Below, one piece after another: positions 1 through 64,000 of a stretch of 64,000 nucleotides of DNA. Position 1 is the first letter of the stretch. The number at the start of each line of letters is the position of its first letter. The notes beneath the pieces were generated by a model. It made no database searches, had not been told where the DNA came from, and was given only the letters and a program-made list of their open reading frames with translations. The DNA comes from Kordiimonas sp. SCSIO 12610 (GTDB lineage: Bacteria > Pseudomonadota > Alphaproteobacteria > Sphingomonadales > Kordiimonadaceae), in NCBI RefSeq assembly GCF_024398015.1, contig NZ_CP073747.1:1560501-1624500 (forward strand). The letters are read 5' to 3'. Made by a program: the position numbers and the translations under genes.

Positions 1-97
1 GAACGTGCATTACTCATGGTCGCAAATGATAGAATGAATAATTCCAGTTAAGTTGTCTAATTTGCGGAACTCGGCGTATTTATGCTATTAAACCTAA

Positions 98-1438
98 ATG
101 CAGGAAATTATAGATACTTTCAACGTACCTAATCATCTGGAAACGATTGGTAATGTGCGTTACCGATCGCTTTATCAGGTTACAAATCTGGCTGTTCATT
201 CCTTCGGTTCTGTTGGCAACACACTCGCTTCATTGATGCAGGCTATGGGGCTAATCGGTAACTCACCTCGAGCCATTGTTGATCAAAGACTGGCTTCTTT
301 ATGGTTTGGTGTTTCTATCCGGCCGATTGATTGGGAAATGCCACCGATATGGGATGCTATTGCAGGTGACTATGAAACCAAAGATGGCTGGATAAAACTG
401 CATACCAATTTGGCACATCACCGGAAAGCGGCTTGTAAGGTCCTTGGATGCGAGGCCAGCAGGAAAGCAGTGGCTGCCGCCGTAAGGGAACGAAATGGTG
501 ACGGCCTTGAGCAAGCGATCGTGGATGCTGGTGGTGTCGCGGCTGTAATGCGCACAGAAGACGAGTGGGCAGGGCATCCACATGGGAAAACTGTGGCTTC
601 TGAGCCTTTGGTTCACTGGTGTGATGTAAAACATCGGAAACTACGAGAATGGCAACCGAAACTGGCGCGACCCTTGAACGGATTAAGAGTACTCGATTTA
701 ACGCGGGTGCTTGCGGGGCCAGTGGCAACGCGCACACTGGCGGCCTTCGGAGCGGATGTCCTGCGGATTGATCCACCGGCTTGGCAGGAGGACAATGTGG
801 TTCCTGATATTACGCTTGGGAAACGATGTGCTCGTTTGGATCTGAAAACAAATGAAGGTAAGGAAAGGTTCGAGCGTTTGTTATCAAAAGCTGATGTTCT
901 GGTACATGGCTACCGGAATGGCGCGCTTGACGGACTTGGGCTGGATAGCGAATATCGTTTGAAAATAGCACCCAACCTCATCGAAGTATCGCTGAACGCC
1001 TATGGTTGGGAAGGTCCATGGAAAAATAGGCGTGGGTTCGATAGCCTCGTGCAAATGAGTGCAGGGATTGCGAGTTCTGGAATGATTTGGGCACAGGCTG
1101 ATAAGCCCACACCACTGCCGGTGCAGGCGCTCGATCACGCAACAGGCTATCTGATGGCTGCATCGGTGATCAAAGCCCTTGATAACCATATGCGCGGCAA
1201 GCCATCTTCGAATGCGAAACTATCGCTCGCGCGGACAGCTGAGCTGTTGAAAAGGTTCCTTCAGGCTGAGGACTGCAATTATATCGACGGTACTTGTGAT
1301 GACGATTTTTCGAATAAGGTTGAGCATAACAGTTGGGGAAATACTCGTCGTTTAAAAGCGCCTTTAGTGATTGGTGATACGAGAATGAGGTGGAACTCGC
1401 CAGCATGTGCGCTCGGCAGTCATGAAGCGCAATGGTAG
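98..1438 (+). CDS. CaiB/BaiF (family III) CoA-transferase
   Basis: Family III CoA-transferases move CoA between an acyl-CoA and a free acid through an aspartyl-CoA intermediate. The diagnostic block GLRVLDLTRVLAGP lies at residues 195-208, and a second conserved block, NRRGFDSLVQMSAG, at about 310-323. Asp315 in that block fits the catalytic Asp position by family resemblance. The protein is 446 aa, but the usual N-terminal motif is preceded by nearly 200 residues, as if a degenerate C-terminal lobe had been placed in front. This longer architecture occurs in some family members of unassigned substrate. The last 75 residues are polar and do not resemble the core. No operon partner is visible: the next gene starts almost 200 bases later. 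The family is clear; the substrate cannot be told. Confidence 0.85.
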   Translation: MQEIIDTFNVPNHLETIGNVRYRSLYQVTNLAVHSFGSVGNTLASLMQAMGLIGNSPRAIVDQRLASLWFGVSIRPIDWEMPPIWDAIAGDYETKDGWIKLHTNLAHHRKAACKVLGCEASRKAVAAAVRERNGDGLEQAIVDAGGVAAVMRTEDEWAGHPHGKTVASEPLVHWCDVKHRKLREWQPKLARPLNGLRVLDLTRVLAGPVATRTLAAFGADVLRIDPPAWQEDNVVPDITLGKRCARLDLKTNEGKERFERLLSKADVLVHGYRNGALDGLGLDSEYRLKIAPNLIEVSLNAYGWEGPWKNRRGFDSLVQMSAGIASSGMIWAQADKPTPLPVQALDHATGYLMAASVIKALDNHMRGKPSSNAKLSLARTAELLKRFLQAEDCNYIDGTCDDDFSNKVEHNSWGNTRRLKAPLVIGDTRMRWNSPACALGSHEAQW

Positions 1439-1631
1439 TGGATAGTCTGTAAAGCTCTATTTGACAGGCCGCGCAAAATCAATATAGTGCGCCGAGGTTC
1501 TGGGCACCTGCCGCTCGCAAGCATATGCTTTGGTGAAGCCCGGGTTTTTCATCTTATCCTTTGATTTGATACAGGAAGATGGCAACGCGAGCACCATTCA
1601 TAACTCTGTATATAAATATATTGGACATAAG

Positions 1632-2081
1632 ATGAATGGATCTGAAATTTCCATACCAACGATCGTCGGCCTTAAAAAACGCGCGAAGCTAAAGCGCAAA
1701 CGCATGGGGCTAAGCGGCGCAAATATCACCCATAGTGCATCCCTTGAGGCAACAGCGTTTGATTATGGCTTCAAGGACTGGAACACCCTTTCGGGTACCG
1801 TGCAGAAGCGTTTGGTTGGTTGTCCGGTCGCGGAGGGGGAGGCCGTATCCGGCACCTATAAGGGGCAGCGGTTTTCTGGCACGGTTCACCGGATTGCGGT
1901 CAAGAAATTCGCCTTTAAGGATCGTTATCACCTGACGATCAACCTTGATGAGGCAATTGATGTCGTGACGTTTGATAGCTTTTCTGCATTCAGAAAGCGG
2001 CTACAGTGCAGTGTTGATGAAACAGGCGTAACGGCCGAGTTGTTATCAAGCGGCGAACCTTTGCTTCGGCTTGATCTGTAA
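1632..2081 (+). CDS. Glyoxalase-related domain protein (small, cytoplasmic)
   Basis: A 149-aa protein if translation starts at the ATG at 1632. An in-frame TTG at 1530 would add 34 residues that look unlike protein core. The N-terminal third, with a basic Lys/Arg helix, the HSASLEATAFDYGFKDW segment and a following NTL, matches the glyoxalase-related domain (PF20066 type), in which a helix ending in G-x-x-DWNTL is typical. The remainder (about 65-149) is a beta-rich segment I do not recognise. Biochemical role unknown; the domain is often fused to VOC proteins, but no VOC metal site is visible here. Convergent with the esterase downstream. Confidence 0.6.
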   Translation: MNGSEISIPTIVGLKKRAKLKRKRMGLSGANITHSASLEATAFDYGFKDWNTLSGTVQKRLVGCPVAEGEAVSGTYKGQRFSGTVHRIAVKKFAFKDRYHLTINLDEAIDVVTFDSFSAFRKRLQCSVDETGVTAELLSSGEPLLRLDL

Positions 2082-2110
2082 CGCAAATAAAGAGCAGGCT
2101 GCTCGCGTAA

Positions 2111-3007
2111 CTAACGGGTAGCCTGTTCCTCTTTTCCATACCCCTCAAATACCCATTTCAGGCCATTATAATAACCTTGCAGGTCAATGGAATTATGATT
2201 TTCGCTCGGGAACCTCTGTAATGTGTGCGTAAGGTTCGATAGTTTTTTGGTCTTTAGGACGCGATCAAAATCCAGGGCGCTGCTTGTGTGGTTTTGATCA
2301 GGGCTACCCGCCAGCGCCATATAAAGCCGGATCGGGCTATTCCCAAGGAATGTAAGCTTTGATGCTGTGCGCTCCATCAGGCGGTTATCATACCACCAGG
2401 AGGCATCAAGCGCGATATAGCGATCAAACCTCGGCCTACCACCAAGCATATCATGCAAGGCCAATAAGCCACCGAGCGAATGCCCGGCAAGGCTATCATC
2501 ACCGTTGGTTCTAAACGTTTGCTGAATTTCGGGCATAAGCTCAAATTCGAGCATGCTAAGGTATTTGTCAGCGCCGCCCGTATCATCGAACCAGTCAGGC
2601 GCATTTTTCCCATAGTGTTCCTTAAGCAGTTTGGTTGGGGTGTAATCGCGGAAACGATTATTGCTGGGAAGCGCCACAATGATTAACTCAGGCACATCAC
2701 TTGTGCTGTTATTCGCGCGGCTAAGTTTTTCAACTATTCCGCTGACCATATGAAACGTGTTTTTATAACCATCCAAAATATATAAAACGGGATAACGTTT
2801 GCCTTTATTTTTCGCCTTGAAATAACTGCGGGGCAGGGCAACACTGTAAATCTGTTTTTCCTTCAGAATTTTTGATGTGAAACTGTATCGGTCACCAATT
2901 TTAACTGGCCCTGCCTTTTTATGGTCTTCAGCATCTAGGGCCTGCGTTAAAAATAGTGTGCACACTATCAATAGCCGCAAAATATATAATCTCATATATA
3001 ATCCCAT
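2111..3007 (-). CDS. Exported alpha/beta-hydrolase esterase (esterase D / enterochelin esterase-like)
   Basis: A 298-aa protein with a hydrophobic signal segment at residues 5-24 and a PF00756-type esterase fold. The segment YPVLYILDGYKN is the usual oxyanion-side strand, and AGHSLGG places the nucleophile at Ser177. A late ENHNSID supplies the likely catalytic His. The family hydrolyses esters such as siderophore trilactones or S-formylglutathione; the export signal favours an envelope or extracellular ester. No siderophore genes are nearby, so the substrate is open. The start at 3007 has an AGGA ribosome-binding site 7 nt upstream. A second in-frame ATG at 2995 lies in the next unit of a 12-bp tandem repeat that spans the start region. 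Confidence 0.78.
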   Translation of the reverse strand: MGLYMRLYILRLLIVCTLFLTQALDAEDHKKAGPVKIGDRYSFTSKILKEKQIYSVALPRSYFKAKNKGKRYPVLYILDGYKNTFHMVSGIVEKLSRANNSTSDVPELIIVALPSNNRFRDYTPTKLLKEHYGKNAPDWFDDTGGADKYLSMLEFELMPEIQQTFRTNGDDSLAGHSLGGLLALHDMLGGRPRFDRYIALDASWWYDNRLMERTASKLTFLGNSPIRLYMALAGSPDQNHTSSALDFDRVLKTKKLSNLTHTLQRFPSENHNSIDLQGYYNGLKWVFEGYGKEEQATR

Positions 3008-3017
3008 ATATAATTCC
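2982..3017. repeat. Three tandem 12-bp units over the esterase start site
   Basis: Three consecutive 12-base units begin at 2982, 2994 and 3006, each ATATATAAT followed by CTC, CCC or TCC. Read on the minus strand, each unit carries a purine-rich GGAA/GGGA/GAGA followed by ATTATATAT. The first two therefore each supply a ribosome-binding-like sequence plus an ATG (3007 and 2995). The repeat spans the translation start and first codons of the esterase. Confidence 0.8.
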
Positions 3018-3131
3018 TGGTCGATCTGGCCAAATTCATACTGGTTTCATAAAAAGCATCTTGGTTTCGAAGTATGCATGTTTTATCGTCAATTTGCGAG
3101 AAAATGATCATAAGCACATTGAGGGAAAATT

Positions 3132-3797
3132 ATGTCATTGAATGATTGGGTGGGGGCACCGCCGCCAAACCTGCCGGAAATTAGCGGGAACTATGTAACC
3201 CTTAGACCCTATGATGCAGCACGGGATACGGATGCCCTTTATGAGGCAATCTGCGGGGCTGATGATCAGGATTTATGGACATATATTCCGTTTCATATGC
3301 CGGATAGCGCTTCAACGCTCTCTGGTGCGCTAATGAGTGCAGGGAAAGAGCGCGGCTGGCAAAGCCATAGTATTTATGCGTGTGGCAATTCTAAGCCACT
3401 TGGTATGGCAAGTTATATGCGTATCCGGCCAGAGCATGGCTCTGCTGAGGTGGGGTGTATTGTGTTCTCCAAGGCCTTGCAGCGAACCCATATGGCAACC
3501 GAGGCAATTTACCTGATGATCAAACATGCCTTCGATGATTTGGGCTACCGGCGGTTTGAATGGAAATGCGACAATGATAACGAAGCCTCCAAACGGGCGG
3601 CAAAACGGTTCGGTTTTACGTTTGAAGGGATATTTAGAAACGATCTGGTCGTGAAGGGGCGAAACCGTGATACGGCATGGTTTTCAATCATTGATAGAGA
3701 ATGGCCAATAATAAAGGCGGGGTTTGAACGGTGGTTGGATTTGAATAATTTTGATGAAAAAGGCACACAAAAGCAGCGACTTAGATTTGATCCTTAA
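3132..3797 (+). CDS. GNAT family N-acetyltransferase (RimJ/RimL-like)
   Basis: A 221-aa protein with the Acetyltransf_3 pattern: beta-strand YVTLRPYDAARD near the N-terminus, then AEVGCIVFSKALQRTHMATEA, where the acetyl-CoA pyrophosphate loop is expected, and a C-terminal SKRAAKRFGFTFEG helix-strand typical of RimJ/RimL proteins. The family acetylates protein N-termini or small amines using acetyl-CoA. It resembles the common 'GNAT, aminoglycoside/polyamine-like' conserved proteins, but the acceptor cannot be inferred. The start has a GAGGGAAAA ribosome-binding site. The gene stands alone between the divergent esterase and an exported protein. Confidence 0.82.
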   Translation: MSLNDWVGAPPPNLPEISGNYVTLRPYDAARDTDALYEAICGADDQDLWTYIPFHMPDSASTLSGALMSAGKERGWQSHSIYACGNSKPLGMASYMRIRPEHGSAEVGCIVFSKALQRTHMATEAIYLMIKHAFDDLGYRRFEWKCDNDNEASKRAAKRFGFTFEGIFRNDLVVKGRNRDTAWFSIIDREWPIIKAGFERWLDLNNFDEKGTQKQRLRFDP

Positions 3798-3907
3798 AGC
3801 ACTGGGTTCCGTAAAAATTAGGATGCGGTTGGTTACGTTCATCCTAGTGCCTCATTTTTGCCACCAGCCATATATAGGGTATAGTTGAAGTATGGAGGTC
3901 AACGCCC

Positions 3908-4558
3908 ATGATATCAAAAATATTAGCCGTCACTCTATTGTCTGCGGGCCTGAGCACGTCGGTGTATGCGACTGCGAGCCCACAAGAGAGCCAGCAAGAG
4001 AACCCAGAGAAAACAGAGAATGTAGAGCAGTCGGAAAAAGCTGATAGCGTAGCCGCAACATCAGAAACTGCTTGTGATAGCCTCTATTGCACGGAAAAAG
4101 CCCGTGCGAAGGATGACAGCGTTAGCGAAGCCGCAAAGCTTTTTCGCGGATCCTCAAAATCCTATACATTCTATCACCCCCTAACACCAACAGGAACCGC
4201 CTCTGGCCTACCGTGTGAAGGGAAGGGTTGCACGCTTACGACACCAAACGGATCAGGTGCCTATAAGTTCCGTGAGCATGATACCATTTTAAATACCGTC
4301 CTTGGCGGTACGGTGGGTGCGCTTGCTGGCAATCAGGCGTTTGGTGATGCGGGTGCAATCGGCTTTGGGATTACGGGCGCCATCTGGGGCAATAAGCAAT
4401 CAACTGACTATAAGCCCGCGAAATATGAGCGCTGGGAAAAGCAAATTCAGGCGCGTGAGGATGTTTTGAATAACTTCCGGGATATGGTGTTTGATCCAGC
4501 GCATCCTATTCCTGTCGATGCCCATTATCTTGGGGGTAGACGTAAAAAGAAGAAGTAG
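3908..4558 (+). CDS. Exported protein with glycine-zipper-like segment
   Basis: A 216-aa hypothetical. Residues 1-22 are a clear Sec signal peptide ending in VYA. A Glu/Gln/Lys-rich linker follows (about 23-60). Four cysteines occur in CDSLYC and CEGKGC motifs (two CxxxC-like pairs), which may form periplasmic disulfides. At about 130-160 there is a Gly/Ala-rich segment, GGTVGALAGNQAFGDAGA, resembling the glycine-zipper membrane motif of SlyB/Rick_17kDa proteins. The C-terminus is strongly basic (GGRRKKKK). A GGAGG ribosome-binding site sits 9 nt before the ATG. The function is unknown; an envelope role is inferred from the export signal and zipper. It is the first of three glycine-zipper proteins in this region. 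Confidence 0.7.
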   Translation: MISKILAVTLLSAGLSTSVYATASPQESQQENPEKTENVEQSEKADSVAATSETACDSLYCTEKARAKDDSVSEAAKLFRGSSKSYTFYHPLTPTGTASGLPCEGKGCTLTTPNGSGAYKFREHDTILNTVLGGTVGALAGNQAFGDAGAIGFGITGAIWGNKQSTDYKPAKYERWEKQIQAREDVLNNFRDMVFDPAHPIPVDAHYLGGRRKKKK

Positions 4559-4772
4559 GAATACGGGATTAGAGGCCTGATCGTCGTCTTCCCCGCAAAT
4601 TATTCGCTGCGAATACTTATATGGGAAGTTTTTGAACAGGAAGGCCCTCAGCGGGAAATTTGTTTACGCTCGCTGACTTGTGAAGAATAGTGGGTTCATG
4701 CCGTGTTCATAATAGCTTAGTCATAGTAGTATTGGATGAGTAGGCTAGGTAAAGTGTAATCAGGAGAAAACC

Positions 4773-5726
4773 ATGTTAAGACAATCATTGATGGCCTTGA
4801 CGGTTACCAGCCTAAGTAGTTTGGTTGTTATCCCGACCATAAGCGATGCCGCAATCGCAGAACCGTTCGTGTACGGTAAAAATCACGGGCAGGCCCATTT
4901 GCGTAATAAACTGCATGGCAAGCGCTACTACGGCAAAAAACACTTTAAACGAAAATTCAAACGCGGATTCCATAACCGGGGTTTCCACAATAGGGGCTTC
5001 AAGCGTGGGTTTAAACGTGGCTTCCGCCACGGTAACCGGTTTGGACGCCATCACCGGAACAATGTTTTCATCGGCTTTGGTAACGGCTTTTACGGCAATC
5101 GTTTTGGCGGCTTTGGTCCATACTATGGTGGGTTTGGCCATTTCGGTGGATTTGGTGGCTTTTATGGTCGCAACTATGGCGGTTTCTTCTATGGGGGCAA
5201 TCCGAACATTCATTTCGATAATATCTGGCACAACCGCGTAAGGAATTACCATATTGATCGCCGCTATGATTATTATCCGCCAACATCCTATTATGCGGGT
5301 GGTGCCACCTCTGGTAATCAGCTTGCGAGTACGGTGCTGGGCGGTGTGCTCGGCGGTGTTATCGGCTCTGAAATCGATGGTGGCCGTAACCGCACGGCAG
5401 GGATTTTAATTGGCTCAGCGATCGGTGCAGCCCTCGGTAACGAGGTGGGCCGCGATTTGGACGCTGCGGACCGTTATTACAACGATAGTTATTATGATAG
5501 CTATCGGGGTCAAAACACAGTGCGCGTGGTCGAACGCGAGGGTGTAACCAGCCGCGATTATGGTGGCTATAAAGGCGATCAGTCTTTCGAGGCGGATGGA
5601 AGTTACCGCGCAGAAACCGAAGACTATCAGCCCCCGCGCGAGATCAGAAAATGTATTCGCTATCAGTACCGTGGCGGTGATTATCAATGCACCAAATGGA
5701 CCCTCGAATACGCCTACGATGAGTAG
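4773..5726 (+). CDS. Exported glycine-zipper 2TM protein with Gly/His/Arg/Phe-rich repeats
   Basis: A 317-aa protein with a signal peptide (residues 1-29). A low-complexity basic tract follows at about 45-95, with repeated FKRGF and FHNRG units, and then Gly/Phe/Tyr-rich sequence to about 150. A canonical glycine-zipper 2TM domain lies at about 180-235 (VLGGVLGGVIGSEIDGG ... LIGSAIGAALGNEVG), as in Rick_17kDa/SlyB-type envelope proteins. The C-terminal tail contains RKCIRYQYRGGDYQCTKW, two cysteines likely to form a disulfide. Such proteins are usually membrane-associated and without enzymatic activity. A CAGGAG ribosome-binding site precedes the ATG. A strong perfect hairpin follows the stop. 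Confidence 0.75.
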   Translation: MLRQSLMALTVTSLSSLVVIPTISDAAIAEPFVYGKNHGQAHLRNKLHGKRYYGKKHFKRKFKRGFHNRGFHNRGFKRGFKRGFRHGNRFGRHHRNNVFIGFGNGFYGNRFGGFGPYYGGFGHFGGFGGFYGRNYGGFFYGGNPNIHFDNIWHNRVRNYHIDRRYDYYPPTSYYAGGATSGNQLASTVLGGVLGGVIGSEIDGGRNRTAGILIGSAIGAALGNEVGRDLDAADRYYNDSYYDSYRGQNTVRVVEREGVTSRDYGGYKGDQSFEADGSYRAETEDYQPPREIRKCIRYQYRGGDYQCTKWTLEYAYDE

Positions 5727-5751
5727 GGTAGTTCCTACAACAACATGAAAC

Positions 5752-5795
5752 ATGTAAGAACCCGAAGTGTTTGATTATACTTCGGGTTCTTACAT
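5752..5795. terminator. Perfect 17-bp hairpin after the glycine-zipper gene
   Basis: An inverted repeat with 17 matching bases in each arm (5752-5768 and 5779-5795) and a 10-base loop, beginning 26 bases after the stop codon at 5726. There is no long T-run on either strand, so it may act as a transcript-stabilising 3' hairpin or a weak terminator rather than a classical intrinsic terminator. Confidence 0.6.
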
Positions 5796-5946
5796 AAATG
5801 GCTTAAACTCAATTCTAACTCGAAAAATATGATAATGGAGTATTAAGGAGATATCACTTTTCTAAAAAGGAAAATACAGTAGCTTAATCAAGCTCTTGTA
5901 TGTATTATCGTTTATAAAAGAAGAAAGAATTAGATGAGAAAACCGG

Positions 5947-6159
5947 ATGAAGAATAATTGGAATTTTTATAAGTCCGATAATGCATTCACTGGGTTACAC
6001 CATTATCCTTTTTTTCTTATAATGGTGTGGTTAATGATCATTTCAATATTTTTATATTTCATTGACTATAGCACAGAGCAGATATTTATAACCGTAGTTT
6101 TTATTAATGTCGGGATTTATTTGTCAGTGAGTCTTTATAAATTGTTTGGCGGTAAGTGA
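5947..6159 (+). CDS. Small hypothetical membrane protein
   Basis: A 70-aa, strongly AT-rich gene. Residues 18-37 (FFLIMVWLMIISIFLYFIDY) and 45-62 form two hydrophobic segments separated by a short polar loop with STEQ, so a two-pass inner membrane protein is likely. No family is recognised. Base composition is lower in GC than the flanking genes, as in the next small gene, suggesting a recently acquired or poorly conserved pair. No convincing ribosome-binding site is visible (only AACCGG before the ATG), so the call is uncertain. Confidence 0.45.
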   Translation: MKNNWNFYKSDNAFTGLHHYPFFLIMVWLMIISIFLYFIDYSTEQIFITVVFINVGIYLSVSLYKLFGGK

Positions 6160-6275
6160 TAGGCACTGCTAAGCTGGGATATTTGGTATTTATTTGTAAT
6201 AAGATAGATAAACTAAGTAGTGACAATGAAATGTGCCGCTGTAATTTTGTCTTATGCTAACTGTTAGGCGGGGGT

Positions 6276-6644
6276 ATGGTTAAAAGAGAATTTCTTAAAA
6301 ATCATAAGCAAGTAAAATTTCGTGAATTTGCTGAAACACCAGAAGAAATCGAAGCAATGATAGCTGATGCTGTAAAAGCTTTAGATGAGAAAGGAACACC
6401 AAATTATCCAGACCCCATGCTACCCCCTTGGGTTCAGTTTCCTGATTATGGGATGACTAGCATGAAATGGAGAATGGGGCCTGGTGAAGATTATCGATCT
6501 GACTTCTTTGAATGGTTCGTCAGTCTGACAAAATCAAATCAGGAAATATATATCAATTCCAATCCTGAGCCTGAAGACTGGCAAGGATATTATCAGATTA
6601 TAATTGAAAGAGCATTACAACGAGAGGGCAATACTAGCCAGTAA
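6276..6644 (+). CDS. Hypothetical protein, AT-rich
   Basis: A 122-aa soluble protein with no signal peptide or membrane segment. Residues 20-45 are acidic and helix-forming (ETPEEIEAMIADAVKALDEK). The middle contains MLPPWVQFPDYGMTSMKWRMG and EDYRSDFFEWFVSL, an aromatic-rich core suggesting a compact globular fold. A GGCGGGGG run precedes the ATG. I do not recognise the family. It shares its low GC with the preceding 70-aa gene but is separated from it by more than 100 bases, so co-transcription is not assured. Confidence 0.5.
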   Translation: MVKREFLKNHKQVKFREFAETPEEIEAMIADAVKALDEKGTPNYPDPMLPPWVQFPDYGMTSMKWRMGPGEDYRSDFFEWFVSLTKSNQEIYINSNPEPEDWQGYYQIIIERALQREGNTSQ

Positions 6645-6787
6645 GGTATACTAGAGCTTAAGTTCACCCTCTTTTTTCGTCCCGGCTGGATGCTTGGGGT
6701 AGGTCCTCGATAATGAATTTGCCATTTGTTTCTCGTCAGGCGTGAACTGGTTCACAGCTTCACACACAAATTTCAGTTCCATCTACA

Positions 6788-7384
6788 TCAATTCTGTCCG
6801 CCTTGTCTTGGCTGATAAACGGTACCACCTTGTGGGGCTTGTGGTGTAACGCCCGGATTAACACTCGGATTAACACTTGGGGCAACACCTTGGCCGCGTA
6901 TATTGCTGCGCTGGATCGCGCGGGTGTCGAGCACAACACGGGTTCTATCACGCCCGAAAATAAGCTGTACTGGCGCGCCTTCCGGCAGGGGTTGTTTGTC
7001 CGCCTGTACGATAGTTACCAACGAACCGCTTTGGGTTCTGATGATATATTCAAATCCGCTTTGGCGGCTTGCGCTTTTGTCGACGCTGTTGCCTATCAAA
7101 CCACCAACGAGCGCGCCGCCGATGGCACCGATCACGCCTGTTGCACCGTCACCGATGGTTGATCCTGCGGCTCCGCCGATGCCAGCACCTGCAACGGTGC
7201 CAATTCCGCTTTCGTCGCCGCGAATTTCAACCCAGCGGTAGCTATCAATCACACCCAACTCGACCTGACGTACATGCCCAACCGCATGCGGTGCATACCG
7301 GCCTGTTGATAAATCCTGCGCGCACGCAGTCGCCATAAGCGCAAGGGGGATAAGGGCGGCATATTTTGAAACTTTAGACGGCAT
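6788..7384 (-). CDS. Glycine-zipper outer-membrane lipoprotein (SlyB/Rick_17kDa-like)
   Basis: A 198-aa protein with a lipoprotein signal: a basic start, hydrophobic PLALMATA and lipobox Cys22, then QDLSTGRYAP. Residues about 60-105 are a glycine-zipper 2TM domain (GIGTVAGAGIGGAAGSTIGDG ... GALVGGLIGNSVD, interrupted here). A beta-rich domain follows (EYIIRTQSGSLVTIVQ ... LIFGRDRTRVVLD), as in SlyB/Pcp-type lipoproteins. The C-terminus has Val-Asn-Pro repeats and PQAPQGGTVYQPRQGG, a disordered tail. The role in the family is outer-membrane integrity and association with peptidoglycan or LPS. It is transcribed divergently from the sensor kinase across a 355-base gap. Confidence 0.8.
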   Translation of the reverse strand: MPSKVSKYAALIPLALMATACAQDLSTGRYAPHAVGHVRQVELGVIDSYRWVEIRGDESGIGTVAGAGIGGAAGSTIGDGATGVIGAIGGALVGGLIGNSVDKSASRQSGFEYIIRTQSGSLVTIVQADKQPLPEGAPVQLIFGRDRTRVVLDTRAIQRSNIRGQGVAPSVNPSVNPGVTPQAPQGGTVYQPRQGGQN

Positions 7385-7739
7385 GGCGCATTCCTTCGAT
7401 ACAGTTCGTTATTGGTCTTTTACCTGTCTGTGGCCATTGGTTTGCTTGAACCCAGTTGGCGATCACATGATCAGGCCTGTTCACACTAATAAGCGATGAA
7501 CATTCCCCATACTTTTTACGTATTCTTTTACTCCCACAGAAAAAAGGCACTTTGATGGCGAAAGTAAGGAATGATTACGCGTATCTCGGTCGCTTGCACA
7601 CAGAGTGGGGCGTACATATTTTGCTTGGGAAGGTGGCAGTTTCGATTACCTTCAAAGCAGTCTTATGCGGCTTGTCATCTATTCTTAATAAATCCGTTCA
7701 TAATGTTCTATGTTTGTAATCATGTAGTCATTCGATTCT
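7385..7739. other. Intergenic region between lipoprotein and sensor kinase genes
   Basis: 355 bases between divergent genes, which must hold both promoters; I could not fix -35/-10 boxes with confidence. A short inverted repeat, GATCA-CA-TGATC, lies at 7461-7472. A 54-codon open frame (ATG at 7555, stop at 7717-7719) is preceded by AAAAAAGG 7 nt upstream and could encode a small peptide ahead of the kinase gene; its composition gives no support beyond the ribosome-binding site. Confidence 0.35.
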
Positions 7740-8933
7740 ATGCCGCATATGGATATATCACCGCTTTTTGTGCAACCGGTTCTACCGGATGATATCTGTG
7801 CCGTTGCTTATGATCGTTTTGAAGAAGATGAAAGTTTGATTGCAATTCCCGTTGTAGAAGACGGCAAACCTGTTGGGCTTTTGAAACGAATGAGCTTTAT
7901 GCTCGTTTTGGCGGGGCGCTTTGGCCGCGCGCTTTTCGAGCGCAAGCCTGTCACTGAATTGATGGATGATAGCCCGCTTATTGTTGAGCACGGCAGCCCG
8001 ATTGATACGATCAACAGTTTCCTTTTAACGCACGGCGAAGCAGCGGTGCAGACCGGATTTATCTTTGTCCAGAACGGTCAATATATGGGTATTGGAACGG
8101 CTTATACCGTTTTGCACGCGAACATGCAGAAAGCGGAAGCGAGGGCGAGCGAACTTGATAAAGCCCTTATGGAAGCAGAGGCCGCAAACCGCGCCAAAAC
8201 CAACTTCCTCGCAAACATGAGCCATGAACTTAGGACCCCGTTGAATGCGATCATTGGATTTTCTGATCTGATCCTGCTTCAATCAGATAATGACAGTCCT
8301 AAGGCAGAAGGACAATCGGACACCCATTTGGAATATGCACAGGATATTAACCAAAGCGGCAAGCATTTATTGAACGTGATTAATTCCATTCTGGATATGT
8401 CCAAGCTTGATGCAGGGGCCTTTATCTTAAAGGAAGATACGTTTGATCTTCGGGAAGTGACAGAGCAAGCGGTGCATATCGTGAACGGGCAGGCCAAGCC
8501 CAAAGGGATTACCCTTCAATGCCGATATGATATCGATGATATTATGCTCTATGCGGACGCACAGGTTTACCGCCAAATCCTTTTAAACCTGGTATCAAAT
8601 GCGGTGAAATTTTCAAATGCAGGGAGCGTTGTTTGTATCCATATATTGTTAGGTGTGAACGGCGATTTATGCATAGAAGTTATTGATCAGGGCATTGGTA
8701 TCGCCAAAGAAGACATTGATCATATCCGTAAACCCTTCATGCAGGCCGAGGGAACATTTGCACGAAACCACGAAGGAACGGGCCTTGGGCTGCCGCTTGT
8801 GGATGCATTTGTAAAAGCGCACGGTGGTTCATTGGAAATAGAAAGTGAACTGAGCGTTGGCACAAAGGTGCGGGTTGTTTTCCCTGCCAGTCGTATGGTT
8901 GAAACCGAAGTTGCTGATTTCAATATGATCTGA
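7740..8933 (+). CDS. Soluble sensor histidine kinase with N-terminal CBS-like domain
   Basis: A 397-aa protein without membrane segments. Residues about 5-130 resemble a degenerate CBS-domain pair (IAIPVVEDGKPVGLLKRMSF, then a second GFIFVQNGQYMGIG strand pair), a ligand-binding module seen before GGDEF and kinase domains. A short coiled segment (130-155) leads to the HisKA box NMSHELRTPLNAIIGFS with phospho-acceptor His162. The HATPase domain has the N box (LLNLVSNAVKFS), G1 (IDQGIGI) and G2 (GTGLGLPLV). No receiver domain or response-regulator gene is adjacent, so it is an orphan kinase. The ribosome-binding site is weak; an ATG three codons in (7749) is an alternative start. Confidence 0.85.
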   Translation: MPHMDISPLFVQPVLPDDICAVAYDRFEEDESLIAIPVVEDGKPVGLLKRMSFMLVLAGRFGRALFERKPVTELMDDSPLIVEHGSPIDTINSFLLTHGEAAVQTGFIFVQNGQYMGIGTAYTVLHANMQKAEARASELDKALMEAEAANRAKTNFLANMSHELRTPLNAIIGFSDLILLQSDNDSPKAEGQSDTHLEYAQDINQSGKHLLNVINSILDMSKLDAGAFILKEDTFDLREVTEQAVHIVNGQAKPKGITLQCRYDIDDIMLYADAQVYRQILLNLVSNAVKFSNAGSVVCIHILLGVNGDLCIEVIDQGIGIAKEDIDHIRKPFMQAEGTFARNHEGTGLGLPLVDAFVKAHGGSLEIESELSVGTKVRVVFPASRMVETEVADFNMI

Positions 8934-9037
8934 TCCTTATAATCTATGATTTTCGGATGCTTTGGCCCTGATATGCGTATATAAGGGCCGTGATGGGGTA
9001 TCGCCTGCGAGGCTTGATAGAGGATGGATTTTGGAAA

Positions 9038-9793
9038 ATGAACCTGAGTAATGAAACGATTTTGGTAACAGGTGCTTCGCGCGGTATCGGTGCCTCAGCG
9101 GCGGAGGTTCTCTTGGCGCACGGTGCGAATGTTATCGGTACATTCAATCAAAGCGCGGGTTTGCTTTCTGACCTTCAGACGCGTTACGGGACAGACCGTG
9201 TTTTGGCAGTAAAGGCTGATTTGGGGCAAACGGTTGCTGTTCAGCAAATGTGGGAAGAGGCACTGGCCTTTAAGGGGCAGATAACCGGAATTGTAAATAA
9301 CGCAGGCATTATGCCCGAAACCCCGATAAGTGTGGACGACGATACCTGGCACAAGGATTGGAACGATGTGCTTCAGGTGAATGTTCAGGCGGTTGCTGAC
9401 ATTAGCCGCTTGGCAATCCTGCATTTTCAGGAAACAAAAAACAAAGGTCGTATTGTGAATGTGGCAAGCCGCGCAGCGTTTCGTGGTGACGGGCCTGATT
9501 TCATGCATTATGCAGCCAGTAAATCGGCGGTGGTTGGCCTTACACGCACCATTGCCCGTGCCTATGCACGTGAAGGGATTTATGCCTTCATCATTGCGCC
9601 CGGTTGGGTGAAAACCGATATGGCTGCCATTGCATACGAGCCGGGGAATGAATGGATGCTGGACGAGGTTCCTATGGGGCGTGCTGCCGAACCGGAAGAA
9701 ATTGCAAATATGATCGCATTTCTACTCGCGGGGATGTCGGATAGTTCAACAGGGGCAACGTTTGATATCAACGGCGCGAGTTACGTTCGCTAA
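9038..9793 (+). CDS. Short-chain dehydrogenase/reductase (SDR)
   Basis: A 252-aa classical SDR: the NAD(P)-binding motif TGASRGIGAS sits at the N-terminus, NNAG in the fourth strand region, a conserved Ser in IVNVASRAAF, and catalytic YAASK. APGWVKTDM follows the active site. The C-terminus (GATFDINGASYVR) is typical of FabG-like members. The longer frame from 8990 adds residues before the first beta-strand that SDRs do not have, so the ATG at 9038 is preferred. The enzyme oxidises or reduces an alcohol/ketone with NAD(P)H; the substrate is unknown. A bidirectional terminator separates it from the convergent metalloprotease. Confidence 0.88.
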   Translation: MNLSNETILVTGASRGIGASAAEVLLAHGANVIGTFNQSAGLLSDLQTRYGTDRVLAVKADLGQTVAVQQMWEEALAFKGQITGIVNNAGIMPETPISVDDDTWHKDWNDVLQVNVQAVADISRLAILHFQETKNKGRIVNVASRAAFRGDGPDFMHYAASKSAVVGLTRTIARAYAREGIYAFIIAPGWVKTDMAAIAYEPGNEWMLDEVPMGRAAEPEEIANMIAFLLAGMSDSSTGATFDINGASYVR

Positions 9794-9820
9794 AACCACA
9801 CAAGTATTTTCTGGATAGTA

Positions 9821-9846
9821 AAAAGGCAGCTCTTGGGCTGCCTTTT
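9821..9846. terminator. Bidirectional intrinsic terminator
   Basis: A perfect 10-bp stem (AAAAGGCAGC / GCTGCCTTTT) around a 6-base loop lies between the convergent SDR and metalloprotease genes. The T-run of one strand and the A-run on the other let it serve both genes. Confidence 0.85.
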
Positions 9847-9868
9847 ATGTGATTGGTATTTTACGATT

Positions 9869-12526
9869 TTACGCTTCGTTCACATCAAGCGCTTTATCAA
9901 TCAGGAAGGTGATATGCTCACGGTGTGCGCGTGTTGCCGCGTCACCGCGCCAGCGTGCCATATCCCGCTTGATTTGTTGAAGGTTTGAAAGCGCATTTGA
10001 CTGTGCAATATGATCAAAACGATCAGCACCCAACATACCGATCAGACGCTTCACATACATGATTTGAAGTTCCTGACGAACCGTATTGACGGCAGTGCGG
10101 CTATCATCCTCAAAGATCGCATCCGTTAGATCACCCATCATTTCTGTAAGTGAATATGAGTTTCCATAAAGGCTACTGTCGGTGATCCGAAGAAGTGTGT
10201 TCGGATGCAAGACATGATCAAGGATTTCGCGTTGAATACCGTTAATGCGTGAATGCACCTTCGGGTCTTCTGTGCCGGCACCGTGGAAGAAGCCGCGGCG
10301 CTGGATCGCGAGGTGGCGCAGCAAATCCGCGTCTGCTGCAAAGGCATCAGGGGCAAAAACAAAATCACGCAGAACTTTCATCGCCTGTTTTTGTTTCGCT
10401 TCTTCCACTGGGCGGTATGGATCAGTTGCTCCATTTTGTCCTGCAAGCGCACGGTCAACATAGACACCGCCAATATAACGTGATGTCACGCGTGCCTGCC
10501 ACGCCATATCACCCGTAAGGATAAAGTATGCGTTTCTAAGTTCCTGATAGCTATCACCTGATTTGGTGAACTTGTCCTTGAGGCCCTTCATTGCCTTGGT
10601 ATCCAGCTTGAAGCGGTCTTCAGCATACTGAACAGCATCATCCGAGAAATCGAAGATATTGATGCGTGGGTCGATACCGCGACCCGGCGCGCGCATATCA
10701 TCAGCGTCATTACCGAACGCGAGGCCTTTTTCCGCAGAACGAGCGAGGTGCGCTGCGCGTTTTGCTGGATCATCAAGGTCTGGATCATAGCCGAACTCGA
10801 TCGCCCAAATATCATAGTCGCCAGGGCGGATCGTATAATAGTGACCTTGGTCCTTACCGTTTACTGAATAGTTGATGGAAGGATAGTCCATAACCGAACC
10901 AACGAGGCCATTATCTTGTTTGGAAATATCATGGGCTTCACCATAGGCACGTGCCTGTGTCGCTTTCATGTTATGGTTTAGGCCAAGTGTATGACCAACC
11001 TCGTGTAGCATCAGATAATAGATAGACTCTTCAACCATTTCTTCTGCGTTCACGCCGCCGTTTGCCAGCACTTTATTCAGTGTTTTCCCGACAAGGTTAT
11101 TGAGTTGCAGATGACTAGCAAGGCCGCAATTATGCTCATGTGCTTTCAGGTTCTGAATATAAGGCAGGTCATCAGCGTGCGTATGGCCGGTTCCAAGGGC
11201 CGCAGTTTCAAAAACTTCACCCGCATTCATCCGGTTTGTCAGGAATGAATATTCGAGCATAATATCAGCGCCAAGAATTTGCCCCGTGCGTGGGTTCACA
11301 AAGCTTGGGCCATAACCTCCGAAGGGTGGTTGTGGGCTTGATGTCCATCTTAGGACATTATAGCGAATATCGTCAGCATCCCAATCAGCATCATCAGGTT
11401 GAATTTTAACCTGAACAGCATTTTTAAAGCCGGCTTCTTCAAAGGCAATATTCCACGCCTCTACCGCCTTTTTGATTGTTGGACGAATATTTTCGGGTGT
11501 TGTGTTCTCAATCCACCAAACAATCGGCTCCACAGGTTCAGAAATGGCAGCGGATGGATCTTTCTTTTCAAGGTGCCAGCGGTGGATTAAGTCACGCCAC
11601 GGTGTTGCGTCATGGCTTGTCATATCTGTTACATATGTCAGGAAATAACCAACACGCGCATCATCAAAGCGCGGCTTGTAGCTATTTTCCGGCATCGCGA
11701 TCAGCGTATGCTGCATCTTAACCGTAACATTGCGGGCATCTGTAATTTCTGCACCGCGCCCATAGTTGAGCGGTGATGGGTTGTTATAAGTATAATTAAC
11801 GGTAACGGCGGTGTTTTCAGGGTAGCTTTTGACCGTATCAATACGGGTCTTGGCTTTATCCAATTTGCCAAGGCGGAAACCTTCCCAAGGTTTGCTGCGT
11901 GGGTTTGGTGTAGATTTTACCTGATCAAAGGCTTCTGTTTTAAAGAGATTATCTGCCTTGATCAAAAAACGATCACCGTCTTCTGATTTTGCGACAATTT
12001 TGGCAACGGCGATCGTTGCGTTGCTTGTGTTCGCATCAGCCGCACGAGCAAGCGGGCTTTCTGGGTCAAAATAGAAAGATGGATTTTGTTCTACAAATTC
12101 GATCTTGTCGAAATGTTTTCTGATTTTGAAAACTTTTTCTGCGCGGTATTGGCCGCGGAAATGGCCCGCTTCAACAACACCATCGGCAATATGTGAAAAA
12201 TAAATGAAATCTTTGTCTAACTGGTCAGCACTGATTTCCATGCTGACTGCACCCGTTTTGGGGCTGCGATACATTTTAAACAAACCATCAATTGCATCCA
12301 TGTCTTCAACGACGTCTGCAATGGTTTTGGTCTTTTTCTTCTTATCTTTTTTCTCACTATCGTCAGATGCCTTATCGGCAGCATCTTCTTTCGAGGCTGC
12401 TTTTTCCGCAGCAGGTTTAGCGTTATCGCTATCCTGATAAAAAGCAGCATTTGGTGTAGTAATCAGCAATGCACATGCCGCCACCCCGGCTAACATTGCT
12501 TTCATGTTGGTCTCTTTTTGTGTCAC
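9869..12526 (-). CDS. Exported zinc-dependent metalloprotease (DUF5117/DUF4953 type)
   Basis: A protein of about 885 aa. The zinc site HEVGHTLGLNHN is encoded near 11005-10970 (about residues 508-519), the extended HExxHxxGxxH metzincin-like signature. Upstream lie DUF5117-like sequence (SADQLDKDFIYFSHIADG) and a large beta-rich region; downstream GSVMDYPSINY is the Met-turn equivalent. The N-terminus is a signal peptide followed by a Lys/Glu/Asp-rich linker. Start choice: an ATG at 12547 gives a longer frame, but a strong AAGGAGT lies inside it, 7 nt before a GTG at 12526. The GTG is therefore preferred (an ATG at 12505 is the next option). The family is common in marine Proteobacteria and Bacteroidetes; its substrates are not established. 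Confidence 0.88.
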   Translation of the reverse strand: MTQKETNMKAMLAGVAACALLITTPNAAFYQDSDNAKPAAEKAASKEDAADKASDDSEKKDKKKKTKTIADVVEDMDAIDGLFKMYRSPKTGAVSMEISADQLDKDFIYFSHIADGVVEAGHFRGQYRAEKVFKIRKHFDKIEFVEQNPSFYFDPESPLARAADANTSNATIAVAKIVAKSEDGDRFLIKADNLFKTEAFDQVKSTPNPRSKPWEGFRLGKLDKAKTRIDTVKSYPENTAVTVNYTYNNPSPLNYGRGAEITDARNVTVKMQHTLIAMPENSYKPRFDDARVGYFLTYVTDMTSHDATPWRDLIHRWHLEKKDPSAAISEPVEPIVWWIENTTPENIRPTIKKAVEAWNIAFEEAGFKNAVQVKIQPDDADWDADDIRYNVLRWTSSPQPPFGGYGPSFVNPRTGQILGADIMLEYSFLTNRMNAGEVFETAALGTGHTHADDLPYIQNLKAHEHNCGLASHLQLNNLVGKTLNKVLANGGVNAEEMVEESIYYLMLHEVGHTLGLNHNMKATQARAYGEAHDISKQDNGLVGSVMDYPSINYSVNGKDQGHYYTIRPGDYDIWAIEFGYDPDLDDPAKRAAHLARSAEKGLAFGNDADDMRAPGRGIDPRINIFDFSDDAVQYAEDRFKLDTKAMKGLKDKFTKSGDSYQELRNAYFILTGDMAWQARVTSRYIGGVYVDRALAGQNGATDPYRPVEEAKQKQAMKVLRDFVFAPDAFAADADLLRHLAIQRRGFFHGAGTEDPKVHSRINGIQREILDHVLHPNTLLRITDSSLYGNSYSLTEMMGDLTDAIFEDDSRTAVNTVRQELQIMYVKRLIGMLGADRFDHIAQSNALSNLQQIKRDMARWRGDAATRAHREHITFLIDKALDVNEA

Positions 12527-12722
12527 GATACTCACTCCTTTGGCCATTTTGTTTTTGGCTCATTGGCGTTTGCAATTTGTAAACTGAATGCAGTTTACCT
12601 CCCAAGTTGGACGACAAGTTTCAAATCAGGACACTTCTAAGTCAATGCCTTTTTGTGCGTCCTGTCGTGCTTGGGTATCGCTTTATCGCATTATGGGAAA
12701 GAGGAGCGTTATTCGCATGGAA

Positions 12723-13055
12723 TTATGGCAGTTGGCGCATGTAATCCAAAAATTGTTTGGTAAATGCTTCACAACCAATTTCCGGTGCGCGGACACGTGT
12801 TGCGGTAAGGAAATTTTTAAATTCTAAACGCGAGAGTACCTTTTCATACTCATCGCGTGATAGCAGGGCCAACCTCGCGTAGGCATTTGAAATATATTGC
12901 TCAACAATATCATCACGAATTTTACAATATTTTGCGGATCCGGCTGTTGTCGCCATCATTCGTGCTGCAACAAGAGGGTCATTTTCATTTTGCTGTGCGG
13001 CAAGTTTGAAAGGTGCAAAAACTAATACTATGAAAAGCGCAAAAATAAGCCGCAT
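12723..13055 (-). CDS. Small exported hypothetical protein
   Basis: About 110 aa. Starting at the ATG at 13055 gives a clean signal peptide (MRLIFALFIVLVFAPFKLAAQ); an ATG at 13070 would add five residues with an acidic charge. The mature part is helical and polar, with two cysteines (AKYCKIRDD and EIGCEAF) that could form a disulfide. No family is recognised. Neither start has a good ribosome-binding site. The gene lies between the metalloprotease and the DUF6702-like gene on the same strand, but gaps of 70-200 bases argue against a tight operon. Confidence 0.55.
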   Translation of the reverse strand: MRLIFALFIVLVFAPFKLAAQQNENDPLVAARMMATTAGSAKYCKIRDDIVEQYISNAYARLALLSRDEYEKVLSRLEFKNFLTATRVRAPEIGCEAFTKQFLDYMRQLP

Positions 13056-13138
13056 ATTAAAATCGCCCATAAGTGTCGTAAGGTTTCTCTAAAGGGAAAG
13101 GTAGTCAGTATTGACGATGTGTTCAAGGCCAAGACGAA

Positions 13139-13654
13139 TTAAAACTCCAATTCTATTGGACCGTCACCGGGGGTGGCCTCACCAGCTTGTCGGCGTCCGT
13201 TTACCACAGCCATCATCGAATTAATCTGACCAGGCTGAACATTAAAGAATAACTTGTTTAGAAAGCTAAGCCGTTTGGGCTGGGATTGCCAGTCGCTTTC
13301 CATATACAAGAAAACGGTTTGACCTTGAAGTTCAAGGCCCAAAAATGACGGAGATACTTTTTTTCCGTCAAGTTCCAGCGAGAGATTTCTAAGAATTGCT
13401 GGGCCTGCGGCAGTTTCGAGTGTTGGTAAATCTGTTTCAACCAAAAACGAGAGGCGTTCCCCAACTTCTTCTGAAAGGTACGCTTCCAGTTCATGCGCGT
13501 GCATCTGCATCACCAGTTCGATGGATTGATCGTTTTTGTTCCAGTCAATCCGTGTGAAACTGGTAAACGAACTATGTGCGATTAGGCTGTAACTAGCGCT
13601 GAATATTGCTGTGAATAGTAATATCGTTAGTAATATACGTGAATGGAAATGCAT
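13139..13654 (-). CDS. Exported DUF6702-like protein
   Basis: A 171-aa protein with an N-terminal hydrophobic signal (residues 9-27) ending near SLIAHSSF. The mature beta-rich sequence, HSSFTSFTRIDWNKNDQSIE (first strands) followed by a MHAHELE helix and late LNKLFFNVQPGQIN, fits the DUF6702 pattern, in which an N-terminal H-x-F/S-x-S-x-T-x-I-x-Y/W-N motif is followed by a cytosine-free periplasmic beta-sandwich. Relatives often sit next to exported peptidases, as here with the metalloprotease 0.6 kb away. The function is unknown. The assignment rests on the motif pattern only and could be wrong. Confidence 0.5.
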   Translation of the reverse strand: MHFHSRILLTILLFTAIFSASYSLIAHSSFTSFTRIDWNKNDQSIELVMQMHAHELEAYLSEEVGERLSFLVETDLPTLETAAGPAILRNLSLELDGKKVSPSFLGLELQGQTVFLYMESDWQSQPKRLSFLNKLFFNVQPGQINSMMAVVNGRRQAGEATPGDGPIELEF

Positions 13655-13690
13655 CTTGAACCGTGACTTTGAACTATAACAACAGCCTTA

Positions 13691-14899
13691 TTATGCCGCT
13701 TTTATACAGTTTCTACCACTTGTTTTTGCGTCATAAAGGGCAGCGTCCGCCCGGTCCAAAGCAGACTCGATTGAAAATTCTTCATCATGAACCTTCGCAA
13801 TGCCAACGCTTGTGGTAAATTTAAATGAGATATTTTCGTGGACAATGCTAAGGTTTTCGACGCTTTGCCGGATGTCTTCGGCAAGTTGTTGTGCATCTTC
13901 CTGAGTAACGCCCGGAATGAAAACAGCAAATTCTTCACCGCCCATGCGCCCAATTTGCCCTCGGGACCCAATGCTGTTTTTAACGGTTTCTGAGAATAGT
14001 CGAATTGCGGCATCACCTGCGCTGTGACCATATTGGTCATTAATTTTTTTGAAATGGTCGATATCCAGCATGATAACCCAAATTTCAAAGAGTGAACTCA
14101 TATCCAGGATCGCATCACTTGCCAATTCCATAAAGTGACGACGGTTATTGAGGCCGGTTAATCCATCAGTATTTGCAAGACGGGTTAATTCAATTTGATT
14201 CTGTTCGAGCTCTGCTTTTGTCAGATATAACTGTTCTGCCATCTCGGCGGTACGAGCCGCATCTTCTTGCGTCATCGTGTCGTGAAGCGCTTTGTCCTCG
14301 TTTGCTTGCATCAAATAGGTAAGGTCATGGATATACCAGATCCTACACCCTTCCTCTGAGTGTGGGCGCGTGATACGTTCGATGAAACGACCGTCAGTAA
14401 GGCGCAGCATCTCTCTATATTGAAGCGATGGGTTTTGAAGAACGGTTTCAATAACTGCGTCTGCCGCCATGCGATCATCAAGATGGGAGTGCATAATGTC
14501 AAAGACTTCTGAAAATTCCATCCCAATGATTGATGGTGTTTCAAAAAGATTTTGAAACATTTCTTCTGCGGCATTATTTACACGCATGATCAGATGCTTG
14601 GGGCACGTTACAATGACAGCTTCTTCAAGATCATTAGAGTCGATATACCAACTTTGTGTTGATTGCCCCGTGGTACCATTTGAAACAGAAATAGGGGTGT
14701 TAGTGGCATCTTTGGAATTCGAAGATTTGAAGTTTAGAAATAAGCACGTCAAAAGAATTATAACGCCGAATGAAGCGATAATATTGGATCCAAACTCTGA
14801 AAGTACTTCTGGTGCAATAACGGGCAATAATAGCTCTGCGCCGAAACAGCAGATTGCAATTACGAGTAAACCCTGGATTATGTTATTCTTTTTGCCCAA
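13691..14899 (-). CDS. Diguanylate cyclase with membrane anchor and PAS-like sensor
   Basis: A 402-aa protein. Two hydrophobic segments at residues 8-26 and 38-57 anchor it in the inner membrane. A PAS-like region (about 90-190: IVTCPKHLIMRVNNAAEEMF ... GRFIERITRPH) and a short coiled coil follow. The C-terminal GGDEF domain has DGLTGLNNRRHF, DIDHFKKIND and the active-site GRMGGEEF. The RxGGEEF half-site is intact for c-di-GMP synthesis from two GTP. No RxxD inhibitory site is obvious immediately before it. Translation appears to start at TTG (14899): a stop lies directly upstream in frame and an AAAGGTG ribosome-binding site about 9 nt before. It is transcribed alone. Confidence 0.88.
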   Translation of the reverse strand: MGKKNNIIQGLLVIAICCFGAELLLPVIAPEVLSEFGSNIIASFGVIILLTCLFLNFKSSNSKDATNTPISVSNGTTGQSTQSWYIDSNDLEEAVIVTCPKHLIMRVNNAAEEMFQNLFETPSIIGMEFSEVFDIMHSHLDDRMAADAVIETVLQNPSLQYREMLRLTDGRFIERITRPHSEEGCRIWYIHDLTYLMQANEDKALHDTMTQEDAARTAEMAEQLYLTKAELEQNQIELTRLANTDGLTGLNNRRHFMELASDAILDMSSLFEIWVIMLDIDHFKKINDQYGHSAGDAAIRLFSETVKNSIGSRGQIGRMGGEEFAVFIPGVTQEDAQQLAEDIRQSVENLSIVHENISFKFTTSVGIAKVHDEEFSIESALDRADAALYDAKTSGRNCIKAA

Positions 14900-15096
14900 C
14901 TATTTATGCACCTTTGTTCGTTTGTGCCAACGATTTCATGTATCGGCTCAACATGAATTTTAGATGAACACATACATAAGTGTAGTCACATTTATATGAT
15001 TGTTTTATTTTTATTTGGTTAACGCGAAGGGTATTTATTCGCTGCTTCGTATTGTTGTTTACTCATTAAATTTAAAATTAAATCAGGAGTAACAAC

Positions 15097-15678
15097 ATGA
15101 CAGTTAGAGAAAAAATATTGGGAATATCAGTGGCAGTGTGTGCGATAATTACAGCGGGTGTAACCGCGCAAGACCCTGCACAAAAGCCAAGCAGACAAGA
15201 CCGAATAAATGCAATGCGGGAGCAGATTCAAGCTACATTCCTTAAGCTTGATAGTGATAGTAATGGTGTTGTCAGTCACGATGAAATGATGCAGACATCA
15301 GCAAAACGCTTCAGTGAATTCGATGCCGATAACAATGGTTTTATTGCCTTGGATGAACTTCCAAAACTTATGCCTATATCTGATCAACAGCGTGCACGTT
15401 TTGAGAGACTTGCCAGATTTCGCGCTGACAAACCGGAGGGTGTGGAAAAGAACGAACGTATTCGTCAAAACAGGCAACCAACACGACTAAAATTTGTTGC
15501 AAGATTGGACCGTGATAATGATGAACAACTATCGCTTGATGAATTTGCAGCACCAGCAGTTAATCGATTTAAACGGCATGATGTTGACGGTAACGGTGAA
15601 GTAACGCTTGAGGAAATTGAAACATCTATCAAAAAGAGATTCCGTAAGCAGAGAAAAGCACGCCGTAACCGTGGGTGA
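15097..15678 (+). CDS. Exported EF-hand calcium-binding protein
   Basis: A 193-aa protein with a signal peptide (residues 1-25, ending TAQ). It has four EF-hand loops: DSDSNGVVSHDE, DADNNGFIALDE, DRDNDEQLSLDE and DVDGNGEVTLEE. Each has acidic residues at loop positions 1, 3, 5 and 12 (the third has D rather than G at position 6). They are grouped in two pairs separated by a basic linker. The C-terminus is strongly basic (KKRFRKQRKARRNRG). Such periplasmic calmodulin-like proteins bind Ca2+; partners are unknown. An AGGAG ribosome-binding site precedes the ATG. The gene stands alone. Confidence 0.82.
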   Translation: MTVREKILGISVAVCAIITAGVTAQDPAQKPSRQDRINAMREQIQATFLKLDSDSNGVVSHDEMMQTSAKRFSEFDADNNGFIALDELPKLMPISDQQRARFERLARFRADKPEGVEKNERIRQNRQPTRLKFVARLDRDNDEQLSLDEFAAPAVNRFKRHDVDGNGEVTLEEIETSIKKRFRKQRKARRNRG

Positions 15679-15821
15679 GAATATCCTTTAATTCATAAAA
15701 ATGACGACCAGAAATCGCCTGATTTCCTTGCTAATGATTTCTTTGTTACTGGCGTACCATCTACTTGCTCTTTTCTAATGAGCGGAGTAGGGTGCGCCAA
15801 ATTTGTATTATCCGATTTGTA

Positions 15822-15843
15822 ATATCAGTTGCTCTACTGATAT
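15822..15843. repeat. Inverted repeat in the dapA upstream region
   Basis: A perfect 8-bp inverted repeat (ATATCAGT, 6-base spacer, ACTGATAT) lies 45 bases before the dapA start. The position suits an operator or a leader hairpin. GGGTGC occurs just before it (15790) and again just after it (15845). No regulator can be assigned. Confidence 0.4.
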
Positions 15844-15888
15844 AGGGTGCAATCTTGTTCAAAGTTAAATGCGAGAAAGAAAATCGTC

Positions 15889-16776
15889 ATGTTTAGTGGG
15901 TCAATACCAGCCTTAATCACTCCTTTCACCGAAACCGGGGATGTTGATCATGATCAATATCAAAAGTTTGTGGATTGGCAGATTAAGGAAGGGTCACACG
16001 GTCTTGTCCCTGTTGGAACTACTGGTGAATCCCCCACGCTTTCACACGTCGAACATAACGATGTTGTTCGCTTGTGCGTGGAAGCCGCAAACGGCCGCGT
16101 ACCAGTGATTGCAGGAACAGGTTCGAACTCCACGCGTGAAGCTGTAGAGTTAACCCAGCAAGCGCAAAATAACGGCGTTGATGGTGCGCTCGTGGTTAGC
16201 CCTTATTACAATAAGCCAAGTCAGGAAGGCCTCTATCAACATTTCAAAACAATCCATGACGAAAGCGATCTTCCGATTATTATCTATAATATTCCGGGCC
16301 GGTCGGTTGTAGATATTTCAGTTGAAACGATGGCGCGTATGTTTGAATTACCGCGCATCATTGGTGTTAAGGATGCGACGGGTGATCTTCAGCGCTGCGC
16401 TGACCAGCGCGCTGCAATGGGGCCTGATTTTGTTCAGTTATCCGGCGAAGACGGAACAGCGCTTGGTTTCATGGCGATGGGCGGGAGTGGCTGTATTTCT
16501 GTGACAGCGAATGTCGCTCCTAAATTATGCAGTGAGTTCCAGGAAGCTTGTATGAAAGGTGATTTTGCAGCGGCGCTTGAGTTACAGGATCGTTTGTTGC
16601 CGCTTCACAAAGCTATGTTTATGGAGCCAAGCCCAGCACCCGCAAAATATGTTGCCAATGTATTAGGGTTGGGTGTCGAGTATGTTCGCGCGCCGCTACT
16701 ACCTGTAACAGATGCTTTGAAACCCGTTCTTGATGCCGCGATTGCACATGCGGGTCTTGATAAAGTGAATTTATAA
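15889..16776 (+). CDS. dapA: 4-Hydroxy-tetrahydrodipicolinate synthase
   Basis: Condenses pyruvate with aspartate-4-semialdehyde, the first committed step of diaminopimelate/lysine synthesis in the cytoplasm. The 295-aa (beta/alpha)8 barrel carries GTTGESPTL (pyruvate carboxylate binding), the tyrosine in [11 protein letters not shown] (catalytic triad), YNIPGR and the Schiff-base Lys in GVKDATGD. The ATG at 15889 is chosen because [13 protein letters not shown] is the usual DapA N-terminus; an upstream frame from 15847 adds unrelated residues. It is followed after 19 bases by smpB on the same strand, an arrangement common in Alphaproteobacteria. Confidence 0.97.
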
Positions 16777-16795
16777 AATATATCTCTAGTGGATT

Positions 16796-17290
16796 ATGGC
16801 TGGAAAGAACAAAAACAAGAATAAAAATAAGGGCCCTGCATCACGAGTTGCTGCGGATAACCGCAAAGCACGCCATCTTTACTTTATTGAAGACGAGCAT
16901 GAAGCGGGTATTGCCCTACAAGGCACAGAAGTTAAATCCCTGCGCGAAGGTAAAGCCAATATTCAGGAAGCCTATGCCGAAGAAAAAGGTGGTGAATTAT
17001 GGCTGATCAACGCCTATATCCCCGAGTTTTCGCACGGTAATCGTTTCAATCATGAACCACGACGCCCCAGAAAACTGTTGATGAAGCGGCGCGAAATCAA
17101 TCGATTGGGCGGAGCCGTGCAAAAAGACGGTATGACGCTGATACCACTTAAAATCCTGTTTAACGATCACGGGCGTGCCAAACTGATGCTTGGCCTTGGT
17201 AAAGGTAAGAAATTGCATGACAAACGCGAGACTGAGAAGCAAAGGGATTGGCAGCGTCAAAAGTCTCGATTGATGAAAGATTATTCTTAA
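16796..17290 (+). CDS. smpB: SsrA-binding protein (trans-translation)
   Basis: SmpB binds tmRNA and brings it to stalled ribosomes. The 164-aa protein has the SmpB OB-fold motifs [35 protein letters not shown] and the basic C-terminal tail [20 protein letters not shown] that reaches the decoding centre. The N-terminus is unusual in having an alternating Lys/Asn tract (KNKNKNKNK) encoded by a simple repeat. The gene follows dapA by 19 bases and is likely co-transcribed. No ssrA gene was seen in the window. Confidence 0.97.
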
Positions 17291-17393
17291 GCTTCAATGG
17301 GCTATTCTTGCCTTCCTAATCGTAAATCCTATTGCATCCCTTTTAAATGTATGTGCTAGTAGCTGCGTAAATCATTTGATGGGGATAGGATTG

Positions 17394-18815
17394 ATGTTTA
17401 GAAACACTTTGTCGTGTAAATTTATGATAGCTTTAGCGGTATTCATATCGCAATTTGCCTTACCAGCAGGATATGCCGACGATCATATTTCCAAAAAATT
17501 GAATGACTTGATCACAACCAGTTATGAGCGAGGGCTCTTTAACGGTAATATTTTGGTGGTAAAAGGGGATCAGGTCTTACTGGAAAAATCCCTTGGGTAT
17601 TTTGACGGAAGTCGATCAAAATTGCTCGATGAAAATTCGGTGTTTAATTCCGGCTCTATTGCCAAGGAATTTAATGCAGTGGCAATAATGATGCTTGTGG
17701 AACAAGGGAAGATCAGCCTTGAAGATACAGTATCAAAATATTTCCCCGACCTTCCTGAATGGGTCCAGACAGTTCAAGTCAAACATTTATTAAATTATAC
17801 AAGCGGTTTGCCGCGCGTTCGCTGGCGGGTTATCAAAAATCATGACGATGCATTTGCTGATTTGAAACAAGTTCAAACTCTTCCATTTGTGCCTGGCGAA
17901 GGGTATCTATATTCAAACAATAATGTGTTTCTTCAGCGAATGATTGTTGAAAAAGTGACAGGCAATTCGTTTGGAGAATTTGCTAAGGAATTTATCTTAA
18001 AACCAGCAGGGATGACGACAGCGCTTGTGGACCCGGTACTTGGTGAAGGCGATGTTCCTGTTGCCTTCAATAATGACTTTAAAAATGATCCGGATTTTGA
18101 TTTGCCGATTAAAGGCTGGGTGCTTGTGACTGCCAAAGACATGGTGGCATGGTTCCGCGCTTTACACAGTCATCGTTTGGTTTCCGAGGCGTCTGTTAAA
18201 ACCCTGTTTGCATCCTATTCGCCGAGGGAACTGGGTGCGCTTGGAAGAAGCGAATATAGTAATGGTGGTACCCTTCAGTATCATCAGCATCATGGTTCAT
18301 CGGTGAATTATGAGGCGCTTGTTACTTACCGTGCTGCCGAAGACACAGCAATCATTTTACTGACGAATAATAAGAACAGAAAACTGTTTGAGCTCACACA
18401 GTCCATTGAAGCCATATTGGATGGGAAGGCCTATCAGGTACCCAAAAAACCAATCAATGTTGCTATTGCAGAAGGGTGTGCAGCTGACGTAAAGGCATGC
18501 CTGGCAAAATACGATGCTTTGAAAGCAAGTGATTTTGATCTGTATGATTTTGAAAACGAAAACGCATTAAACACCCTTGGTTATCAATTGCTTCGAAGCG
18601 ATAACCTGGAGGCAGCGATAGAGGTTTTTAAACGAAATGTTGCTGAATTTCCGGGCTCTGCCAATCCATATGACAGCTTAGGCGAAGCCTATGTTAAGGC
18701 GCGAAATCCTGATCTTGCGCTATTCAATTATCAGAAGTCGTTAGAATTGAACCCTGATAATAAAAATGCGGTTGATATGATCAAGAAAATCAAAGAATGG
18801 GTTCAGTCGCAGTAA
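17394..18815 (+). CDS. Exported serine beta-lactamase-family hydrolase with C-terminal TPR
   Basis: About 473 aa. After a signal peptide ending AGYAD, a PF00144 (class C beta-lactamase/DD-peptidase-like) domain holds SIAK (SxxK nucleophile), YSNNN (YxN) and, in place of KTG, a region around GGTLQYHQHHGSSVNYEA, where a H-x-G motif is expected. The last 100 residues contain a TPR-like pair (AIEVFKRNVAEFPGSANPYDSLGEAYVKARN). This domain order is common in environmental esterases/peptidases and need not mean beta-lactam resistance. In-frame TTG 17376 and ATG 17379 lie upstream; ATG 17394 fits the signal peptide and has GGGGATAGGA before it. It is convergent with the cNMP-FHA gene. Confidence 0.82.
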   Translation: MFRNTLSCKFMIALAVFISQFALPAGYADDHISKKLNDLITTSYERGLFNGNILVVKGDQVLLEKSLGYFDGSRSKLLDENSVFNSGSIAKEFNAVAIMMLVEQGKISLEDTVSKYFPDLPEWVQTVQVKHLLNYTSGLPRVRWRVIKNHDDAFADLKQVQTLPFVPGEGYLYSNNNVFLQRMIVEKVTGNSFGEFAKEFILKPAGMTTALVDPVLGEGDVPVAFNNDFKNDPDFDLPIKGWVLVTAKDMVAWFRALHSHRLVSEASVKTLFASYSPRELGALGRSEYSNGGTLQYHQHHGSSVNYEALVTYRAAEDTAIILLTNNKNRKLFELTQSIEAILDGKAYQVPKKPINVAIAEGCAADVKACLAKYDALKASDFDLYDFENENALNTLGYQLLRSDNLEAAIEVFKRNVAEFPGSANPYDSLGEAYVKARNPDLALFNYQKSLELNPDNKNAVDMIKKIKEWVQSQ

Positions 18816-18827
18816 TTGCGATTTGAC

Positions 18828-19622
18828 CTATTCGATTGGGGTCAGGCTGGCGAGGAAGGTAACTTTACTTCGCATCCCGCCTGTGCCGATTGTGTTTTCA
18901 CCGGCTTCCAAAAGCATCTCGGATTTCTTGCCGTATTTGCTGATGGTTTCACCATTAACCACGGTTCCGTTTTTGCTGCCAAGATCACGGATAACAATGT
19001 CACGGCCGCGCTTGATAAATTCAAAGTGCCGGGAGTCCAAATCTGGTGCGGTTGGTAACGGGATCATCAATGACTGGTTGGTTAAAACAGCCATTTGACC
19101 CTGTGTTCTAGTATTGCCAATGACAAAAGGGAATTCGGTTACACGCACATCAGAGAGCAATTTATCGATTACAAGCGGAGTTACCCCCGAGATAATGGGA
19201 ATACCGTCATGACGCTGACGCTTTTCCTTTCGCACACGCGTAATTAGTTCGGAGTTTTTAACGAGGTCACGCTTGGGTACATAACGTTCGCGCAAGCGGC
19301 CTGATATGGTCATAAGAACGTGTTTTACCAGCGGGTCAGTGAAGCTTCTGCGGAAGGTATCGGCGTCGATGGATATTGCGCGAACTGTGGTTTTTGCACG
19401 CGCTGTTGCTGAGCGTGTAGACTTATGAAGCGCGCTTGTTTCCCCTAATAAATTTCCACGGTCTAAAATGCCAAGATGATGAAACACGCCTTGATCTTGA
19501 CGTAAGATTTCAACCTCGCCGTCCGTAAGCAAATAAACGCTATCGCTTTCATCGCCTTCTTCAAAGATAGTCCGGCCTTCTTTGAATACTATTTCTGAAC
19601 TGTCAAAATTTAAGGCGCTCAT
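18828..19622 (-). CDS. Cyclic-nucleotide-binding domain fused to FHA domain
   Basis: A 264-aa cytoplasmic protein. Residues about 10-115 form a cNMP-binding beta-barrel (GRTIFEEGDESDSVYLLTDG, then GNLLGETSAL as the phosphate-binding cassette, with Glu but no obvious Arg of the classic RTA pattern, although SATARA follows). Residues about 160-255 form an FHA phosphothreonine-binding domain (SRHFEF, RDLGSKNGTVVNG). The fusion suggests coupling of a nucleotide or other small-molecule signal to Ser/Thr phosphorylation read-out, but no kinase is adjacent. It has no DNA-binding HTH. The stop lies 13 bases from the stop of the convergent hydrolase. Confidence 0.82.
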   Translation of the reverse strand: MSALNFDSSEIVFKEGRTIFEEGDESDSVYLLTDGEVEILRQDQGVFHHLGILDRGNLLGETSALHKSTRSATARAKTTVRAISIDADTFRRSFTDPLVKHVLMTISGRLRERYVPKRDLVKNSELITRVRKEKRQRHDGIPIISGVTPLVIDKLLSDVRVTEFPFVIGNTRTQGQMAVLTNQSLMIPLPTAPDLDSRHFEFIKRGRDIVIRDLGSKNGTVVNGETISKYGKKSEMLLEAGENTIGTGGMRSKVTFLASLTPIE

Positions 19623-19772
19623 AGCGTTACTAACCTGGTAATCAATTATATAAATTTTTATATTGATATACCGTGTGCGATCACTGTGAAATTAAACTAA
19701 TTACAGAGTTTGATAAATTCTTGTTGATCGGAAAAATTCAGAAATCCAGTCTTTATTCAGCCTTTGTTCAGC

Positions 19773-20435
19773 TTATGCAATTTGTGGATAGACTGCTTCT
19801 TTACAGAGGTTTAATGCATCCAGAAACATCGCTTCTGTAATTCGGTTGGTATTCACATTATAGCGGGAACAATGATAACTATCGATCAGGAACTTACCGT
19901 CCGGTAGTTCGTGAACTTTGGCGTGCCCAAACGGATAGTCCTTTAATTTAAGGCCAAAATTCCTGATCGCTGTGTCATGGGCAATTTTCCCGAGCGCAAG
20001 ATAGGCCTTTAGGTTTTTCAGCGCTGAAATGCGCGAATTCAGAAATGGGCGGCAGTTATTGACTTCTTCGCCGATGGGTTTGTTTTGGGGTGGAACACAG
20101 CGAACCGCATTTGTAATCATGGTATCGATCAACTCAAAACCATCATCAGGGCGCTTGTCGTACGTACCTTTGGCGAGGCCAGCTTGCTCCAGGCAACTAT
20201 ATAGTAAATCCCCAGCATAATCGCCGGTGAACGGCCGGCCTGTTCGGTTTGCCCCTTTCAGACCAGGCGCCAAACCAATGATCAAAAGTCGTGCGTCATT
20301 GGGGCCAAAGCTTCCAACCGCGCCGTTGAAAAAATCAGGGAATTTCTTTTTATTTTCTTCACGAAATTCAACAAGACGAGGGCATAAATTACAATCCGCC
20401 TGCGGATCAGGTGGAAATGCTTTAGATTGTGACAT
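19773..20435 (-). CDS. Family 5 uracil-DNA glycosylase (UDGb type)
   Basis: A 220-aa DNA repair enzyme that removes uracil and other deaminated bases. CNLC near residue 16, then VRCVPP and NNC, supply the four cysteines expected for the 4Fe-4S cluster. Motif 1, GLAPGLKGANRTGRPFTGD, is the characteristic UDGb form (no catalytic Asp/Asn of families 1-4), and motif 2 is SYHCSRYNVNT, near the C-terminus. The gene is on the minus strand, followed upstream by the NYN-domain gene about 90 bases away. Confidence 0.9.
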   Translation of the reverse strand: MSQSKAFPPDPQADCNLCPRLVEFREENKKKFPDFFNGAVGSFGPNDARLLIIGLAPGLKGANRTGRPFTGDYAGDLLYSCLEQAGLAKGTYDKRPDDGFELIDTMITNAVRCVPPQNKPIGEEVNNCRPFLNSRISALKNLKAYLALGKIAHDTAIRNFGLKLKDYPFGHAKVHELPDGKFLIDSYHCSRYNVNTNRITEAMFLDALNLCKEAVYPQIA

Positions 20436-20523
20436 AAATAGCCTCGACTATGATAGAAAGTGATCAGTTCATGGCCGCTTTTATGGCTTGTATTGGTCAA
20501 AGCGTCAAACAGAAGCTATGATT

Positions 20524-21141
20524 TTATGCATCCTCGTGAGCATAAAAATCATTATCTTCCTCTTCATCAGGCGGCCTATAGCTCTGCTGATTAGGGGTTG
20601 ATTGACCGTCCTTTATAATGCGACCAAAGGTGTTTTCCAGTTGCATTAGGTCAATAAACTGATCGGCTTGCCGCCTTAACTCATCCGCAATCATCGAGGG
20701 TTGAGTTTTATTTGAACTAATAACACTTACTCTTACACCGCGTCTTTGGACCGCTTCGATCAGGCGGCGAAAATCACCGTCACCGGAAAAGAGAACAATA
20801 TGATCGATGTTTTCAGAAATGTTCAGCATATCAACTGCAATTTCGATATCCATATTGCCTTTGATTTTTCGTCTGCCTTGGTCGTCGGTAAATTCTTTTA
20901 CTGGTTTGGTCACCAGTGTAAATCCGTTGTAATCCAGCCAGTCGATAAGAGGGCGAAGAGGGGAGTATTCTTGGTCTTCCAATATTGCCGTGTAATAAAA
21001 AGCCCGGACGAGGCGACCTTGTTTTGAAAAAAAAGCCCTAAGGGCTTTATAGTCGATTTCCATACTTAAAGCGCGGGCTGTTGCATAAAGGTTCGAACCA
21101 TCGATGAATAAAGCAAGCCGCTCTTCAGGGTAAAAAATCAT
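20524..21141 (-). CDS. NYN-domain (LabA/DUF88-like) putative ribonuclease
   Basis: A 205-aa protein with a PIN-like NYN fold: the N-terminal ERLALFIDGSNLYATA supplies the first acidic metal ligand, NMDIEIAVDML the second region, and FSGDGDFRRLIEAVQRRG the conserved GDGDF motif. The RxVRVSVIS strand follows. Proteins of this family cleave RNA or bind it, and in Alphaproteobacteria the gene usually sits next to folK/rpoZ, as here (divergent, 155 bases). The C-terminal 35 residues are acidic and probably disordered (DEEEDNDFYAHED). Confidence 0.88.
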   Translation of the reverse strand: MIFYPEERLALFIDGSNLYATARALSMEIDYKALRAFFSKQGRLVRAFYYTAILEDQEYSPLRPLIDWLDYNGFTLVTKPVKEFTDDQGRRKIKGNMDIEIAVDMLNISENIDHIVLFSGDGDFRRLIEAVQRRGVRVSVISSNKTQPSMIADELRRQADQFIDLMQLENTFGRIIKDGQSTPNQQSYRPPDEEEDNDFYAHEDA

Positions 21142-21296
21142 TAACTCAATCCAATAAAAAGAATATGTACTAGCAACTGATATAAAATAGTATTGATGTA
21201 TAGAGTGCTTACCACTGGTTAATTTTTGGTAAATTTGGGTTGGGATGATGCTTGTACGACCAATTCATGCATTAATTTAAAGTGTGGAATGAATAT

Positions 21297-21851
21297 ATGA
21301 CTACAATTGCTGCACTGGGCGCCAATATTCCCTCAAGGGCAGGGCAGCCCATTGATACGCTTCGCAAGGCTATTACACTAATTGATGAAGCTGGCCTAAA
21401 AGTGCTGGCCGTATCAAAATTCTATGTCACAAAGCCCGTACCAGTTTCAGATCAGCCAGATTTTATTAATTGCGCAGTTTCAATTGAATGCGATTTAACG
21501 GCTAAGCAAATACTCTCCATATTCCATCGTATTGAGGCTGAACTTGGTCGCGAGCGAGGTGAACGCTGGAGCGCGAGGACGCTTGATATAGACCTGATCG
21601 CACATAAAGGACTGATACTGCCTGATCAGAAAAGTTGGAGCGAACTTGCAAACCATAAAGATGCTTCTGTTTTTATTACAGATCCGATGGTCCCTCATCC
21701 GCGTGCGCACAAGCGAATGTTCGTTATGGACCCGATTGTTGATGTGGCACCAGATTGGGTGCATCCTGTATTTCAGAAAACTGCGACTACAATTTTGAGG
21801 GAGTTGGAGAAAGGCAGTGATGAAAAGCCAGTCGTTATCGCCAATTCTTAG
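21297..21851 (+). CDS. folK: 2-Amino-4-hydroxy-6-hydroxymethyldihydropteridine pyrophosphokinase
   Basis: Transfers pyrophosphate from ATP to hydroxymethyl-dihydropterin in folate synthesis. It has the HPPK signature RWSARTLDIDLIAHKG, with the two Mg-binding Asp residues, plus VPHPRAHKRMFV and an N-terminal ALGANIPS (the usual ALGSN substrate loop). The ATG at 21297 (184 aa) is preferred over a GTG five codons upstream. folB and folP are not adjacent. It precedes rpoZ, separated by 113 bases. Confidence 0.94.
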   Translation: MTTIAALGANIPSRAGQPIDTLRKAITLIDEAGLKVLAVSKFYVTKPVPVSDQPDFINCAVSIECDLTAKQILSIFHRIEAELGRERGERWSARTLDIDLIAHKGLILPDQKSWSELANHKDASVFITDPMVPHPRAHKRMFVMDPIVDVAPDWVHPVFQKTATTILRELEKGSDEKPVVIANS

Positions 21852-21964
21852 GCAATATTAGGCGAAAATAGCAGATTCTCGGCTTTACATGCTATAATTT
21901 GCTATGTATAAGCACCCGCTTGTAATACAGTGAAAACTGTTCAGGAATTTTGGAGAAGAATGCA

Positions 21965-22273
21965 ATGGCTCGCGTAACCGTTGAAGATTGTGTTGATAAA
22001 GTCAATAACCGCTTTGATCTTGTATTAAGCGCTGCACAACGTGCACGTCAGATTTCATCTGGTGCACCGCTTCATGTTGATCGTGATAACGATAAAAATG
22101 CTGTTGTTGCCCTTCGTGAAATCGCGGAAGAAAAAGTCGAGCCATACGATTTGAACGAATCAATTGTTCATGGCTTACGTCAGGTAGTAGAATCCGATGA
22201 ACCGGAAGAAGTTGATATGACAATTCTTATGGCTGGTATGGACGATCAGAACCCTGCAGTTTCATCAGAATAA
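21965..22273 (+). CDS. rpoZ: RNA polymerase omega subunit
   Basis: The omega chain promotes beta-prime folding and RNA polymerase assembly and, in many Proteobacteria, forms part of a ppGpp site. The 103-aa protein starts [19 protein letters not shown], the invariant omega N-terminus, with AAQRARQI and [13 protein letters not shown] following. The start at 21965 has GGAGAA 7 nt upstream; a TTG five codons earlier overlaps that ribosome-binding site and is rejected. Its position just before rel is conserved across Alphaproteobacteria and Gammaproteobacteria. Confidence 0.97.
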
Positions 22274-22295
22274 GGCAATTAAATAGTGTCTTTTT

Positions 22296-22324
22296 AAAGC
22301 CTGGCAAAATTGTCAGGCTTTTTT
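22296..22324 (+). terminator. Intrinsic terminator after rpoZ
   Basis: A 12-bp stem with one G-T wobble (AAAGCCTGGCAA / TTGTCAGGCTTT) and a 2-base loop, ending in a run of T. It lies 22 bases after the rpoZ stop and separates rpoZ from rel. Confidence 0.88.
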
Positions 22325-22419
22325 ATTATGTTTTGTCAATCTGTCGTGAATATCCCTTGATACCTGCGAGGAATTTAGCCACATATATCTAAAGATATGT
22401 TTTCGCGTAAGAGGCTTTC

Positions 22420-24576
22420 ATGATTCGTCAATTTGAACTTGTAGACTTGGTCAGAGCTTATGACAAGAATGTCGATGAAGCCCTGTTGAACCGCGCCTAT
22501 GTGTTCGCGATGAAAGCGCACGGCACGCAAAAACGGGCGTCAGGTGACCCCTATTTTTCTCATCCGCTTGAAGTGGCAGGCATTTTAACCTCTATGAAGT
22601 TGGATAGCGATACGATTGCAACGGCACTTTTGCATGATGTCGTTGAAGATACTGTTGCCACTATTCCTGAAATCGACGAGGCCTTTGGGCCAAAGATCGC
22701 TGAATTGGTTGATGGTGTTACAAAACTGTCGAAAATTGAATTGCAGACCGAAAGCGTGCGCCAAGCAGAAAACTTCCGTAAATTTTTGCTCGCGATGTCA
22801 AATGATATTCGTGTTTTGTTGGTGAAGCTCGCGGATCGTCTGCATAATATGCGAACACTTTTCCATATTAAAAAGCGTGAGAAACGCCGTCGCATTTCAT
22901 TGGAAACCTTGGAAATTTACGCACCACTTGCTGAACGTCTGGGAATGAATGAACTGAAGGACGAGTTGCAACATTTGGCGTTGGAGCACTTCGACCCTGA
23001 GGCGATGGAAGCGATAACAACGCGCCTTAATTATTTGATCGAGCAAGACCCTTATCTTGAAAAAGAAACGATTGAAACACTTAGAAACCTACTGAGGGAA
23101 AATGGTGTCGATGCAGAGGTTTATGGTCGGATAAAAAAGCCTTATTCGATATGGCGTAAGATGGAGAACCGTAAAATTGAGTTTGAGCAATTGTCGGATG
23201 TTCTGGCATTTCGGATTGTGGTTCCTGAAGCTGCGGATTGTTATAAGGCGCTCGGAATTGTTCATCAGACCTATTCGGTAATTCCTGGCAGGTTTAAGGA
23301 TTATATTTCGATCCCTAAGCCTAATTTCTATCGTTCTATTCATACAACGGTTATTGGCCCGAATAAGCGCCCGCTAGAAGTGCAAATCCGCACATTTGAA
23401 ATGCATGACGAGGCGGATTACGGCGTGGCTGCACACTGGCAATATAAACAGGGCACCGGTGTTGAAAATGGATCTCAATATCGCTGGATGCAGGAACTTC
23501 TGGACATCAATGCGCAAAGCGATGACGCAGAAGATTTCATGGAACATTCCAAGCTTGCGATGTTCAAAGATCAAGTCTTTTGTTATACGCCTAAGGGCGA
23601 AATTGTCCCCCTTCCAAAGGGGGCAACATGTGTCGACTTTGCTTATGCCGTGCATACCGAGGTTGGGAACCGCTGTGTCGGTGCAAAGGTGAACAGCCGA
23701 ATGGTTCCGTTGAGGAATAAGTTGCAAAATGGTGACCAGGTGGAAATCCTGACATCGAAAGATCAAACGCCGTCGCAGCGTTGGCAAAGTTTTGTGGTAA
23801 CAGGTCGTGCTCGCTCTGCGATCAAAAGATACATCAAAAATAAAGAATATGCCGAATATAGCCAACTTGGCCGTAATTTAATCGAGCGTGCGTGTAGGCG
23901 TAATGGCTATGAATTTTCTGAGACAGTGATTGATGATGCTGCCAAGGTTATGAAGCTTGATGACGCAGAAATGCTCTATACATACCTAGGGCAGGGCGCT
24001 TTGTCTGAGGATGCTGTTTTAAGGTCTGCTTTCCCTGGTTTTCAGGAGGATAAGCGTAGTGATGCGCTACCGTTAGTGCATCAGGATGATGAAGCGATAT
24101 CAGGGGATGTAATTTCTGTTTCTGGAATAAAAGAAGGTACGGCCTTTCATTTGTCATCATGTTGTTCCCCGATAAAGGGTGACAGAATAATTGGTATTAA
24201 ACGCCCGGGACAAGGTGTGCAAATTCATCGGACTGAATGTCCTGAACTTGCGGCCTTTGACGAAATGCCTGAGCTTTGGGTTGATATTGGTTGGAAAACC
24301 AATGAAGACGATGATTTCTATGTTGCTTTGCTTAGCCTTGATGTTGTGAACCAACGTGGGGTTTTGGCTGAAATTGCAAGCATTGTTGCGAAAAATGGTG
24401 GTAATGTTTCCAACCTTATAATCCCGGAACGCGATCCTGAATTTTATGTCATGCATATTGACGTGGAAGTTCGCGATGACGAGCATCTAAAAACAATTAT
24501 GCGAACAATGCGGATTTCAAAACTGGTTTCCCGTGTTGATCGTATTAATCGTCTTGGGGACAAAGAAACGGCTTGA
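22420..24576 (+). CDS. Bifunctional (p)ppGpp synthetase/hydrolase (long RSH)
   Basis: Makes and degrades (p)ppGpp in the stringent response. The 718-aa protein has all four domains: HD hydrolase (HPLEVAG ... ALLHDVVEDT, intact), synthetase with GRFKDYISIPK (the RxKD version found in bifunctional enzymes), TGS (VFCYTPKGEIVPLPKGAT) and C-terminal ACT (VNQRGVLAEIASIVAKNGG). A zinc-finger-like HLSSCCSPIKGD with CPEL lies between TGS and ACT. Alphaproteobacteria usually have this single RSH, called rel, relA or spoT; I give no symbol because usage varies. It follows rpoZ and precedes pyrE. Confidence 0.96.
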   Translation: MIRQFELVDLVRAYDKNVDEALLNRAYVFAMKAHGTQKRASGDPYFSHPLEVAGILTSMKLDSDTIATALLHDVVEDTVATIPEIDEAFGPKIAELVDGVTKLSKIELQTESVRQAENFRKFLLAMSNDIRVLLVKLADRLHNMRTLFHIKKREKRRRISLETLEIYAPLAERLGMNELKDELQHLALEHFDPEAMEAITTRLNYLIEQDPYLEKETIETLRNLLRENGVDAEVYGRIKKPYSIWRKMENRKIEFEQLSDVLAFRIVVPEAADCYKALGIVHQTYSVIPGRFKDYISIPKPNFYRSIHTTVIGPNKRPLEVQIRTFEMHDEADYGVAAHWQYKQGTGVENGSQYRWMQELLDINAQSDDAEDFMEHSKLAMFKDQVFCYTPKGEIVPLPKGATCVDFAYAVHTEVGNRCVGAKVNSRMVPLRNKLQNGDQVEILTSKDQTPSQRWQSFVVTGRARSAIKRYIKNKEYAEYSQLGRNLIERACRRNGYEFSETVIDDAAKVMKLDDAEMLYTYLGQGALSEDAVLRSAFPGFQEDKRSDALPLVHQDDEAISGDVISVSGIKEGTAFHLSSCCSPIKGDRIIGIKRPGQGVQIHRTECPELAAFDEMPELWVDIGWKTNEDDDFYVALLSLDVVNQRGVLAEIASIVAKNGGNVSNLIIPERDPEFYVMHIDVEVRDDEHLKTIMRTMRISKLVSRVDRINRLGDKETA

Positions 24577-24630
24577 TGTGCATGGCTGTAACCTGTAGAG
24601 CGCTGATGCGTAACAAAGTTGGAGTGTAAA

Positions 24631-25212
24631 ATGGATCAACAAGCTGTTCTTGATGAGTTTAGAAGTGTTGATGCCCTACTCGAAGGGCATTTTAAGCTGT
24701 CATCTGGCATGCATAGTAGCGTGTATCTTCAGTGCGCCAGGGTTTTAATGAACCCGGATCGTGCGGCACGGCTTTGTAAGGCCTTTACAGATAAACTACT
24801 TGCTACTGGCGTTGAAATTGATTTGGTAATCAGTCCAGCAATGGGCGGTGTTATCGTTGGCTATGAAGTCGCTCGTCAATTGGGTGTCGACGGCTTTTTT
24901 GTTGAGCGCGTTGACGGAGAATTCGCTATGCGCCGCGGCTTTGCTATTCCAAAAGGCGCTCGTATTCTGATGATGGAAGATGTCGTGACCACAGGCCTGT
25001 CGTCGCGCGAATGTATTAAGACAATCAATGACCTTGGCGGGAATGTAGTTGCAGCCGGTTGTTTGATTAATCGATCAGGCGGGACCGCGGATGTTGGCGT
25101 GCCTTTAACGGCGCTTGCGACCATAAAAGCGCCAATATTTGATGCCGATAATATCCCTGAGGATTTAAAAGATGTTCCAGCGGTTAAGCCAGGTAGTCGA
25201 GGATTGAAGTAA
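24631..25212 (+). CDS. pyrE: Orotate phosphoribosyltransferase
   Basis: Joins orotate to PRPP, giving OMP in de novo pyrimidine synthesis. The 193-aa protein carries the PRPP-binding signature RILMMEDVVTTG and the N-terminal GHFKLSSGMHS, with YLQCARVLM typical of the alphaproteobacterial PyrE. The ATG at 24631 follows a GGAG ribosome-binding site; a TTG at 24619 overlaps that site. Six bases separate it from the DUF2062 gene, so the two are probably translated from one message with pdxJ. Confidence 0.95.
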   Translation: MDQQAVLDEFRSVDALLEGHFKLSSGMHSSVYLQCARVLMNPDRAARLCKAFTDKLLATGVEIDLVISPAMGGVIVGYEVARQLGVDGFFVERVDGEFAMRRGFAIPKGARILMMEDVVTTGLSSRECIKTINDLGGNVVAAGCLINRSGGTADVGVPLTALATIKAPIFDADNIPEDLKDVPAVKPGSRGLK

Positions 25213-25218
25213 CGAGTA

Positions 25219-25791
25219 ATGCTGTTCAGGCGAAGACATAGCCAGACACGATTTAGTAAAGTGCGTGATTTTTTGTGGCCGCGCTCCGGATGGAAGCGTG
25301 CCTCCATCTATATCTGGCATCGTATCGCCCGAATTCCCGATACGTCGCACAGCATCGCTGCGGGCGTAGCATCTGGTATGGCTGTATCTTTTACGCCGTT
25401 TTTAGGACTCCATTTCATTATGGGGTTTGGTGTAGCGTGGTTGACGCGCGGCAACATGCTGGCGTCCGCTATTGGCACGGCTGTTGGTAACCCATGGACA
25501 TTTCCCTTTATTTTTGCCTTAGCTGCGAAAATTGGTTCGGCTATTTTAGGCAGGGATGTGCTTTCTGACGTGCCGATTTGGTCATGGGACGCCTTATTGA
25601 GCGCGCCCTATGATTATTTGGCGTCATTTCTACCGCTTGTATTTCCGTTGATGATCGGGGGTGCCTTACTTGGTGTAATTGTCTGGCTTTTGGGATATTT
25701 TGCGCTAAAAGGTGTATTGGATAGCTACAAAAATGCGCGTGCTGAACGTGTGAAAAAGAAAAGCATGCAGGAGTATAGCCAGAATGGATAA
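25219..25791 (+). CDS. DUF2062 inner-membrane protein
   Basis: A 190-aa protein with a basic N-terminus ([11 protein letters not shown]) and hydrophobic helices at about 55-80, 85-120 and 135-165. The DUF2062 hallmark is the helix/loop [21 protein letters not shown] followed by [17 protein letters not shown]. Function unknown; the gene is conserved between pyrE and pdxJ in many Alphaproteobacteria. Its last eight bases overlap the start of pdxJ, which implies translational coupling. Confidence 0.88.
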
Positions 25792-26512
25792 GTTACGGCT
25801 AGGTGTGAATATTGATCATGTTGCAACGATCCGTAACGCGCGTGGAATTGCGCACCCTGATCCTATTCGTGCAGCGATGATTGCGGTTGACGCGGGCGCA
25901 GATGGAATTACGGCGCACCTCCGCGAGGACCGTCGTCATATTTCCGATGAAGACATCGCTGAATTGTCAGAAAAATTAACCGTGCCGCTTAATCTTGAAA
26001 TGGCCGCCACCGAGGAAATGCTCGAGATTGCACTTCGCCATAAGCCACACGCAAGCTGTATTGTCCCTGAAAAACGCATGGAACTGACAACAGAAGGCGG
26101 TTTGGATGCGGTTGGTCAACATAATCGACTGGCGCCTTTAATCCGTGAACTAAGTGCAGCCAACATCAGGGTTAGTTTGTTTATTGACCCCGATGAAGAT
26201 CAAATACGTGCAGCCGCAGACCTTCAGGCACCAGTAACAGAAATTCACACCGGACTTTACTGTGACCTTGAAGGCGCAGAACGTGCCGCAGAGTTGGAAC
26301 GGATTGAAAAAGCGGTGGCACTCGGGAGTAAACTTGGGCTTGAAATGCACGCAGGTCACGGCTTAAGTTATGAAACAGTAAAACCAATAGCTGCAATTGC
26401 TGGCCTTAGAGAGCTGAATATCGGGCATTTCTTGATGGGAGAGGCTATTTTTGTTGGGCTTGATGCATCGGTTAAAGAGATGCGTCGCTTGATGGAAGAA
26501 GCAAGACAATAG
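25784..26512 (+). CDS. pdxJ: Pyridoxine 5'-phosphate synthase
   Basis: Condenses 1-deoxyxylulose-5-phosphate with 3-amino-2-oxopropyl phosphate, the last step of de novo vitamin B6 synthesis. The 242-aa TIM barrel has [16 protein letters not shown] at the N-terminus, [14 protein letters not shown] (with catalytic His and phosphate-binding Arg), NLEMAAT, and HAGHGLSYE with [10 protein letters not shown] near the end. It overlaps the DUF2062 gene by eight bases. Twenty-five bases later comes rnc; the acpS and lepB genes that commonly lie between them in relatives are missing. Confidence 0.97.
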
Positions 26513-26537
26513 ATTTCTGAGTTTAAAATAGTACTTT

Positions 26538-27206
26538 ATGACCCAAAAAATACAAAAAAAAGTTGCTGATTATACATTCAACAAAGTGAGCTTGCTTGAA
26601 GAGGCTTTAACGCATCCATCCCTTTCCGGGCGTCATAATTATCAGCGGCTTGAATTTTTGGGTGATAGGGTTCTTGGGCTTATTATATCGGATTGGCTTC
26701 TGGATTTATACCCGTCAGAGGATGAAGGCCAGTTAAACCAGCGTTTCAGTGCACTTGTTCGCCGCGAGACCTTGGCGGAAATGTCGCGCAACTTGAAAAT
26801 TGTTGACCTTATTTTGCTTGCCCCTGGCGCGGAGCAGGAGGGCACTAGGGATAAGGACGCGATCCAGTGCGATGTTTGCGAGGCTGTTATCGGTGCCATT
26901 TATTTGGACGGTGGGTTTGACGCCGCAAATACATTTGTCCGCACGCACTGGAAAGAAATTGTTGGCAAGGACGTAAATGCCTTTAAGGATGCGAAAACAT
27001 TGCTTCAGGAATGGTGCCAAGCGCGTAATTTACCTCTGCCCAGATATAATGTATTGTCACGCAGTGGTCCTGACCATAACCCGGTTTTTAACATGCAGGC
27101 CGAGGTGGAAGGGGTTAATAACGCGTCCGCTGAAGGGCCAGCCAAAAGGTTTGCTGAGCAGGCTGCCGCTGCTGCTTTGATGGAAAAATTAGCTGCAAAC
27201 AGCTAA
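26538..27206 (+). CDS. rnc: Ribonuclease III
   Basis: Cleaves double-stranded RNA in rRNA and mRNA processing. The 222-aa protein has the RNase III signature QRLEFLGDRVLG, whose Glu and Asp bind Mg2+, and the second acidic pair in CDVCEAVIGAIYLDGG, followed by a C-terminal dsRBD (KTLLQEWCQARNLPLPRYN ... GPAKRFAEQAAAAALM). The length is normal. Immediately followed by era (17 bases), as in most Proteobacteria. Confidence 0.96.
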   Translation: MTQKIQKKVADYTFNKVSLLEEALTHPSLSGRHNYQRLEFLGDRVLGLIISDWLLDLYPSEDEGQLNQRFSALVRRETLAEMSRNLKIVDLILLAPGAEQEGTRDKDAIQCDVCEAVIGAIYLDGGFDAANTFVRTHWKEIVGKDVNAFKDAKTLLQEWCQARNLPLPRYNVLSRSGPDHNPVFNMQAEVEGVNNASAEGPAKRFAEQAAAAALMEKLAANS

Positions 27207-27223
27207 AAGAAAGCTATAAAAAT

Positions 27224-28141
27224 ATGACTGATCTAACTGCCGCTACAGATGATATGCGCTGTGGGTTTTATGCCATTATTGGTGCGCCGAATGCGGGCAA
27301 ATCAACGCTTCTGAACTCGCTGGTTGGCGCGAAGGTTGCGATTGTGACCCACAAGGTTCAAACCACCCGCACCCGCATTACCGGAATTGGTATGTTTGAG
27401 GATACCCAGATGGTGTTTATTGACACACCGGGTATTTTTGAGCCCAAACGTCGGCTTGACCGTGCGATGGTTAGTGCAGCGTGGCAGGGCGCAGAAGACG
27501 CGGAAACAACTGTATTAATGATCGATGCGAAAAAAGGCATCACTGATGATGTGAAGCGCATCGTTGAAAGCCTTCAGGAAAATAACCATAAGGCTATTTT
27601 GGTGCTAAACAAAATTGACCTGATTAAACGGGAAACCTTGCTTGCCTTAACACAGGAATTGAATGAATCGGGTGTTTTCTCTGGAACCTTCATGATATCA
27701 GCGCTTAAGGGCAATGGTGTTCATGACCTGAAGGCCCATTTAGCGTCTTTGGCTCCTAAGGGGCCATGGATGTACCCAGAAGATCAAATCTCTGATGTTA
27801 CCATGCGTAACTTGGCAGCGGAAATCACCCGTGAAAAAGTATTCCTACGCCTTCATGAAGAACTGCCGTATGCAACAACGGTTGAAACTGAAAAGTGGGA
27901 AGAGCGCAAGGATGGCTCGGTCAAGATCGAGCAGGTTATTCATGTGCTCCGCGATACCCAAAAGGGCATCGTGATTGGCAAGAGCGGTAGCATGCTCAAA
28001 ACCATCGGTCAGATGGCACGCGAAGAAATGGAAGAGGCCTTTGATTGCAGGGTTCACCTGTTCCTGCATGTACGTGTTAGCGAGCGCTGGGCGGATGATC
28101 GTTCCGTGTATCAGGATATGGGCCTGGAATTTGTAGATTAG
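27224..28141 (+). CDS. era: GTPase Era, 16S rRNA maturation/30S assembly
   Basis: A 305-aa GTPase that binds the 3' end of 16S rRNA at the inner membrane/30S subunit. G1 is GAPNAGKSTLLN, G3 DTPGIFEP and G4 NKID. The C-terminal KH domain shows KGIVIGKSGSMLKTIG. The switch includes TRTRITGIG. The gene ends in EFVD-stop, and the last 15 bases including the stop context are tandemly duplicated directly downstream (see the repeat entry). Confidence 0.97.
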   Translation: MTDLTAATDDMRCGFYAIIGAPNAGKSTLLNSLVGAKVAIVTHKVQTTRTRITGIGMFEDTQMVFIDTPGIFEPKRRLDRAMVSAAWQGAEDAETTVLMIDAKKGITDDVKRIVESLQENNHKAILVLNKIDLIKRETLLALTQELNESGVFSGTFMISALKGNGVHDLKAHLASLAPKGPWMYPEDQISDVTMRNLAAEITREKVFLRLHEELPYATTVETEKWEERKDGSVKIEQVIHVLRDTQKGIVIGKSGSMLKTIGQMAREEMEEAFDCRVHLFLHVRVSERWADDRSVYQDMGLEFVD

Positions 28142-28155
28142 GAATTTGTAGATTA
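28126..28155 (+). repeat. Perfect 15-bp tandem duplication across the era stop
   Basis: Two adjacent identical units GGAATTTGTAGATTA at 28126-28140 and 28141-28155. The duplication keeps frame and carries the era stop codon, so a second EFVD-stop reading directly follows the first. Confidence 0.9.
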
Positions 28156-28196
28156 GGTGTTTACGAATTAAGCTTTCAAGAAGTTAGAGGCATATT

Positions 28197-28943
28197 GTGG
28201 ACTGGCAGGACGAAGGAATTGTGCTATCGGCCAGTAAACTCGGCGAAAGCGATGCTGTTCTTGAGGTTTTAACGCCAAACTATGGCCGTCATCGAGGGTT
28301 TGTAAAGGGCGGCAGTGGCAAGCGTGGCCGCGCCAACCTACAGGCAGGTAACAAGCTTGCGCTTACATGGCGATCCCGCATTGAAGGCAATTTGGGGCGC
28401 TTCACTGTCGAACTTGTTCACAGTCCGCTTGGGTCACTGATGGGGGATGGGTTTCGTCTCAGTGCGCTCTCTGCCATCGTATCAGTAATTTCTGCAAGTC
28501 TACCAGAACGTGAACCCCACAGCGGCGTTTACGAGGTGCTAGAAATTTTGATTAAGCTGCTTGAAGACAGTGATGATCCACAGTATCTGGCGAGTGGGCT
28601 GGCGAGGTTAGAGCTCGGGATCTTATCAGAGCTTGGGTATGGTCTCGATCTATCCAAATGCGCAGCTACGGGTAGCCCGGATGATCTTGTTTATGTTTCC
28701 CCAAAAACAGGGAGGGCAGTATCAAGGGAGGCCGGGAAGCCATACCATGATAAGCTTCTGCCACTTCCTGAATTTATGCTTGCAAGCCAAGCCCCGGTTG
28801 ACGGCAATGAAGATGTTATCAATGGCCTCACGCTCACGGGTTTTTTCATGGAACGTCATGTTTGGGGGCAGGCGAAGAACGGCCAACCAGCCGCTCGCGA
28901 GCGTTTTTTATCGACGGTTAGGCGGCGCGCTGAAGCGGATTAA
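28197..28943 (+). CDS. recO: DNA repair protein RecO
   Basis: RecO works with RecF/RecR to load RecA on gapped DNA and anneals SSB-coated strands. The 248-aa protein has the N-terminal OB-fold (DEGIVLSASKLGESDAVLEV, HRGFVKGG) and the LARLELGILSELGYGLDLSKCA helix followed by DLVYVSPKTGRAVSREAG. This is the alphaproteobacterial form, in which the zinc-finger cysteines are largely lost (only one Cys remains here). Translation starts at GTG (28197), with AGAGG seven bases before it. The gene is 55 bases after era. Confidence 0.93.
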   Translation: MDWQDEGIVLSASKLGESDAVLEVLTPNYGRHRGFVKGGSGKRGRANLQAGNKLALTWRSRIEGNLGRFTVELVHSPLGSLMGDGFRLSALSAIVSVISASLPEREPHSGVYEVLEILIKLLEDSDDPQYLASGLARLELGILSELGYGLDLSKCAATGSPDDLVYVSPKTGRAVSREAGKPYHDKLLPLPEFMLASQAPVDGNEDVINGLTLTGFFMERHVWGQAKNGQPAARERFLSTVRRRAEAD

Positions 28944-29019
28944 AACACAAGCAAAAAATGTGGGCATTTTGCATACATAATCTATAGCCATTTCAGGATA
29001 GATCGTTATAGTCATTTTC

Positions 29020-31272
29020 ATGACTGAACATTCCGATTTTAATGAAAATATCATCGAAGAACCGTTTGCGAATGCCTTGAGCGAACGGTACCTCGCTTAC
29101 GCCCTTTCCACCATCATGTCGCGCTCTTTGCCGGATGTGCGTGATGGTATGAAACCTGTTCACAGGCGGCTTTTGTACGCCATGCGGCTTCTGAAGCTTG
29201 ACCCGAATACGGGCTATAAAAAATGTGCGCGGGTTGTGGGTGATGTGATCGGTAAATACCATCCGCACGGCGACCAATCGGTTTATGATGCATTGGTGCG
29301 GTTGGCGCAGGATTTCTCGGTTCGCTTTCCGCTGGTGGACGGGCAAGGGAACTTTGGTAACGTTGACGGTGATAATGCGGCCGCGATGCGTTACACCGAA
29401 GCCCGCCTGACCGAAGTCGCCGCCAGCCTGATGGAAGGACTGGAGGAAGATGCGGTTGATTTCCTCAAAACCTATGATGGTGAAGAGGAAGAGCCGGTTG
29501 TATTTCCGGGCGCATTCCCGAACTTGCTCGCGAACGGATCAACAGGTATCGCCGTTGGTATGGCAACATCAATCCCACCCCATAATGTGGGTGAGTTGAT
29601 GGATGGCCTACAGCTTCTCATTGAAGCGCGCCGTAAGCCCGATATGGACGTGTCAACCGAAGCGCTCATGAGCCGTATTCCGGGGCCGGATTTCCCAACG
29701 GGCGGTCAGATTGTTGAGCCACGCGAAAATATTATCGAAGCCTATAATACGGGCAAGGGTAGCTTCCGCCTGCGTGCAAGCTGGGAAAAGGAAGACCTAC
29801 CACGCGGCCTTTATAATATTATCATCACGGAAATTCCGTATCAGGTTCAAAAATCGAAATTGATTGAGAAAATCGCCGAGCTGATTTCTGATAAGAAACT
29901 CCCGATCCTGACGGATATTCGGGACGAATCTACGGACGAAATCCGCATTGTGCTGGAGCCGAAAAACCGCTCGGTCGAGCCCGATATGTTGATGGAAAGC
30001 CTGTTTAAACTGACGGACCTTGAGGTTCGCTTCTCGCTTAATATGAATGTGATTGCGCTTGATCGCAGGCCCAAGGTTCTATCGCTGCGTGAAGTACTTG
30101 ATAGTTTCCTTGATCATCAGGTTGATGTGTTACTGCGCCGCAGCCGTTTCCGCCTTGCGAAGATCGAGCGCCGCCTTGAAATCCTCTCAGGTTACCTGAT
30201 TGCCTACCTTAACCTTGATGAGGTGATCCGCATTATCCGGGAAGAGGACGATGCGAAGGCAAGCCTGATGGAAACCTTCAAGCTTACGGAAGTGCAAACC
30301 GAAGCGATCCTGAATATGCGCCTGCGCGCCCTTAGGAAGCTTGAGGAAATGGAGATCAAAACCGAGCACTCTAAATTAGAGGGCGAACGCGCTGAAATCC
30401 TCGCGCTTCTGGACTCAACCGAGCTTCAGTGGATTGCGGTTGGCGATAAGCTCGCGGATATCAAAAAACGCTTTGGGCAGGATACTGACCTTGGTAAGCG
30501 CCGTACGCGCTTTGGCGACGCGCCAGTGGCAGAGGTAATCCCGCTAGAGGCGATGATTGAGAAAGAACCCATTACGGTTGTGTGCTCCAAGCGCGGTTGG
30601 ATCCGTGCGCTTAAGGGGCACACAAAACCTGAAGAGACTTTGAAGTACAAAGAAGGTGACGAAGAAAAATTCCGCTTCCATGCCTATACGACCGATAAAA
30701 TCTTCCTGATGGCGACAAACGGTAAAGTCTATACGCTGGGTGGGGACAAACTACCGGGCGGGCGCGGCAACGGCGAACCCGTGCGCCTGATGGTCGATAT
30801 GGATAATAACGACGAGATCGTTGCCTTGCTACCGTATGAACCGGGTAAGCAACTGTTTGTCGCATCTTCGATTGGTAAGGGCTTCCGCCTGGACGCCGAT
30901 AAGGCAATCGCCATGAAAAAGGGCGGGAAGCAAATTTTGAATGTATCGGGTGATGCCAGCGCAACCCACTGTATGACAGTGAACGGCGACAGCGTAGCAG
31001 TGATCGGCGAAAACCGCAAACTTTTGGTGTTTGGCCTCGACGAAGTGCCAGAGCTGAACCGAGGGAAGGGCGTTGTTTTACAGCGCTATAAGGGCTGCGG
31101 AATGGCGGATGTCACCATCTTCCACCGGGCAGATGGCTTAACATGGCCGATGGGCGGTAATTCCGATCGTTGGCGCACCGAAACCGAACTTGAACCATGG
31201 ACAGGCCGCCGCGGCAACGCCGGACGCCTGCCACCAATGGGCTTCCCACGGAATAATAAATTTAGTGGGTGA
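29020..31272 (+). CDS. parC: DNA topoisomerase IV subunit A
   Basis: The 750-aa breakage-reunion subunit of topoisomerase IV decatenates chromosomes. It begins with the GyrA/ParC core ([17 protein letters not shown]); the catalytic Tyr is in [11 protein letters not shown]. It ends in GyrA-type beta-pinwheel blades ([14 protein letters not shown] ... [14 protein letters not shown]). It is distinguished from GyrA by length, position after recO and absence of a GyrA box. In the quinolone-determining region, [15 protein letters not shown], the residue matching E. coli Ser80 is Gln, and that matching Glu84 is Asp; this is a natural difference by alignment, not a proven resistance change. The last codons overlap nothing; a small membrane gene starts five bases later. 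Confidence 0.95.
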
Positions 31273-31276
31273 TGGA

Positions 31277-31531
31277 ATGCAAAACCTAACCTTTTTCGAG
31301 CTAGTTAAACCAAGCAAGTTTACAAAGAGAATTTGGTTAGGAATATGCATCATCTGGTATGCAATGATTATCTTTGTATATTTTGCTTCTAAACATTCAT
31401 ATGAAGAACCATTAGTTTCTTTTGTAGTGAATGTAATATTTTTCCCATTACTCTTCGGGGTTTTCCTTTGTTTTATTCAATTCTTTTTTCGTTTGATTTA
31501 CGGAGTATTTGATCAAAATAGTGGGGGATAA
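31277..31531 (+). CDS. Small two-pass membrane protein
   Basis: An 84-aa hypothetical starting at the ATG at 31277, five bases after parC (longer frames run back into parC and are shadows). Hydrophobic segments lie at about 17-35 (IWLGICIIWYAMIIFVYFA) and 47-75 (FVVNVIFFPLLFGVFLCFIQFFFR). It ends in FDQNSGG. No family is recognised. The gene is AT-rich relative to parC. Its stop codon overlaps the start of the following gene as TAATG, so the two form a coupled pair. Confidence 0.6.
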   Translation: MQNLTFFELVKPSKFTKRIWLGICIIWYAMIIFVYFASKHSYEEPLVSFVVNVIFFPLLFGVFLCFIQFFFRLIYGVFDQNSGG

Positions 31532-31905
31532 TGATGTTTAAATGGCTGACAAAAAAATCGAGTTTAAACACTATTATTGGATTTCGTAGAGAACTTGTTC
31601 AAAGATACGGGCAAAGTTCTGTATTCACACCAGAGCAAGTCTTGGCTATATGCGATCAGCATAAGGTGCCTCAAAAATATTTGTTTTTCGCAATTGCGCT
31701 CTATTGTTCTGAAGATGACTATATCGCCTTTGCTAAGGATAAACCAAATTCGCCAGATTATGACGAAATAAGAAACAAAGTCATAGCAGATATTATGAAA
31801 CGAGCAGAACCTGTTGTTACTAATAAAGTAGAACCTAAGTCATCTGCACATAACCCACAGTCTAATGAAAGTGCAGCTTCAAGCTATGGGCTTGGAGCTG
31901 ATTGA
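31531..31905 (+). CDS. DUF6559-like hypothetical protein
   Basis: A 124-aa cytoplasmic protein. Residues 1-90 include an N-terminal basic helix, then RRELVQRYGQSSVFTPEQVLAICDQH and YLFFAIALYCSEDDYIAFAK. This resembles the DUF6559 pattern (RYG-x-x-x-x-YTP-x-QV followed by a hydrophobic FAIALF/YCS strand), though I cannot confirm the family by alignment. The last 30 residues are low-complexity Ser/Asn/Ala. It overlaps the preceding membrane gene by one base (TAATG). AT-rich, possibly acquired as a pair inserted after parC. Confidence 0.5.
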   Translation: MMFKWLTKKSSLNTIIGFRRELVQRYGQSSVFTPEQVLAICDQHKVPQKYLFFAIALYCSEDDYIAFAKDKPNSPDYDEIRNKVIADIMKRAEPVVTNKVEPKSSAHNPQSNESAASSYGLGAD

Positions 31906-31916
31906 TAAAATATAAT

Positions 31917-32002
31917 CGTCATTCCCAACTTGATTGGGAATCCATTTCATATCACTAGAACTCAATATCGACGGATTTCCGTTTTCATTGGAATAACGAC
32001 GC
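31917..32002. repeat. REP-like palindromic repeat, copy A (gene-less)
   Basis: The left half, 31917-31947, begins CGTCATTCC and folds as an 8-bp stem (ATTCCCAA / TTGGGAAT) with loop CTTGA, followed by ATCCA. The right half, about 31968-32002, is a degenerate inverted version (GGATTTCC ... GGAATAACGACG). The left half shares loop CTTGA, flanking GTCAT and ATCCA with copies B (33099) and C (53670). It lies between a + gene and the convergent thioredoxin gene. Confidence 0.75.
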
Positions 32003-32014
32003 AAAATTTACCCG

Positions 32015-32458
32015 TTATGCGTCAGGGAAATAGAAACTGACGAAATCGTTGATCTTTTCCACGCTTACGAGGCCAGCGCCTTCGGCGATATATTCACCGT
32101 CTTTAAACACCATCAGGGTGCCCGTGTAATTCAGGTTATATTTGTTACGGAACGCGATATCGCGGTCAAAATCCACGCGGATTGCGCGCACGTTAGGTGC
32201 CTTGCCAGCGTCCTCAAGTTCCTCAAACGCCTCATGCTGCTTCAGGCATGTAGGACACCACGGGGCATACACTTCCACAAGCATAGGCTCGCCCGCTGCT
32301 AGCCGTGCTTCAAATTTCGCGTGGTCATACTCTTCCCAGCCCGGCAGGATTGGGTCCGATGGGCGCAGGTTCATATATATCTGGTTACCAAAGAGCGCGA
32401 TTACCATCATGACCGTGATGGTAATCGTAGCATGTGTTTTTTTGATCGACATTTTCAT
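32015..32458 (-). CDS. Membrane-anchored thioredoxin-family protein
   Basis: A 147-aa protein. An N-terminal hydrophobic segment (about 9-27) acts as an uncleaved anchor or signal, placing the thioredoxin domain in the periplasm. The active site is YAPWCPTCLKQ, a CxxC with Pro-Thr between the cysteines. The cis-Pro region that usually completes a thioredoxin fold reads YTGTLMVFKDG, where Thr stands in place of the usual cis-Pro. That is unusual and may affect substrate release. The domain otherwise has normal length (VRAIRVDFDRDIAFRNKY strand/helix). Possible disulfide reductase or cytochrome c maturation role; no Ccm gene is near. Confidence 0.75.
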   Translation of the reverse strand: MKMSIKKTHATITITVMMVIALFGNQIYMNLRPSDPILPGWEEYDHAKFEARLAAGEPMLVEVYAPWCPTCLKQHEAFEELEDAGKAPNVRAIRVDFDRDIAFRNKYNLNYTGTLMVFKDGEYIAEGAGLVSVEKINDFVSFYFPDA

Positions 32459-32522
32459 GGGAAAATCTATATCGCTGCGCTACCATCAACGCAAGACAAA
32501 CAGATGTGATCTTATTGATTGA

Positions 32523-33116
32523 ATGACTATGGCAACCAAACCTTCACATATTAAATTAGAGACCAAACGGCTGATTATTCGTGAGCATTCCTTTGATGAT
32601 ATTGATGCGGTAGAGGCCTATAGCACGCAGGAGAAATTCTGGCGATATTTGCAGGTTGGCGAACTGAAGGAAGGTGCGGGGCGTAGTTATATCGAGCGTG
32701 TGGTTGCGGAACAGAGTGCAAGGCCGCGCACCGAGTTTAATTTGGCCTTAGTATTAAAGGATACAGGCCAAGTCATCGGTAATGTGCGCCTTGGTGTCAC
32801 TGACCTTGATCACGGTGAATGTATTTTGGGTTATGCACTTGCGGTCGATCAATGGGGGCATGGTTATGCGAGCGAGGGCGTGCGCGGTATATTAGATTTT
32901 GCCTTCAATACCCTCATGATGCACCGCGTTTATGCGATGGTTGACAGCGAAAATACGGCTTCTATTCATGTTCTTGAAAAGGCTGGCTTCACCCGAGAGG
33001 GTTTGCTGCGCGAAAACAAACGTGTCGGGAATACCGAGAATACACGTACTAGCTCTTATGTTTACGGTCTACTTGCTCATGAGTATAGGACCATAAGCTG
33101 TCATACCGTGGCTTGA
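32523..33116 (+). CDS. GNAT acetyltransferase (RimJ/RimL family)
   Basis: A 197-aa Acetyltransf_3 protein: ETKRLIIREHSFDDIDAVEAY at the N-terminus, the VCo loop region GYALAVDQWGHGYASEGVRGIL (acetyl-CoA pyrophosphate binding), HRVYAMVDSENTASIHVLEKAGF and REGLLRENKRVG. These are strong family marks. The acceptor is unknown. Its last residues, CHTVA and the stop codon TGA, are encoded by the left hairpin of the palindromic repeat B that begins at 33099, so the native C-terminus has been replaced or extended by the repeat. Confidence 0.85.
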   Translation: MTMATKPSHIKLETKRLIIREHSFDDIDAVEAYSTQEKFWRYLQVGELKEGAGRSYIERVVAEQSARPRTEFNLALVLKDTGQVIGNVRLGVTDLDHGECILGYALAVDQWGHGYASEGVRGILDFAFNTLMMHRVYAMVDSENTASIHVLEKAGFTREGLLRENKRVGNTENTRTSSYVYGLLAHEYRTISCHTVA

Positions 33117-33203
33117 CCACGGTATCCAGTAATTTGCACGGATTTAAAAATGGACCCCGCGATCGAGTGGCATAACTGCCAGCTTCGCAAACACGGGGTG
33201 ACA
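33099..33203. repeat. REP-like palindromic repeat, copy B (gene-less)
   Basis: Left hairpin 33099-33128: TGTCAT, a perfect 9-bp stem (ATACCGTGG / CCACGGTAT), loop CTTGA, then CCA. Right hairpin 33151-33203 begins TGGACCCCG and ends CGGGGTGACA, as in copy C. It is interrupted by a 23-base insertion (33168-33190) that itself contains a small hairpin GGCA-TAAC-TGCC. The halves are separated by 22 bases. The repeat lies between convergent acetyltransferase and VOC genes. Confidence 0.85.
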
Positions 33204-33225
33204 TATTGTGCCGATTTGCTTTTGA

Positions 33226-33618
33226 TTACTTCTGGGGTGCCATGCAGAAGGCATTACATTTATTCCCGTCGGGGTCACGGAAATAACCTGCGTAAAATCC
33301 GAATGCGGGATCGCCGCGATAGCCCGGTTCGCCTTCATCGCTACCACCGTTTTCAATCGCAAGCCTGTATATTTCATTGACCATTTCTGGTGATGATGCT
33401 GCAAATGATGTCATGCTGCCATTACCGACAGTTGCCTTTTCACCATTATAGGGTGCGGTGATGCTAAAGCTGGGGGTTGGCCCCAATTCGCGGATTCCCC
33501 ATGCAATGAATTTATCAGCTTCCCATGTTCGTTCTGCCCCCATCGGTGTGAAAATGGCATCATAAAATTTACCAGATGCTTCGAGATTATTTGTGCCAAC
33601 CATGCTGTATGCGATCAT
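33226..33618 (-). CDS. VOC-family protein (glyoxalase/bleomycin-resistance-like)
   Basis: About 130 aa in the glyoxalase/dioxygenase superfamily: N-terminal MVGTNNLEASGKFYDAIFTPMG is the first beta-alpha-beta unit and YFRDPDGNKCNAF closes the fold. His/Glu metal ligands of glyoxalase I are not evident, so a glyoxalase activity is not claimed. The ATG at 33618 has a strong GGGAGG ribosome-binding site; the extra N-terminal residues of the frame from 33690 are not part of the fold. It is transcribed away from the TRAP operon's end but on the same strand and 100 bases from it. Confidence 0.82.
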   Translation of the reverse strand: MIAYSMVGTNNLEASGKFYDAIFTPMGAERTWEADKFIAWGIRELGPTPSFSITAPYNGEKATVGNGSMTSFAASSPEMVNEIYRLAIENGGSDEGEPGYRGDPAFGFYAGYFRDPDGNKCNAFCMAPQK

Positions 33619-33727
33619 GTCGCTGCCTCCCTTGTTCGTTATCCGTGTGATCGTCAAGCAAACGCTATCACGCCGTGAAGAGAACGCCAACGGGGTAAAA
33701 GGGTATAGAAGCTATGCAATATTGTGG

Positions 33728-35308
33728 TTAAAAGAGCTGCTTTGGCAGCCATGTGACCATTTCAGGGAACAGCGCAATCATAACAAGCGCAAGAATCTGA
33801 ATAATAACAAATGGAATAACACCCTTGTAAATCGCGGTGGTTGGAATGCTTTCAGGCACTACGCCCCGCAGGTAAAAGAGCGCGAAACCAAACGGCGGCG
33901 TTAGAAAACTTGTCTGAAGGTTCATTGCCATCAATACCCCGAGCCATATGGGGCCAAGGCTACCTTCCATCGCGAGGAGGGCAGGTGCAACAATCGGCAC
34001 AACAACAAAAGTGATCTCGATAAAATCAAGGAAGAAGCCCAGCACGAACATCAAGAGCATCACAAGGATTAGCGCTGTGAGATAACCGCCCGGAAGGTTG
34101 GTCAGCATACTTTCAATAATTTCATCACCGCCAATGCCGCGGAACACGAGCGAGAATAGGGCAGCACCAATCAGGATTGCATAAATCATCGTCGAGATAC
34201 GAACTGTCGAGGTCATCACTTCGTTTAAAATAGCTTTAGTCTTCAATAGCCATAGGGCACGCGCCAGACCAATCGCAAAAATAACAGTAAGGAGTATGGC
34301 CCCGTAATATGCAATCACGTCCGTCGTTGGTACATTTTCACGGTCAATTCGCAGATCAGCAAAGGTAGCGATCATCAGAAGGATGATCAGGCACCCAAGC
34401 GTGATCAAAACGTTCTGAAGCGATTTCGCATTTTGCCGTGCAGCCCCCAAAAGCATAGCGCCAATAGCCCCCACGCTCGCGGCCTCAGTCGGTGTTGCGA
34501 TCCCGCTAAGGATAGAGCCAAGCACCGCGATAATAAGCACGAGCGGTGGCATCAAGGCCTTCAAGAGGCTGAGATAAAACCCTGTATCAAGCTGTGCCCC
34601 TTCTTCCGGCGGAATTGCGGGGCTTGCCTCAGGTTTTATGATGGCAACAAGGATTTGATAGAGAATATATAACCCAACAAGCACGAGGCCCGGAATAAGC
34701 GCACCGGCAAACAGTTCGCCTGCACTCATCGGTGTTGGGGAGAATATATTTTGTGAAAGCTGCGCCTGTTGCCATGCGGATGACATAACGTCAGCCAATA
34801 GTATCAAAACGATGGATGGCGGGATAATCTGACCAAGCGTTCCTGCCGCCGCGATCGAACCCGTTGCAAGCGAGGGTGAATAGCCGCGTTTTAGCATGGT
34901 GGGGAGTGACAATAGCCCCATTGTAACGACGGTTGCGCCCACAATGCCTGTTGATGCAGCGAGAAGGGCCCCGACGATGGAAACAGAGATGCCTAACCCC
35001 CCGCGCAGTGGACCGAACAGTTTGCCCATGTTTTCAAGAAGATCTTCCGCGACATTGGATTTCTCAAGCATAACCCCCATCGCGACGAACAATGGGATCG
35101 CGAACAAGAGCTCATTACGGATCACGTTTCCATATATACGGTCAGGCAGGAGAGTCAGGAAGCTAACATCAAGCGCACCAGTTGCAAGGCCAATCAGGCC
35201 GAATAATAATCCGGTTCCCCCAAGGGTAAACGCCACAGGAAAGCCAGAAAGCAAAAAAGCAACCAGCGTGATAAACATACTGATGGTAAGAAGCAGGCTT
35301 ATGTCCAT
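33728..35308 (-). CDS. dctM: TRAP transporter large permease (DctM)
   Basis: The 526-aa membrane subunit of a sodium-driven TRAP transporter. More than ten hydrophobic helices are visible. The DctM family pattern is in PVAFTLGGTGLLFGLIG near the N-terminus, GNVIRNELLFAIPLFVAMGVMLEKS, and the C-terminal GFFLDFIEITFVVVPIVAPAL and TSFLTPPFGFALFYLRG. The protein is longer than the usual 425 aa because of an extra segment about residues 250-340. It begins with an ATG overlapping the dctQ stop (TGATG), so both are translated in coupling. Confidence 0.92.
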   Translation of the reverse strand: MDISLLLTISMFITLVAFLLSGFPVAFTLGGTGLLFGLIGLATGALDVSFLTLLPDRIYGNVIRNELLFAIPLFVAMGVMLEKSNVAEDLLENMGKLFGPLRGGLGISVSIVGALLAASTGIVGATVVTMGLLSLPTMLKRGYSPSLATGSIAAAGTLGQIIPPSIVLILLADVMSSAWQQAQLSQNIFSPTPMSAGELFAGALIPGLVLVGLYILYQILVAIIKPEASPAIPPEEGAQLDTGFYLSLLKALMPPLVLIIAVLGSILSGIATPTEAASVGAIGAMLLGAARQNAKSLQNVLITLGCLIILLMIATFADLRIDRENVPTTDVIAYYGAILLTVIFAIGLARALWLLKTKAILNEVMTSTVRISTMIYAILIGAALFSLVFRGIGGDEIIESMLTNLPGGYLTALILVMLLMFVLGFFLDFIEITFVVVPIVAPALLAMEGSLGPIWLGVLMAMNLQTSFLTPPFGFALFYLRGVVPESIPTTAIYKGVIPFVIIQILALVMIALFPEMVTWLPKQLF

Positions 35309-35808
35309 CAGTTTTGTTTCCTGACCGATTTTATGGTTTTGATAAGTTGGGAAATTGCGTGCAGGCTCAGGCTAAGCGCAAACAAAAGAAGCGTTGTTTT
35401 CAAAATATACACAAAGGGCAGGCCGCTTGCCTCCACGCTTGCTTCCTGAAAACGCCAGCTATCGACAATATAGGGTATGGACGCCCACCAAAATAGTCCG
35501 AGAAACGGGATAAGCAGGAATAGCGTTCCAAAGGTATCAACGATATTTTTCTTCTTATCCGAAAACTTGCTGTAGAACAGATCAACCCTAACATGTCCCT
35601 GATGAAGGGCTGTGTAACCCGCGCCGCCCAAAAACATCAAGGCATTTATATATTGCAGGCTTTCCTGAAGCTTTACATTGCCAATCGCAAATACATAAAC
35701 CATCAAAACAATAGCAAATTGAACAAGGATTAGCAGAAGCGGAGTAAACGCCAGAACCTTGCCTGACGCCTCCAGAAACCTGTCAAATGTATCTGCTATC
35801 GTTTGCAT
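35308..35808 (-). CDS. dctQ: TRAP transporter small permease (DctQ)
   Basis: A 166-aa protein with four transmembrane helices and the DctQ signature. The helix with YVFAIGNVKLQESLQYINALMFLGGAGYTALHQGHVRVDLFY-type sequence (interrupted here for length) includes the typical HVRVDLFY motif. The start at 35808 follows dctP by 18 bases and its stop overlaps the dctM start. DctQ forms a complex with DctM and may guide the binding-protein docking. Confidence 0.9.
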   Translation of the reverse strand: MQTIADTFDRFLEASGKVLAFTPLLLILVQFAIVLMVYVFAIGNVKLQESLQYINALMFLGGAGYTALHQGHVRVDLFYSKFSDKKKNIVDTFGTLFLLIPFLGLFWWASIPYIVDSWRFQEASVEASGLPFVYILKTTLLLFALSLSLHAISQLIKTIKSVRKQN

Positions 35809-35826
35809 TGTGGTATGGATTTCAAA

Positions 35827-37017
35827 CTAGGATTTTTCAGCGGCTGCACGCGCCTGCATATAGGCTTGTTCTGCAATTTCGCCCCAGCGGATACCGTTTG
35901 TGCGCGCCTCTGAGAAGCTTTTGAATATACGGCCCGTTAGCTCATCATTTTGTGCGGTTTCGGTTAAAACTTCGGCTGATACGCTTGCAAGTCTGGTTAG
36001 GATATCCTGTGAAAATTCTTTCAGTAATACACCGTGGTCATTAACAAGCGTATTGAGTGCCCGTGCGTTATTCAGCGTAAACTCAGAGAACATTATGTCG
36101 TTTTCGGCGGCGCTTGCTGCCCGAACGATTTCCTGCTCGCGCTCGGACATATCTTCCCATAGGTCCTTATTGAGGCCTAGTGATAGTGTTGTGCCGGGTT
36201 CGTGAATTCCAGGATAGTAATAGTTTTTCACGATTGTATGGAAACCAAAGGCCAGATCATTCCAGGGGCCAATCCATTCTGTGGCGTCAATATTGCCCTG
36301 ACTAAGGGCCTGGAATATCTCGCCGCCCTGTTTGGTCACGGGGGCTGCACCCAAACGTTTCATCACTTCACCACCGAGGCCAGGCATACGGATGCGAAGA
36401 CCCTGAAAATCGTCGATCGCGTTGATATCGCGCTGGAACCAGCCACCCATTTGAACGCCTGTGTTTCCGGCCATAAAGGGTTTGACGTTGAAGCCACCAG
36501 CAAGCTCGTCCCATAGTTCCTGGCCGCCACCAAAACGCACCCAGGCATTCATTTCATTCGCGGTCATGCCCATCGGGACAGCCGCAAAGAAATTAAAACC
36601 TTGAGATTTACCTTGCCAGTAATATTCAGCGGCGTGATACATATCCGCCTTGCCTTGGCTAACGGCATCAAAACCACCAAGCGCTCCAACCAGCTCTCCA
36701 GCTGCATAAACTTTAATGCTGATTTGACCATCTGATAGCGTTTCAATTCGTTTGGCCAATCTTTCAGCACCTGTGCCGAGGCCCGGGAAATTCTTAGGCC
36801 AGCTCGTCACCATTTTCAGGTTGCGTTTTTTGGATAAAATCGCTGGCCCGCCGCCAGTGTTTTCCTGAGCGCCGCTGTCGCATGCTGCTACAAGTGCAGC
36901 AGCGCCCGCGATGCCTGCTTTCTTTAAAAAAGAGCGTCTGTTATTTGAGGGAACAGAAGTTTTCTCTGTTTTATTGAACTCTATGCCGTGTGATGCGGTT
37001 TTTTCTGAATTGCTCAC
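35827..37017 (-). CDS. TRAP transporter substrate-binding protein (DctP), probable Tat-exported
   Basis: A 396-aa periplasmic binding protein of the DctP family. The N-terminus shows NRRSFLKKAGIAGAAALVAAC: an RR-x-F-L Tat-like motif and a lipobox Cys43, so it may be a lipoprotein. Hallmarks are KMVTSWPKNFPGLGTGAERL and NIDATEWIGPWND, with YYYPGIHEPG, which resemble binding proteins for alpha-keto acids (TakP) or related carboxylates. The substrate is inferred only loosely. Translation starts at GTG (37017), with an AGGAGG ribosome-binding site 9 bases before. First gene of the dctPQM operon. Confidence 0.9.
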   Translation of the reverse strand: MSNSEKTASHGIEFNKTEKTSVPSNNRRSFLKKAGIAGAAALVAACDSGAQENTGGGPAILSKKRNLKMVTSWPKNFPGLGTGAERLAKRIETLSDGQISIKVYAAGELVGALGGFDAVSQGKADMYHAAEYYWQGKSQGFNFFAAVPMGMTANEMNAWVRFGGGQELWDELAGGFNVKPFMAGNTGVQMGGWFQRDINAIDDFQGLRIRMPGLGGEVMKRLGAAPVTKQGGEIFQALSQGNIDATEWIGPWNDLAFGFHTIVKNYYYPGIHEPGTTLSLGLNKDLWEDMSEREQEIVRAASAAENDIMFSEFTLNNARALNTLVNDHGVLLKEFSQDILTRLASVSAEVLTETAQNDELTGRIFKSFSEARTNGIRWGEIAEQAYMQARAAAEKS

Positions 37018-37138
37018 TGGCTTACCCCTCCTGATAACGATGCAATTGTGCTTTATTTATCACTCTAATGCCGAGCAATGAAATAGAAAAATTCTGATTA
37101 GAATACATAGCGCCTCAGACGTAATTGTCGAGGAAATA

Positions 37139-37876
37139 TTATTTCACGAGGTCGTCAGTTTCAATATCGTACCAGCCGTGCTGACCAAGGCGCTCCAAAG
37201 GCTTAAAACGACGCTTGTAATTCATCTTTTGGCTTCCGCTGACCCAGTAGCCTAAATAGACATACGGTTGGTTGGCAATTTTCGCCCGCTCGATATGATT
37301 TAGGATAATATAGGTACCCAAACTACGGTTTTGTTCATGGATATCAAAAAAGCTGTAAACCATTGACAAACCATCAGAAAGTTCATCGGTCAAACCAACC
37401 GCCATAAGTTTCTGGTCTAAAACACGGCGATATTCGATGATGCTTGTGCTAACCGGGCTTGTTTCTACCATGTCTGCATATTCATCGATTGTCATGGAGG
37501 CCATGCTGCCGTCCTTGTGACGGTCATTTAAATATTCGCTAAGAAGATTAAACTGTTCTTCGGTTACTGTTGCAGGTTTCACTTCTATTTTAATGTCGCT
37601 ATTCAGCTTGAGAATTCTGCGCTGTGATTTGCTAAGGGTATGTTCAAGCGCGCGAACACGTACTGATATACAGGCGCTACAGGCTTCGCAGGCAGGGCGA
37701 TACACAACAGACTGGCTGCGACGAAACCCAACCTTACCTAAGGCTTCATTTAGCGATGCTGCGTCCGGTCCGTTTAATTCGGTAAAAACCTTACGTTCAA
37801 TCTGACCATCAATATACGGACACGGTGATGGTGCCGTAACATAAAATTTGGGAAATTGAAGCCCTTGATCAGTCAT
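37139..37876 (-). CDS. bpt: Aspartate/glutamate leucyltransferase (L/F-transferase-like Bpt)
   Basis: Adds Leu from Leu-tRNA to N-terminal Asp/Glu residues, marking proteins for ClpS/ClpAP degradation (N-end rule). The 245-aa protein has CPYIDGQIERKVFTEL at the N-terminus, the conserved cysteines in RPACEACSACISVRV, and a C-terminal YLGYWVSGSQKMNYKRRFKP. These are characteristic of bacterial ATE homologues of the Bpt group. It stands alone 120 bases upstream of dctP on the same strand. Confidence 0.9.
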   Translation of the reverse strand: MTDQGLQFPKFYVTAPSPCPYIDGQIERKVFTELNGPDAASLNEALGKVGFRRSQSVVYRPACEACSACISVRVRALEHTLSKSQRRILKLNSDIKIEVKPATVTEEQFNLLSEYLNDRHKDGSMASMTIDEYADMVETSPVSTSIIEYRRVLDQKLMAVGLTDELSDGLSMVYSFFDIHEQNRSLGTYIILNHIERAKIANQPYVYLGYWVSGSQKMNYKRRFKPLERLGQHGWYDIETDDLVK

Positions 37877-37903
37877 GTTGAAAATGAACTCCCTTACTCA
37901 TCA

Positions 37904-39739
37904 CTATAACAAATTATAGTACCAAGGTACAAAAATTGTAAACGCAGCCCAGATAATAAAGATCAAAGGTGTACCAACCCTTAAGAAATCATTGAATTTA
38001 TAATGCCCGGGGGCCATCACAAGCAAATTGGTCTGATAACTCATTGGTGTTGCAAAACTGCAGTTTGCACCAAATATAACAGCAAGCAAAAACGGCATCG
38101 GTTCAATGCCTAAAGTGGCAGCAATAGAAACGGCAATTGGTGTGAAAAGAACGGCTGTTGCGTTGTTTGACAGAACATTTGTTAAAAGGGCGACCATCAG
38201 GAAAAAACCTGAAAGCAAGGCCCAAACGGGCGCAGCTGATAACAGGTCCACAACGCTGTGGGCAATCCATGCTGCGCCGCCAGTTCCTTGCATTGCGGTT
38301 CCAAGCGCTAGTGAAGCCCCAACAATTGTAAACACACGCCTGTCAATCGCGCGACCAGCTTGCCGGACGTTTAGGCAACGGGTTAACAACATCATGGTAG
38401 CACCTGCAAGAGCTGCAACTGTGATTGGTAAAATTCCTGTCGCGGCTGTCCCGACGACACCGCAAAAGACTGCTTGGGCGCGTTTCGCATATGCCTGCAT
38501 TTGCATGTCGGATGCGGACGACTCCATCAGGAGTACATCGCGGTTGTTCCTAAGCGCGAGCACGTTGGCGCGGCTGCCCATCACCAGAAGAACATCACCT
38601 GCTTCAATGCGTAACTGCGATATGGATGCGCGGATCATGCGGCTGCGGCGTTGAACGCCGAGCACGGTGCAGCCAGTGTCTGCACGAAAACCACTTTGGG
38701 CAAGGGTGCGGCTATCCAGTCGGGAGGCTGGTGCAACAACCGCTTCTGCAATGACGCGTCGTTGGTTGGCGGCTTCGCGTTCTTCTTCGCTGCCCTCTGC
38801 GCTAGCGACAAGGTCAGGGCTTGCGTTCAAAAGTTCCGTCATCACATTGCGTGTCGCAGCAACCAGAATGACATCGCCGGCTTCTAATGTGATATCGTCA
38901 TAGGGCGGCAGCAGTCGGGTTTGACCGCGCTCAATCATACGAACGGTAACATCCTTGAGGCCTGGGAACATTCCTGATACTGCGCGTTCGCCGACCATGT
39001 CGTCCTTTGGCCCCAACTCAAGTTGGAAGAGGAATTGTTTGCCGCCGCTACCCGCAAGTTTTCCTGCTAATCCTTCGCGGTCAACCAATAATTTGGGGGC
39101 AATAAAGATCACGTAGGCTAGACCAACCAAAGCCATTACAGCACCTGGGATTGTGAAATCGAAGAACCCAAGTTGTCCGCCGCCGGCGTTTTCAAAGGCA
39201 CCAATTGCAAGCAGGTTTGTGCTCGAGCCGATAATCGTCATGTTTCCGCCGAGGATCGCAACAAAACTTAGCGGCATCATGACAGTCGCTGTTTTCTTGC
39301 CCAATTTATCGGCGAGCGTTGCAAGGATCGGGATGAACATAACAACAACAGGTGTGTTGTTTAAAAACGCGGATACGACCATTACAATGACCAAGCATGC
39401 TATGATCGTTGTTTTCGGGTACTTGCCACCAAAATTAACAAGCAGGGATGCTGGACCGTTTAATGCCCCAGTTTGCAACAGTCCTTGCCCGACAACCAAC
39501 AAGCTTAGGATGGTAATCAGGGCGGGGTCCGCAAAACCCATAAGTAAATCTTTTGTCGAGATTGATTTTGTAACGTCAGTGTCCTGAAGGGGGAGGACAT
39601 GGAAGATAAATAAAAGAAGAGCAACAGTTGTAATTGATGATAGCTCTAGTGGAATGCGATCATTTGCATAAGCGATGATTGCCCCGACCACGACCGCAAA
39701 TGTTAGCCACATTTGTATTGTTGGCTCAACGAATTCCAT
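37904..39739 (-). CDS. SLC13/DASS family permease with two RCK_C (TrkA_C) domains
   Basis: A 611-aa membrane protein. The transmembrane part carries the SLC13 (Na+/dicarboxylate or sulfate symporter) motifs NNTPVVVMFIPI and GSSTNLLA, and near the C-terminus the repeat SNNATAVLFTPIA with FATPMSYQTNLLVM. Two RCK_C-like domains at about 230-300 and 310-395 (DVILVAATRNV; DVLLVMGSRANV) form a cytoplasmic regulatory insert, as in the SLC13 group with internal TrkA_C domains. The substrate (sulfate, dicarboxylate or other anion) is not determined. The gene precedes bpt by 27 bases on the same strand; co-transcription is possible. Confidence 0.88.
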   Translation of the reverse strand: MEFVEPTIQMWLTFAVVVGAIIAYANDRIPLELSSITTVALLLFIFHVLPLQDTDVTKSISTKDLLMGFADPALITILSLLVVGQGLLQTGALNGPASLLVNFGGKYPKTTIIACLVIVMVVSAFLNNTPVVVMFIPILATLADKLGKKTATVMMPLSFVAILGGNMTIIGSSTNLLAIGAFENAGGGQLGFFDFTIPGAVMALVGLAYVIFIAPKLLVDREGLAGKLAGSGGKQFLFQLELGPKDDMVGERAVSGMFPGLKDVTVRMIERGQTRLLPPYDDITLEAGDVILVAATRNVMTELLNASPDLVASAEGSEEEREAANQRRVIAEAVVAPASRLDSRTLAQSGFRADTGCTVLGVQRRSRMIRASISQLRIEAGDVLLVMGSRANVLALRNNRDVLLMESSASDMQMQAYAKRAQAVFCGVVGTAATGILPITVAALAGATMMLLTRCLNVRQAGRAIDRRVFTIVGASLALGTAMQGTGGAAWIAHSVVDLLSAAPVWALLSGFFLMVALLTNVLSNNATAVLFTPIAVSIAATLGIEPMPFLLAVIFGANCSFATPMSYQTNLLVMAPGHYKFNDFLRVGTPLIFIIWAAFTIFVPWYYNLL

Positions 39740-39865
39740 AAATTCCGTTTCTTATCTTATGATAATCAGTATTTTATTATCGAAATTTAACGGTTTTATA
39801 GTTCGGGTACAAGCTATTAATAGTTCAATAGCAATGCCTTATGCTGTTTCGTTAAGGTAAACTTA

Positions 39866-40783
39866 TTAACGACGGCCGGAAATACTTGGTGGCACTACTG
39901 GTGCTTCACGCAGTACCAGAATGGTCACGCGCCGGTTTTCAATACGACTTGGATTGTCTGGATATAGGGGGTCCGTTGACGCTTTTCCAGTCACTTCAAA
40001 GAAGCGATCATCGGTCACGCCGGTTTCCGAAAGGACCTTCAAGGCCGAGTTGCCACGGTCAGCGCTTAAGTCCCAATTGGAATAGCCGTTTGCACCGCGG
40101 AATTGGCCACCGTCTGTATGGCCCTGAATTGTTATCCGGTTTGGTAAGGTTTGAACGGAGGCTCCAACCTCGCGAATAAGTGTTTCCGCGTACCCATAAA
40201 GTTCCGCTGTACCGCTTCTGAACATTGCTCTGCGATCTTTATCGATCAACTGAATTTTCAGACCGTCTTCGGTGATTTCAAAGAGAACCTGTTCTGATAA
40301 ATCAGATAATGTTGGCGAGGCCTGCATTGCAATTCGCATCTGATCTTGAAGCTGCTCGAACGCAAGATCCTCTGCTTCCTTGACGCGATTATTGATAACG
40401 TCAGCAGCAAAATCGGGATCACCGCCGCCTTCTTGGTCAGTTCCAGTTTCCTCACCAGTGTTTGGGCCGCCAGGAGGGGGGCCAATTTGTTGGATAATAG
40501 CGACAGGCGTTGGGTTGTTACCATTTGCGTCTGAACTTGGGGCATTAACTGCATCGGAACCAGTCCGCCCTTCGATCGCAGCCGTAGTCGGCGTAAAATA
40601 ATCCGCGAGGCCCGCGAGTGTTTCCGGTGGCGCAACATTTAAAAGCCAAAGAAGCATGAAGAAGGCCATCATCGCTGTCACGAAGTCCGCATAGGCTACT
40701 TTCCACGCACCACCGTGGTGGCCGCCGCCTTCAACCTTGATAACCTTTTTAATAATCGGCTTTTCGTTGCTATCGTCTGCCAA
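39866..40783 (-). CDS. motB: MotB-like flagellar stator protein
   Basis: A 305-aa protein with a single N-terminal transmembrane helix containing AYADFVTAMMAFFMLLWLL, in which the Asp is the MotB proton-binding residue. A long acidic/Pro-Gly-rich linker follows (about 60-140). The OmpA-like peptidoglycan-binding domain has ITIQGHTDGGQF, NWDLSADRGNSALKVL and ENRRVTILV. It starts at TTG (40783) with GGAGAA before it. No motA or other flagellar gene is adjacent in the window; in Alphaproteobacteria motB may be separate, but an unlinked stator protein of another system remains possible. Confidence 0.8.
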   Translation of the reverse strand: MADDSNEKPIIKKVIKVEGGGHHGGAWKVAYADFVTAMMAFFMLLWLLNVAPPETLAGLADYFTPTTAAIEGRTGSDAVNAPSSDANGNNPTPVAIIQQIGPPPGGPNTGEETGTDQEGGGDPDFAADVINNRVKEAEDLAFEQLQDQMRIAMQASPTLSDLSEQVLFEITEDGLKIQLIDKDRRAMFRSGTAELYGYAETLIREVGASVQTLPNRITIQGHTDGGQFRGANGYSNWDLSADRGNSALKVLSETGVTDDRFFEVTGKASTDPLYPDNPSRIENRRVTILVLREAPVVPPSISGRR

Positions 40784-40875
40784 TTGTCTTCTCCGCTTAA
40801 TCTATCAACGCACTATAATATGGTTAATATTAACAAGTGGTTGCTAAATTCGAGAATATTTACACTATTTTTTGG

Positions 40876-41310
40876 CTAACCCAGATAATTCAGCAAAATC
40901 GTAATGAAAAGCCCAATTAAAGCTATGTTGCTCAACATAAAAACGCCGAAGCGATGCATAACTTTATTGTATGTTATATGAATGATGGAATGAACGATGC
41001 GAAGGCCAACATAAGCCCAGGCAAATGTAACACTTAGTTCACTCGCAAGGCCGGAGACCATGGCACCAATACATAAAGCATAAAATAGCACCGGGGCTTC
41101 AAATTGGTGATTATAATTTTCTGCGGCATAACGCGCGGGGGCGGGCAGCGACGATGTTGCAGCTTTATCCTGCATCTGTTCGTTTGTTGGCTTTGCTTTC
41201 GCCATCGCGGGAATTCTGCGCGCATAAAGGATGAATAAGAGCACAATACCAAGACCAATCTGTGCCAAAATAGGGCCCATCAAATCTACATTCGTTATCG
41301 ATAAATTCAT
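40876..41310 (-). CDS. MAPEG family membrane protein
   Basis: A 144-aa, four-helix membrane protein of the MAPEG family (glutathione/eicosanoid-metabolism related, or the bacterial DUF-type MAPEG). The motif ENYNHQFEAPVLFYALCIG matches the family signature E-x-F-P/E-x-x-LFY, with RIVHSIIHITYNKVMHRFGVF after it. The start has a strong GGGAGAG ribosome-binding site. It begins one base after the penicillin-acylase stop, so the two are an operon. Substrate unknown. Confidence 0.85.
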   Translation of the reverse strand: MNLSITNVDLMGPILAQIGLGIVLLFILYARRIPAMAKAKPTNEQMQDKAATSSLPAPARYAAENYNHQFEAPVLFYALCIGAMVSGLASELSVTFAWAYVGLRIVHSIIHITYNKVMHRFGVFMLSNIALIGLFITILLNYLG

Positions 41311-41311
41311 C

Positions 41312-43756
41312 TTACTCTCCCGATGTTTTTGGAGTTAATGTCAGAATATCTTCAGCGTTTTCAGGAATGGTTTTACTGGTTTTGATCTCAATAAATTCAG
41401 TTTTTAACCAATATGGGAACAGGTCACTGTAGTGGTGGGAAAACGGATTTCCTGATTGACCAGTTGGCTGAATATACAAAGATTTTTCGAGATCATTCAT
41501 ATCAAAAAGACCTCGGTAACTTGGGCCATGCCCTGATACATGAAGACTGTTTGGATTAGTGCTGTTTCCTGCAACATTTATGGTGTTCGTGCTGCCGTTC
41601 ACTGGGGCCTTGATCTCAAAATAATCTTTAATGCCGTCAACTTGGCTGAAAGGCCGGTGGGACTGTGTAAGGATATGCACATTACCCCACTTCCATTGCT
41701 TCCAGTCACTACCGTGCTTGGCAGTAAGGTCAGAAATCGTGTCTTCAAACGCTTGCCGGGCCAGCATCCCGCATGTTTCAACTGTATCAGTGGTATTTTT
41801 ATTGTCGCACCATGCTAGTGCTGCATCCCTGTCGATGGGTTCCAGTGCATAATAGGCGTTATCCGCTGATGGCGTTTCGATTGACCAATACAGGCTACTT
41901 TTGATTAGGCGTGGGTTGATGCGCCTGAAGCTATCATACATTTCGCCAAATTCGTCTTTGAGCAATAGTTCCTGATAATGGTTTGTCCATGTATGAAAAA
42001 TCAGAGGCTCAACAAGGTCGATGCCCATTGCACCGTCCCAGCCAGCAAGTGCTTTTACGCGGTCATCATCTTGATCAAGGAAATGAATGAACCACGGTTT
42101 TACATCGCGGGCCATGTCTGACACATAATCATCCTGAAGCGCAGCGAAGCTCGCTAAATCATGTGGGGCTTTGGCCTTTAATTCAGCCCTGATCCGATTG
42201 CCGCGGTAGGGAAGCGCCCAATCGCGGTTAATGAAATGTGGATAATCGTTATCAACGATTTTCTCGTTAGCGGTTGCGATGATGCCGCCTTCGGGGTTTT
42301 CCCGTGTTGGAAGCTCATCATAAGGGATATATCCCTGCCAGTCGTATTTTTCGTCCCATCCTGGCGATGGCAGGCGGCCGTTGATGGCATTGTCTGGTTT
42401 ACGGACCGGTACAAGAGCAGGGGCATAATATCCGATATTCCCGTCGGTATCCGCATACACCATATTTTGCTCGGGACCGTAATAATAAGTACCCGCAGCT
42501 TTAAATTCTTCAAAGTTTTGTGCACGGCCAAGCTTCAATAGCCCTGTGACACCAGTGTCTTTGTCACCGAGCGCTGTCCACTGCATCGCGAGCACATATT
42601 TTTCACCAAAGAATTTGCTAGCACGGGGTGCGATGTCAGAGATTACAGGGCCATGACGGGTTTCGCGAACATCAAGTGTGATATCTTCACCGTCTTTAAC
42701 CTTGATAATTTCTTTCCGAATAATGAAATCAGCAGGCCCGTCAGGAGTTAAATACTGACCGTTGTCCAATAGTTTCTCGACAAAAACATCCTGACTGTCT
42801 GGAAGGACGTTCGTGAAGCCCCAAGCGATTTTATCATTGCGCCCTAGGACGATAGACGGCGAACCGGGGAATGTAACACCAACTGTGTTTCGCCCGGTTG
42901 TCGTATTGTGAAGCCTTGCGAGGTACCATATGGACGGTGTGGTCAATCCGAGGTGCGGGTCATTTGCGAGGAGCGGTTTACCGGATTTTGTGTGCTCGCC
43001 AGAAATGACCCAATTGTTGGAGCCATATCCCTCTGGCTTGGTTGGCGGTAGTGCGGCTACAACATCGGTCAGGTTTAAATCGCTGTAGATTTCCCTCAGG
43101 TTGGGAAAGGGTGTTTCTTCGTCACCGTTATAGGGTGGATATAGTGAACGAATTTGTTCCGGTGTAAACTTTGAAAACAGTTCTGCGCGCGCGAGTTCAT
43201 GACGCATATTACCCGAAAGGTCGAGCCACATCATTTTTTGCCAGACCATTGTGTCTACGGGTTTCCAGGGTTCTGGCGTAACGCCGAGAATTAAAAACTC
43301 TGGCGGAAGGGCGCTTTTGTTGTTTTCGATGAAGGCATTTACGCCGGCTGCGTAGGCTTGCAGCATCTTTTTTGATTCCACATTCAGATTATCATAAGCG
43401 GACTGGGCGCGCCCAGTGAAGCCAAGGGTTCTGAAATACCGGTCAAAGCCAATTACTGGCTCACCGAGTATTTCCGCGAGCCTTCCGTGACCAATTCTGC
43501 GGTTTGATTCCATTTGCCACAAACGGTCTTGTGCGTGAACAAAGCCAGTTGCAAAGGCGATATCAAAATCATCATTTCCAATGATATGGGGAATACCATG
43601 ATTATCACGGGCAACGGTTACAGCGTTCGTAATGCCATCCAGTGTTATTTCACCGCTGACTTGGGGTAGGCTCGATCTTAACCAGCCATATCCAATCGCC
43701 GCACCAATGACGATAAATCCAATTAAAAAGATGAAAAATATCTTTAAACCCCGCAT
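41312..43756 (-). CDS. Penicillin acylase-family N-terminal nucleophile hydrolase
   Basis: An 814-aa Ntn-hydrolase that matures by self-cleavage into two chains. The N-terminus has a membrane segment or signal (about 5-25). The alpha-chain signature is VARDNHGIPHIIG and FVHAQDRLWQMESNRR. The nucleophile Ser246 sits at the GSNNWVISG junction after a Tyr-Gly. The beta chain shows NDPHLGLTTPSIWYLARLH, GFTN and later HVSGHGPSYRG. Related enzymes cleave acyl-homoserine lactones, penicillins or other amides. The substrate cannot be chosen from sequence. It has a GGGGAG ribosome-binding site and is followed by the MAPEG gene. Confidence 0.92.
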   Translation of the reverse strand: MRGLKIFFIFLIGFIVIGAAIGYGWLRSSLPQVSGEITLDGITNAVTVARDNHGIPHIIGNDDFDIAFATGFVHAQDRLWQMESNRRIGHGRLAEILGEPVIGFDRYFRTLGFTGRAQSAYDNLNVESKKMLQAYAAGVNAFIENNKSALPPEFLILGVTPEPWKPVDTMVWQKMMWLDLSGNMRHELARAELFSKFTPEQIRSLYPPYNGDEETPFPNLREIYSDLNLTDVVAALPPTKPEGYGSNNWVISGEHTKSGKPLLANDPHLGLTTPSIWYLARLHNTTTGRNTVGVTFPGSPSIVLGRNDKIAWGFTNVLPDSQDVFVEKLLDNGQYLTPDGPADFIIRKEIIKVKDGEDITLDVRETRHGPVISDIAPRASKFFGEKYVLAMQWTALGDKDTGVTGLLKLGRAQNFEEFKAAGTYYYGPEQNMVYADTDGNIGYYAPALVPVRKPDNAINGRLPSPGWDEKYDWQGYIPYDELPTRENPEGGIIATANEKIVDNDYPHFINRDWALPYRGNRIRAELKAKAPHDLASFAALQDDYVSDMARDVKPWFIHFLDQDDDRVKALAGWDGAMGIDLVEPLIFHTWTNHYQELLLKDEFGEMYDSFRRINPRLIKSSLYWSIETPSADNAYYALEPIDRDAALAWCDNKNTTDTVETCGMLARQAFEDTISDLTAKHGSDWKQWKWGNVHILTQSHRPFSQVDGIKDYFEIKAPVNGSTNTINVAGNSTNPNSLHVSGHGPSYRGLFDMNDLEKSLYIQPTGQSGNPFSHHYSDLFPYWLKTEFIEIKTSKTIPENAEDILTLTPKTSGE

Positions 43757-43918
43757 CCAAAGCTCCCCTTCTGGACAAGTTGATCATATCTGCTTATGTC
43801 ACATAGCAAGATGACTCGCTTACCTTATGCTAGACTGTTCAGTCCATCAAAGAAAAAGAAAGTGAGCCACGAATAATTTACAATATTTTGTATCATTAAA
43901 ATGGTTTGGAGATTGGAT

Positions 43919-44845
43919 ATGCCAGAAATCAAAGTGCCAGAAAACGAAGCATCAGAAATCAAAGTCGCTTTTTTAGGGTTAGGGGTTATGGGATATCCGA
44001 TGGCAGGGCATCTGGCGCGTGCAGGCTATGCTGTCACTGTTTATAACCGAACAACGGCGAAGGCTGAGGCGTGGGTCGAGGACTATTCAGCACAGTTAGA
44101 TGATACCGCTGAGATATATATGGCGCCAACGGTCGCGGGTGCAGTTGCGGACGCAGATTTTGTTTTTGCATGCGTTGGTGCTGATAAGGATGTTGCAGAG
44201 GTTTGTATCGGTGATAATGGTGCTTTTGCCTCCATGAAATCGGGGTCGGTATTTGTGGATCACACAACGGCATCTGCTGAGTGCGCGCGCGATATGTATG
44301 CTGCTGCAAAAGAAGCTGGTATCGGTTTTCTGGATGCGCCGGTATCAGGCGGCGAAGCAGGGGCAGTCAACGGTGTTTTGACTGTTATGTGCGGCGGTGA
44401 CGACGCAGTATTCAACCGCGCGGAGTCCGTAATCGCAGCCTTTTCAAAATCTTGTAAATTGTTGGGCGGAGCTGGTGCGGGTCAGTTGACCAAGATGGCA
44501 AACCAAGTGTGTATCGCGGGTATTGTTCAGGGTCTTTCAGAAGCGCTGAACCTAGCGATGGAGGCCGGATTGGACGCAAACGCGGTTGTTGATGTGATTT
44601 CAAAAGGTGCTGCCCAAAGCTGGCAAATGGAAAACCGCGCCAGCACGATGATCAACGGCGAGTTTGATTTTGGTTTTGCTGTTGACTGGATGCGTAAGGA
44701 TTTGGGAATTGTTTTGAATGAAGCTAATAACCTGGGTGTTTCAATGCCACTGACGGCACTTGTCGATCAGTTTTATGCGGATGTGCAGAAAATGGGCGGC
44801 AACAGGCAGGATACATCGAGCTTAATTCGTAGATTTCGCGGGTAA
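43919..44845 (+). CDS. NAD(P)-dependent beta-hydroxyacid dehydrogenase (3-hydroxyisobutyrate type)
   Basis: About 309 aa with an N-terminal Rossmann motif VAFLGLGVMGYPMAGHLARAG and the conserved catalytic-region DAPVSGGEAGAVNGVLTVM, with the catalytic Lys in GQLTKMANQ. The C-terminal helical domain ends in KMGGNRQDTSSLIRRF. It fits 3-hydroxyisobutyrate/tartronate-semialdehyde-type dehydrogenases; which substrate is unclear. The ATG at 43919 has GGAG 8 bases upstream, so it is chosen over the ATG at 43901. The first 17 codons contain an imperfect duplication (PEIKVPENEASEIKV), a small N-terminal extension before the Rossmann strand. Transcribed alone, divergent from the acylase. Confidence 0.88.
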   Translation: MPEIKVPENEASEIKVAFLGLGVMGYPMAGHLARAGYAVTVYNRTTAKAEAWVEDYSAQLDDTAEIYMAPTVAGAVADADFVFACVGADKDVAEVCIGDNGAFASMKSGSVFVDHTTASAECARDMYAAAKEAGIGFLDAPVSGGEAGAVNGVLTVMCGGDDAVFNRAESVIAAFSKSCKLLGGAGAGQLTKMANQVCIAGIVQGLSEALNLAMEAGLDANAVVDVISKGAAQSWQMENRASTMINGEFDFGFAVDWMRKDLGIVLNEANNLGVSMPLTALVDQFYADVQKMGGNRQDTSSLIRRFRG

Positions 44846-44977
44846 CAACGTTTGACGAAATTAGCCGTATGATTTCAAAAAATATTAATGAAATTTCTAT
44901 ATAGAAAAGCTGATTAAAAATTCATGCGTGGAAATGATTGGGATCACGCATGAAGGGTATAGTTTAGGTCGAGGAAC

Positions 44978-45793
44978 ATGACAGATATAGATGATAGTGA
45001 AATACGGGAAGCCAGTGAACTGGCTTCTCAGATCAAAGCCAATGCACTGCGTGTCAATAGTGCCTCAAAGGGGCGGGCGCAGTTTCTGACGGAAGTCGTC
45101 GAAGGGTCGCGTGAAATTACGGCAAGTGTTGAAGAAATTCAGGAGCGCTCGCAAGCGAACAACAGCGTTCTTCTTAAAACAAGCGACGATGTTCACAAGG
45201 TAACAAGCGAAATGAATGGTATTCTAACGTCGCTTGAACAAAATATGGCGCTTGCCAACAAGATGACTGAGATGCTGGATAAATTCGAAAGCCAGTTTCG
45301 GCGTGTTGAAGAAATTTCTGGCGAGATCACAACAATTTCCAAGCAAACGAATATGTTGGCCTTGAACGCAATGATCGAAGCAAAGCGGGCTGGTAAATAC
45401 GGCGCAGGGTTTACAGTTGTAGCCCAGGAAGTTAAGGAACTGGCTGCAAATACCCAATCCAGTGCGAACGAGATTGATACCATGATGTCAACACTGTTTG
45501 GTGAATTGGGGCCAATCATGGATGACTGTAAAACGTTGAATGCTGATATGTCATCGTGCGCCGAGCATGGCAAGCATAGTATGGCACAAATTGTCGATGT
45601 TGGCAGTGCTGTTGATTCTGCGGTGGAACGTACGCGTGAAACTGGCGAACAGGCTGCGAAACAGGTTACTTCATTTGCCGCAGTCGTTGAACAGTTAAAT
45701 GAATTAAAAAAAGAAACCGAGGCTGCTATTTCCGGATCGGCAAAGAATGCGGAAATTGCAGGTCGAATTGTCGAGTTAATGAGTAAGCAATAA
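44978..45793 (+). CDS. Soluble methyl-accepting chemotaxis-like protein
   Basis: A 271-aa protein of heptad-rich helices without transmembrane segments. The MCP signalling hairpin is recognisable in [21 protein letters not shown] followed by [17 protein letters not shown]; the usual NAAIEAARAGE is [11 protein letters not shown] here, so it is a variant of the CheA/CheW contact tip. Flanking helices contain Ser/Gln/Glu-rich methylation-like patches. No input domain is present, unlike typical MCPs; it may sense cytoplasmic state or be a partner of another receptor. Followed after 13 bases by a NrtS-like gene. Confidence 0.82.
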
Positions 45794-45806
45794 AGGCAAA
45801 GATTCT

Positions 45807-46088
45807 ATGGCTGATGCGAACGGGAGTATGTCGGTCTGTTTTTGGGATGCGGTCAAGGAGCGTTCAACCGTTCGCCGTGCCTTATTGGTTGCTTCTATTG
45901 TTGGCACGCTGTTGTGCCTTATCAATCAATGGGAAGCAATCATAGGCGGTTTCATAGGGGTTAACTGGTTCAAGGTTGTCTTAACCTATATGGTACCGTT
46001 TAGTGTATCCACATACTCTACGGCTGCCAGCAAAGTTGATTTTGCAAAGAAGAATATGCAACCTGTTGAACAGCCATCTGTTGAATAA
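45807..46088 (+). CDS. NrtS-like small membrane protein (nitrate/nitrite transporter family)
   Basis: A 93-aa protein with two hydrophobic helices (about 25-47 and 52-73). The pattern VRRALLVASIVGTLLCLINQ (first helix), then KVVLTYMVPFSVSTYS (second), resembles the NrtS family, where an N-Q after the first helix and a YxVPxxVSxYS in the second are typical. Homologues are annotated as nitrate/nitrite transport subunits, but no other nitrate gene lies nearby, so the function here is unproved. It is 13 bases after the chemoreceptor-like gene, a likely operon. Confidence 0.65.
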   Translation: MADANGSMSVCFWDAVKERSTVRRALLVASIVGTLLCLINQWEAIIGGFIGVNWFKVVLTYMVPFSVSTYSTAASKVDFAKKNMQPVEQPSVE

Positions 46089-46135
46089 ATAAAAAATCAC
46101 CTCATATGCATAATGACACTTAAAGCAGAGGTCTT

Positions 46136-46519
46136 ATGCATAAAATCATTGGTGTGATAATTTCCTTATTTATCCTGTTTATCATTGGGGTTGCTGTTTT
46201 TGATAAGCCCGTTGTCAAGGCTGTTTACCCTGCAACCGTAATCGGCGGTAAGGCACAGCCTGGTAGTCAGGTTTTTGATGGTTCCCCCAGTCAGGTGTCG
46301 GGGCAATCCTATTATCTTGTTGTAGTAATAAAGGCACCAAATGATAATGAGGATAAGGCAGAAGAGATACGACTGGAGAATAGCTATAGCCATGATCTTG
46401 TTGCCAAAATGATTGGCACAGACGTGACAATTGAATATGTTGAAACCGCGTCGGGGCTTGGTTCATTATATCGACTTAGCGACGCCAGCGTGCAAGCGCT
46501 CCTGAAATACCGGACTTAA
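46136..46519 (+). CDS. Small membrane-anchored hypothetical protein
   Basis: A 127-aa protein. An N-terminal hydrophobic segment (residues 4-22) serves as a signal or anchor; the rest is periplasmic, beta-rich and neutral-to-acidic (YYLVVVIKAPNDNEDKAEEIR; TDVTIEYVETASGLGSLYR). A basic site before the helix supports an inside-N orientation. No family is recognised. It follows the NrtS-like gene by 47 bases on the same strand and may be the last gene of that transcript; a probable rpsD promoter follows. Confidence 0.55.
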   Translation: MHKIIGVIISLFILFIIGVAVFDKPVVKAVYPATVIGGKAQPGSQVFDGSPSQVSGQSYYLVVVIKAPNDNEDKAEEIRLENSYSHDLVAKMIGTDVTIEYVETASGLGSLYRLSDASVQALLKYRT

Positions 46520-46564
46520 ACTTCCATTTGTGATGAAAATTATAGTGTTTACGCAGTTTTCCGG

Positions 46565-46591
46565 TTGACTCTATCCCTTATTCCTTATAAC
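46565..46591 (+). promoter_or_regulatory. Possible sigma-70 promoter upstream of rpsD
   Basis: TTGACT at 46565-46570 and TATAAC at 46586-46591, with a 15-base spacer (short of the optimal 17; TAACTA at 46588-46593 would give 17). It lies about 115 bases before the rpsD start, leaving a leader of roughly 100 bases. I saw no clear S4-binding pseudoknot. Confidence 0.4.
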
Positions 46592-46706
46592 TACGCCGCA
46601 CAAATATGAATGGTCAGGGCAATGGTGCTCTGTCCGCACAGGCTAATAACAAGTGTTGGATTAACCCTCACATCGCCTGTGGTGCTAATTTAAAGGAGCA
46701 ATTCGC

Positions 46707-47318
46707 ATGACTAAGCGTATTCAAGCGAAGTACAAAATCGACCGTCGTATGGGCGAAAACATCTGGGGCCGTGCTAAGTCACCAGTAAACTCACGTGATT
46801 ATGGTCCAGGTCAACACGGTCAGCGCCGTAAAGGCAAGCTTTCTGACTTTGGTATCCAGCTTCGTGCCAAGCAAAAACTTAAAGGTTACTATGGTAGCAT
46901 CAGCGAGAAGCAATTCCGCCGCTACTATGATGATGCTGCACGCCGCAAGGGTGATACAGGCGAAAACCTTGTTGGTATCCTTGAGACACGCCTTGACGCA
47001 ATCGTATACCGCGCGAAATTTGTACCAACAGTTTTCGCTGCACGTCAATTCGTGAACCACGGCCACGTTCTTGTAAACGGCCGTCGTTGCAATATTCCTT
47101 CTGCACGTATCCGCCCAGGTGACGTTGTTGAGATCCGTGAAAAATCACGTGGTATCCCAATGGTTATCGAAGCGGGTCAAAGCCCAGAGCGCGAAGTTCC
47201 TGAGTATGTAACTGTAGACGGCGCGAAAGCAACATTTGTTCGCGTACCAACGCTTGACGAAGTTCCATATCCTGTGATTATGGAACCGAACCTCGTGGTC
47301 GAGTTCTACTCTCGTTAA
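46707..47318 (+). CDS. rpsD: 30S ribosomal protein S4
   Basis: The 203-aa primary 16S-binding ribosomal protein. The N-terminus reads [20 protein letters not shown], without the zinc-binding cysteines of the C+ form. The S4 RNA-binding domain (about 92-155) shows [37 protein letters not shown] and [10 protein letters not shown]. It stands alone, outside the alpha operon, as in many Alphaproteobacteria. An AAGGAG ribosome-binding site precedes the ATG. Its last bases are part of a 17-bp repeat copied 394 bases downstream. Confidence 0.97.
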
Positions 47319-47324
47319 TTCTAT
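47308..47324 (+). repeat. 17-bp direct repeat, left copy (rpsD 3' end)
   Basis: ACTCTCGTTAATTCTAT covers the last rpsD codons, the TAA and six following bases. An identical copy occurs at 47702-47718. Confidence 0.9.
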
Positions 47325-47362
47325 CACTGTTTATTCAGTTTTGAATTACCCAAATTACGAAG

Positions 47363-47391
47363 CCGTTCAGTATTATGCTGGACGGTTTTTT
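47363..47391 (+). terminator. Intrinsic terminator after rpsD
   Basis: An 8-bp stem with one G-T wobble (CCGTTCAG / CTGGACGG) and a 7-base loop, directly followed by a run of six T. It lies 44 bases past the rpsD stop. Confidence 0.88.
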
Positions 47392-47701
47392 GTATCCAGC
47401 ATAATCAGCACGATGCCATTCAAAATTCACATCCAGCGTGAAGTCATCGTCTTATGAAAAATCACTTATCATGCACACAGTATTTTTTTGGGTGAATACT
47501 CGAAAAATGATTACCTAATTATAGTATCCAGCGTTGTTAGCCATGTTGAAGCATATTGTTGATAATGGTTGATTGAAATACACTTTAAAATGGCATACAT
47601 TATCGTTAGATATTTTTGAGCGAGAACTGGTACAGCGCTGGTGCGGTTTTGCACATTTAAAAAATGTGCGAAATCAGTAGTTCCTATTTTGCATTAATTA
47701 C

Positions 47702-47718
47702 ACTCTCGTTAATTCTAT
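47702..47718 (+). repeat. 17-bp direct repeat, right copy
   Basis: Identical to the rpsD-end copy at 47308-47324, located 20 bases upstream of the small gene that opens the Abi-alpha cassette. Similarity fades out after both copies (TTTATT on each side). Confidence 0.9.
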
Positions 47719-47738
47719 TATTTATTTTAGGGGATTTT

Positions 47739-47969
47739 ATGACTGAGCGAGTTCAAATTTTTCACCATATGGGAAGTAAGCGCGAGACGTTCATTTACAA
47801 AAATGAAGATGGAAGTCTGACACTTAGAACTGAAAATGAGGGTGTACGTGTATTGCGCGATGGAGTTAATCCTCGTGAATGTGAAGTGACGTTAGATACA
47901 TTGCGTGAGCGATTTAAAGGTAGTTCTTTATTGTCAAAAATTGAAGAAGCAGTAATGGCAGCTGATTAG
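47739..47969 (+). CDS. Small companion of the Abi-alpha gene, unknown function
   Basis: A 76-aa protein that begins at the ATG at 47739, with AGGGG 5-6 bases upstream; the longer frame from 47664 is rejected. It starts MTERVQIFHHMGSKRETFIY, followed by beta-like DGSLTLRTENEGVRVLRD and a short C-terminal helix (LRERFKGSSLLSKIEEAVMA). It has no signal or membrane segment. I do not recognise the family. Eleven bases separate its stop from the Abi-alpha gene, so they are probably translated from one message. Given that companion, an immunity, sensor or antitoxin-like role is possible but not shown. Confidence 0.6.
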   Translation: MTERVQIFHHMGSKRETFIYKNEDGSLTLRTENEGVRVLRDGVNPRECEVTLDTLRERFKGSSLLSKIEEAVMAAD

Positions 47970-47980
47970 TAAGGGCTAGT

Positions 47981-48703
47981 ATGACTGACGGTGATTTTGA
48001 AAATGCTGAAATTGTTGAAAGCGCAAAAGCAATACAAGAGGTGGCCAAAACAACAGGAAAAGCCATCGATGGTTTGCAAAGTTCTGGCAGTTTTTTTGGC
48101 AAGATTTTTGGCGGCTTAGTTGAAGACGGGGTTGGAATTGTAGCTGATAAAGTAAAATTTATGCGCTTTGAAAGAGCCGCTGAATTAGCAAGTAAAGCTG
48201 AAAAAATATTAGAGGAAAGAGGTATTGGTGAAGATGATCTAACGAAAGCTGTACCACCTAAAACGGCTATTCCTCTTATTGAAAACGCTACGTTAGAAGA
48301 CGATGATAATTTGCATGATTTATGGGCAAAGTTGTTAGCTAATGCAATGGATCCAAATATGTCGATTGAGGTTAACAGGATACATGTATCGTTGTTGAAG
48401 GAGTTGGAACAAATTGATGTGATGATTTTGAATACTATCTTTAATGATAAAGTTAGAACTGTTGCCAGTGAGAAGTTAGATGATGTTTTGTATGATAAAT
48501 CAAAAATTATAAAAGGTTTTAATTTTTCTCCTGAAGCTGTTGAACTTTCATTGCTTAATCTAATGCGAGTCGGCTGCATTAAGCCAGGTGTTATAGTGAA
48601 TCCTGGTATAGCTATGGGGGGACAGCCTGCCACGGCTTATAAAGGAACTGACATGTTTCATCTATCCCAACTAGGGCTAAACTTGTGTCAAGCTGTTTCC
48701 TGA
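47981..48703 (+). CDS. Abi-alpha (DUF4393) family protein, putative phage defence
   Basis: A 240-aa soluble protein resembling the Abi-alpha family (PF14337, formerly DUF4393). Hallmarks in order: KTTGKAIDGLQSSGSFFGKIFGG (N-terminal Ala/Gly-rich helix and F-x-K-I-x-GG), DKVKFMRFERAAELASKAEKIL, then IPLIENATLEDDDNLHDLWAKLLANAMDP, which is the most conserved block of the family, and HVSLLKELEQIDVMIL. The family was named for abortive-infection association; the mechanism is unknown. Assignment rests on motif resemblance. AT-rich, with a small partner gene 11 bases upstream and no mobile element genes nearby, though a copy of the rpsD 3' end lies just upstream of the pair. Confidence 0.75.
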   Translation: MTDGDFENAEIVESAKAIQEVAKTTGKAIDGLQSSGSFFGKIFGGLVEDGVGIVADKVKFMRFERAAELASKAEKILEERGIGEDDLTKAVPPKTAIPLIENATLEDDDNLHDLWAKLLANAMDPNMSIEVNRIHVSLLKELEQIDVMILNTIFNDKVRTVASEKLDDVLYDKSKIIKGFNFSPEAVELSLLNLMRVGCIKPGVIVNPGIAMGGQPATAYKGTDMFHLSQLGLNLCQAVS

Positions 48704-48783
48704 TGCAAGTGATGTTTTAGAACGGTGGTTATACTAGTTCCTAAACGTGGCATTTAGTCAAGCACCGTATTTAAAGGTTATCT

Positions 48784-49044
48784 ATGACCGTGTATGTTGA
48801 TAATGCGATGATTCCGTTCCGGGGTATGCGGATGAGCCACATGCTCGCGGATACACGCGATGAGCTTTTACATATGGCGACTTTGCTGCAAACGGACCAT
48901 AAGTGGATACAATATAAGGGAACTCACAAAGAGCATTTTGATATCTGCGAACGCCGCCGCTTGCTTGCGCTTGAATATGGCGCGATCGCAATTTCATACA
49001 AGCAGGCAGGGCGAATAGTCTATAGGCGGCGTAAGGGGCTTTAG
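48784..49044 (+). CDS. DUF4031 protein
   Basis: An 86-aa protein with the DUF4031 signature MTVYVDNAMIPFRGMRMSHM, ADTRDELLHMATLLQ and HFDICERRRLLALEYGAIAIS. The family is a small conserved protein of unknown function, sometimes near nucleotide or nucleic-acid enzymes. An AAAGG ribosome-binding site lies 6 bases before the ATG. It is the only recognisable gene between the Abi-alpha cassette and the convergent PEP-CTERM gene. Confidence 0.8.
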   Translation: MTVYVDNAMIPFRGMRMSHMLADTRDELLHMATLLQTDHKWIQYKGTHKEHFDICERRRLLALEYGAIAISYKQAGRIVYRRRKGL

Positions 49045-49099
49045 CGTTAAAAACTAATAAGCCCTAGACACACACTGATCTAAATACAAGCTTGCAGCT

Positions 49100-49765
49100 T
49101 TACTGAGAGGCAAAACGTTGGCGATTACGTCGGCGAAGCTGCAATCCGATTACAGCAAAACCGAAAATTATCATCAACCATGTTGCTGGTTCGGGGATTG
49201 CCGTGACTGTAATCGATGAAATTGAGAAATCGTCATTGTTTTCGGTAAAGCCAGCGCCGATACCAAATACAGAGGCGAGCGGCGACCCCGAAGCAAATGT
49301 GAAACTGCTTGGGCTACCAGACGGGTCGAAATGCCCAATGAAATTGTCATAAACAATGCCGTTACCGTTTGTATCTGCAAAAAAGTCAAACTGATCATTG
49401 CGTTCAACAAAGGTAAATCCAATTCGTTCTATGCGAACAGGGATGTTAAACTCAAAGCGCGCTAGTTCGTTCTGATCCCTGCCATCAATACCAGCAAAGT
49501 CGTTTCCATTACGGTTGAAGCGAATGCCGCGTGATGTATCTTCCAGCGATGCATTATCATTAATAAAACCGGTAAAGGGCGCAATGTCATCGCTCGTATA
49601 AAAGCCAGTAACATTGACGCTGAGCGCATTTGCAAAATAAGTGAGCGATTGGTCGTCATTACGGGTTCCAGATGATGTAAAATCAAATGTTATACTGGCC
49701 TGCAATGATGCAGGGCTTGCAGCCAGTAATATTGCTAATCCGATTGATTTAAAGACATTCAACAT
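49100..49765 (-). CDS. PEPxxWA-type PEP-CTERM exported protein
   Basis: About 221 aa. The ATG at 49765 follows an AAAGGTGATGA ribosome-binding site and opens a signal peptide (LNVFKSIGLAILLAASPASLQA); the longer frame to 49873 lacks this. The mature domain is a beta-sandwich (TFDFTSSG ... GRDQNELARFEFNIPVRIERIGFTFVE in pieces). The C-terminus has PEPATW, a hydrophobic helix and RRRNR, the PEP-CTERM sorting signal read by exosortase (EpsH family), which implies surface or extracellular-matrix export. No exosortase gene is in the window. Confidence 0.82.
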   Translation of the reverse strand: MLNVFKSIGLAILLAASPASLQASITFDFTSSGTRNDDQSLTYFANALSVNVTGFYTSDDIAPFTGFINDNASLEDTSRGIRFNRNGNDFAGIDGRDQNELARFEFNIPVRIERIGFTFVERNDQFDFFADTNGNGIVYDNFIGHFDPSGSPSSFTFASGSPLASVFGIGAGFTENNDDFSISSITVTAIPEPATWLMIIFGFAVIGLQLRRRNRQRFASQ

Positions 49766-50055
49766 TTCATCACCTTTACTAATGAATGTGGCATTGATCG
49801 CTTTAGTACCGCCAATGCTGGCAAAACCAAGATGAACGATAGCTGAAAACCTTAATTTTTTGTTTAACGCCAAAGGAATTTCATGAAATTCTTATGCCTA
49901 ATTTGTAAGCTGTTTCATATTGGTACGGATTGGCTGGATAAAATGCGTTCGTGTATTGAAGAATCAAGAAAATGTAGGGAGCTAGCTAGTAACCAATTGA
50001 TCCGAAATTTGGGATAATAACTGAGCCAACTATCAATATAGCGAATTTTGGTAAT

Positions 50056-50985
50056 TTATTTATCAAGTAGATGTAGCAGTTTTTCTGGGATAATCGCGAT
50101 ATTACCGCGCCCACCGTTGCTGGATCGTGCAGTGAAGATTATCTGCGATCCGCCCATGTGCCAAATGGGGTGGCTCGCGGCAGTACCGGGTTTTGTTAGG
50201 CGTTTTGTTTCGCCGCTTATCAGGTCATGGATATAGATCGCAGCTTCGCCGCTTCTGTTTGAAGCGAAGGCGAGCTTATGACCATCTGGTGATAGACTTG
50301 GTACGAAATCATTGCCGTTGGATTTGATGATGTTTCTTATCTTTTTGGTTCTGATGTCCACGTGATAGATATGATCATTCTCGCCCTTGCTGCCATGGCG
50401 GGAAAAGAAATACAGCCCGCTACCTTCATGGTCAAAGCGTGGCCACATATCACGGTACTGCGTGGTAACAATTGCGGTAATGTCATTTGTCTTCGTATCG
50501 GCAACAAATATATCAAAATCAGGCCTTGGCCCCGCGAGGAAATTAGCGGGCTTGAGAACTGAGAATGCTATTTTTGTCCCGTCCGGTGATATGTCTGGGA
50601 ATAGTTGATCACCGTCCGGCAAACCGTTTGTATATAAGGGCAGGGATACGTCGCCGCTTTCACTATCAATCGTCGCGAGCTTGTAAGAACCATCGACCTG
50701 TTTCACGGATGCCAACAGCTTCTGATTATCAGCATACCATACAGGCGGCGAGTTTACGGCAATACTGCTATTCGGAACATGTTGCCGCATTGTTTTAAAG
50801 TCATAAATTACCAGTTGGAGATCGCGGTCATTATTACCACTTCTCAGGAACGCAAGTTTCGACCCGTCAGGTGATAAGGCGGGCGTTCGTTCCTCAAGCG
50901 GGCTATTGGTGATTAGCGTGTGATCCATTACTCCTTGAAAGGCAGCAACCATAAAAAATGCAAAAATAATCATTAACTTTTTCAT
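50056..50985 (-). CDS. Exported TolB-like beta-propeller (PD40) protein
   Basis: A 309-aa protein with a signal peptide (MKKLMIIFAFFMVAAFQG). It carries repeated WD40-like PD40 blades of the form LSPDGxxLAFxSxR: ALSPDGSKLAFLRSGN, DISPDGTKIAFS, SLSPDGHKLAFASNRSG, plus FDHEGSGLYFFSRHG. This resembles the propeller of TolB and of periplasmic amidohydrolase-linked proteins. TolB proper has an additional N-terminal domain and acts with Pal, so this is not tolB itself. Role unknown. The gene is divergent from the GNAT gene at 51043. Confidence 0.82.
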   Translation of the reverse strand: MKKLMIIFAFFMVAAFQGVMDHTLITNSPLEERTPALSPDGSKLAFLRSGNNDRDLQLVIYDFKTMRQHVPNSSIAVNSPPVWYADNQKLLASVKQVDGSYKLATIDSESGDVSLPLYTNGLPDGDQLFPDISPDGTKIAFSVLKPANFLAGPRPDFDIFVADTKTNDITAIVTTQYRDMWPRFDHEGSGLYFFSRHGSKGENDHIYHVDIRTKKIRNIIKSNGNDFVPSLSPDGHKLAFASNRSGEAAIYIHDLISGETKRLTKPGTAASHPIWHMGGSQIIFTARSSNGGRGNIAIIPEKLLHLLDK

Positions 50986-51042
50986 ACAACCAGCCTATCA
51001 AAGGAATATAGATTTCACCACTTATCTATGGTTTAGGAAACA

Positions 51043-51558
51043 ATGGCTGAAACTGAAAACCACGATCCTGTTATTCGTGCCTTAACTGGTGATGATACCG
51101 AGGCCCTGATCGCCCTGATTGGTGGCTGTTATAGTGAATATGAAGGTGTGTTCCTTGACCTTGATGATCTGGACAGCGATCTGAAATCCTACGCGGGTTA
51201 CATCAAGGATAAGGGCGGTGAAGCCTTTGCCTTAGTTGATAAAAATACGCTTATTGGATGCGTTGCCTATGCCCCCCTTGAGGAGGGAAGCTATGAACTA
51301 AAGCGCATGTATCTTAATAAAGATCATCGAGGCAATGGTGAAGGCGGTAGGGGTAATGCCCTAATGCTTCTTCATCATGTGCTGGGTATTATGCGGGATA
51401 AAAAGGCTGATGCATTACACGCTTGGTCTGATGATCGCTTTACTCGTGCCCATCGGTTTTATGAACGCGAGGGGTTTGATCTTGTCGATGGAGATACGCG
51501 ATTTTTACATGATATTTCAAATAGTACAGAAATTCACTTCGTAAAATACTTTAAGTAA
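51043..51558 (+). CDS. GNAT family N-acetyltransferase
   Basis: A 171-aa Acetyltransf_1-type protein: ALTGDDTEALIALIGGCYSEY at the N-terminus, KRMYLNKDHRGNGEGGRGNAL as the acetyl-CoA binding loop (R-x-x-G-x-G with Asn-Gly-Glu-Gly-Gly), and THAHRFYEREGFDLVDGD-like C-terminal sequence (ARAHRFYEREGF region). Substrate unknown. It is followed by the TPP riboswitch of thiC. Confidence 0.82.
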   Translation: MAETENHDPVIRALTGDDTEALIALIGGCYSEYEGVFLDLDDLDSDLKSYAGYIKDKGGEAFALVDKNTLIGCVAYAPLEEGSYELKRMYLNKDHRGNGEGGRGNALMLLHHVLGIMRDKKADALHAWSDDRFTRAHRFYEREGFDLVDGDTRFLHDISNSTEIHFVKYFK

Positions 51559-51654
51559 CAATCTCTTGTTAAGAATCGTTCGCACATTTGCTCCCTTGCC
51601 AGTGATCGCGCATCGGAGTACACCATTATAAGCGTTGGAAACAGCGCCTTTCAT

Positions 51655-53641
<1,987 letters not shown>

Positions 53642-53669
53642 AGTATTATTCTACTGTCATAAAAATATA

Positions 53670-53699
53670 TGTCATACCGGGACTTGATCCCGGTATCCA
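53670..53699. repeat. REP-like repeat, copy C, left hairpin
   Basis: TGTCAT then a perfect 9-bp stem (ATACCGGGA / TCCCGGTAT) with loop CTTGA, followed by CCA. It lies 20 bases before the GIY-YIG start codon and shares loop and flanks with copies A and B. Confidence 0.9.
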
Positions 53700-53719
53700 T
53701 TCTTCGTCATACTCGGTCT

Positions 53720-54007
53720 ATGGCCTATTACGTTTATATTCTTGCCAGTAAAAAACATGGTACGCTTTACACCGGCGTTACCAACAATCTTTCTCGTCGT
53801 GTTTGGGAGCATAAGCAAGGTATTGGCTCAGATTTTACTAAGAAATACTCAGTACACCGTCTTGTCCACATTGAAGCTATTGATGATGTAAAGCTCGCTA
53901 TTCAGCGCGAGAAAACACTCAAGGAATGGAAACGGGATTGGAAGATTGCATTGATCGAAAAAGATAACCCTGATTGGAATGATCTTTATAGCAGGTTAAA
54001 TGCCTGA
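53720..54007 (+). CDS. Single-domain GIY-YIG nuclease (YhbQ/UPF0213-like) inside a palindromic repeat
   Basis: A 95-aa protein comprising only a GIY-YIG catalytic domain: YYVYILASKKHGTLYTGVTN is the GIY-YIG core (YVY and YTG), RRVWEHKQGIGS carries the conserved Arg and His, and IQREKTLKEWKRDWKIALIEK has the Glu metal ligand and the final basic helix. These small nucleases are usually annotated as UPF0213/YhbQ; their roles are unknown. A longer frame reads back through the hairpin at 53670 and gives a repeat-encoded leader, which is rejected. The gene lies exactly between two inverted hairpins of the repeat (53670-53699 and 54013-54042), in a spot where other copies hold only a short spacer. 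Confidence 0.85.
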   Translation: MAYYVYILASKKHGTLYTGVTNNLSRRVWEHKQGIGSDFTKKYSVHRLVHIEAIDDVKLAIQREKTLKEWKRDWKIALIEKDNPDWNDLYSRLNA

Positions 54008-54012
54008 GTGCA

Positions 54013-54042
54013 TGGACCCCGTGATCAAGTCACGGGGTGACA
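54013..54042. repeat. REP-like repeat, copy C, right hairpin
   Basis: TGG, then a perfect 9-bp stem (ACCCCGTGA / TCACGGGGT) with loop TCAAG (the complement of CTTGA), then GACA. It begins five bases after the GIY-YIG stop and is the inverted partner of the left hairpin. Confidence 0.9.
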
Positions 54043-54101
54043 GGTTTATTCGATGTTGGTATTAAGGAATACTAGAGAAATAATCAGAGGTTGGGGGATA
54101 T

Positions 54102-54656
54102 ATGAATAATTTAGATACACTTTTACAAATGGAAATTTCAGGCCGTGAAAAACTATTGTGGTCAGGGCGACCAAAACAGGGTTTGAAGTTCTCTGCGATC
54201 GATTGGTTTTTGATACCTTTTTCAATATTATGGCTGTTAGCCCCTATCGGTATGTTGATTGCGGGTGAAGAAAATGTTCAAAATAACTCTGGGCTACCAT
54301 TTTTGGTAATTCCACTAATATTTTTATGTATTGGTGGTTATGTCTTATTTGGGCGATTTATTCATGATGCATTTCGCAGAAAAAAGACAATATATGGCCT
54401 AACTGATAAACGGGTAATTTTTATTAGCAAAAGCGGTATTAAATCTGTCCCGATTAATGAAGCAGTAGAAATTCACTTTAAAGAAAATCGCAAGAGCAGA
54501 TCGACTATTCAGTTTGGAGCATCGCCATCTTTATTCTCTTCCAGTGGAAATCACCCTTTTAATCTTTTGGGTGGTGCACCAATAGTGCCTACTTTTGAGC
54601 AAATCGAAAATGGCACTGAAGTGTATAAAATGATTAAAAAACAAATGTCATTATAA
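54102..54656 (+). CDS. Membrane protein with bacterial PH-like domain
   Basis: A 184-aa protein. After a short N-terminus with GREKLLWSGRPKQG, two hydrophobic helices lie at about 35-52 and 66-85. A bPH-like domain follows (YGLTDKRVIFISKSGIKSVPINEAVEIHF: the typical TDxRVI strand and I/V-pattern). The N-terminal E-x-LLWxGxP motif is typical of PH-domain membrane proteins of the DUF304/bPH2-type. Function unknown. Low GC. Convergent with the small membrane gene at 54750, with a hairpin between them. Confidence 0.75.
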   Translation: MNNLDTLLQMEISGREKLLWSGRPKQGLKFSAIDWFLIPFSILWLLAPIGMLIAGEENVQNNSGLPFLVIPLIFLCIGGYVLFGRFIHDAFRRKKTIYGLTDKRVIFISKSGIKSVPINEAVEIHFKENRKSRSTIQFGASPSLFSSSGNHPFNLLGGAPIVPTFEQIENGTEVYKMIKKQMSL

Positions 54657-54706
54657 ACAGTTTTTTTAAATGAGCGGAATTATTGGCGGGAAGTCAGTGC
54701 AATAAA

Positions 54707-54732
54707 CCCCACCATCATATCCAATGGTGGGG
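54707..54732 (-). terminator. Hairpin between convergent genes, possible terminator
   Basis: A perfect 9-bp stem (CCCCACCAT / ATGGTGGGG) with an 8-base loop. On the minus strand it is followed by TTTATT, so it could end the three-gene operon 54750-56015; the T-run is weak. Confidence 0.5.
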
Positions 54733-54749
54733 CCCAAATCATTAATTGC

Positions 54750-55127
54750 TCAGGCAATGCGTTCCTGTTTTTGGTCCACTTCAACAAGCATATTGATCAA
54801 GGGGCGGGCGATGATCATCAGGGTAACAATACCCATACCGGCTAGCACCGCGAAGAAAGTCAAGTTCGCACCTGTTGTATCGCTTAAGAGGATCAGGCTT
54901 TCGGCAAATCCTTGAACATTTGTTTCGGGATTAAGTGATAGGAACACCCGCCCGAGCGCAAGCGTGCCGTAAACGAGGGTCAGGATACGCACAGTCGCGA
55001 GCGGCACATCGGTGCTGCATCGAACAATCGCCTTCAAAAGCACGGCGCCAGACGCAGAAAAGAGGGCCGTAATAATGAGCGCAAGCGCGACATTGAGGAC
55101 AAGATAACTGATAAAATATGTAAGCAT
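54750..55127 (-). CDS. Small four-helix membrane protein, unknown
   Basis: A 125-aa protein with hydrophobic segments at about 4-28, 45-65, 75-100 and 95-115 and short loops; a polar C-terminus (DQKQERIA). The start has a good AGAGGAG ribosome-binding site and follows the DCC gene by two bases, so it is the last gene of the operon 56015-54750. No family is recognised. By context it works with the DCC-type redox protein in the membrane. Confidence 0.6.
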   Translation of the reverse strand: MLTYFISYLVLNVALALIITALFSASGAVLLKAIVRCSTDVPLATVRILTLVYGTLALGRVFLSLNPETNVQGFAESLILLSDTTGANLTFFAVLAGMGIVTLMIIARPLINMLVEVDQKQERIA

Positions 55128-55129
55128 GG

Positions 55130-55630
55130 TTAGCTCCTCTTTGTTGGACGTTTAGGTGATAGTATAATCGGTGGTGTAGAAGTGTTTTGCGGATTTTGGG
55201 TGTTCTTCTGTTGCTCCCTTCTCAGGCGCATACGGTTCCATTCATAGACCGCGCGCGACAGGATATGGTCATAAAGGAAGGCGGAAACCTGCCGAATAAT
55301 CGGTAGCTCGATCAGGCGCCCCACAATGGCCAGGCCCGGAATTTCCTTCCAAAGGGCGGTAATGCCATCAACCCCAATCCGCGGGACGCCCGCAGCATCA
55401 ACCACATAAATGCGCCGGAACGCCATTTCCTGGGTGATGCCAAGGCCGAGCAGGGCATTTTTATTTTCGTCTCGCGAGATATCGACCCAATCAAGCGGTG
55501 CATCCACGGCTTCGCTCATACGTTTGTAGCGTTCCATCTCTGTCCGGCAAATGGGGCACGCACCATTATAGTAGCTGGTAGTGCGCTGGTTAGTATTCTG
55601 TTTGTTATGCTGTCTTTTATGCAGGGGCAC
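55130..55630 (-). CDS. DCC-family thiol-disulfide oxidoreductase (DUF393)
   Basis: About 166 aa. The DUF393 core begins with YYNGACPICRTEM (CxxC in the DxxC/CPxC pattern), followed by DWVDISRDENKNALLGLGI, then VDAAGVPRIGVDGITALWKEIPGL and the transmembrane-like FLYDHILSRAVYEWNRM. The start is the GTG at 55630, with AGAGGAAAAG upstream; it overlaps the end of the preceding gene by 14 bases. A longer frame runs to 55711. The DCC group is a thioredoxin-like family of unknown reaction, often paired with membrane proteins, as here. Confidence 0.8.
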   Translation of the reverse strand: MPLHKRQHNKQNTNQRTTSYYNGACPICRTEMERYKRMSEAVDAPLDWVDISRDENKNALLGLGITQEMAFRRIYVVDAAGVPRIGVDGITALWKEIPGLAIVGRLIELPIIRQVSAFLYDHILSRAVYEWNRMRLRREQQKNTQNPQNTSTPPIILSPKRPTKRS

Positions 55631-56015
55631 GGCCTTTTCCTCTCCTGAATAGATATGTAAAGCCTGAGCAAAACGCACCACCAAGCGCACCCATACCTGC
55701 AAGGGTTGCATATAACGTCAAATCAGATCTGGGCGGGTTAATGATTGCAATAATTACGATGGATGCAGTTGCCCCATAGAGAATTGTTGCGAGAAGGTTT
55801 TCGCCTGTATATCGCCTGATAATGATCCAAATAAAAGCCATTGGCGGAACGACAAAAATACTGATAAGCGTACCATACAAAGCGGCAGCTACAGCATAAA
55901 TAGGCTTTTCTAACAAACCGAAACAAACTGCGACACTTATAAAGGCAAGGTATGTACAGCCAACTGTACGCCCGAAACTTGGAAAATGAACAGGTCTGTC
56001 ATGGGTAAGTTTCAT
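55617..56015 (-). CDS. Four-helix membrane protein, first gene of the DCC operon
   Basis: A 132-aa protein with four predicted transmembrane helices (about 18-35, 45-65, 75-93, 100-120), a basic loop IIRRYTGENL, and a C-terminus RRGKGRAPA. No family recognised. An AAAGGAGAAAAT ribosome-binding site precedes the ATG, and a palindromic operator-like site lies 28 bases upstream (56043-56062). The end overlaps the DCC gene. It forms an operon with 55630-55130 and 55127-54750. Confidence 0.65.
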   Translation of the reverse strand: MKLTHDRPVHFPSFGRTVGCTYLAFISVAVCFGLLEKPIYAVAAALYGTLISIFVVPPMAFIWIIIRRYTGENLLATILYGATASIVIIAIINPPRSDLTLYATLAGMGALGGAFCSGFTYLFRRGKGRAPA

Positions 56016-56042
56016 ATTTTCTCCTTTTCGGTTGTGTCGGTT

Positions 56043-56062
56043 ATTTCTGTCAAAACAGAAAT
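56043..56062. promoter_or_regulatory. Palindromic operator-like site before the DCC operon
   Basis: ATTTCTGT-CAAA-ACAGAAAT: a perfect inverted repeat with 8-base arms. The core TTTCTGT...ACAGAAA recurs in the longer palindrome upstream of the GbsR-type regulator gene (56661-56696), so both are likely sites for the same protein. Confidence 0.75.
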
Positions 56063-56104
56063 TTAAAGATAAATTTTTTGCTACTTTCCAGTTATCTCTT
56101 CAAA

Positions 56105-56644
56105 TCAATCGGTATCTTTGCCTTTTGGCAGGAACTTCGCGACGCCTGTGCCGAGCTTCATCAGGGCAACCAGTGTGGGCTTCGGTAGCTTTTGCATCTT
56201 CTCGTACCATGAGGCGAGGGTTTCAATAAACTCAAGCATGCGGAACATGCGTTCCTTCACTTCGTCAGCAATTTCTGGGTCCTCTGACGCATCGAGCTTT
56301 GTATCACGCAGTAGCGAAAGCGTTGGATCAATTTCCCGCTTTTTGCGCTCTGCAACAATGGTTAGTAGCATGGTCCACAGGTCTTTTTCCGCAGTGAAGT
56401 GATCACGCCTGTCACCCAGTTTTTGTGTTACCCGCACCAACTGCCATGCCTGCAATTCCTTCAGCGATGTAGACACGTTCGAGCGCGCGATACCTAGTGT
56501 TTCCGAAATTTCTTCGGCAGTCAGGGCATCCGGTGACAAATAGAGAAGGGCATGGATCTGTGAGACCGAACGGTTCACGCCCCAGCGTGTGCCCATTTCT
56601 CCCCAGTGCAGGATGTATCGTTCTATGCTTGGTGTAATCTTCAT
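56105..56644 (-). CDS. GbsR/MarR-type transcriptional regulator
   Basis: A 179-aa winged-helix protein of the GbsR group: EMGTRWGVNRSVSQIHALLYLSPDALTAEEISETLGIARSNVSTSLKELQAW (in pieces) gives the helix-turn-helix, and RVTQKLGDRRDHFTAEKD the wing. The C-terminal helix bundle is the dimer part. GbsR-type regulators act as repressors in response to small ligands such as choline or solutes in Bacillus; the ligand is unknown here. A near-perfect 16-bp palindrome lies just upstream (56661-56696), and a shorter copy sits before the next operon (56043-56062): the protein probably represses itself and that operon. Confidence 0.85.
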   Translation of the reverse strand: MKITPSIERYILHWGEMGTRWGVNRSVSQIHALLYLSPDALTAEEISETLGIARSNVSTSLKELQAWQLVRVTQKLGDRRDHFTAEKDLWTMLLTIVAERKKREIDPTLSLLRDTKLDASEDPEIADEVKERMFRMLEFIETLASWYEKMQKLPKPTLVALMKLGTGVAKFLPKGKDTD

Positions 56645-56660
56645 ATCATCTATATAGGCA

Positions 56661-56696
56661 TATCTGTAATTTCTGTCAATACAGAAATTACAGATA
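56661..56696. promoter_or_regulatory. 16-bp-arm palindrome upstream of the GbsR-type gene
   Basis: TATCTGTAATTTCTGT, spacer CAAT, ACAGAAATTACAGATA: arms match over all 16 bases. It ends 16 bases before the regulator's ATG (56644), where it would block transcription initiation. The inner half resembles the site at 56043-56062. Confidence 0.85.
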
Positions 56697-56810
56697 TTAT
56701 TGTAGTTAATGATAACATCATAGACGTCGATCTTCTCCGCGACATCGGTGCATCTTGCATAACCCCTTATAATAAGCCACGATAAACATCTTATTTTTGG
56801 GGAGAGGATT

Positions 56811-57356
56811 ATGCGTTGGAATAGTATTGTTTGGGTTTCCGTCGTTTTGATTTTCTACTGTGCCTCTATTGCACGTGCAGATGCTAGTCGTATTAGCCGA
56901 ATAGAGCACTCAAACTGGATAGAAGGGCTGTATCCTGAGGGTAATTGGAGCGTTAAATTTTCTGATAACGAGGTCGAATATTCCTGTTCAGATTGTAAAC
57001 AGCCGACAAAGGTGAAAATTGAAATTATTCCTATAGCAGAGTCTGTTGACTATCAAGGATTGGTAGCAAGGTATTTCTCTGATCGCAGGCAATATTGCGC
57101 GAGGATCGTTTCGCCGCATAATCGTGGGTGCACGCGCTCAGAAACCCTAAATTTAAACTGGGTGGGTAAAGGGTTTCTTTCCGAAGAGGTCGTCAATGGA
57201 TATCGTAACTTGGAATTTATACTCATTACGAATGATCCCCTTTATGGACGAGATATTATAAAGGCGACGATCTCTATCGCTGGTGATGATAAATTACCTG
57301 ATCGTGTTACTGAATTTTTTGAATGGAACTTAAGAAGACTAACTGTCTATTGGTAA
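56811..57356 (+). CDS. Exported hypothetical protein
   Basis: A 181-aa protein with a signal peptide (residues 1-25, ending ARA). The mature part is beta-rich and mixed-charge. It has a CSDCKQPTKVKIE motif with a CxxC and additional cysteines in RRQYCARIVSPHNRGC, so periplasmic disulfides are likely. A GGGGAGAGG ribosome-binding site precedes the ATG. I do not recognise the family. Divergent from the regulator, across about 115 bases that hold the palindrome. Confidence 0.6.
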   Translation: MRWNSIVWVSVVLIFYCASIARADASRISRIEHSNWIEGLYPEGNWSVKFSDNEVEYSCSDCKQPTKVKIEIIPIAESVDYQGLVARYFSDRRQYCARIVSPHNRGCTRSETLNLNWVGKGFLSEEVVNGYRNLEFILITNDPLYGRDIIKATISIAGDDKLPDRVTEFFEWNLRRLTVYW

Positions 57357-57385
57357 AACATTGATGTGATTTATAAGGGAGTGGA

Positions 57386-57997
57386 TTATGCTCTCTGTCC
57401 ACGCTCTAAAATAAACCATTCCACAATCAACAGGTTCGGGACCCAGCTTATCCATGCGAGGACGGGATAAAACTCTGAAAAGCTCATGCCAGACGCGAAG
57501 AAAAGGCCGAGATAAACCCTTAGTGTTACACCAGATAGGGTGAGGGCGTAGCTTCGGATCATCCAGCGTTTGTGGGCTTCCACATTTTTTGCGCGGATGC
57601 TCGTGAAAGCAAGCGTTGCTGAATAGAACCAGATGATCGCCATTGTTGCAAACCCGACCTTGGCAACAAGCCCGCCCGAGGCCGTGAGCGCGAGCGTAAA
57701 GCCCGCAATCGCGCTCAGGAGCACCGAGGCCACATAGGTCCGCCCGAGCCATCGATGAAGACCCGTATATTTAGCGCGAAGTTTGGTGACAAATTGAAAC
57801 GGGCCGATCAGCATGGCGATACCACCGAGCGCCATGTGGGCGTATCCTGCGAGCGGGCTGGTGCTGAAAATATTGCTGATAAATGGGTTTCGCATCGCCG
57901 GCGCACCGACGCTGAAAAAGGCATAGCCCGCAACGCCAATGGCAAGGATGGTCATCACCACCCAGAGTATTTTTCTGATCATCATATTTCCCCGCAT
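57386..57997 (-). CDS. DUF2306 membrane protein
   Basis: A 203-aa membrane protein with about six hydrophobic helices. It fits the DUF2306 pattern: MALGGIAMLIGPFQFVTKLRAK (helix plus loop), GLHRWLGRTYVASVLLSAIAGF, and AHKRWMIRSYALTLSGVTLRVYL with conserved R/H residues facing the membrane. Function unknown; the family is sometimes linked to heme or redox systems. Ends 7 bases before the start of the HD protein downstream on the same strand (gene order HD -> DUF2306). Confidence 0.82.
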   Translation of the reverse strand: MRGNMMIRKILWVVMTILAIGVAGYAFFSVGAPAMRNPFISNIFSTSPLAGYAHMALGGIAMLIGPFQFVTKLRAKYTGLHRWLGRTYVASVLLSAIAGFTLALTASGGLVAKVGFATMAIIWFYSATLAFTSIRAKNVEAHKRWMIRSYALTLSGVTLRVYLGLFFASGMSFSEFYPVLAWISWVPNLLIVEWFILERGQRA

Positions 57998-58004
57998 CTT
58001 TTAT

Positions 58005-58619
58005 TTATTGTAGGCGTGTTAGCTCCGCTTGTAAATTTTTACGCGCTTGCGCTTCATAACGATCATAGAAATGATGTGTGTAGTATATGCGCGGCGTATT
58101 AAGGGTCGTGCGGATGAAATCGCTGCGGCCTTTCGCGAACATTTCATCGGGTACAAACGCAAATTCCTTACGCACATTTGACGCGTAGCGCGCGTACACA
58201 TCAGGCGGTGTGCCGAGGATCGTCATATCGGCATCCAGAAAGCTATCGCTCTCTAGATCACCCAATGGTTTATGTTCCTTTGTCGCTAAAATCCGTTTAT
58301 GTACGATTTTGATATCCGCGATATGTATATCAAGCGCCGCCATGCTATCGGCTGCCCAATCGGCACTTTTTTTCTCATTATCGGGGGCGCCCGCTATGTA
58401 AACCGCATCATGAAACCATGTGGCGAGGAAATTATTAGTTGTGAGTTGTTTGGCCCTTTCGAGGTCTTCCAGCATAGCCTCAATATGCCTAAGGCCATGA
58501 TAATGGCGTGACGGCGAAGAGTAAGCGTCAAATAAATCAGAAAAAATATCAAGCGCCAGGCTGCTATCGCCGATATGATTTTTCCACGCCTCTTCATATA
58601 GTGAACGATCCTGCGCCAT
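58005..58619 (-). CDS. HD-domain predicted phosphohydrolase
   Basis: A 204-aa protein of the predicted HD superfamily: YHGLRHIEAMLEDL gives the first His, TWFHDAVYIAGAPDNEKKSA the HD pair, DIKIVHKRILATKEHKP another His, and LDADMTILGTPPDVYARYASNVRKEF the final Asp. Length and order match the DUF/HD protein common in Proteobacteria (COG4339). The reaction and substrate are unknown. It is immediately upstream (on the minus strand) of the DUF2306 gene with a spacing of seven bases. Confidence 0.82.
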   Translation of the reverse strand: MAQDRSLYEEAWKNHIGDSSLALDIFSDLFDAYSSPSRHYHGLRHIEAMLEDLERAKQLTTNNFLATWFHDAVYIAGAPDNEKKSADWAADSMAALDIHIADIKIVHKRILATKEHKPLGDLESDSFLDADMTILGTPPDVYARYASNVRKEFAFVPDEMFAKGRSDFIRTTLNTPRIYYTHHFYDRYEAQARKNLQAELTRLQ

Positions 58620-58746
58620 AAAACCCTTTCAAAATACTGTGCTGTTTCATTAGCATAGCGGCAATAATATGTTTCCCGATAGACTAACCCTGTGGTGCTG
58701 GTTAAGGTAGCATGAGTTAGCGAAATGATAGTGGAACAATAGCGTT

Positions 58747-59238
58747 ATGAGCAAGATTTGTCTTTTTATATCTATGGTAATGAGCCTTTTGGTGTTGGTG
58801 GAAACAGCGGTCGCACAAGATGGCAAGATTGTTGATCAATTTCTTAAATGCGGTGAGATTGCGGATGATACTGCTCGGCTTGCCTGTCTGGATGATTTGC
58901 TTGGAACGGTGAATAAGACGCGGTCGGAGTTCGCGGAGAAGGCGGAAGCTCAGAAAAAAGCGGACTTTGGCAAACGCACCAAAGATGATCCTGATTCAAT
59001 TGATACGATTAAAGCTGGTATTGAGCGCTTTACTCAAAATAACGTTTCCAAAAACTATACATTTTTTCTAGATAACGGGCAGGTTTGGCGAACGAACTCT
59101 TCCGGTAAAAAAATACGCATTCCCTCAAAGCCAAGTTATGTGGTGATAGAACGGGCTGTGTTCGGCAGCTTTAAGATCACGGTTTATAATGATAAGGGCC
59201 GTAATAGCCGGACGGTTAAAGCAAAGAGGGTGCAGTAA
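58747..59238 (+). CDS. Small exported hypothetical protein
   Basis: A 163-aa protein with a signal peptide (residues 1-22, ending AVAQ). The mature N-terminus has CGEIADDTARLACLDDL, two cysteines in a pattern repeated in many exported proteobacterial proteins (F-x-x-C-x-x-x-D-x-x-R-L-x-C-L-D). A Lys-rich helical middle and a small beta-rich C-terminal domain (NYTFFLDNGQVWRTNSSGKKI and FKITVYNDKGRNSRTVKAKRVQ in pieces) follow. This resembles proteins sometimes found near type VI or phage lysis genes, but no such gene is here. Function unknown. Confidence 0.65.
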   Translation: MSKICLFISMVMSLLVLVETAVAQDGKIVDQFLKCGEIADDTARLACLDDLLGTVNKTRSEFAEKAEAQKKADFGKRTKDDPDSIDTIKAGIERFTQNNVSKNYTFFLDNGQVWRTNSSGKKIRIPSKPSYVVIERAVFGSFKITVYNDKGRNSRTVKAKRVQ

Positions 59239-59391
59239 GCATTGGGCTTGCGATTGTTGTCCCCATCGGTGTTTCATTTTTTGCAACACAAGGTTCATGA
59301 AAACCATTCTAGTGTTTGTTTTTGCGCGCCGTATATTTGGTTTCAGTTCAGTCGTTACTGACACTCTCGCTAACCATGATGGGGACTGATA

Positions 59392-59982
59392 ATGGATAGA
59401 AATGAAGAGATGATCCATAATGCCGAAAATACCGAAAATGCAGATGCAGAGGCCTATAACCTTGTTGCTCGGTTGATGCATTGGATTGTGGCTGCATGTG
59501 TTATCGGCATGTTCGCCCTTGGGCTTTGGATGGTTGATCTTGGCTATTATGATCCGTGGCGCAAGGACGCGCCTGAGATTCATAAAAGCATTGGCATGAT
59601 TTTGCTAGCTGTGATGATTTTTCGACTATTTTGGCGGATGATTAAAGGGGTGCCTGAGCCTCTTTCCAGTCATTCAAAGTTAGAGAAAACAGGTGCCCAT
59701 TTGGCGCATATTGGGCTTTATGGTTTGCTGTTTGCAATAATGGTTACGGGGTATCTGATCTCTACAGCCGATGGGCGGACGATATCTGTATTCGGGCTTC
59801 TGGATATTCCAGCGTTCGGTAGCCTGTTTGATAATCAAGAGGACATTGCAGGTATTGTCCATTTTTATCTGGCTGTGGGTGTGATTGCACTGGCATCGCT
59901 GCATGCGCTAGCCGCCTTAAAGCACCATTTCCTTGATAAGGATAATACCCTGATGCGCATGATCCGAATGCCTAAACGCTGA
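59392..59982 (+). CDS. Cytochrome b561-family membrane protein
   Basis: A 196-aa, four-helix di-heme b561. Candidate heme-ligand His are in [41 protein letters not shown] and [24 protein letters not shown]. The family moves electrons from quinol or ascorbate-like donors across the membrane. It is followed after 52 bases by a YceI-family gene, a pairing common in Proteobacteria (often induced by alkaline or oxidative stress). Confidence 0.88.
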
Positions 59983-60034
59983 CCACTGTATTTTAGACAA
60001 CCGTAATTTATTAATAAAACTGAAGGATATAACC

Positions 60035-60613
60035 ATGAAACATTTTATCACAGGTGCTGCACTTGCTGCTGCTATTCTTACGAACCCTGTAGTGGCAGAT
60101 AAGGAAACTTATCAGATTGATACGTCTGGTGCCCATGCTGCTGTTCAATTTAAAATTAAACATCTTGGCTATAGCTGGCTTGTTGGAAGGTTTAACACAT
60201 TCGATGGAACATTTGCTTATGATCCAGCGAACCCAAGTGACGCCAATGTTTCTGTAACAATTAAAACAGATAGTCTGGATAGTAACCATGCAGAGCGTGA
60301 CAAGCATTTGCGCAGCGGTGATTTCCTGAATGTATCAAAATTCCCCGAAGCCAAGTTTGAGAGCACACGTGTTACCATTAACGGCGAGGGCGAAGGCACA
60401 ATTTATGGAAACCTAACCCTCCACGGTGTAACGAAGGAAGTAGCAATTGATGCCAAATTGGTTGGACGGGGCGAAGACCCATGGGGTGGTTACCGCGCAG
60501 GTTTCGAGGGAACAACAACGATTGCGCTCAAGGATTTTGGGATTGATTTCAACCTTGGTCCGGCTTCAACCCATGTTGACCTATCGCTTTTTGTCGAAGG
60601 CATCCGTCAATAA
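60035..60613 (+). CDS. YceI-family periplasmic lipocalin-like protein
   Basis: A 192-aa protein with a signal peptide (about 1-22, ending VVA). The YceI fold is shown by [35 protein letters not shown] in pieces, [43 protein letters not shown] in pieces, [11 protein letters not shown] and [19 protein letters not shown]. Family members bind polyisoprenoid (ubiquinone-like) lipids in the periplasm. It is paired with the b561 gene upstream. Confidence 0.92.
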
Positions 60614-60800
60614 TTGGATACTTTAAGCATACTCGTTTTGACATACAGGTCTGGTCACTTTGATCGGGCCTGTTTTCTTAGAACTAAAGTTCATATTAAA
60701 ACCTCTTTGTCGATTGATGATTTCATTTTGCCGCAAACCTTCTTCCTCTTCTTCATAAAGCGCATATTTTAAAGCCGACCATTTGATGGGAGGGAATTGA

Positions 60801-61574
60801 ATGAAAAACTCAATGAAAATTGTTGGTGTAACAGCGTTGCTTCTTAATGTTGTCGCTAGTCCTGCTTTGCTCGCGGATGGGCACGGTGTGATTAAAGATG
60901 CAATTGCGTCCATAGATCGTCCAGAAATTGACCGGAAGGACGATGCTGCACGCAAACCCGGCGCAGTTTTGGCGTTTGCTGAATTGAAAGAAGGTATGAC
61001 CGCTCTGGATATCAATGCAGGGGGTGGATATTACACAGAAATTCTGTCGCGTGTTGTTGGTGATAACGGGAAGGTATATTCGCATAATGGTCCGGTATAT
61101 TGGTCTTTCATCAATAATAATGCTGATGTAAATGCAAGATACGCAGATAAGCGTCTGCCTAATGTGGAGCGTATCCAGGGAAGTGAGCAAGTTGACATCA
61201 CTGCAAATTCAGTTGATGTGGCGATATCTGTTCTCGCGTATCATGATTATTATTTCGTACACAAAGCCCGCCTCAGCGAAAAAGAAGACGTGCCAGCAGC
61301 ATTGAAGTCTATTTATAATGCTTTAAAGCCTGGAGGGGTCTTTGTAATTGTTGATCATGTGGCACCAGCGGGAAGCGGTGAAAGCGCAGGGGATACACTT
61401 CATAGAATTGATCCCAAACTCGTTGAAAAACAGATGGTTGCCGTTGGCTTTAAATTAGAGAAAACAAGTGACATTCTGGCGAATCCAGATGATCCGCACA
61501 CAATTTCGCCTTTCGATGATAGCATCAGACGGAAAACAGATCGTTTTGTGCATCTATACCGTAAACCCGCTTAG
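60801..61574 (+). CDS. Exported methyltransferase-fold protein (COG4798 type), paralogue 1
   Basis: A 257-aa protein with a signal peptide (ASPALLADG) followed by the predicted-methyltransferase pattern: DRKDDAARKPGAVLAF, GMTALDINAGGGYYTEIL (motif I), VDVAISVLAYHDYYF, KPGGVFVIVDHV. Motif I has Asn-Ala-Gly-Gly-Gly rather than the usual G-x-G-x-G of SAM enzymes, with DINAG an odd start. Because SAM is cytosolic, an exported protein of this fold may not be an active methyltransferase, or its signal may not be cleaved. GGGAGGGAA ribosome-binding site. A paralogue begins at 63266. Confidence 0.82.
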   Translation: MKNSMKIVGVTALLLNVVASPALLADGHGVIKDAIASIDRPEIDRKDDAARKPGAVLAFAELKEGMTALDINAGGGYYTEILSRVVGDNGKVYSHNGPVYWSFINNNADVNARYADKRLPNVERIQGSEQVDITANSVDVAISVLAYHDYYFVHKARLSEKEDVPAALKSIYNALKPGGVFVIVDHVAPAGSGESAGDTLHRIDPKLVEKQMVAVGFKLEKTSDILANPDDPHTISPFDDSIRRKTDRFVHLYRKPA

Positions 61575-61604
61575 GGCGTTGTTATTAACGGTGCTAAAAG
61601 CAGA

Positions 61605-61625
61605 AGAGAGGCGCTTGGCCTCTCT
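61605..61625. terminator. Hairpin between convergent genes
   Basis: A perfect 8-bp stem (AGAGAGGC / GCCTCTCT) with a 5-base loop, between the + strand methyltransferase-fold gene and the - strand DsbA-like gene. No T-run follows on either side, so its termination strength is uncertain. Confidence 0.5.
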
Positions 61626-61652
61626 CACCGATGATACTATTAAGGCCGTATC

Positions 61653-62246
61653 TTATGGGGTTTGAAGGCTTTCCTCAACAAAGTCCAGGCGGTCCTGTCC
61701 GAAATACATTTCATCTCCGATAAACATAGTTGGGGCACCAAAAATACCGCGCGCAACCGCAGCTTCAGTTGCTTCGATCAATGTGGTTTTTACCTCCGGG
61801 GTGTTCGCAAGCATGAGCAGTTTTTCGGCGTCAATTCCAGCGTTGGATAAAACCTCTGTCACAATGCTCATATCGCCCATATTTTTCTCATCGACCCACA
61901 TGGCGTTGAACATTACTTCCAGATAATTTGTGCCAACGCCCATCTGTTCGGCGGCAATATACCCCCGCATCAAATATAAGGTGTTGATTGGGAAGTTGGG
62001 ATTATGATTGAAATCAACCTGATATCGCCGCGCAAACCGTGGGAGGTCAAACCGGCCCATATATTGCCCCTTTGCAGGGATCATAACGGGCGACATGTTG
62101 CCTGTCGCTTTGAAAATGCCGCCCAGCAACATGGGGCGGAATTCAATTTTAGCCCCGTATTGGCCTTGAAGTTGGATCAAGCGCTTATAAGCCAGATATG
62201 CTGTTGGGCTACCAAAATCAAAATAAAATTCGATTGTTTTTGTCAT
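61653..62246 (-). CDS. DsbA-family 2-hydroxychromene-2-carboxylate isomerase-like protein
   Basis: About 197 aa in the kappa-GST/HCCA isomerase group: IEFYFDFGSPTAYLAYKRLI is the N-terminal motif (with Ser in place of the DsbA CxxC), followed by FRPMLLGGIFKATGNMSPV, FNHNPNFPINT and FGAPTMFIGDEMYFGQDRLDFV. The catalytic Ser is in FGSP. The ATG at 62246 has AGGA upstream; the longer frame to 62360 has no support. Function may be GSH-dependent isomerisation in aromatic degradation or a general role. Downstream of the SDR gene on the same strand, with a 64-base gap. Confidence 0.85.
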   Translation of the reverse strand: MTKTIEFYFDFGSPTAYLAYKRLIQLQGQYGAKIEFRPMLLGGIFKATGNMSPVMIPAKGQYMGRFDLPRFARRYQVDFNHNPNFPINTLYLMRGYIAAEQMGVGTNYLEVMFNAMWVDEKNMGDMSIVTEVLSNAGIDAEKLLMLANTPEVKTTLIEATEAAVARGIFGAPTMFIGDEMYFGQDRLDFVEESLQTP

Positions 62247-62310
62247 ATATTTTCCTGCTCGAATGTTTGTATTGCATATGGGGTTTAATCTGTTGGTTAT
62301 GCGACTGTGC

Positions 62311-63033
62311 TTACCATTTTTCAGCCCATGGGCGGACATCGAGTTCAAACGTCCAGGCATTTCTGGGTTGTTTGTGCAGCATCACATAATTATCTGCGAG
62401 ATCATCAGGATTAACGACGCCTTCATTTGCTTTGCGTTCGTCGTAATCCGGGATATTTTCCCTGATCCACGCAGTGTCGACAGCAGCGTCAATAATGACG
62501 TGGGCGACATGAATGTTCTGTGGTCCCATTTCCCGTGCAAGTGACTGCGCGAGGGCACGCAAGCCATGTTTTGCGCTAGCAAAAGCACCAAACCCTGCGG
62601 CGCCGCGCACGCTTGCAGTAGCGCCGGTGAAGATGATTGTGCCGCGCTGTCGTTTGGTCATGTAGCGTGCGGCCTCACGGCCAGTCAGAAAGCCAGAAAA
62701 ACAGGCCATTTCCCATATTTTATAAAATTTGCGGCTATCAGTATCCAGGATTGTCATGGGCACGTTCGCCCCAATATTGAAAACGGTTACATCAATTTCA
62801 CCAATGTTTTGTTCAATATTGACAAAAAGCTGTTCTATGTCTTCTTCGCGTCTTGCATCGCACGAAAAGGCGTGGGCTTCATGCCCTGCATTAGAAAGTT
62901 CGAGAACAAGTGGGTCAAGTTTATGGCCGTTTCGTCTTGCGGCGCAAACCACATATCCTTCTTGGGCGAATTTACGCGTAATTGCACTTCCAATAGCGTC
63001 ACCGGCCCCAATAACTAAAGCAACTTTTTTCAC
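62311..63033 (-). CDS. Short-chain dehydrogenase/reductase
   Basis: About 240 aa. The glycine motif is VIGAGDAIGSAITRKFA (GxxDxIG, with Asp where a Ser/Arg is usual), NIG(A) replaces the NNAG, and ASAKHG is at the YxxxK site: F-G-A-F-A-S-A-K, so the catalytic Tyr appears to be replaced by Phe (FASAK). This suggests a divergent or inactive SDR. The start is probably GTG 63033, which has GGGAGG four bases upstream (inside an ATG frame from 63045). In an operon with the DsbA-like gene. Confidence 0.82.
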   Translation of the reverse strand: MKKVALVIGAGDAIGSAITRKFAQEGYVVCAARRNGHKLDPLVLELSNAGHEAHAFSCDARREEDIEQLFVNIEQNIGEIDVTVFNIGANVPMTILDTDSRKFYKIWEMACFSGFLTGREAARYMTKRQRGTIIFTGATASVRGAAGFGAFASAKHGLRALAQSLAREMGPQNIHVAHVIIDAAVDTAWIRENIPDYDERKANEGVVNPDDLADNYVMLHKQPRNAWTFELDVRPWAEKW

Positions 63034-63265
63034 ATTACCTCCCATCGGTTAATGAGAGTAGTTTGATGCATCAATGGCATTAAAGTCAAATTTGATAGTG
63101 TATAGTAGATATGCAGCGCTGAATGTCTGTGGTTGATATTTATAACACGTCTTGATCACATAAATTTTTAAAGACGAAATATTCTTGCGAGCTATTATGC
63201 CACCCAGTGAAAATCATTTAAGAGAATTAGATTGCCCGAAGGGGCTGCACTTTTGAGAGGGTGGA

Positions 63266-64000
63266 ATGAAAACACTAATTAAATCAATCGTTGGTTCAGC
63301 AGTAGTCGCCGCCAGCTTGTTCATGGGGTCTGCCGTTACTGCAGATGAACATGTTCCGGCAAGCGCGGACACACAGGCCAAACTAAAAGTACTAATTGCT
63401 GATCCCGATCGACCAGAACGTCATACAAACCGTGATAAATACCGTCATCCGTTAGAAACACTAACATTTATGGGGATTAAGCCAGGCCTTAAAGTCGCTG
63501 AAATATTCCCTGGTGGCCAAGGTGGTTGGTATCGCAGAATTATTGAACCGTTTATCAAGGAAAGTGGGGGCGAGTATTATCCTGTTTCTGGACGGAGCGA
63601 TTGGCCCGCTGAAAGTGTGGAAGACCTTCCGTATGGAACGCTTGATATGGTGTTTGTTTTTCGGGCCCATGGTTTTCTGATTTATGATGAGCCTGCACAG
63701 GAGCATGTTGATGAACTTTTCAAAATGCTTAAGCCTGGTGGTTATTTCGGTATCGTGGATCACGCTGAACGCGAAGAAGTTGAGCAAGATCCGGTTGCAA
63801 AAAATGGATATGTGAAAGAAAGCTATTTCAAAGCGATGGCTGAGAAAGCTGGTTTTAAATTGATCAAGACATCGGACATTAACCGTAACCCTAAAGATAC
63901 GAAACAACATCCAAATGGCGTTTATTCACTCCCGCCAACACTTGCAGGTTGGGTTGGAAACGATAAATTCCGTGCAATTGGCGAAAGCGATCGTTTTACG
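63266..64000 (+). CDS. Exported methyltransferase-fold protein (COG4798 type), paralogue 2, cut by window end
   Basis: An open frame of 245 codons runs to the window edge without a stop. It starts with a signal peptide (MKTLIKSIVGSAVVAASLF ... AVTA), then DPDRPERHTNRDKYRHPLETL, GLKVAEIFPGGQGGWYRRII (motif I, EIFPGGQGG), DMVFVFRAHGF, MLKPGGYFGIVDHAE. This is the same family as the gene at 60801 (IVDHA/V block, DRP start block), with a longer central part. The ribosome-binding site GAGAGGGTGGA lies just upstream. C-terminus not available. Exported despite a SAM-fold domain. Confidence 0.82.
   Translation, partial: MKTLIKSIVGSAVVAASLFMGSAVTADEHVPASADTQAKLKVLIADPDRPERHTNRDKYRHPLETLTFMGIKPGLKVAEIFPGGQGGWYRRIIEPFIKESGGEYYPVSGRSDWPAESVEDLPYGTLDMVFVFRAHGFLIYDEPAQEHVDELFKMLKPGGYFGIVDHAEREEVEQDPVAKNGYVKESYFKAMAEKAGFKLIKTSDINRNPKDTKQHPNGVYSLPPTLAGWVGNDKFRAIGESDRFT

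Follow-up and report, generated by a model that had tools for sequence, protein, structure and literature searches.

The locus raises the question of whether two matching palindromes are the operators of one regulator, through which a GbsR-type protein would control its own gene together with an adjoining operon of two membrane proteins and a thiol oxidoreductase. In the window, i.e. the whole stretch of 64,000 nucleotides of Kordiimonas sp. SCSIO 12610 that was analysed, the regulator ORF is located on the minus strand at 56105..56644 and encodes 179 amino acids without a cysteine. It is followed on the same strand by MEM132 (55617..56015), the first operon gene, whose product was judged a membrane protein by eye with no family assigned, by the gene of a DCC1-like thiol-disulfide oxidoreductase (55130..55630; 166 amino acids, CPIC, PF04134) and by MEM125 (54750..55127), whose product was judged a small membrane protein by eye. 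According to the sequence, the ORFs of MEM132 and the DCC protein overlap and those of the DCC protein and MEM125 are separated by 2 nt; the DCC start, a GTG at 55630, was picked by overlap and spacing. The window also contains a small GIY-YIG nuclease-like ORF at 53720-54007 (PF01541, 59.4 bits versus 22.6), between the short palindromes GGGACTTGATCCC and CCGTGATCAAGTCACGG.

Both palindromes are real and have the common core that the earlier note had reported, ATTTCTGT-N4-ACAGAAAT, at 56669-56688 before the regulator and at 56043-56062 before the three-gene operon. The self operator (56660..56697) was measured as a palindrome of 38 bp, in which 17-base arms flank a 4-base centre and which encloses the conserved 20-bp core, in place of the 36 bp and 16-base arms given previously. 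The operon operator (56043..56062) is 20 bp long with 8-base arms and sits after the regulator stop and before the first operon gene. The pattern TTTCTGTNNNNACAGAAA occurs twice in the window without a mismatch, and a window scan with up to three mismatches yielded 9 matches versus 3.48 expected, a number reached by 3 of 100 shuffles. The whole-genome search that had been proposed as a check returned the exact core twice in the 3,501,651 bases of the own genome, both times in the window. With up to two mismatches, 41 places were found versus 26 for the reversed pattern, 38 of them with two mismatches; the sole one-mismatch place was rejected as an operator, as it sits within a coding ORF.

The regulator was filed as a GbsR-type member of the MarR family on the basis of its match to the Pfam model MarR_2 and of Mj223 being the best hit by profile and by predicted fold, Mj223 serving as the template of GbsR models in the available part of a review (PMC6207618). 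The match to MarR_2 (PF12802, 39.1 bits, cut-off 27) indicates a MarR-type winged helix-turn-helix. A profile of 42 regulator sequences run against PDB sequences gave Mj223 (1KU9) first (E 2.3e-19), and the AlphaFold2 model of the regulator (pLDDT 92.3) gave 1KU9 at rank 1 in Foldseek (E 2.2e-9). In the alignment, one Trp (W90) is nearly invariant across the group. The distribution of the regulator is patchy, with 9 of 59 genomes positive in the nearest-relatives scan, own genome counted. Two regulator matches apiece, some of them partial or weak, were present in G214, G227, G120 and G277, possibly as paralogues with split duties.

The conservation of the operator was determined in relatives from named genomes, of which the best 80 of 398 were kept, and in an order-wide scan of 296 genomes, 75 of which had a regulator match. 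The tree set comprised 135 rows with 131 distinct regulator proteins, loci repeating already included genomes being skipped. For motif scoring, seven of the 131 were dropped as having no anchor (L022, L023, L045, L150, L157, L161 and L173) and two cyd rows were counted apart, so that 122 non-cyd regulators were left, minus one upstream and two downstream where the sequence was too short. In 118 of the 121 distinct non-cyd regulators, the upstream motif scored 13/16 or more (below 13 in L034, L050 and L101), with a maximum of 12 in the reversed-motif control, and a copy was found downstream of the regulator in 69 of 120 relatives versus 0 in the reversed control. Across a set of 122 operators selected at 13/16 or more, positions 3-5 (TTC) and 18 (A) were invariant, a conservation that is itself favoured by this selection.

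In the order set, ATTTCTGNNNNNACAGAAAT was present in 53 of the 75 genomes with a regulator match versus 1 of the 221 without (Fisher 1.6e-39), and the reversed control pattern in 1 of 296; 55 of the 59 ATTTCTGNNNNNACAGAAAT sites were located within 200 bp of a regulator match. The exact pattern was absent from 22 regulator-match genomes, some of which are CydE-type, very weak or one-mismatch cases. The site in the one site-bearing genome without a regulator match (G020) was rejected as an operator, because it is inside a class II tRNA-synthetase gene. Since the sites track the regulator gene with this single exception, it is very improbable that the palindromes are the sites of another, unrelated DNA-binding protein. 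A genome-wide search was also done in a further 50 genomes, taken from the 80 because they bear the regulator (those left out include L034 and L039, with the TTTCAGT variant), and found the exact pattern in 35 of the 50 and not in the other 15. It occurred there 47 times in all, 43 times at the regulator locus, and the control gave 0 matches. The looser 12-base TTTCTGNNNNNNCAGAAA was rejected as a regulon marker, as beyond the known sites it did not single out regulator genomes (10 genomes): there were 9 sites in 7 regulator-less genomes and 4 reversed-control matches, and G014 and G021 had an additional site apiece, in both cases not ahead of the target set. By sequence comparison, the branch to which the regulator belongs occurs in alpha-, beta- and gammaproteobacteria, and its operator hardly varies.

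Genes adjoining the regulator were called by homology support and profiles; greedy ORF calls gave spurious ORFs at high-GC loci. The families so recognised were MEM131 (downstream of the regulator in 40 loci), SDR with DoxX (33), DUF4166 (two clusters, of 24 and 6), DUF2269 (11) and DCC (11), together with saccharopine-dehydrogenase-like proteins, fatty-acid desaturase and others; the SDR_DoxX profile also catches a membrane domain at the N terminus (L184). At the 113 loci where a next gene was recognised, the presence of a second operator was counted against the gap from the regulator stop to the next conserved domain: 0/22 at less than 25 bp, 1/10 at 25-50 bp, 55/76 at 50-150 bp and 2/5 at wider gaps. 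Directly after the second operator of one locus, an ORF of 621 amino acids (L033:4588-6453) fuses an SDR epimerase, DUF1731 and a DCC domain.

Regulator-bearing genomes contained seven distant exact sites (order set, 3; the 50 further genomes, 4), and all seven precede gene types seen beside the regulator in other genomes, i.e. desaturase (1), DUF4166 with saccharopine dehydrogenase (3), SDR/DoxX with DUF2269 (2) and SDR with DUF4166 (1). The strongest evidence for a real regulon, as far as sequence can provide it, is that regulator neighbours of some genomes recur elsewhere as distant targets. Taken with the conserved sites and the co-occurrence with the regulator, these shared target types strongly support the earlier prediction of a regulon of the regulator gene and the DCC operon. 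A DUF2269-DUF4166-saccharopine-dehydrogenase-like cluster is also located in the own genome, far from the window (L179:2821-5097; G000:C1, about 1,246,300-1,248,600); no operator was found there, and such genes can thus fall outside the regulon. ORFs similar to this cluster (L180) were observed in G001, of the same genus and without a regulator match.

The distant sites also bear on the proposal that the palindromes work at the RNA level, as hairpins or terminators. Although 56660-56697 was flagged as terminator-like on the plus strand by a scanner, this is the antisense strand of the regulator, conservation extends to the letters beyond pairing alone, and the distant sites precede gene starts, so that this proposal is given next to no weight. 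Read as operators, the palindromes tie DUF4166, DUF2269, MEM131 and the two window membrane proteins, all without known function, and the DCC proteins to one regulon with a searchable 20-bp motif as its address, and the deletion profile or the ligand of one regulator would inform all these families.

Promoters were scored by their matches out of 12, and 49 of the 167 operators reached 9/12 versus a shuffled mean of 17.0 (sd 2.4). Of 101 self operators, 32 have a promoter scoring 9/12 or better with its -10 beginning 8 to 2 bases ahead of them; 9/12 promoters were found at 5 of 59 second operators and 3 of 7 distant sites. The predicted regulator promoter of the window, TTATCA-17-TGTAAT (56687..56715, minus strand, 9/12 matches), has its -10 starting 4 bases ahead of the operator core and overlapping it, in a register shared with other species; it was not reported by a stricter promoter scanner. 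For the window operon, the best promoter match was 8/12.

The reading favoured here, with a probability of roughly 80%, is that of a GbsR-type autorepressor which also represses MEM132-DCC-MEM125, is released by a ligand and belongs to a separate, non-CydE branch with a recurring target set. The product of 56105-56644, presumably as a dimer, would bind ATTTCTGT-N4-ACAGAAAT. The self operator overlaps the predicted -10 of the regulator promoter, where bound protein would block RNA polymerase and bring about autorepression, and from the operator just ahead of MEM132-DCC-MEM125 the operon would likewise be repressed. Some signal would free the protein from both sites, upon which regulator and operon would rise together; such joint induction by a ligand fits the known GbsR-type repressors. 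Binding, repression and a ligand are what we infer from the predicted fold and from the sites, their conservation, their co-occurrence with the regulator and the target sets, all of which are sequence-based. Promoters are rarely recognised at second sites, and repression of the operon therefore rests on site conservation and analogy.

The direction of control is not given by sequence alone and the second-site promoters are poorly defined, which would leave room for a regulator that binds both sites but activates transcription, or both activates and represses. The -10 position recurring just before the self operators is, however, a blocking one, and CydE and CioR, the nearest characterised relatives found, are repressors according to the available parts of the reports (PMC6096048, PMC11837568). 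Activation is accordingly considered unlikely.

As for the proteins of the window operon, MEM132 had no Pfam or NCBIfam match, and a counterpart, 31% identical, was found at the equivalent position in Kordiimonas gwangyangensis. The DCC protein scored 55.3 bits against PF04134 (cut-off 27.8) and contains CPIC in its translation, which places it among the DCC1-like proteins; in what we take to be their DxxCxxC motif, the Asp is an Asn in the window protein. The search of the 296 genomes with MEM125 returned itself, a relative with 63% identity in G014 and eight weak matches (27-35% identity, E 1.9e-5 to 5.7e-4), six of which are 107-566 bp from a regulator gene, and one of the other two has seven stops. 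By coordinate arithmetic, the matches in G084, G136, G138 and G220 fall within the MEM131 ORF. For MEM125 and MEM131, hhalign gave a gapless alignment of 83 columns (P 2.6e-4, probability 42%); earlier hhalign runs among the small membrane families had given faint signals only, the 42% being reached with other alignments. MEM125 is probably a divergent relative of MEM131, an assignment made from sequence with moderate confidence. The MEM131 model (pLDDT 86.8) consists of three long helices and had no PDB fold match at E <=0.001. In MEM131 (L116:2109-2480 and 26 relatives), N48, H49, H98 and N101 are invariant and situated in the predicted long helices, and a cofactor or quinone site is possible. 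The MEM125 sequence contains no histidine.

With regard to the signal, the earlier suggestion of a redox- or osmolyte-related ligand found no support. The regulator scored 64.6 against the CudC equivalog model for the choline regulator, below the cut-off of 218, and osmolyte genes (choline/betaine synthesis, Opu) were absent among the 7 window proteins and the 10 representative neighbours named, on which grounds the osmolyte reading was set aside as unsupported. The window regulator itself was ruled out as a cysteine-based redox sensor by its lack of Cys; relatives may differ, as Cys is present in 31 of 42 aligned regulator sequences at the column where the window regulator has T. The operon itself may have a redox role, because a DCC thiol protein is among the targets. 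From the family names of the desaturase, SDR/DoxX, DUF2269 and the small membrane proteins, a membrane-lipid or membrane-redox link can be guessed. A broader reading, put forward tentatively and at less than even odds, is that of a further GbsR-type branch, linked neither to osmolytes nor to cytochrome bd, which in Pseudomonadota guards a modular toolkit for membrane-lipid oxidoreduction (desaturase, SDR/DoxX, saccharopine-dehydrogenase-like reductase, DCC thiol protein and the small membrane partners MEM131/MEM125) and responds to a compound derived from membranes or lipids, with a fixed operator and with targets exchanged between lineages.

The regulator was finally compared with the known systems. 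No paper on the present GbsR-type subfamily or its regulon, on DUF4166, or on GbsR together with DUF393 was found in the open-licence PMC literature. Of the 179 members covered in the available part of the GbsR review, 34 adjoin cyd genes, largely those of alpha- and betaproteobacteria, and for 73, most of them from Euryarchaeota and Bacteroidetes, no context could be assigned (PMC6207618). The same source describes GbsR and OpuAR as responsive to choline or other osmolytes (PMC6207618), and the Firmicutes regulators GbsR, OpuAR, OpcR and CudC have the family and the predicted fold in common with the window regulator, which differs from them in that no osmolyte gene was recognised near it and the CudC cut-off was missed. 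Mj223 (1KU9) is the nearest solved structure by sequence profile and fold, but it is archaeal and superposes with TM-scores of 0.61 and 0.71 and an rmsd of 4.3. CioR of Chromobacterium violaceum, also GbsR-type, directly represses its own cioRAB operon (PMC11837568); unlike the window regulator it has a cytochrome bd target, and the accessible text describes loss of DNA binding with iron or zinc in vitro.

CydE of Alishewanella sp. WH16-1 is a GbsR-type repressor of cydAB and of its own promoter, footprinted on TATTTCAGAAATTTCTGAAAGTTCA in the available part of the report (PMC6096048). CydE regulates cytochrome bd, whereas the window regulator adjoins MEM132-DCC-MEM125 with no cydAB/cioAB next door. 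The CydA profile matched 4 loci with 3 distinct regulators, all on a branch apart from the window regulator, and in the midpoint-rooted tree the three cyd-linked rows formed one separate branch (100/100), to be read with the nine long end branches flagged and the caution that the cyd side is where long branches come together. In the same tree, a row labelled Desulfobacula (L053) adjoins an alphaproteobacterial MAG row (L066). The L023 and L024 regulators precede cytochrome bd subunit I genes; L023 has the shared N-terminal GEMGSRWG.NR stretch, and its upstream palindrome includes TTTCAGAAATTTCTGAAA, which in the available text forms the core of the Alishewanella CydE footprint. That footprinted site, TATTTCAGAAATTTCTGAAAGTTCA, holds TTTCAGA-N4-TCTGAAA, a 7-4-7 palindrome in the same 18-bp TTTC-N10-GAAA frame as the window operator; the half-sites differ, TTTCAGA for CydE versus TTTCTGT in the window, whose operators thus lack the CydE half-site. 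A was found at position 6 in 14 of 122 operators, and intermediate sites, TTTCAGT-N4-ACTGAAA, in L026, L034 and L039. The two related repressors, with TTTCTGT here and TTTCAGA for CydE, respectively, provide a natural comparison of operator specificity.
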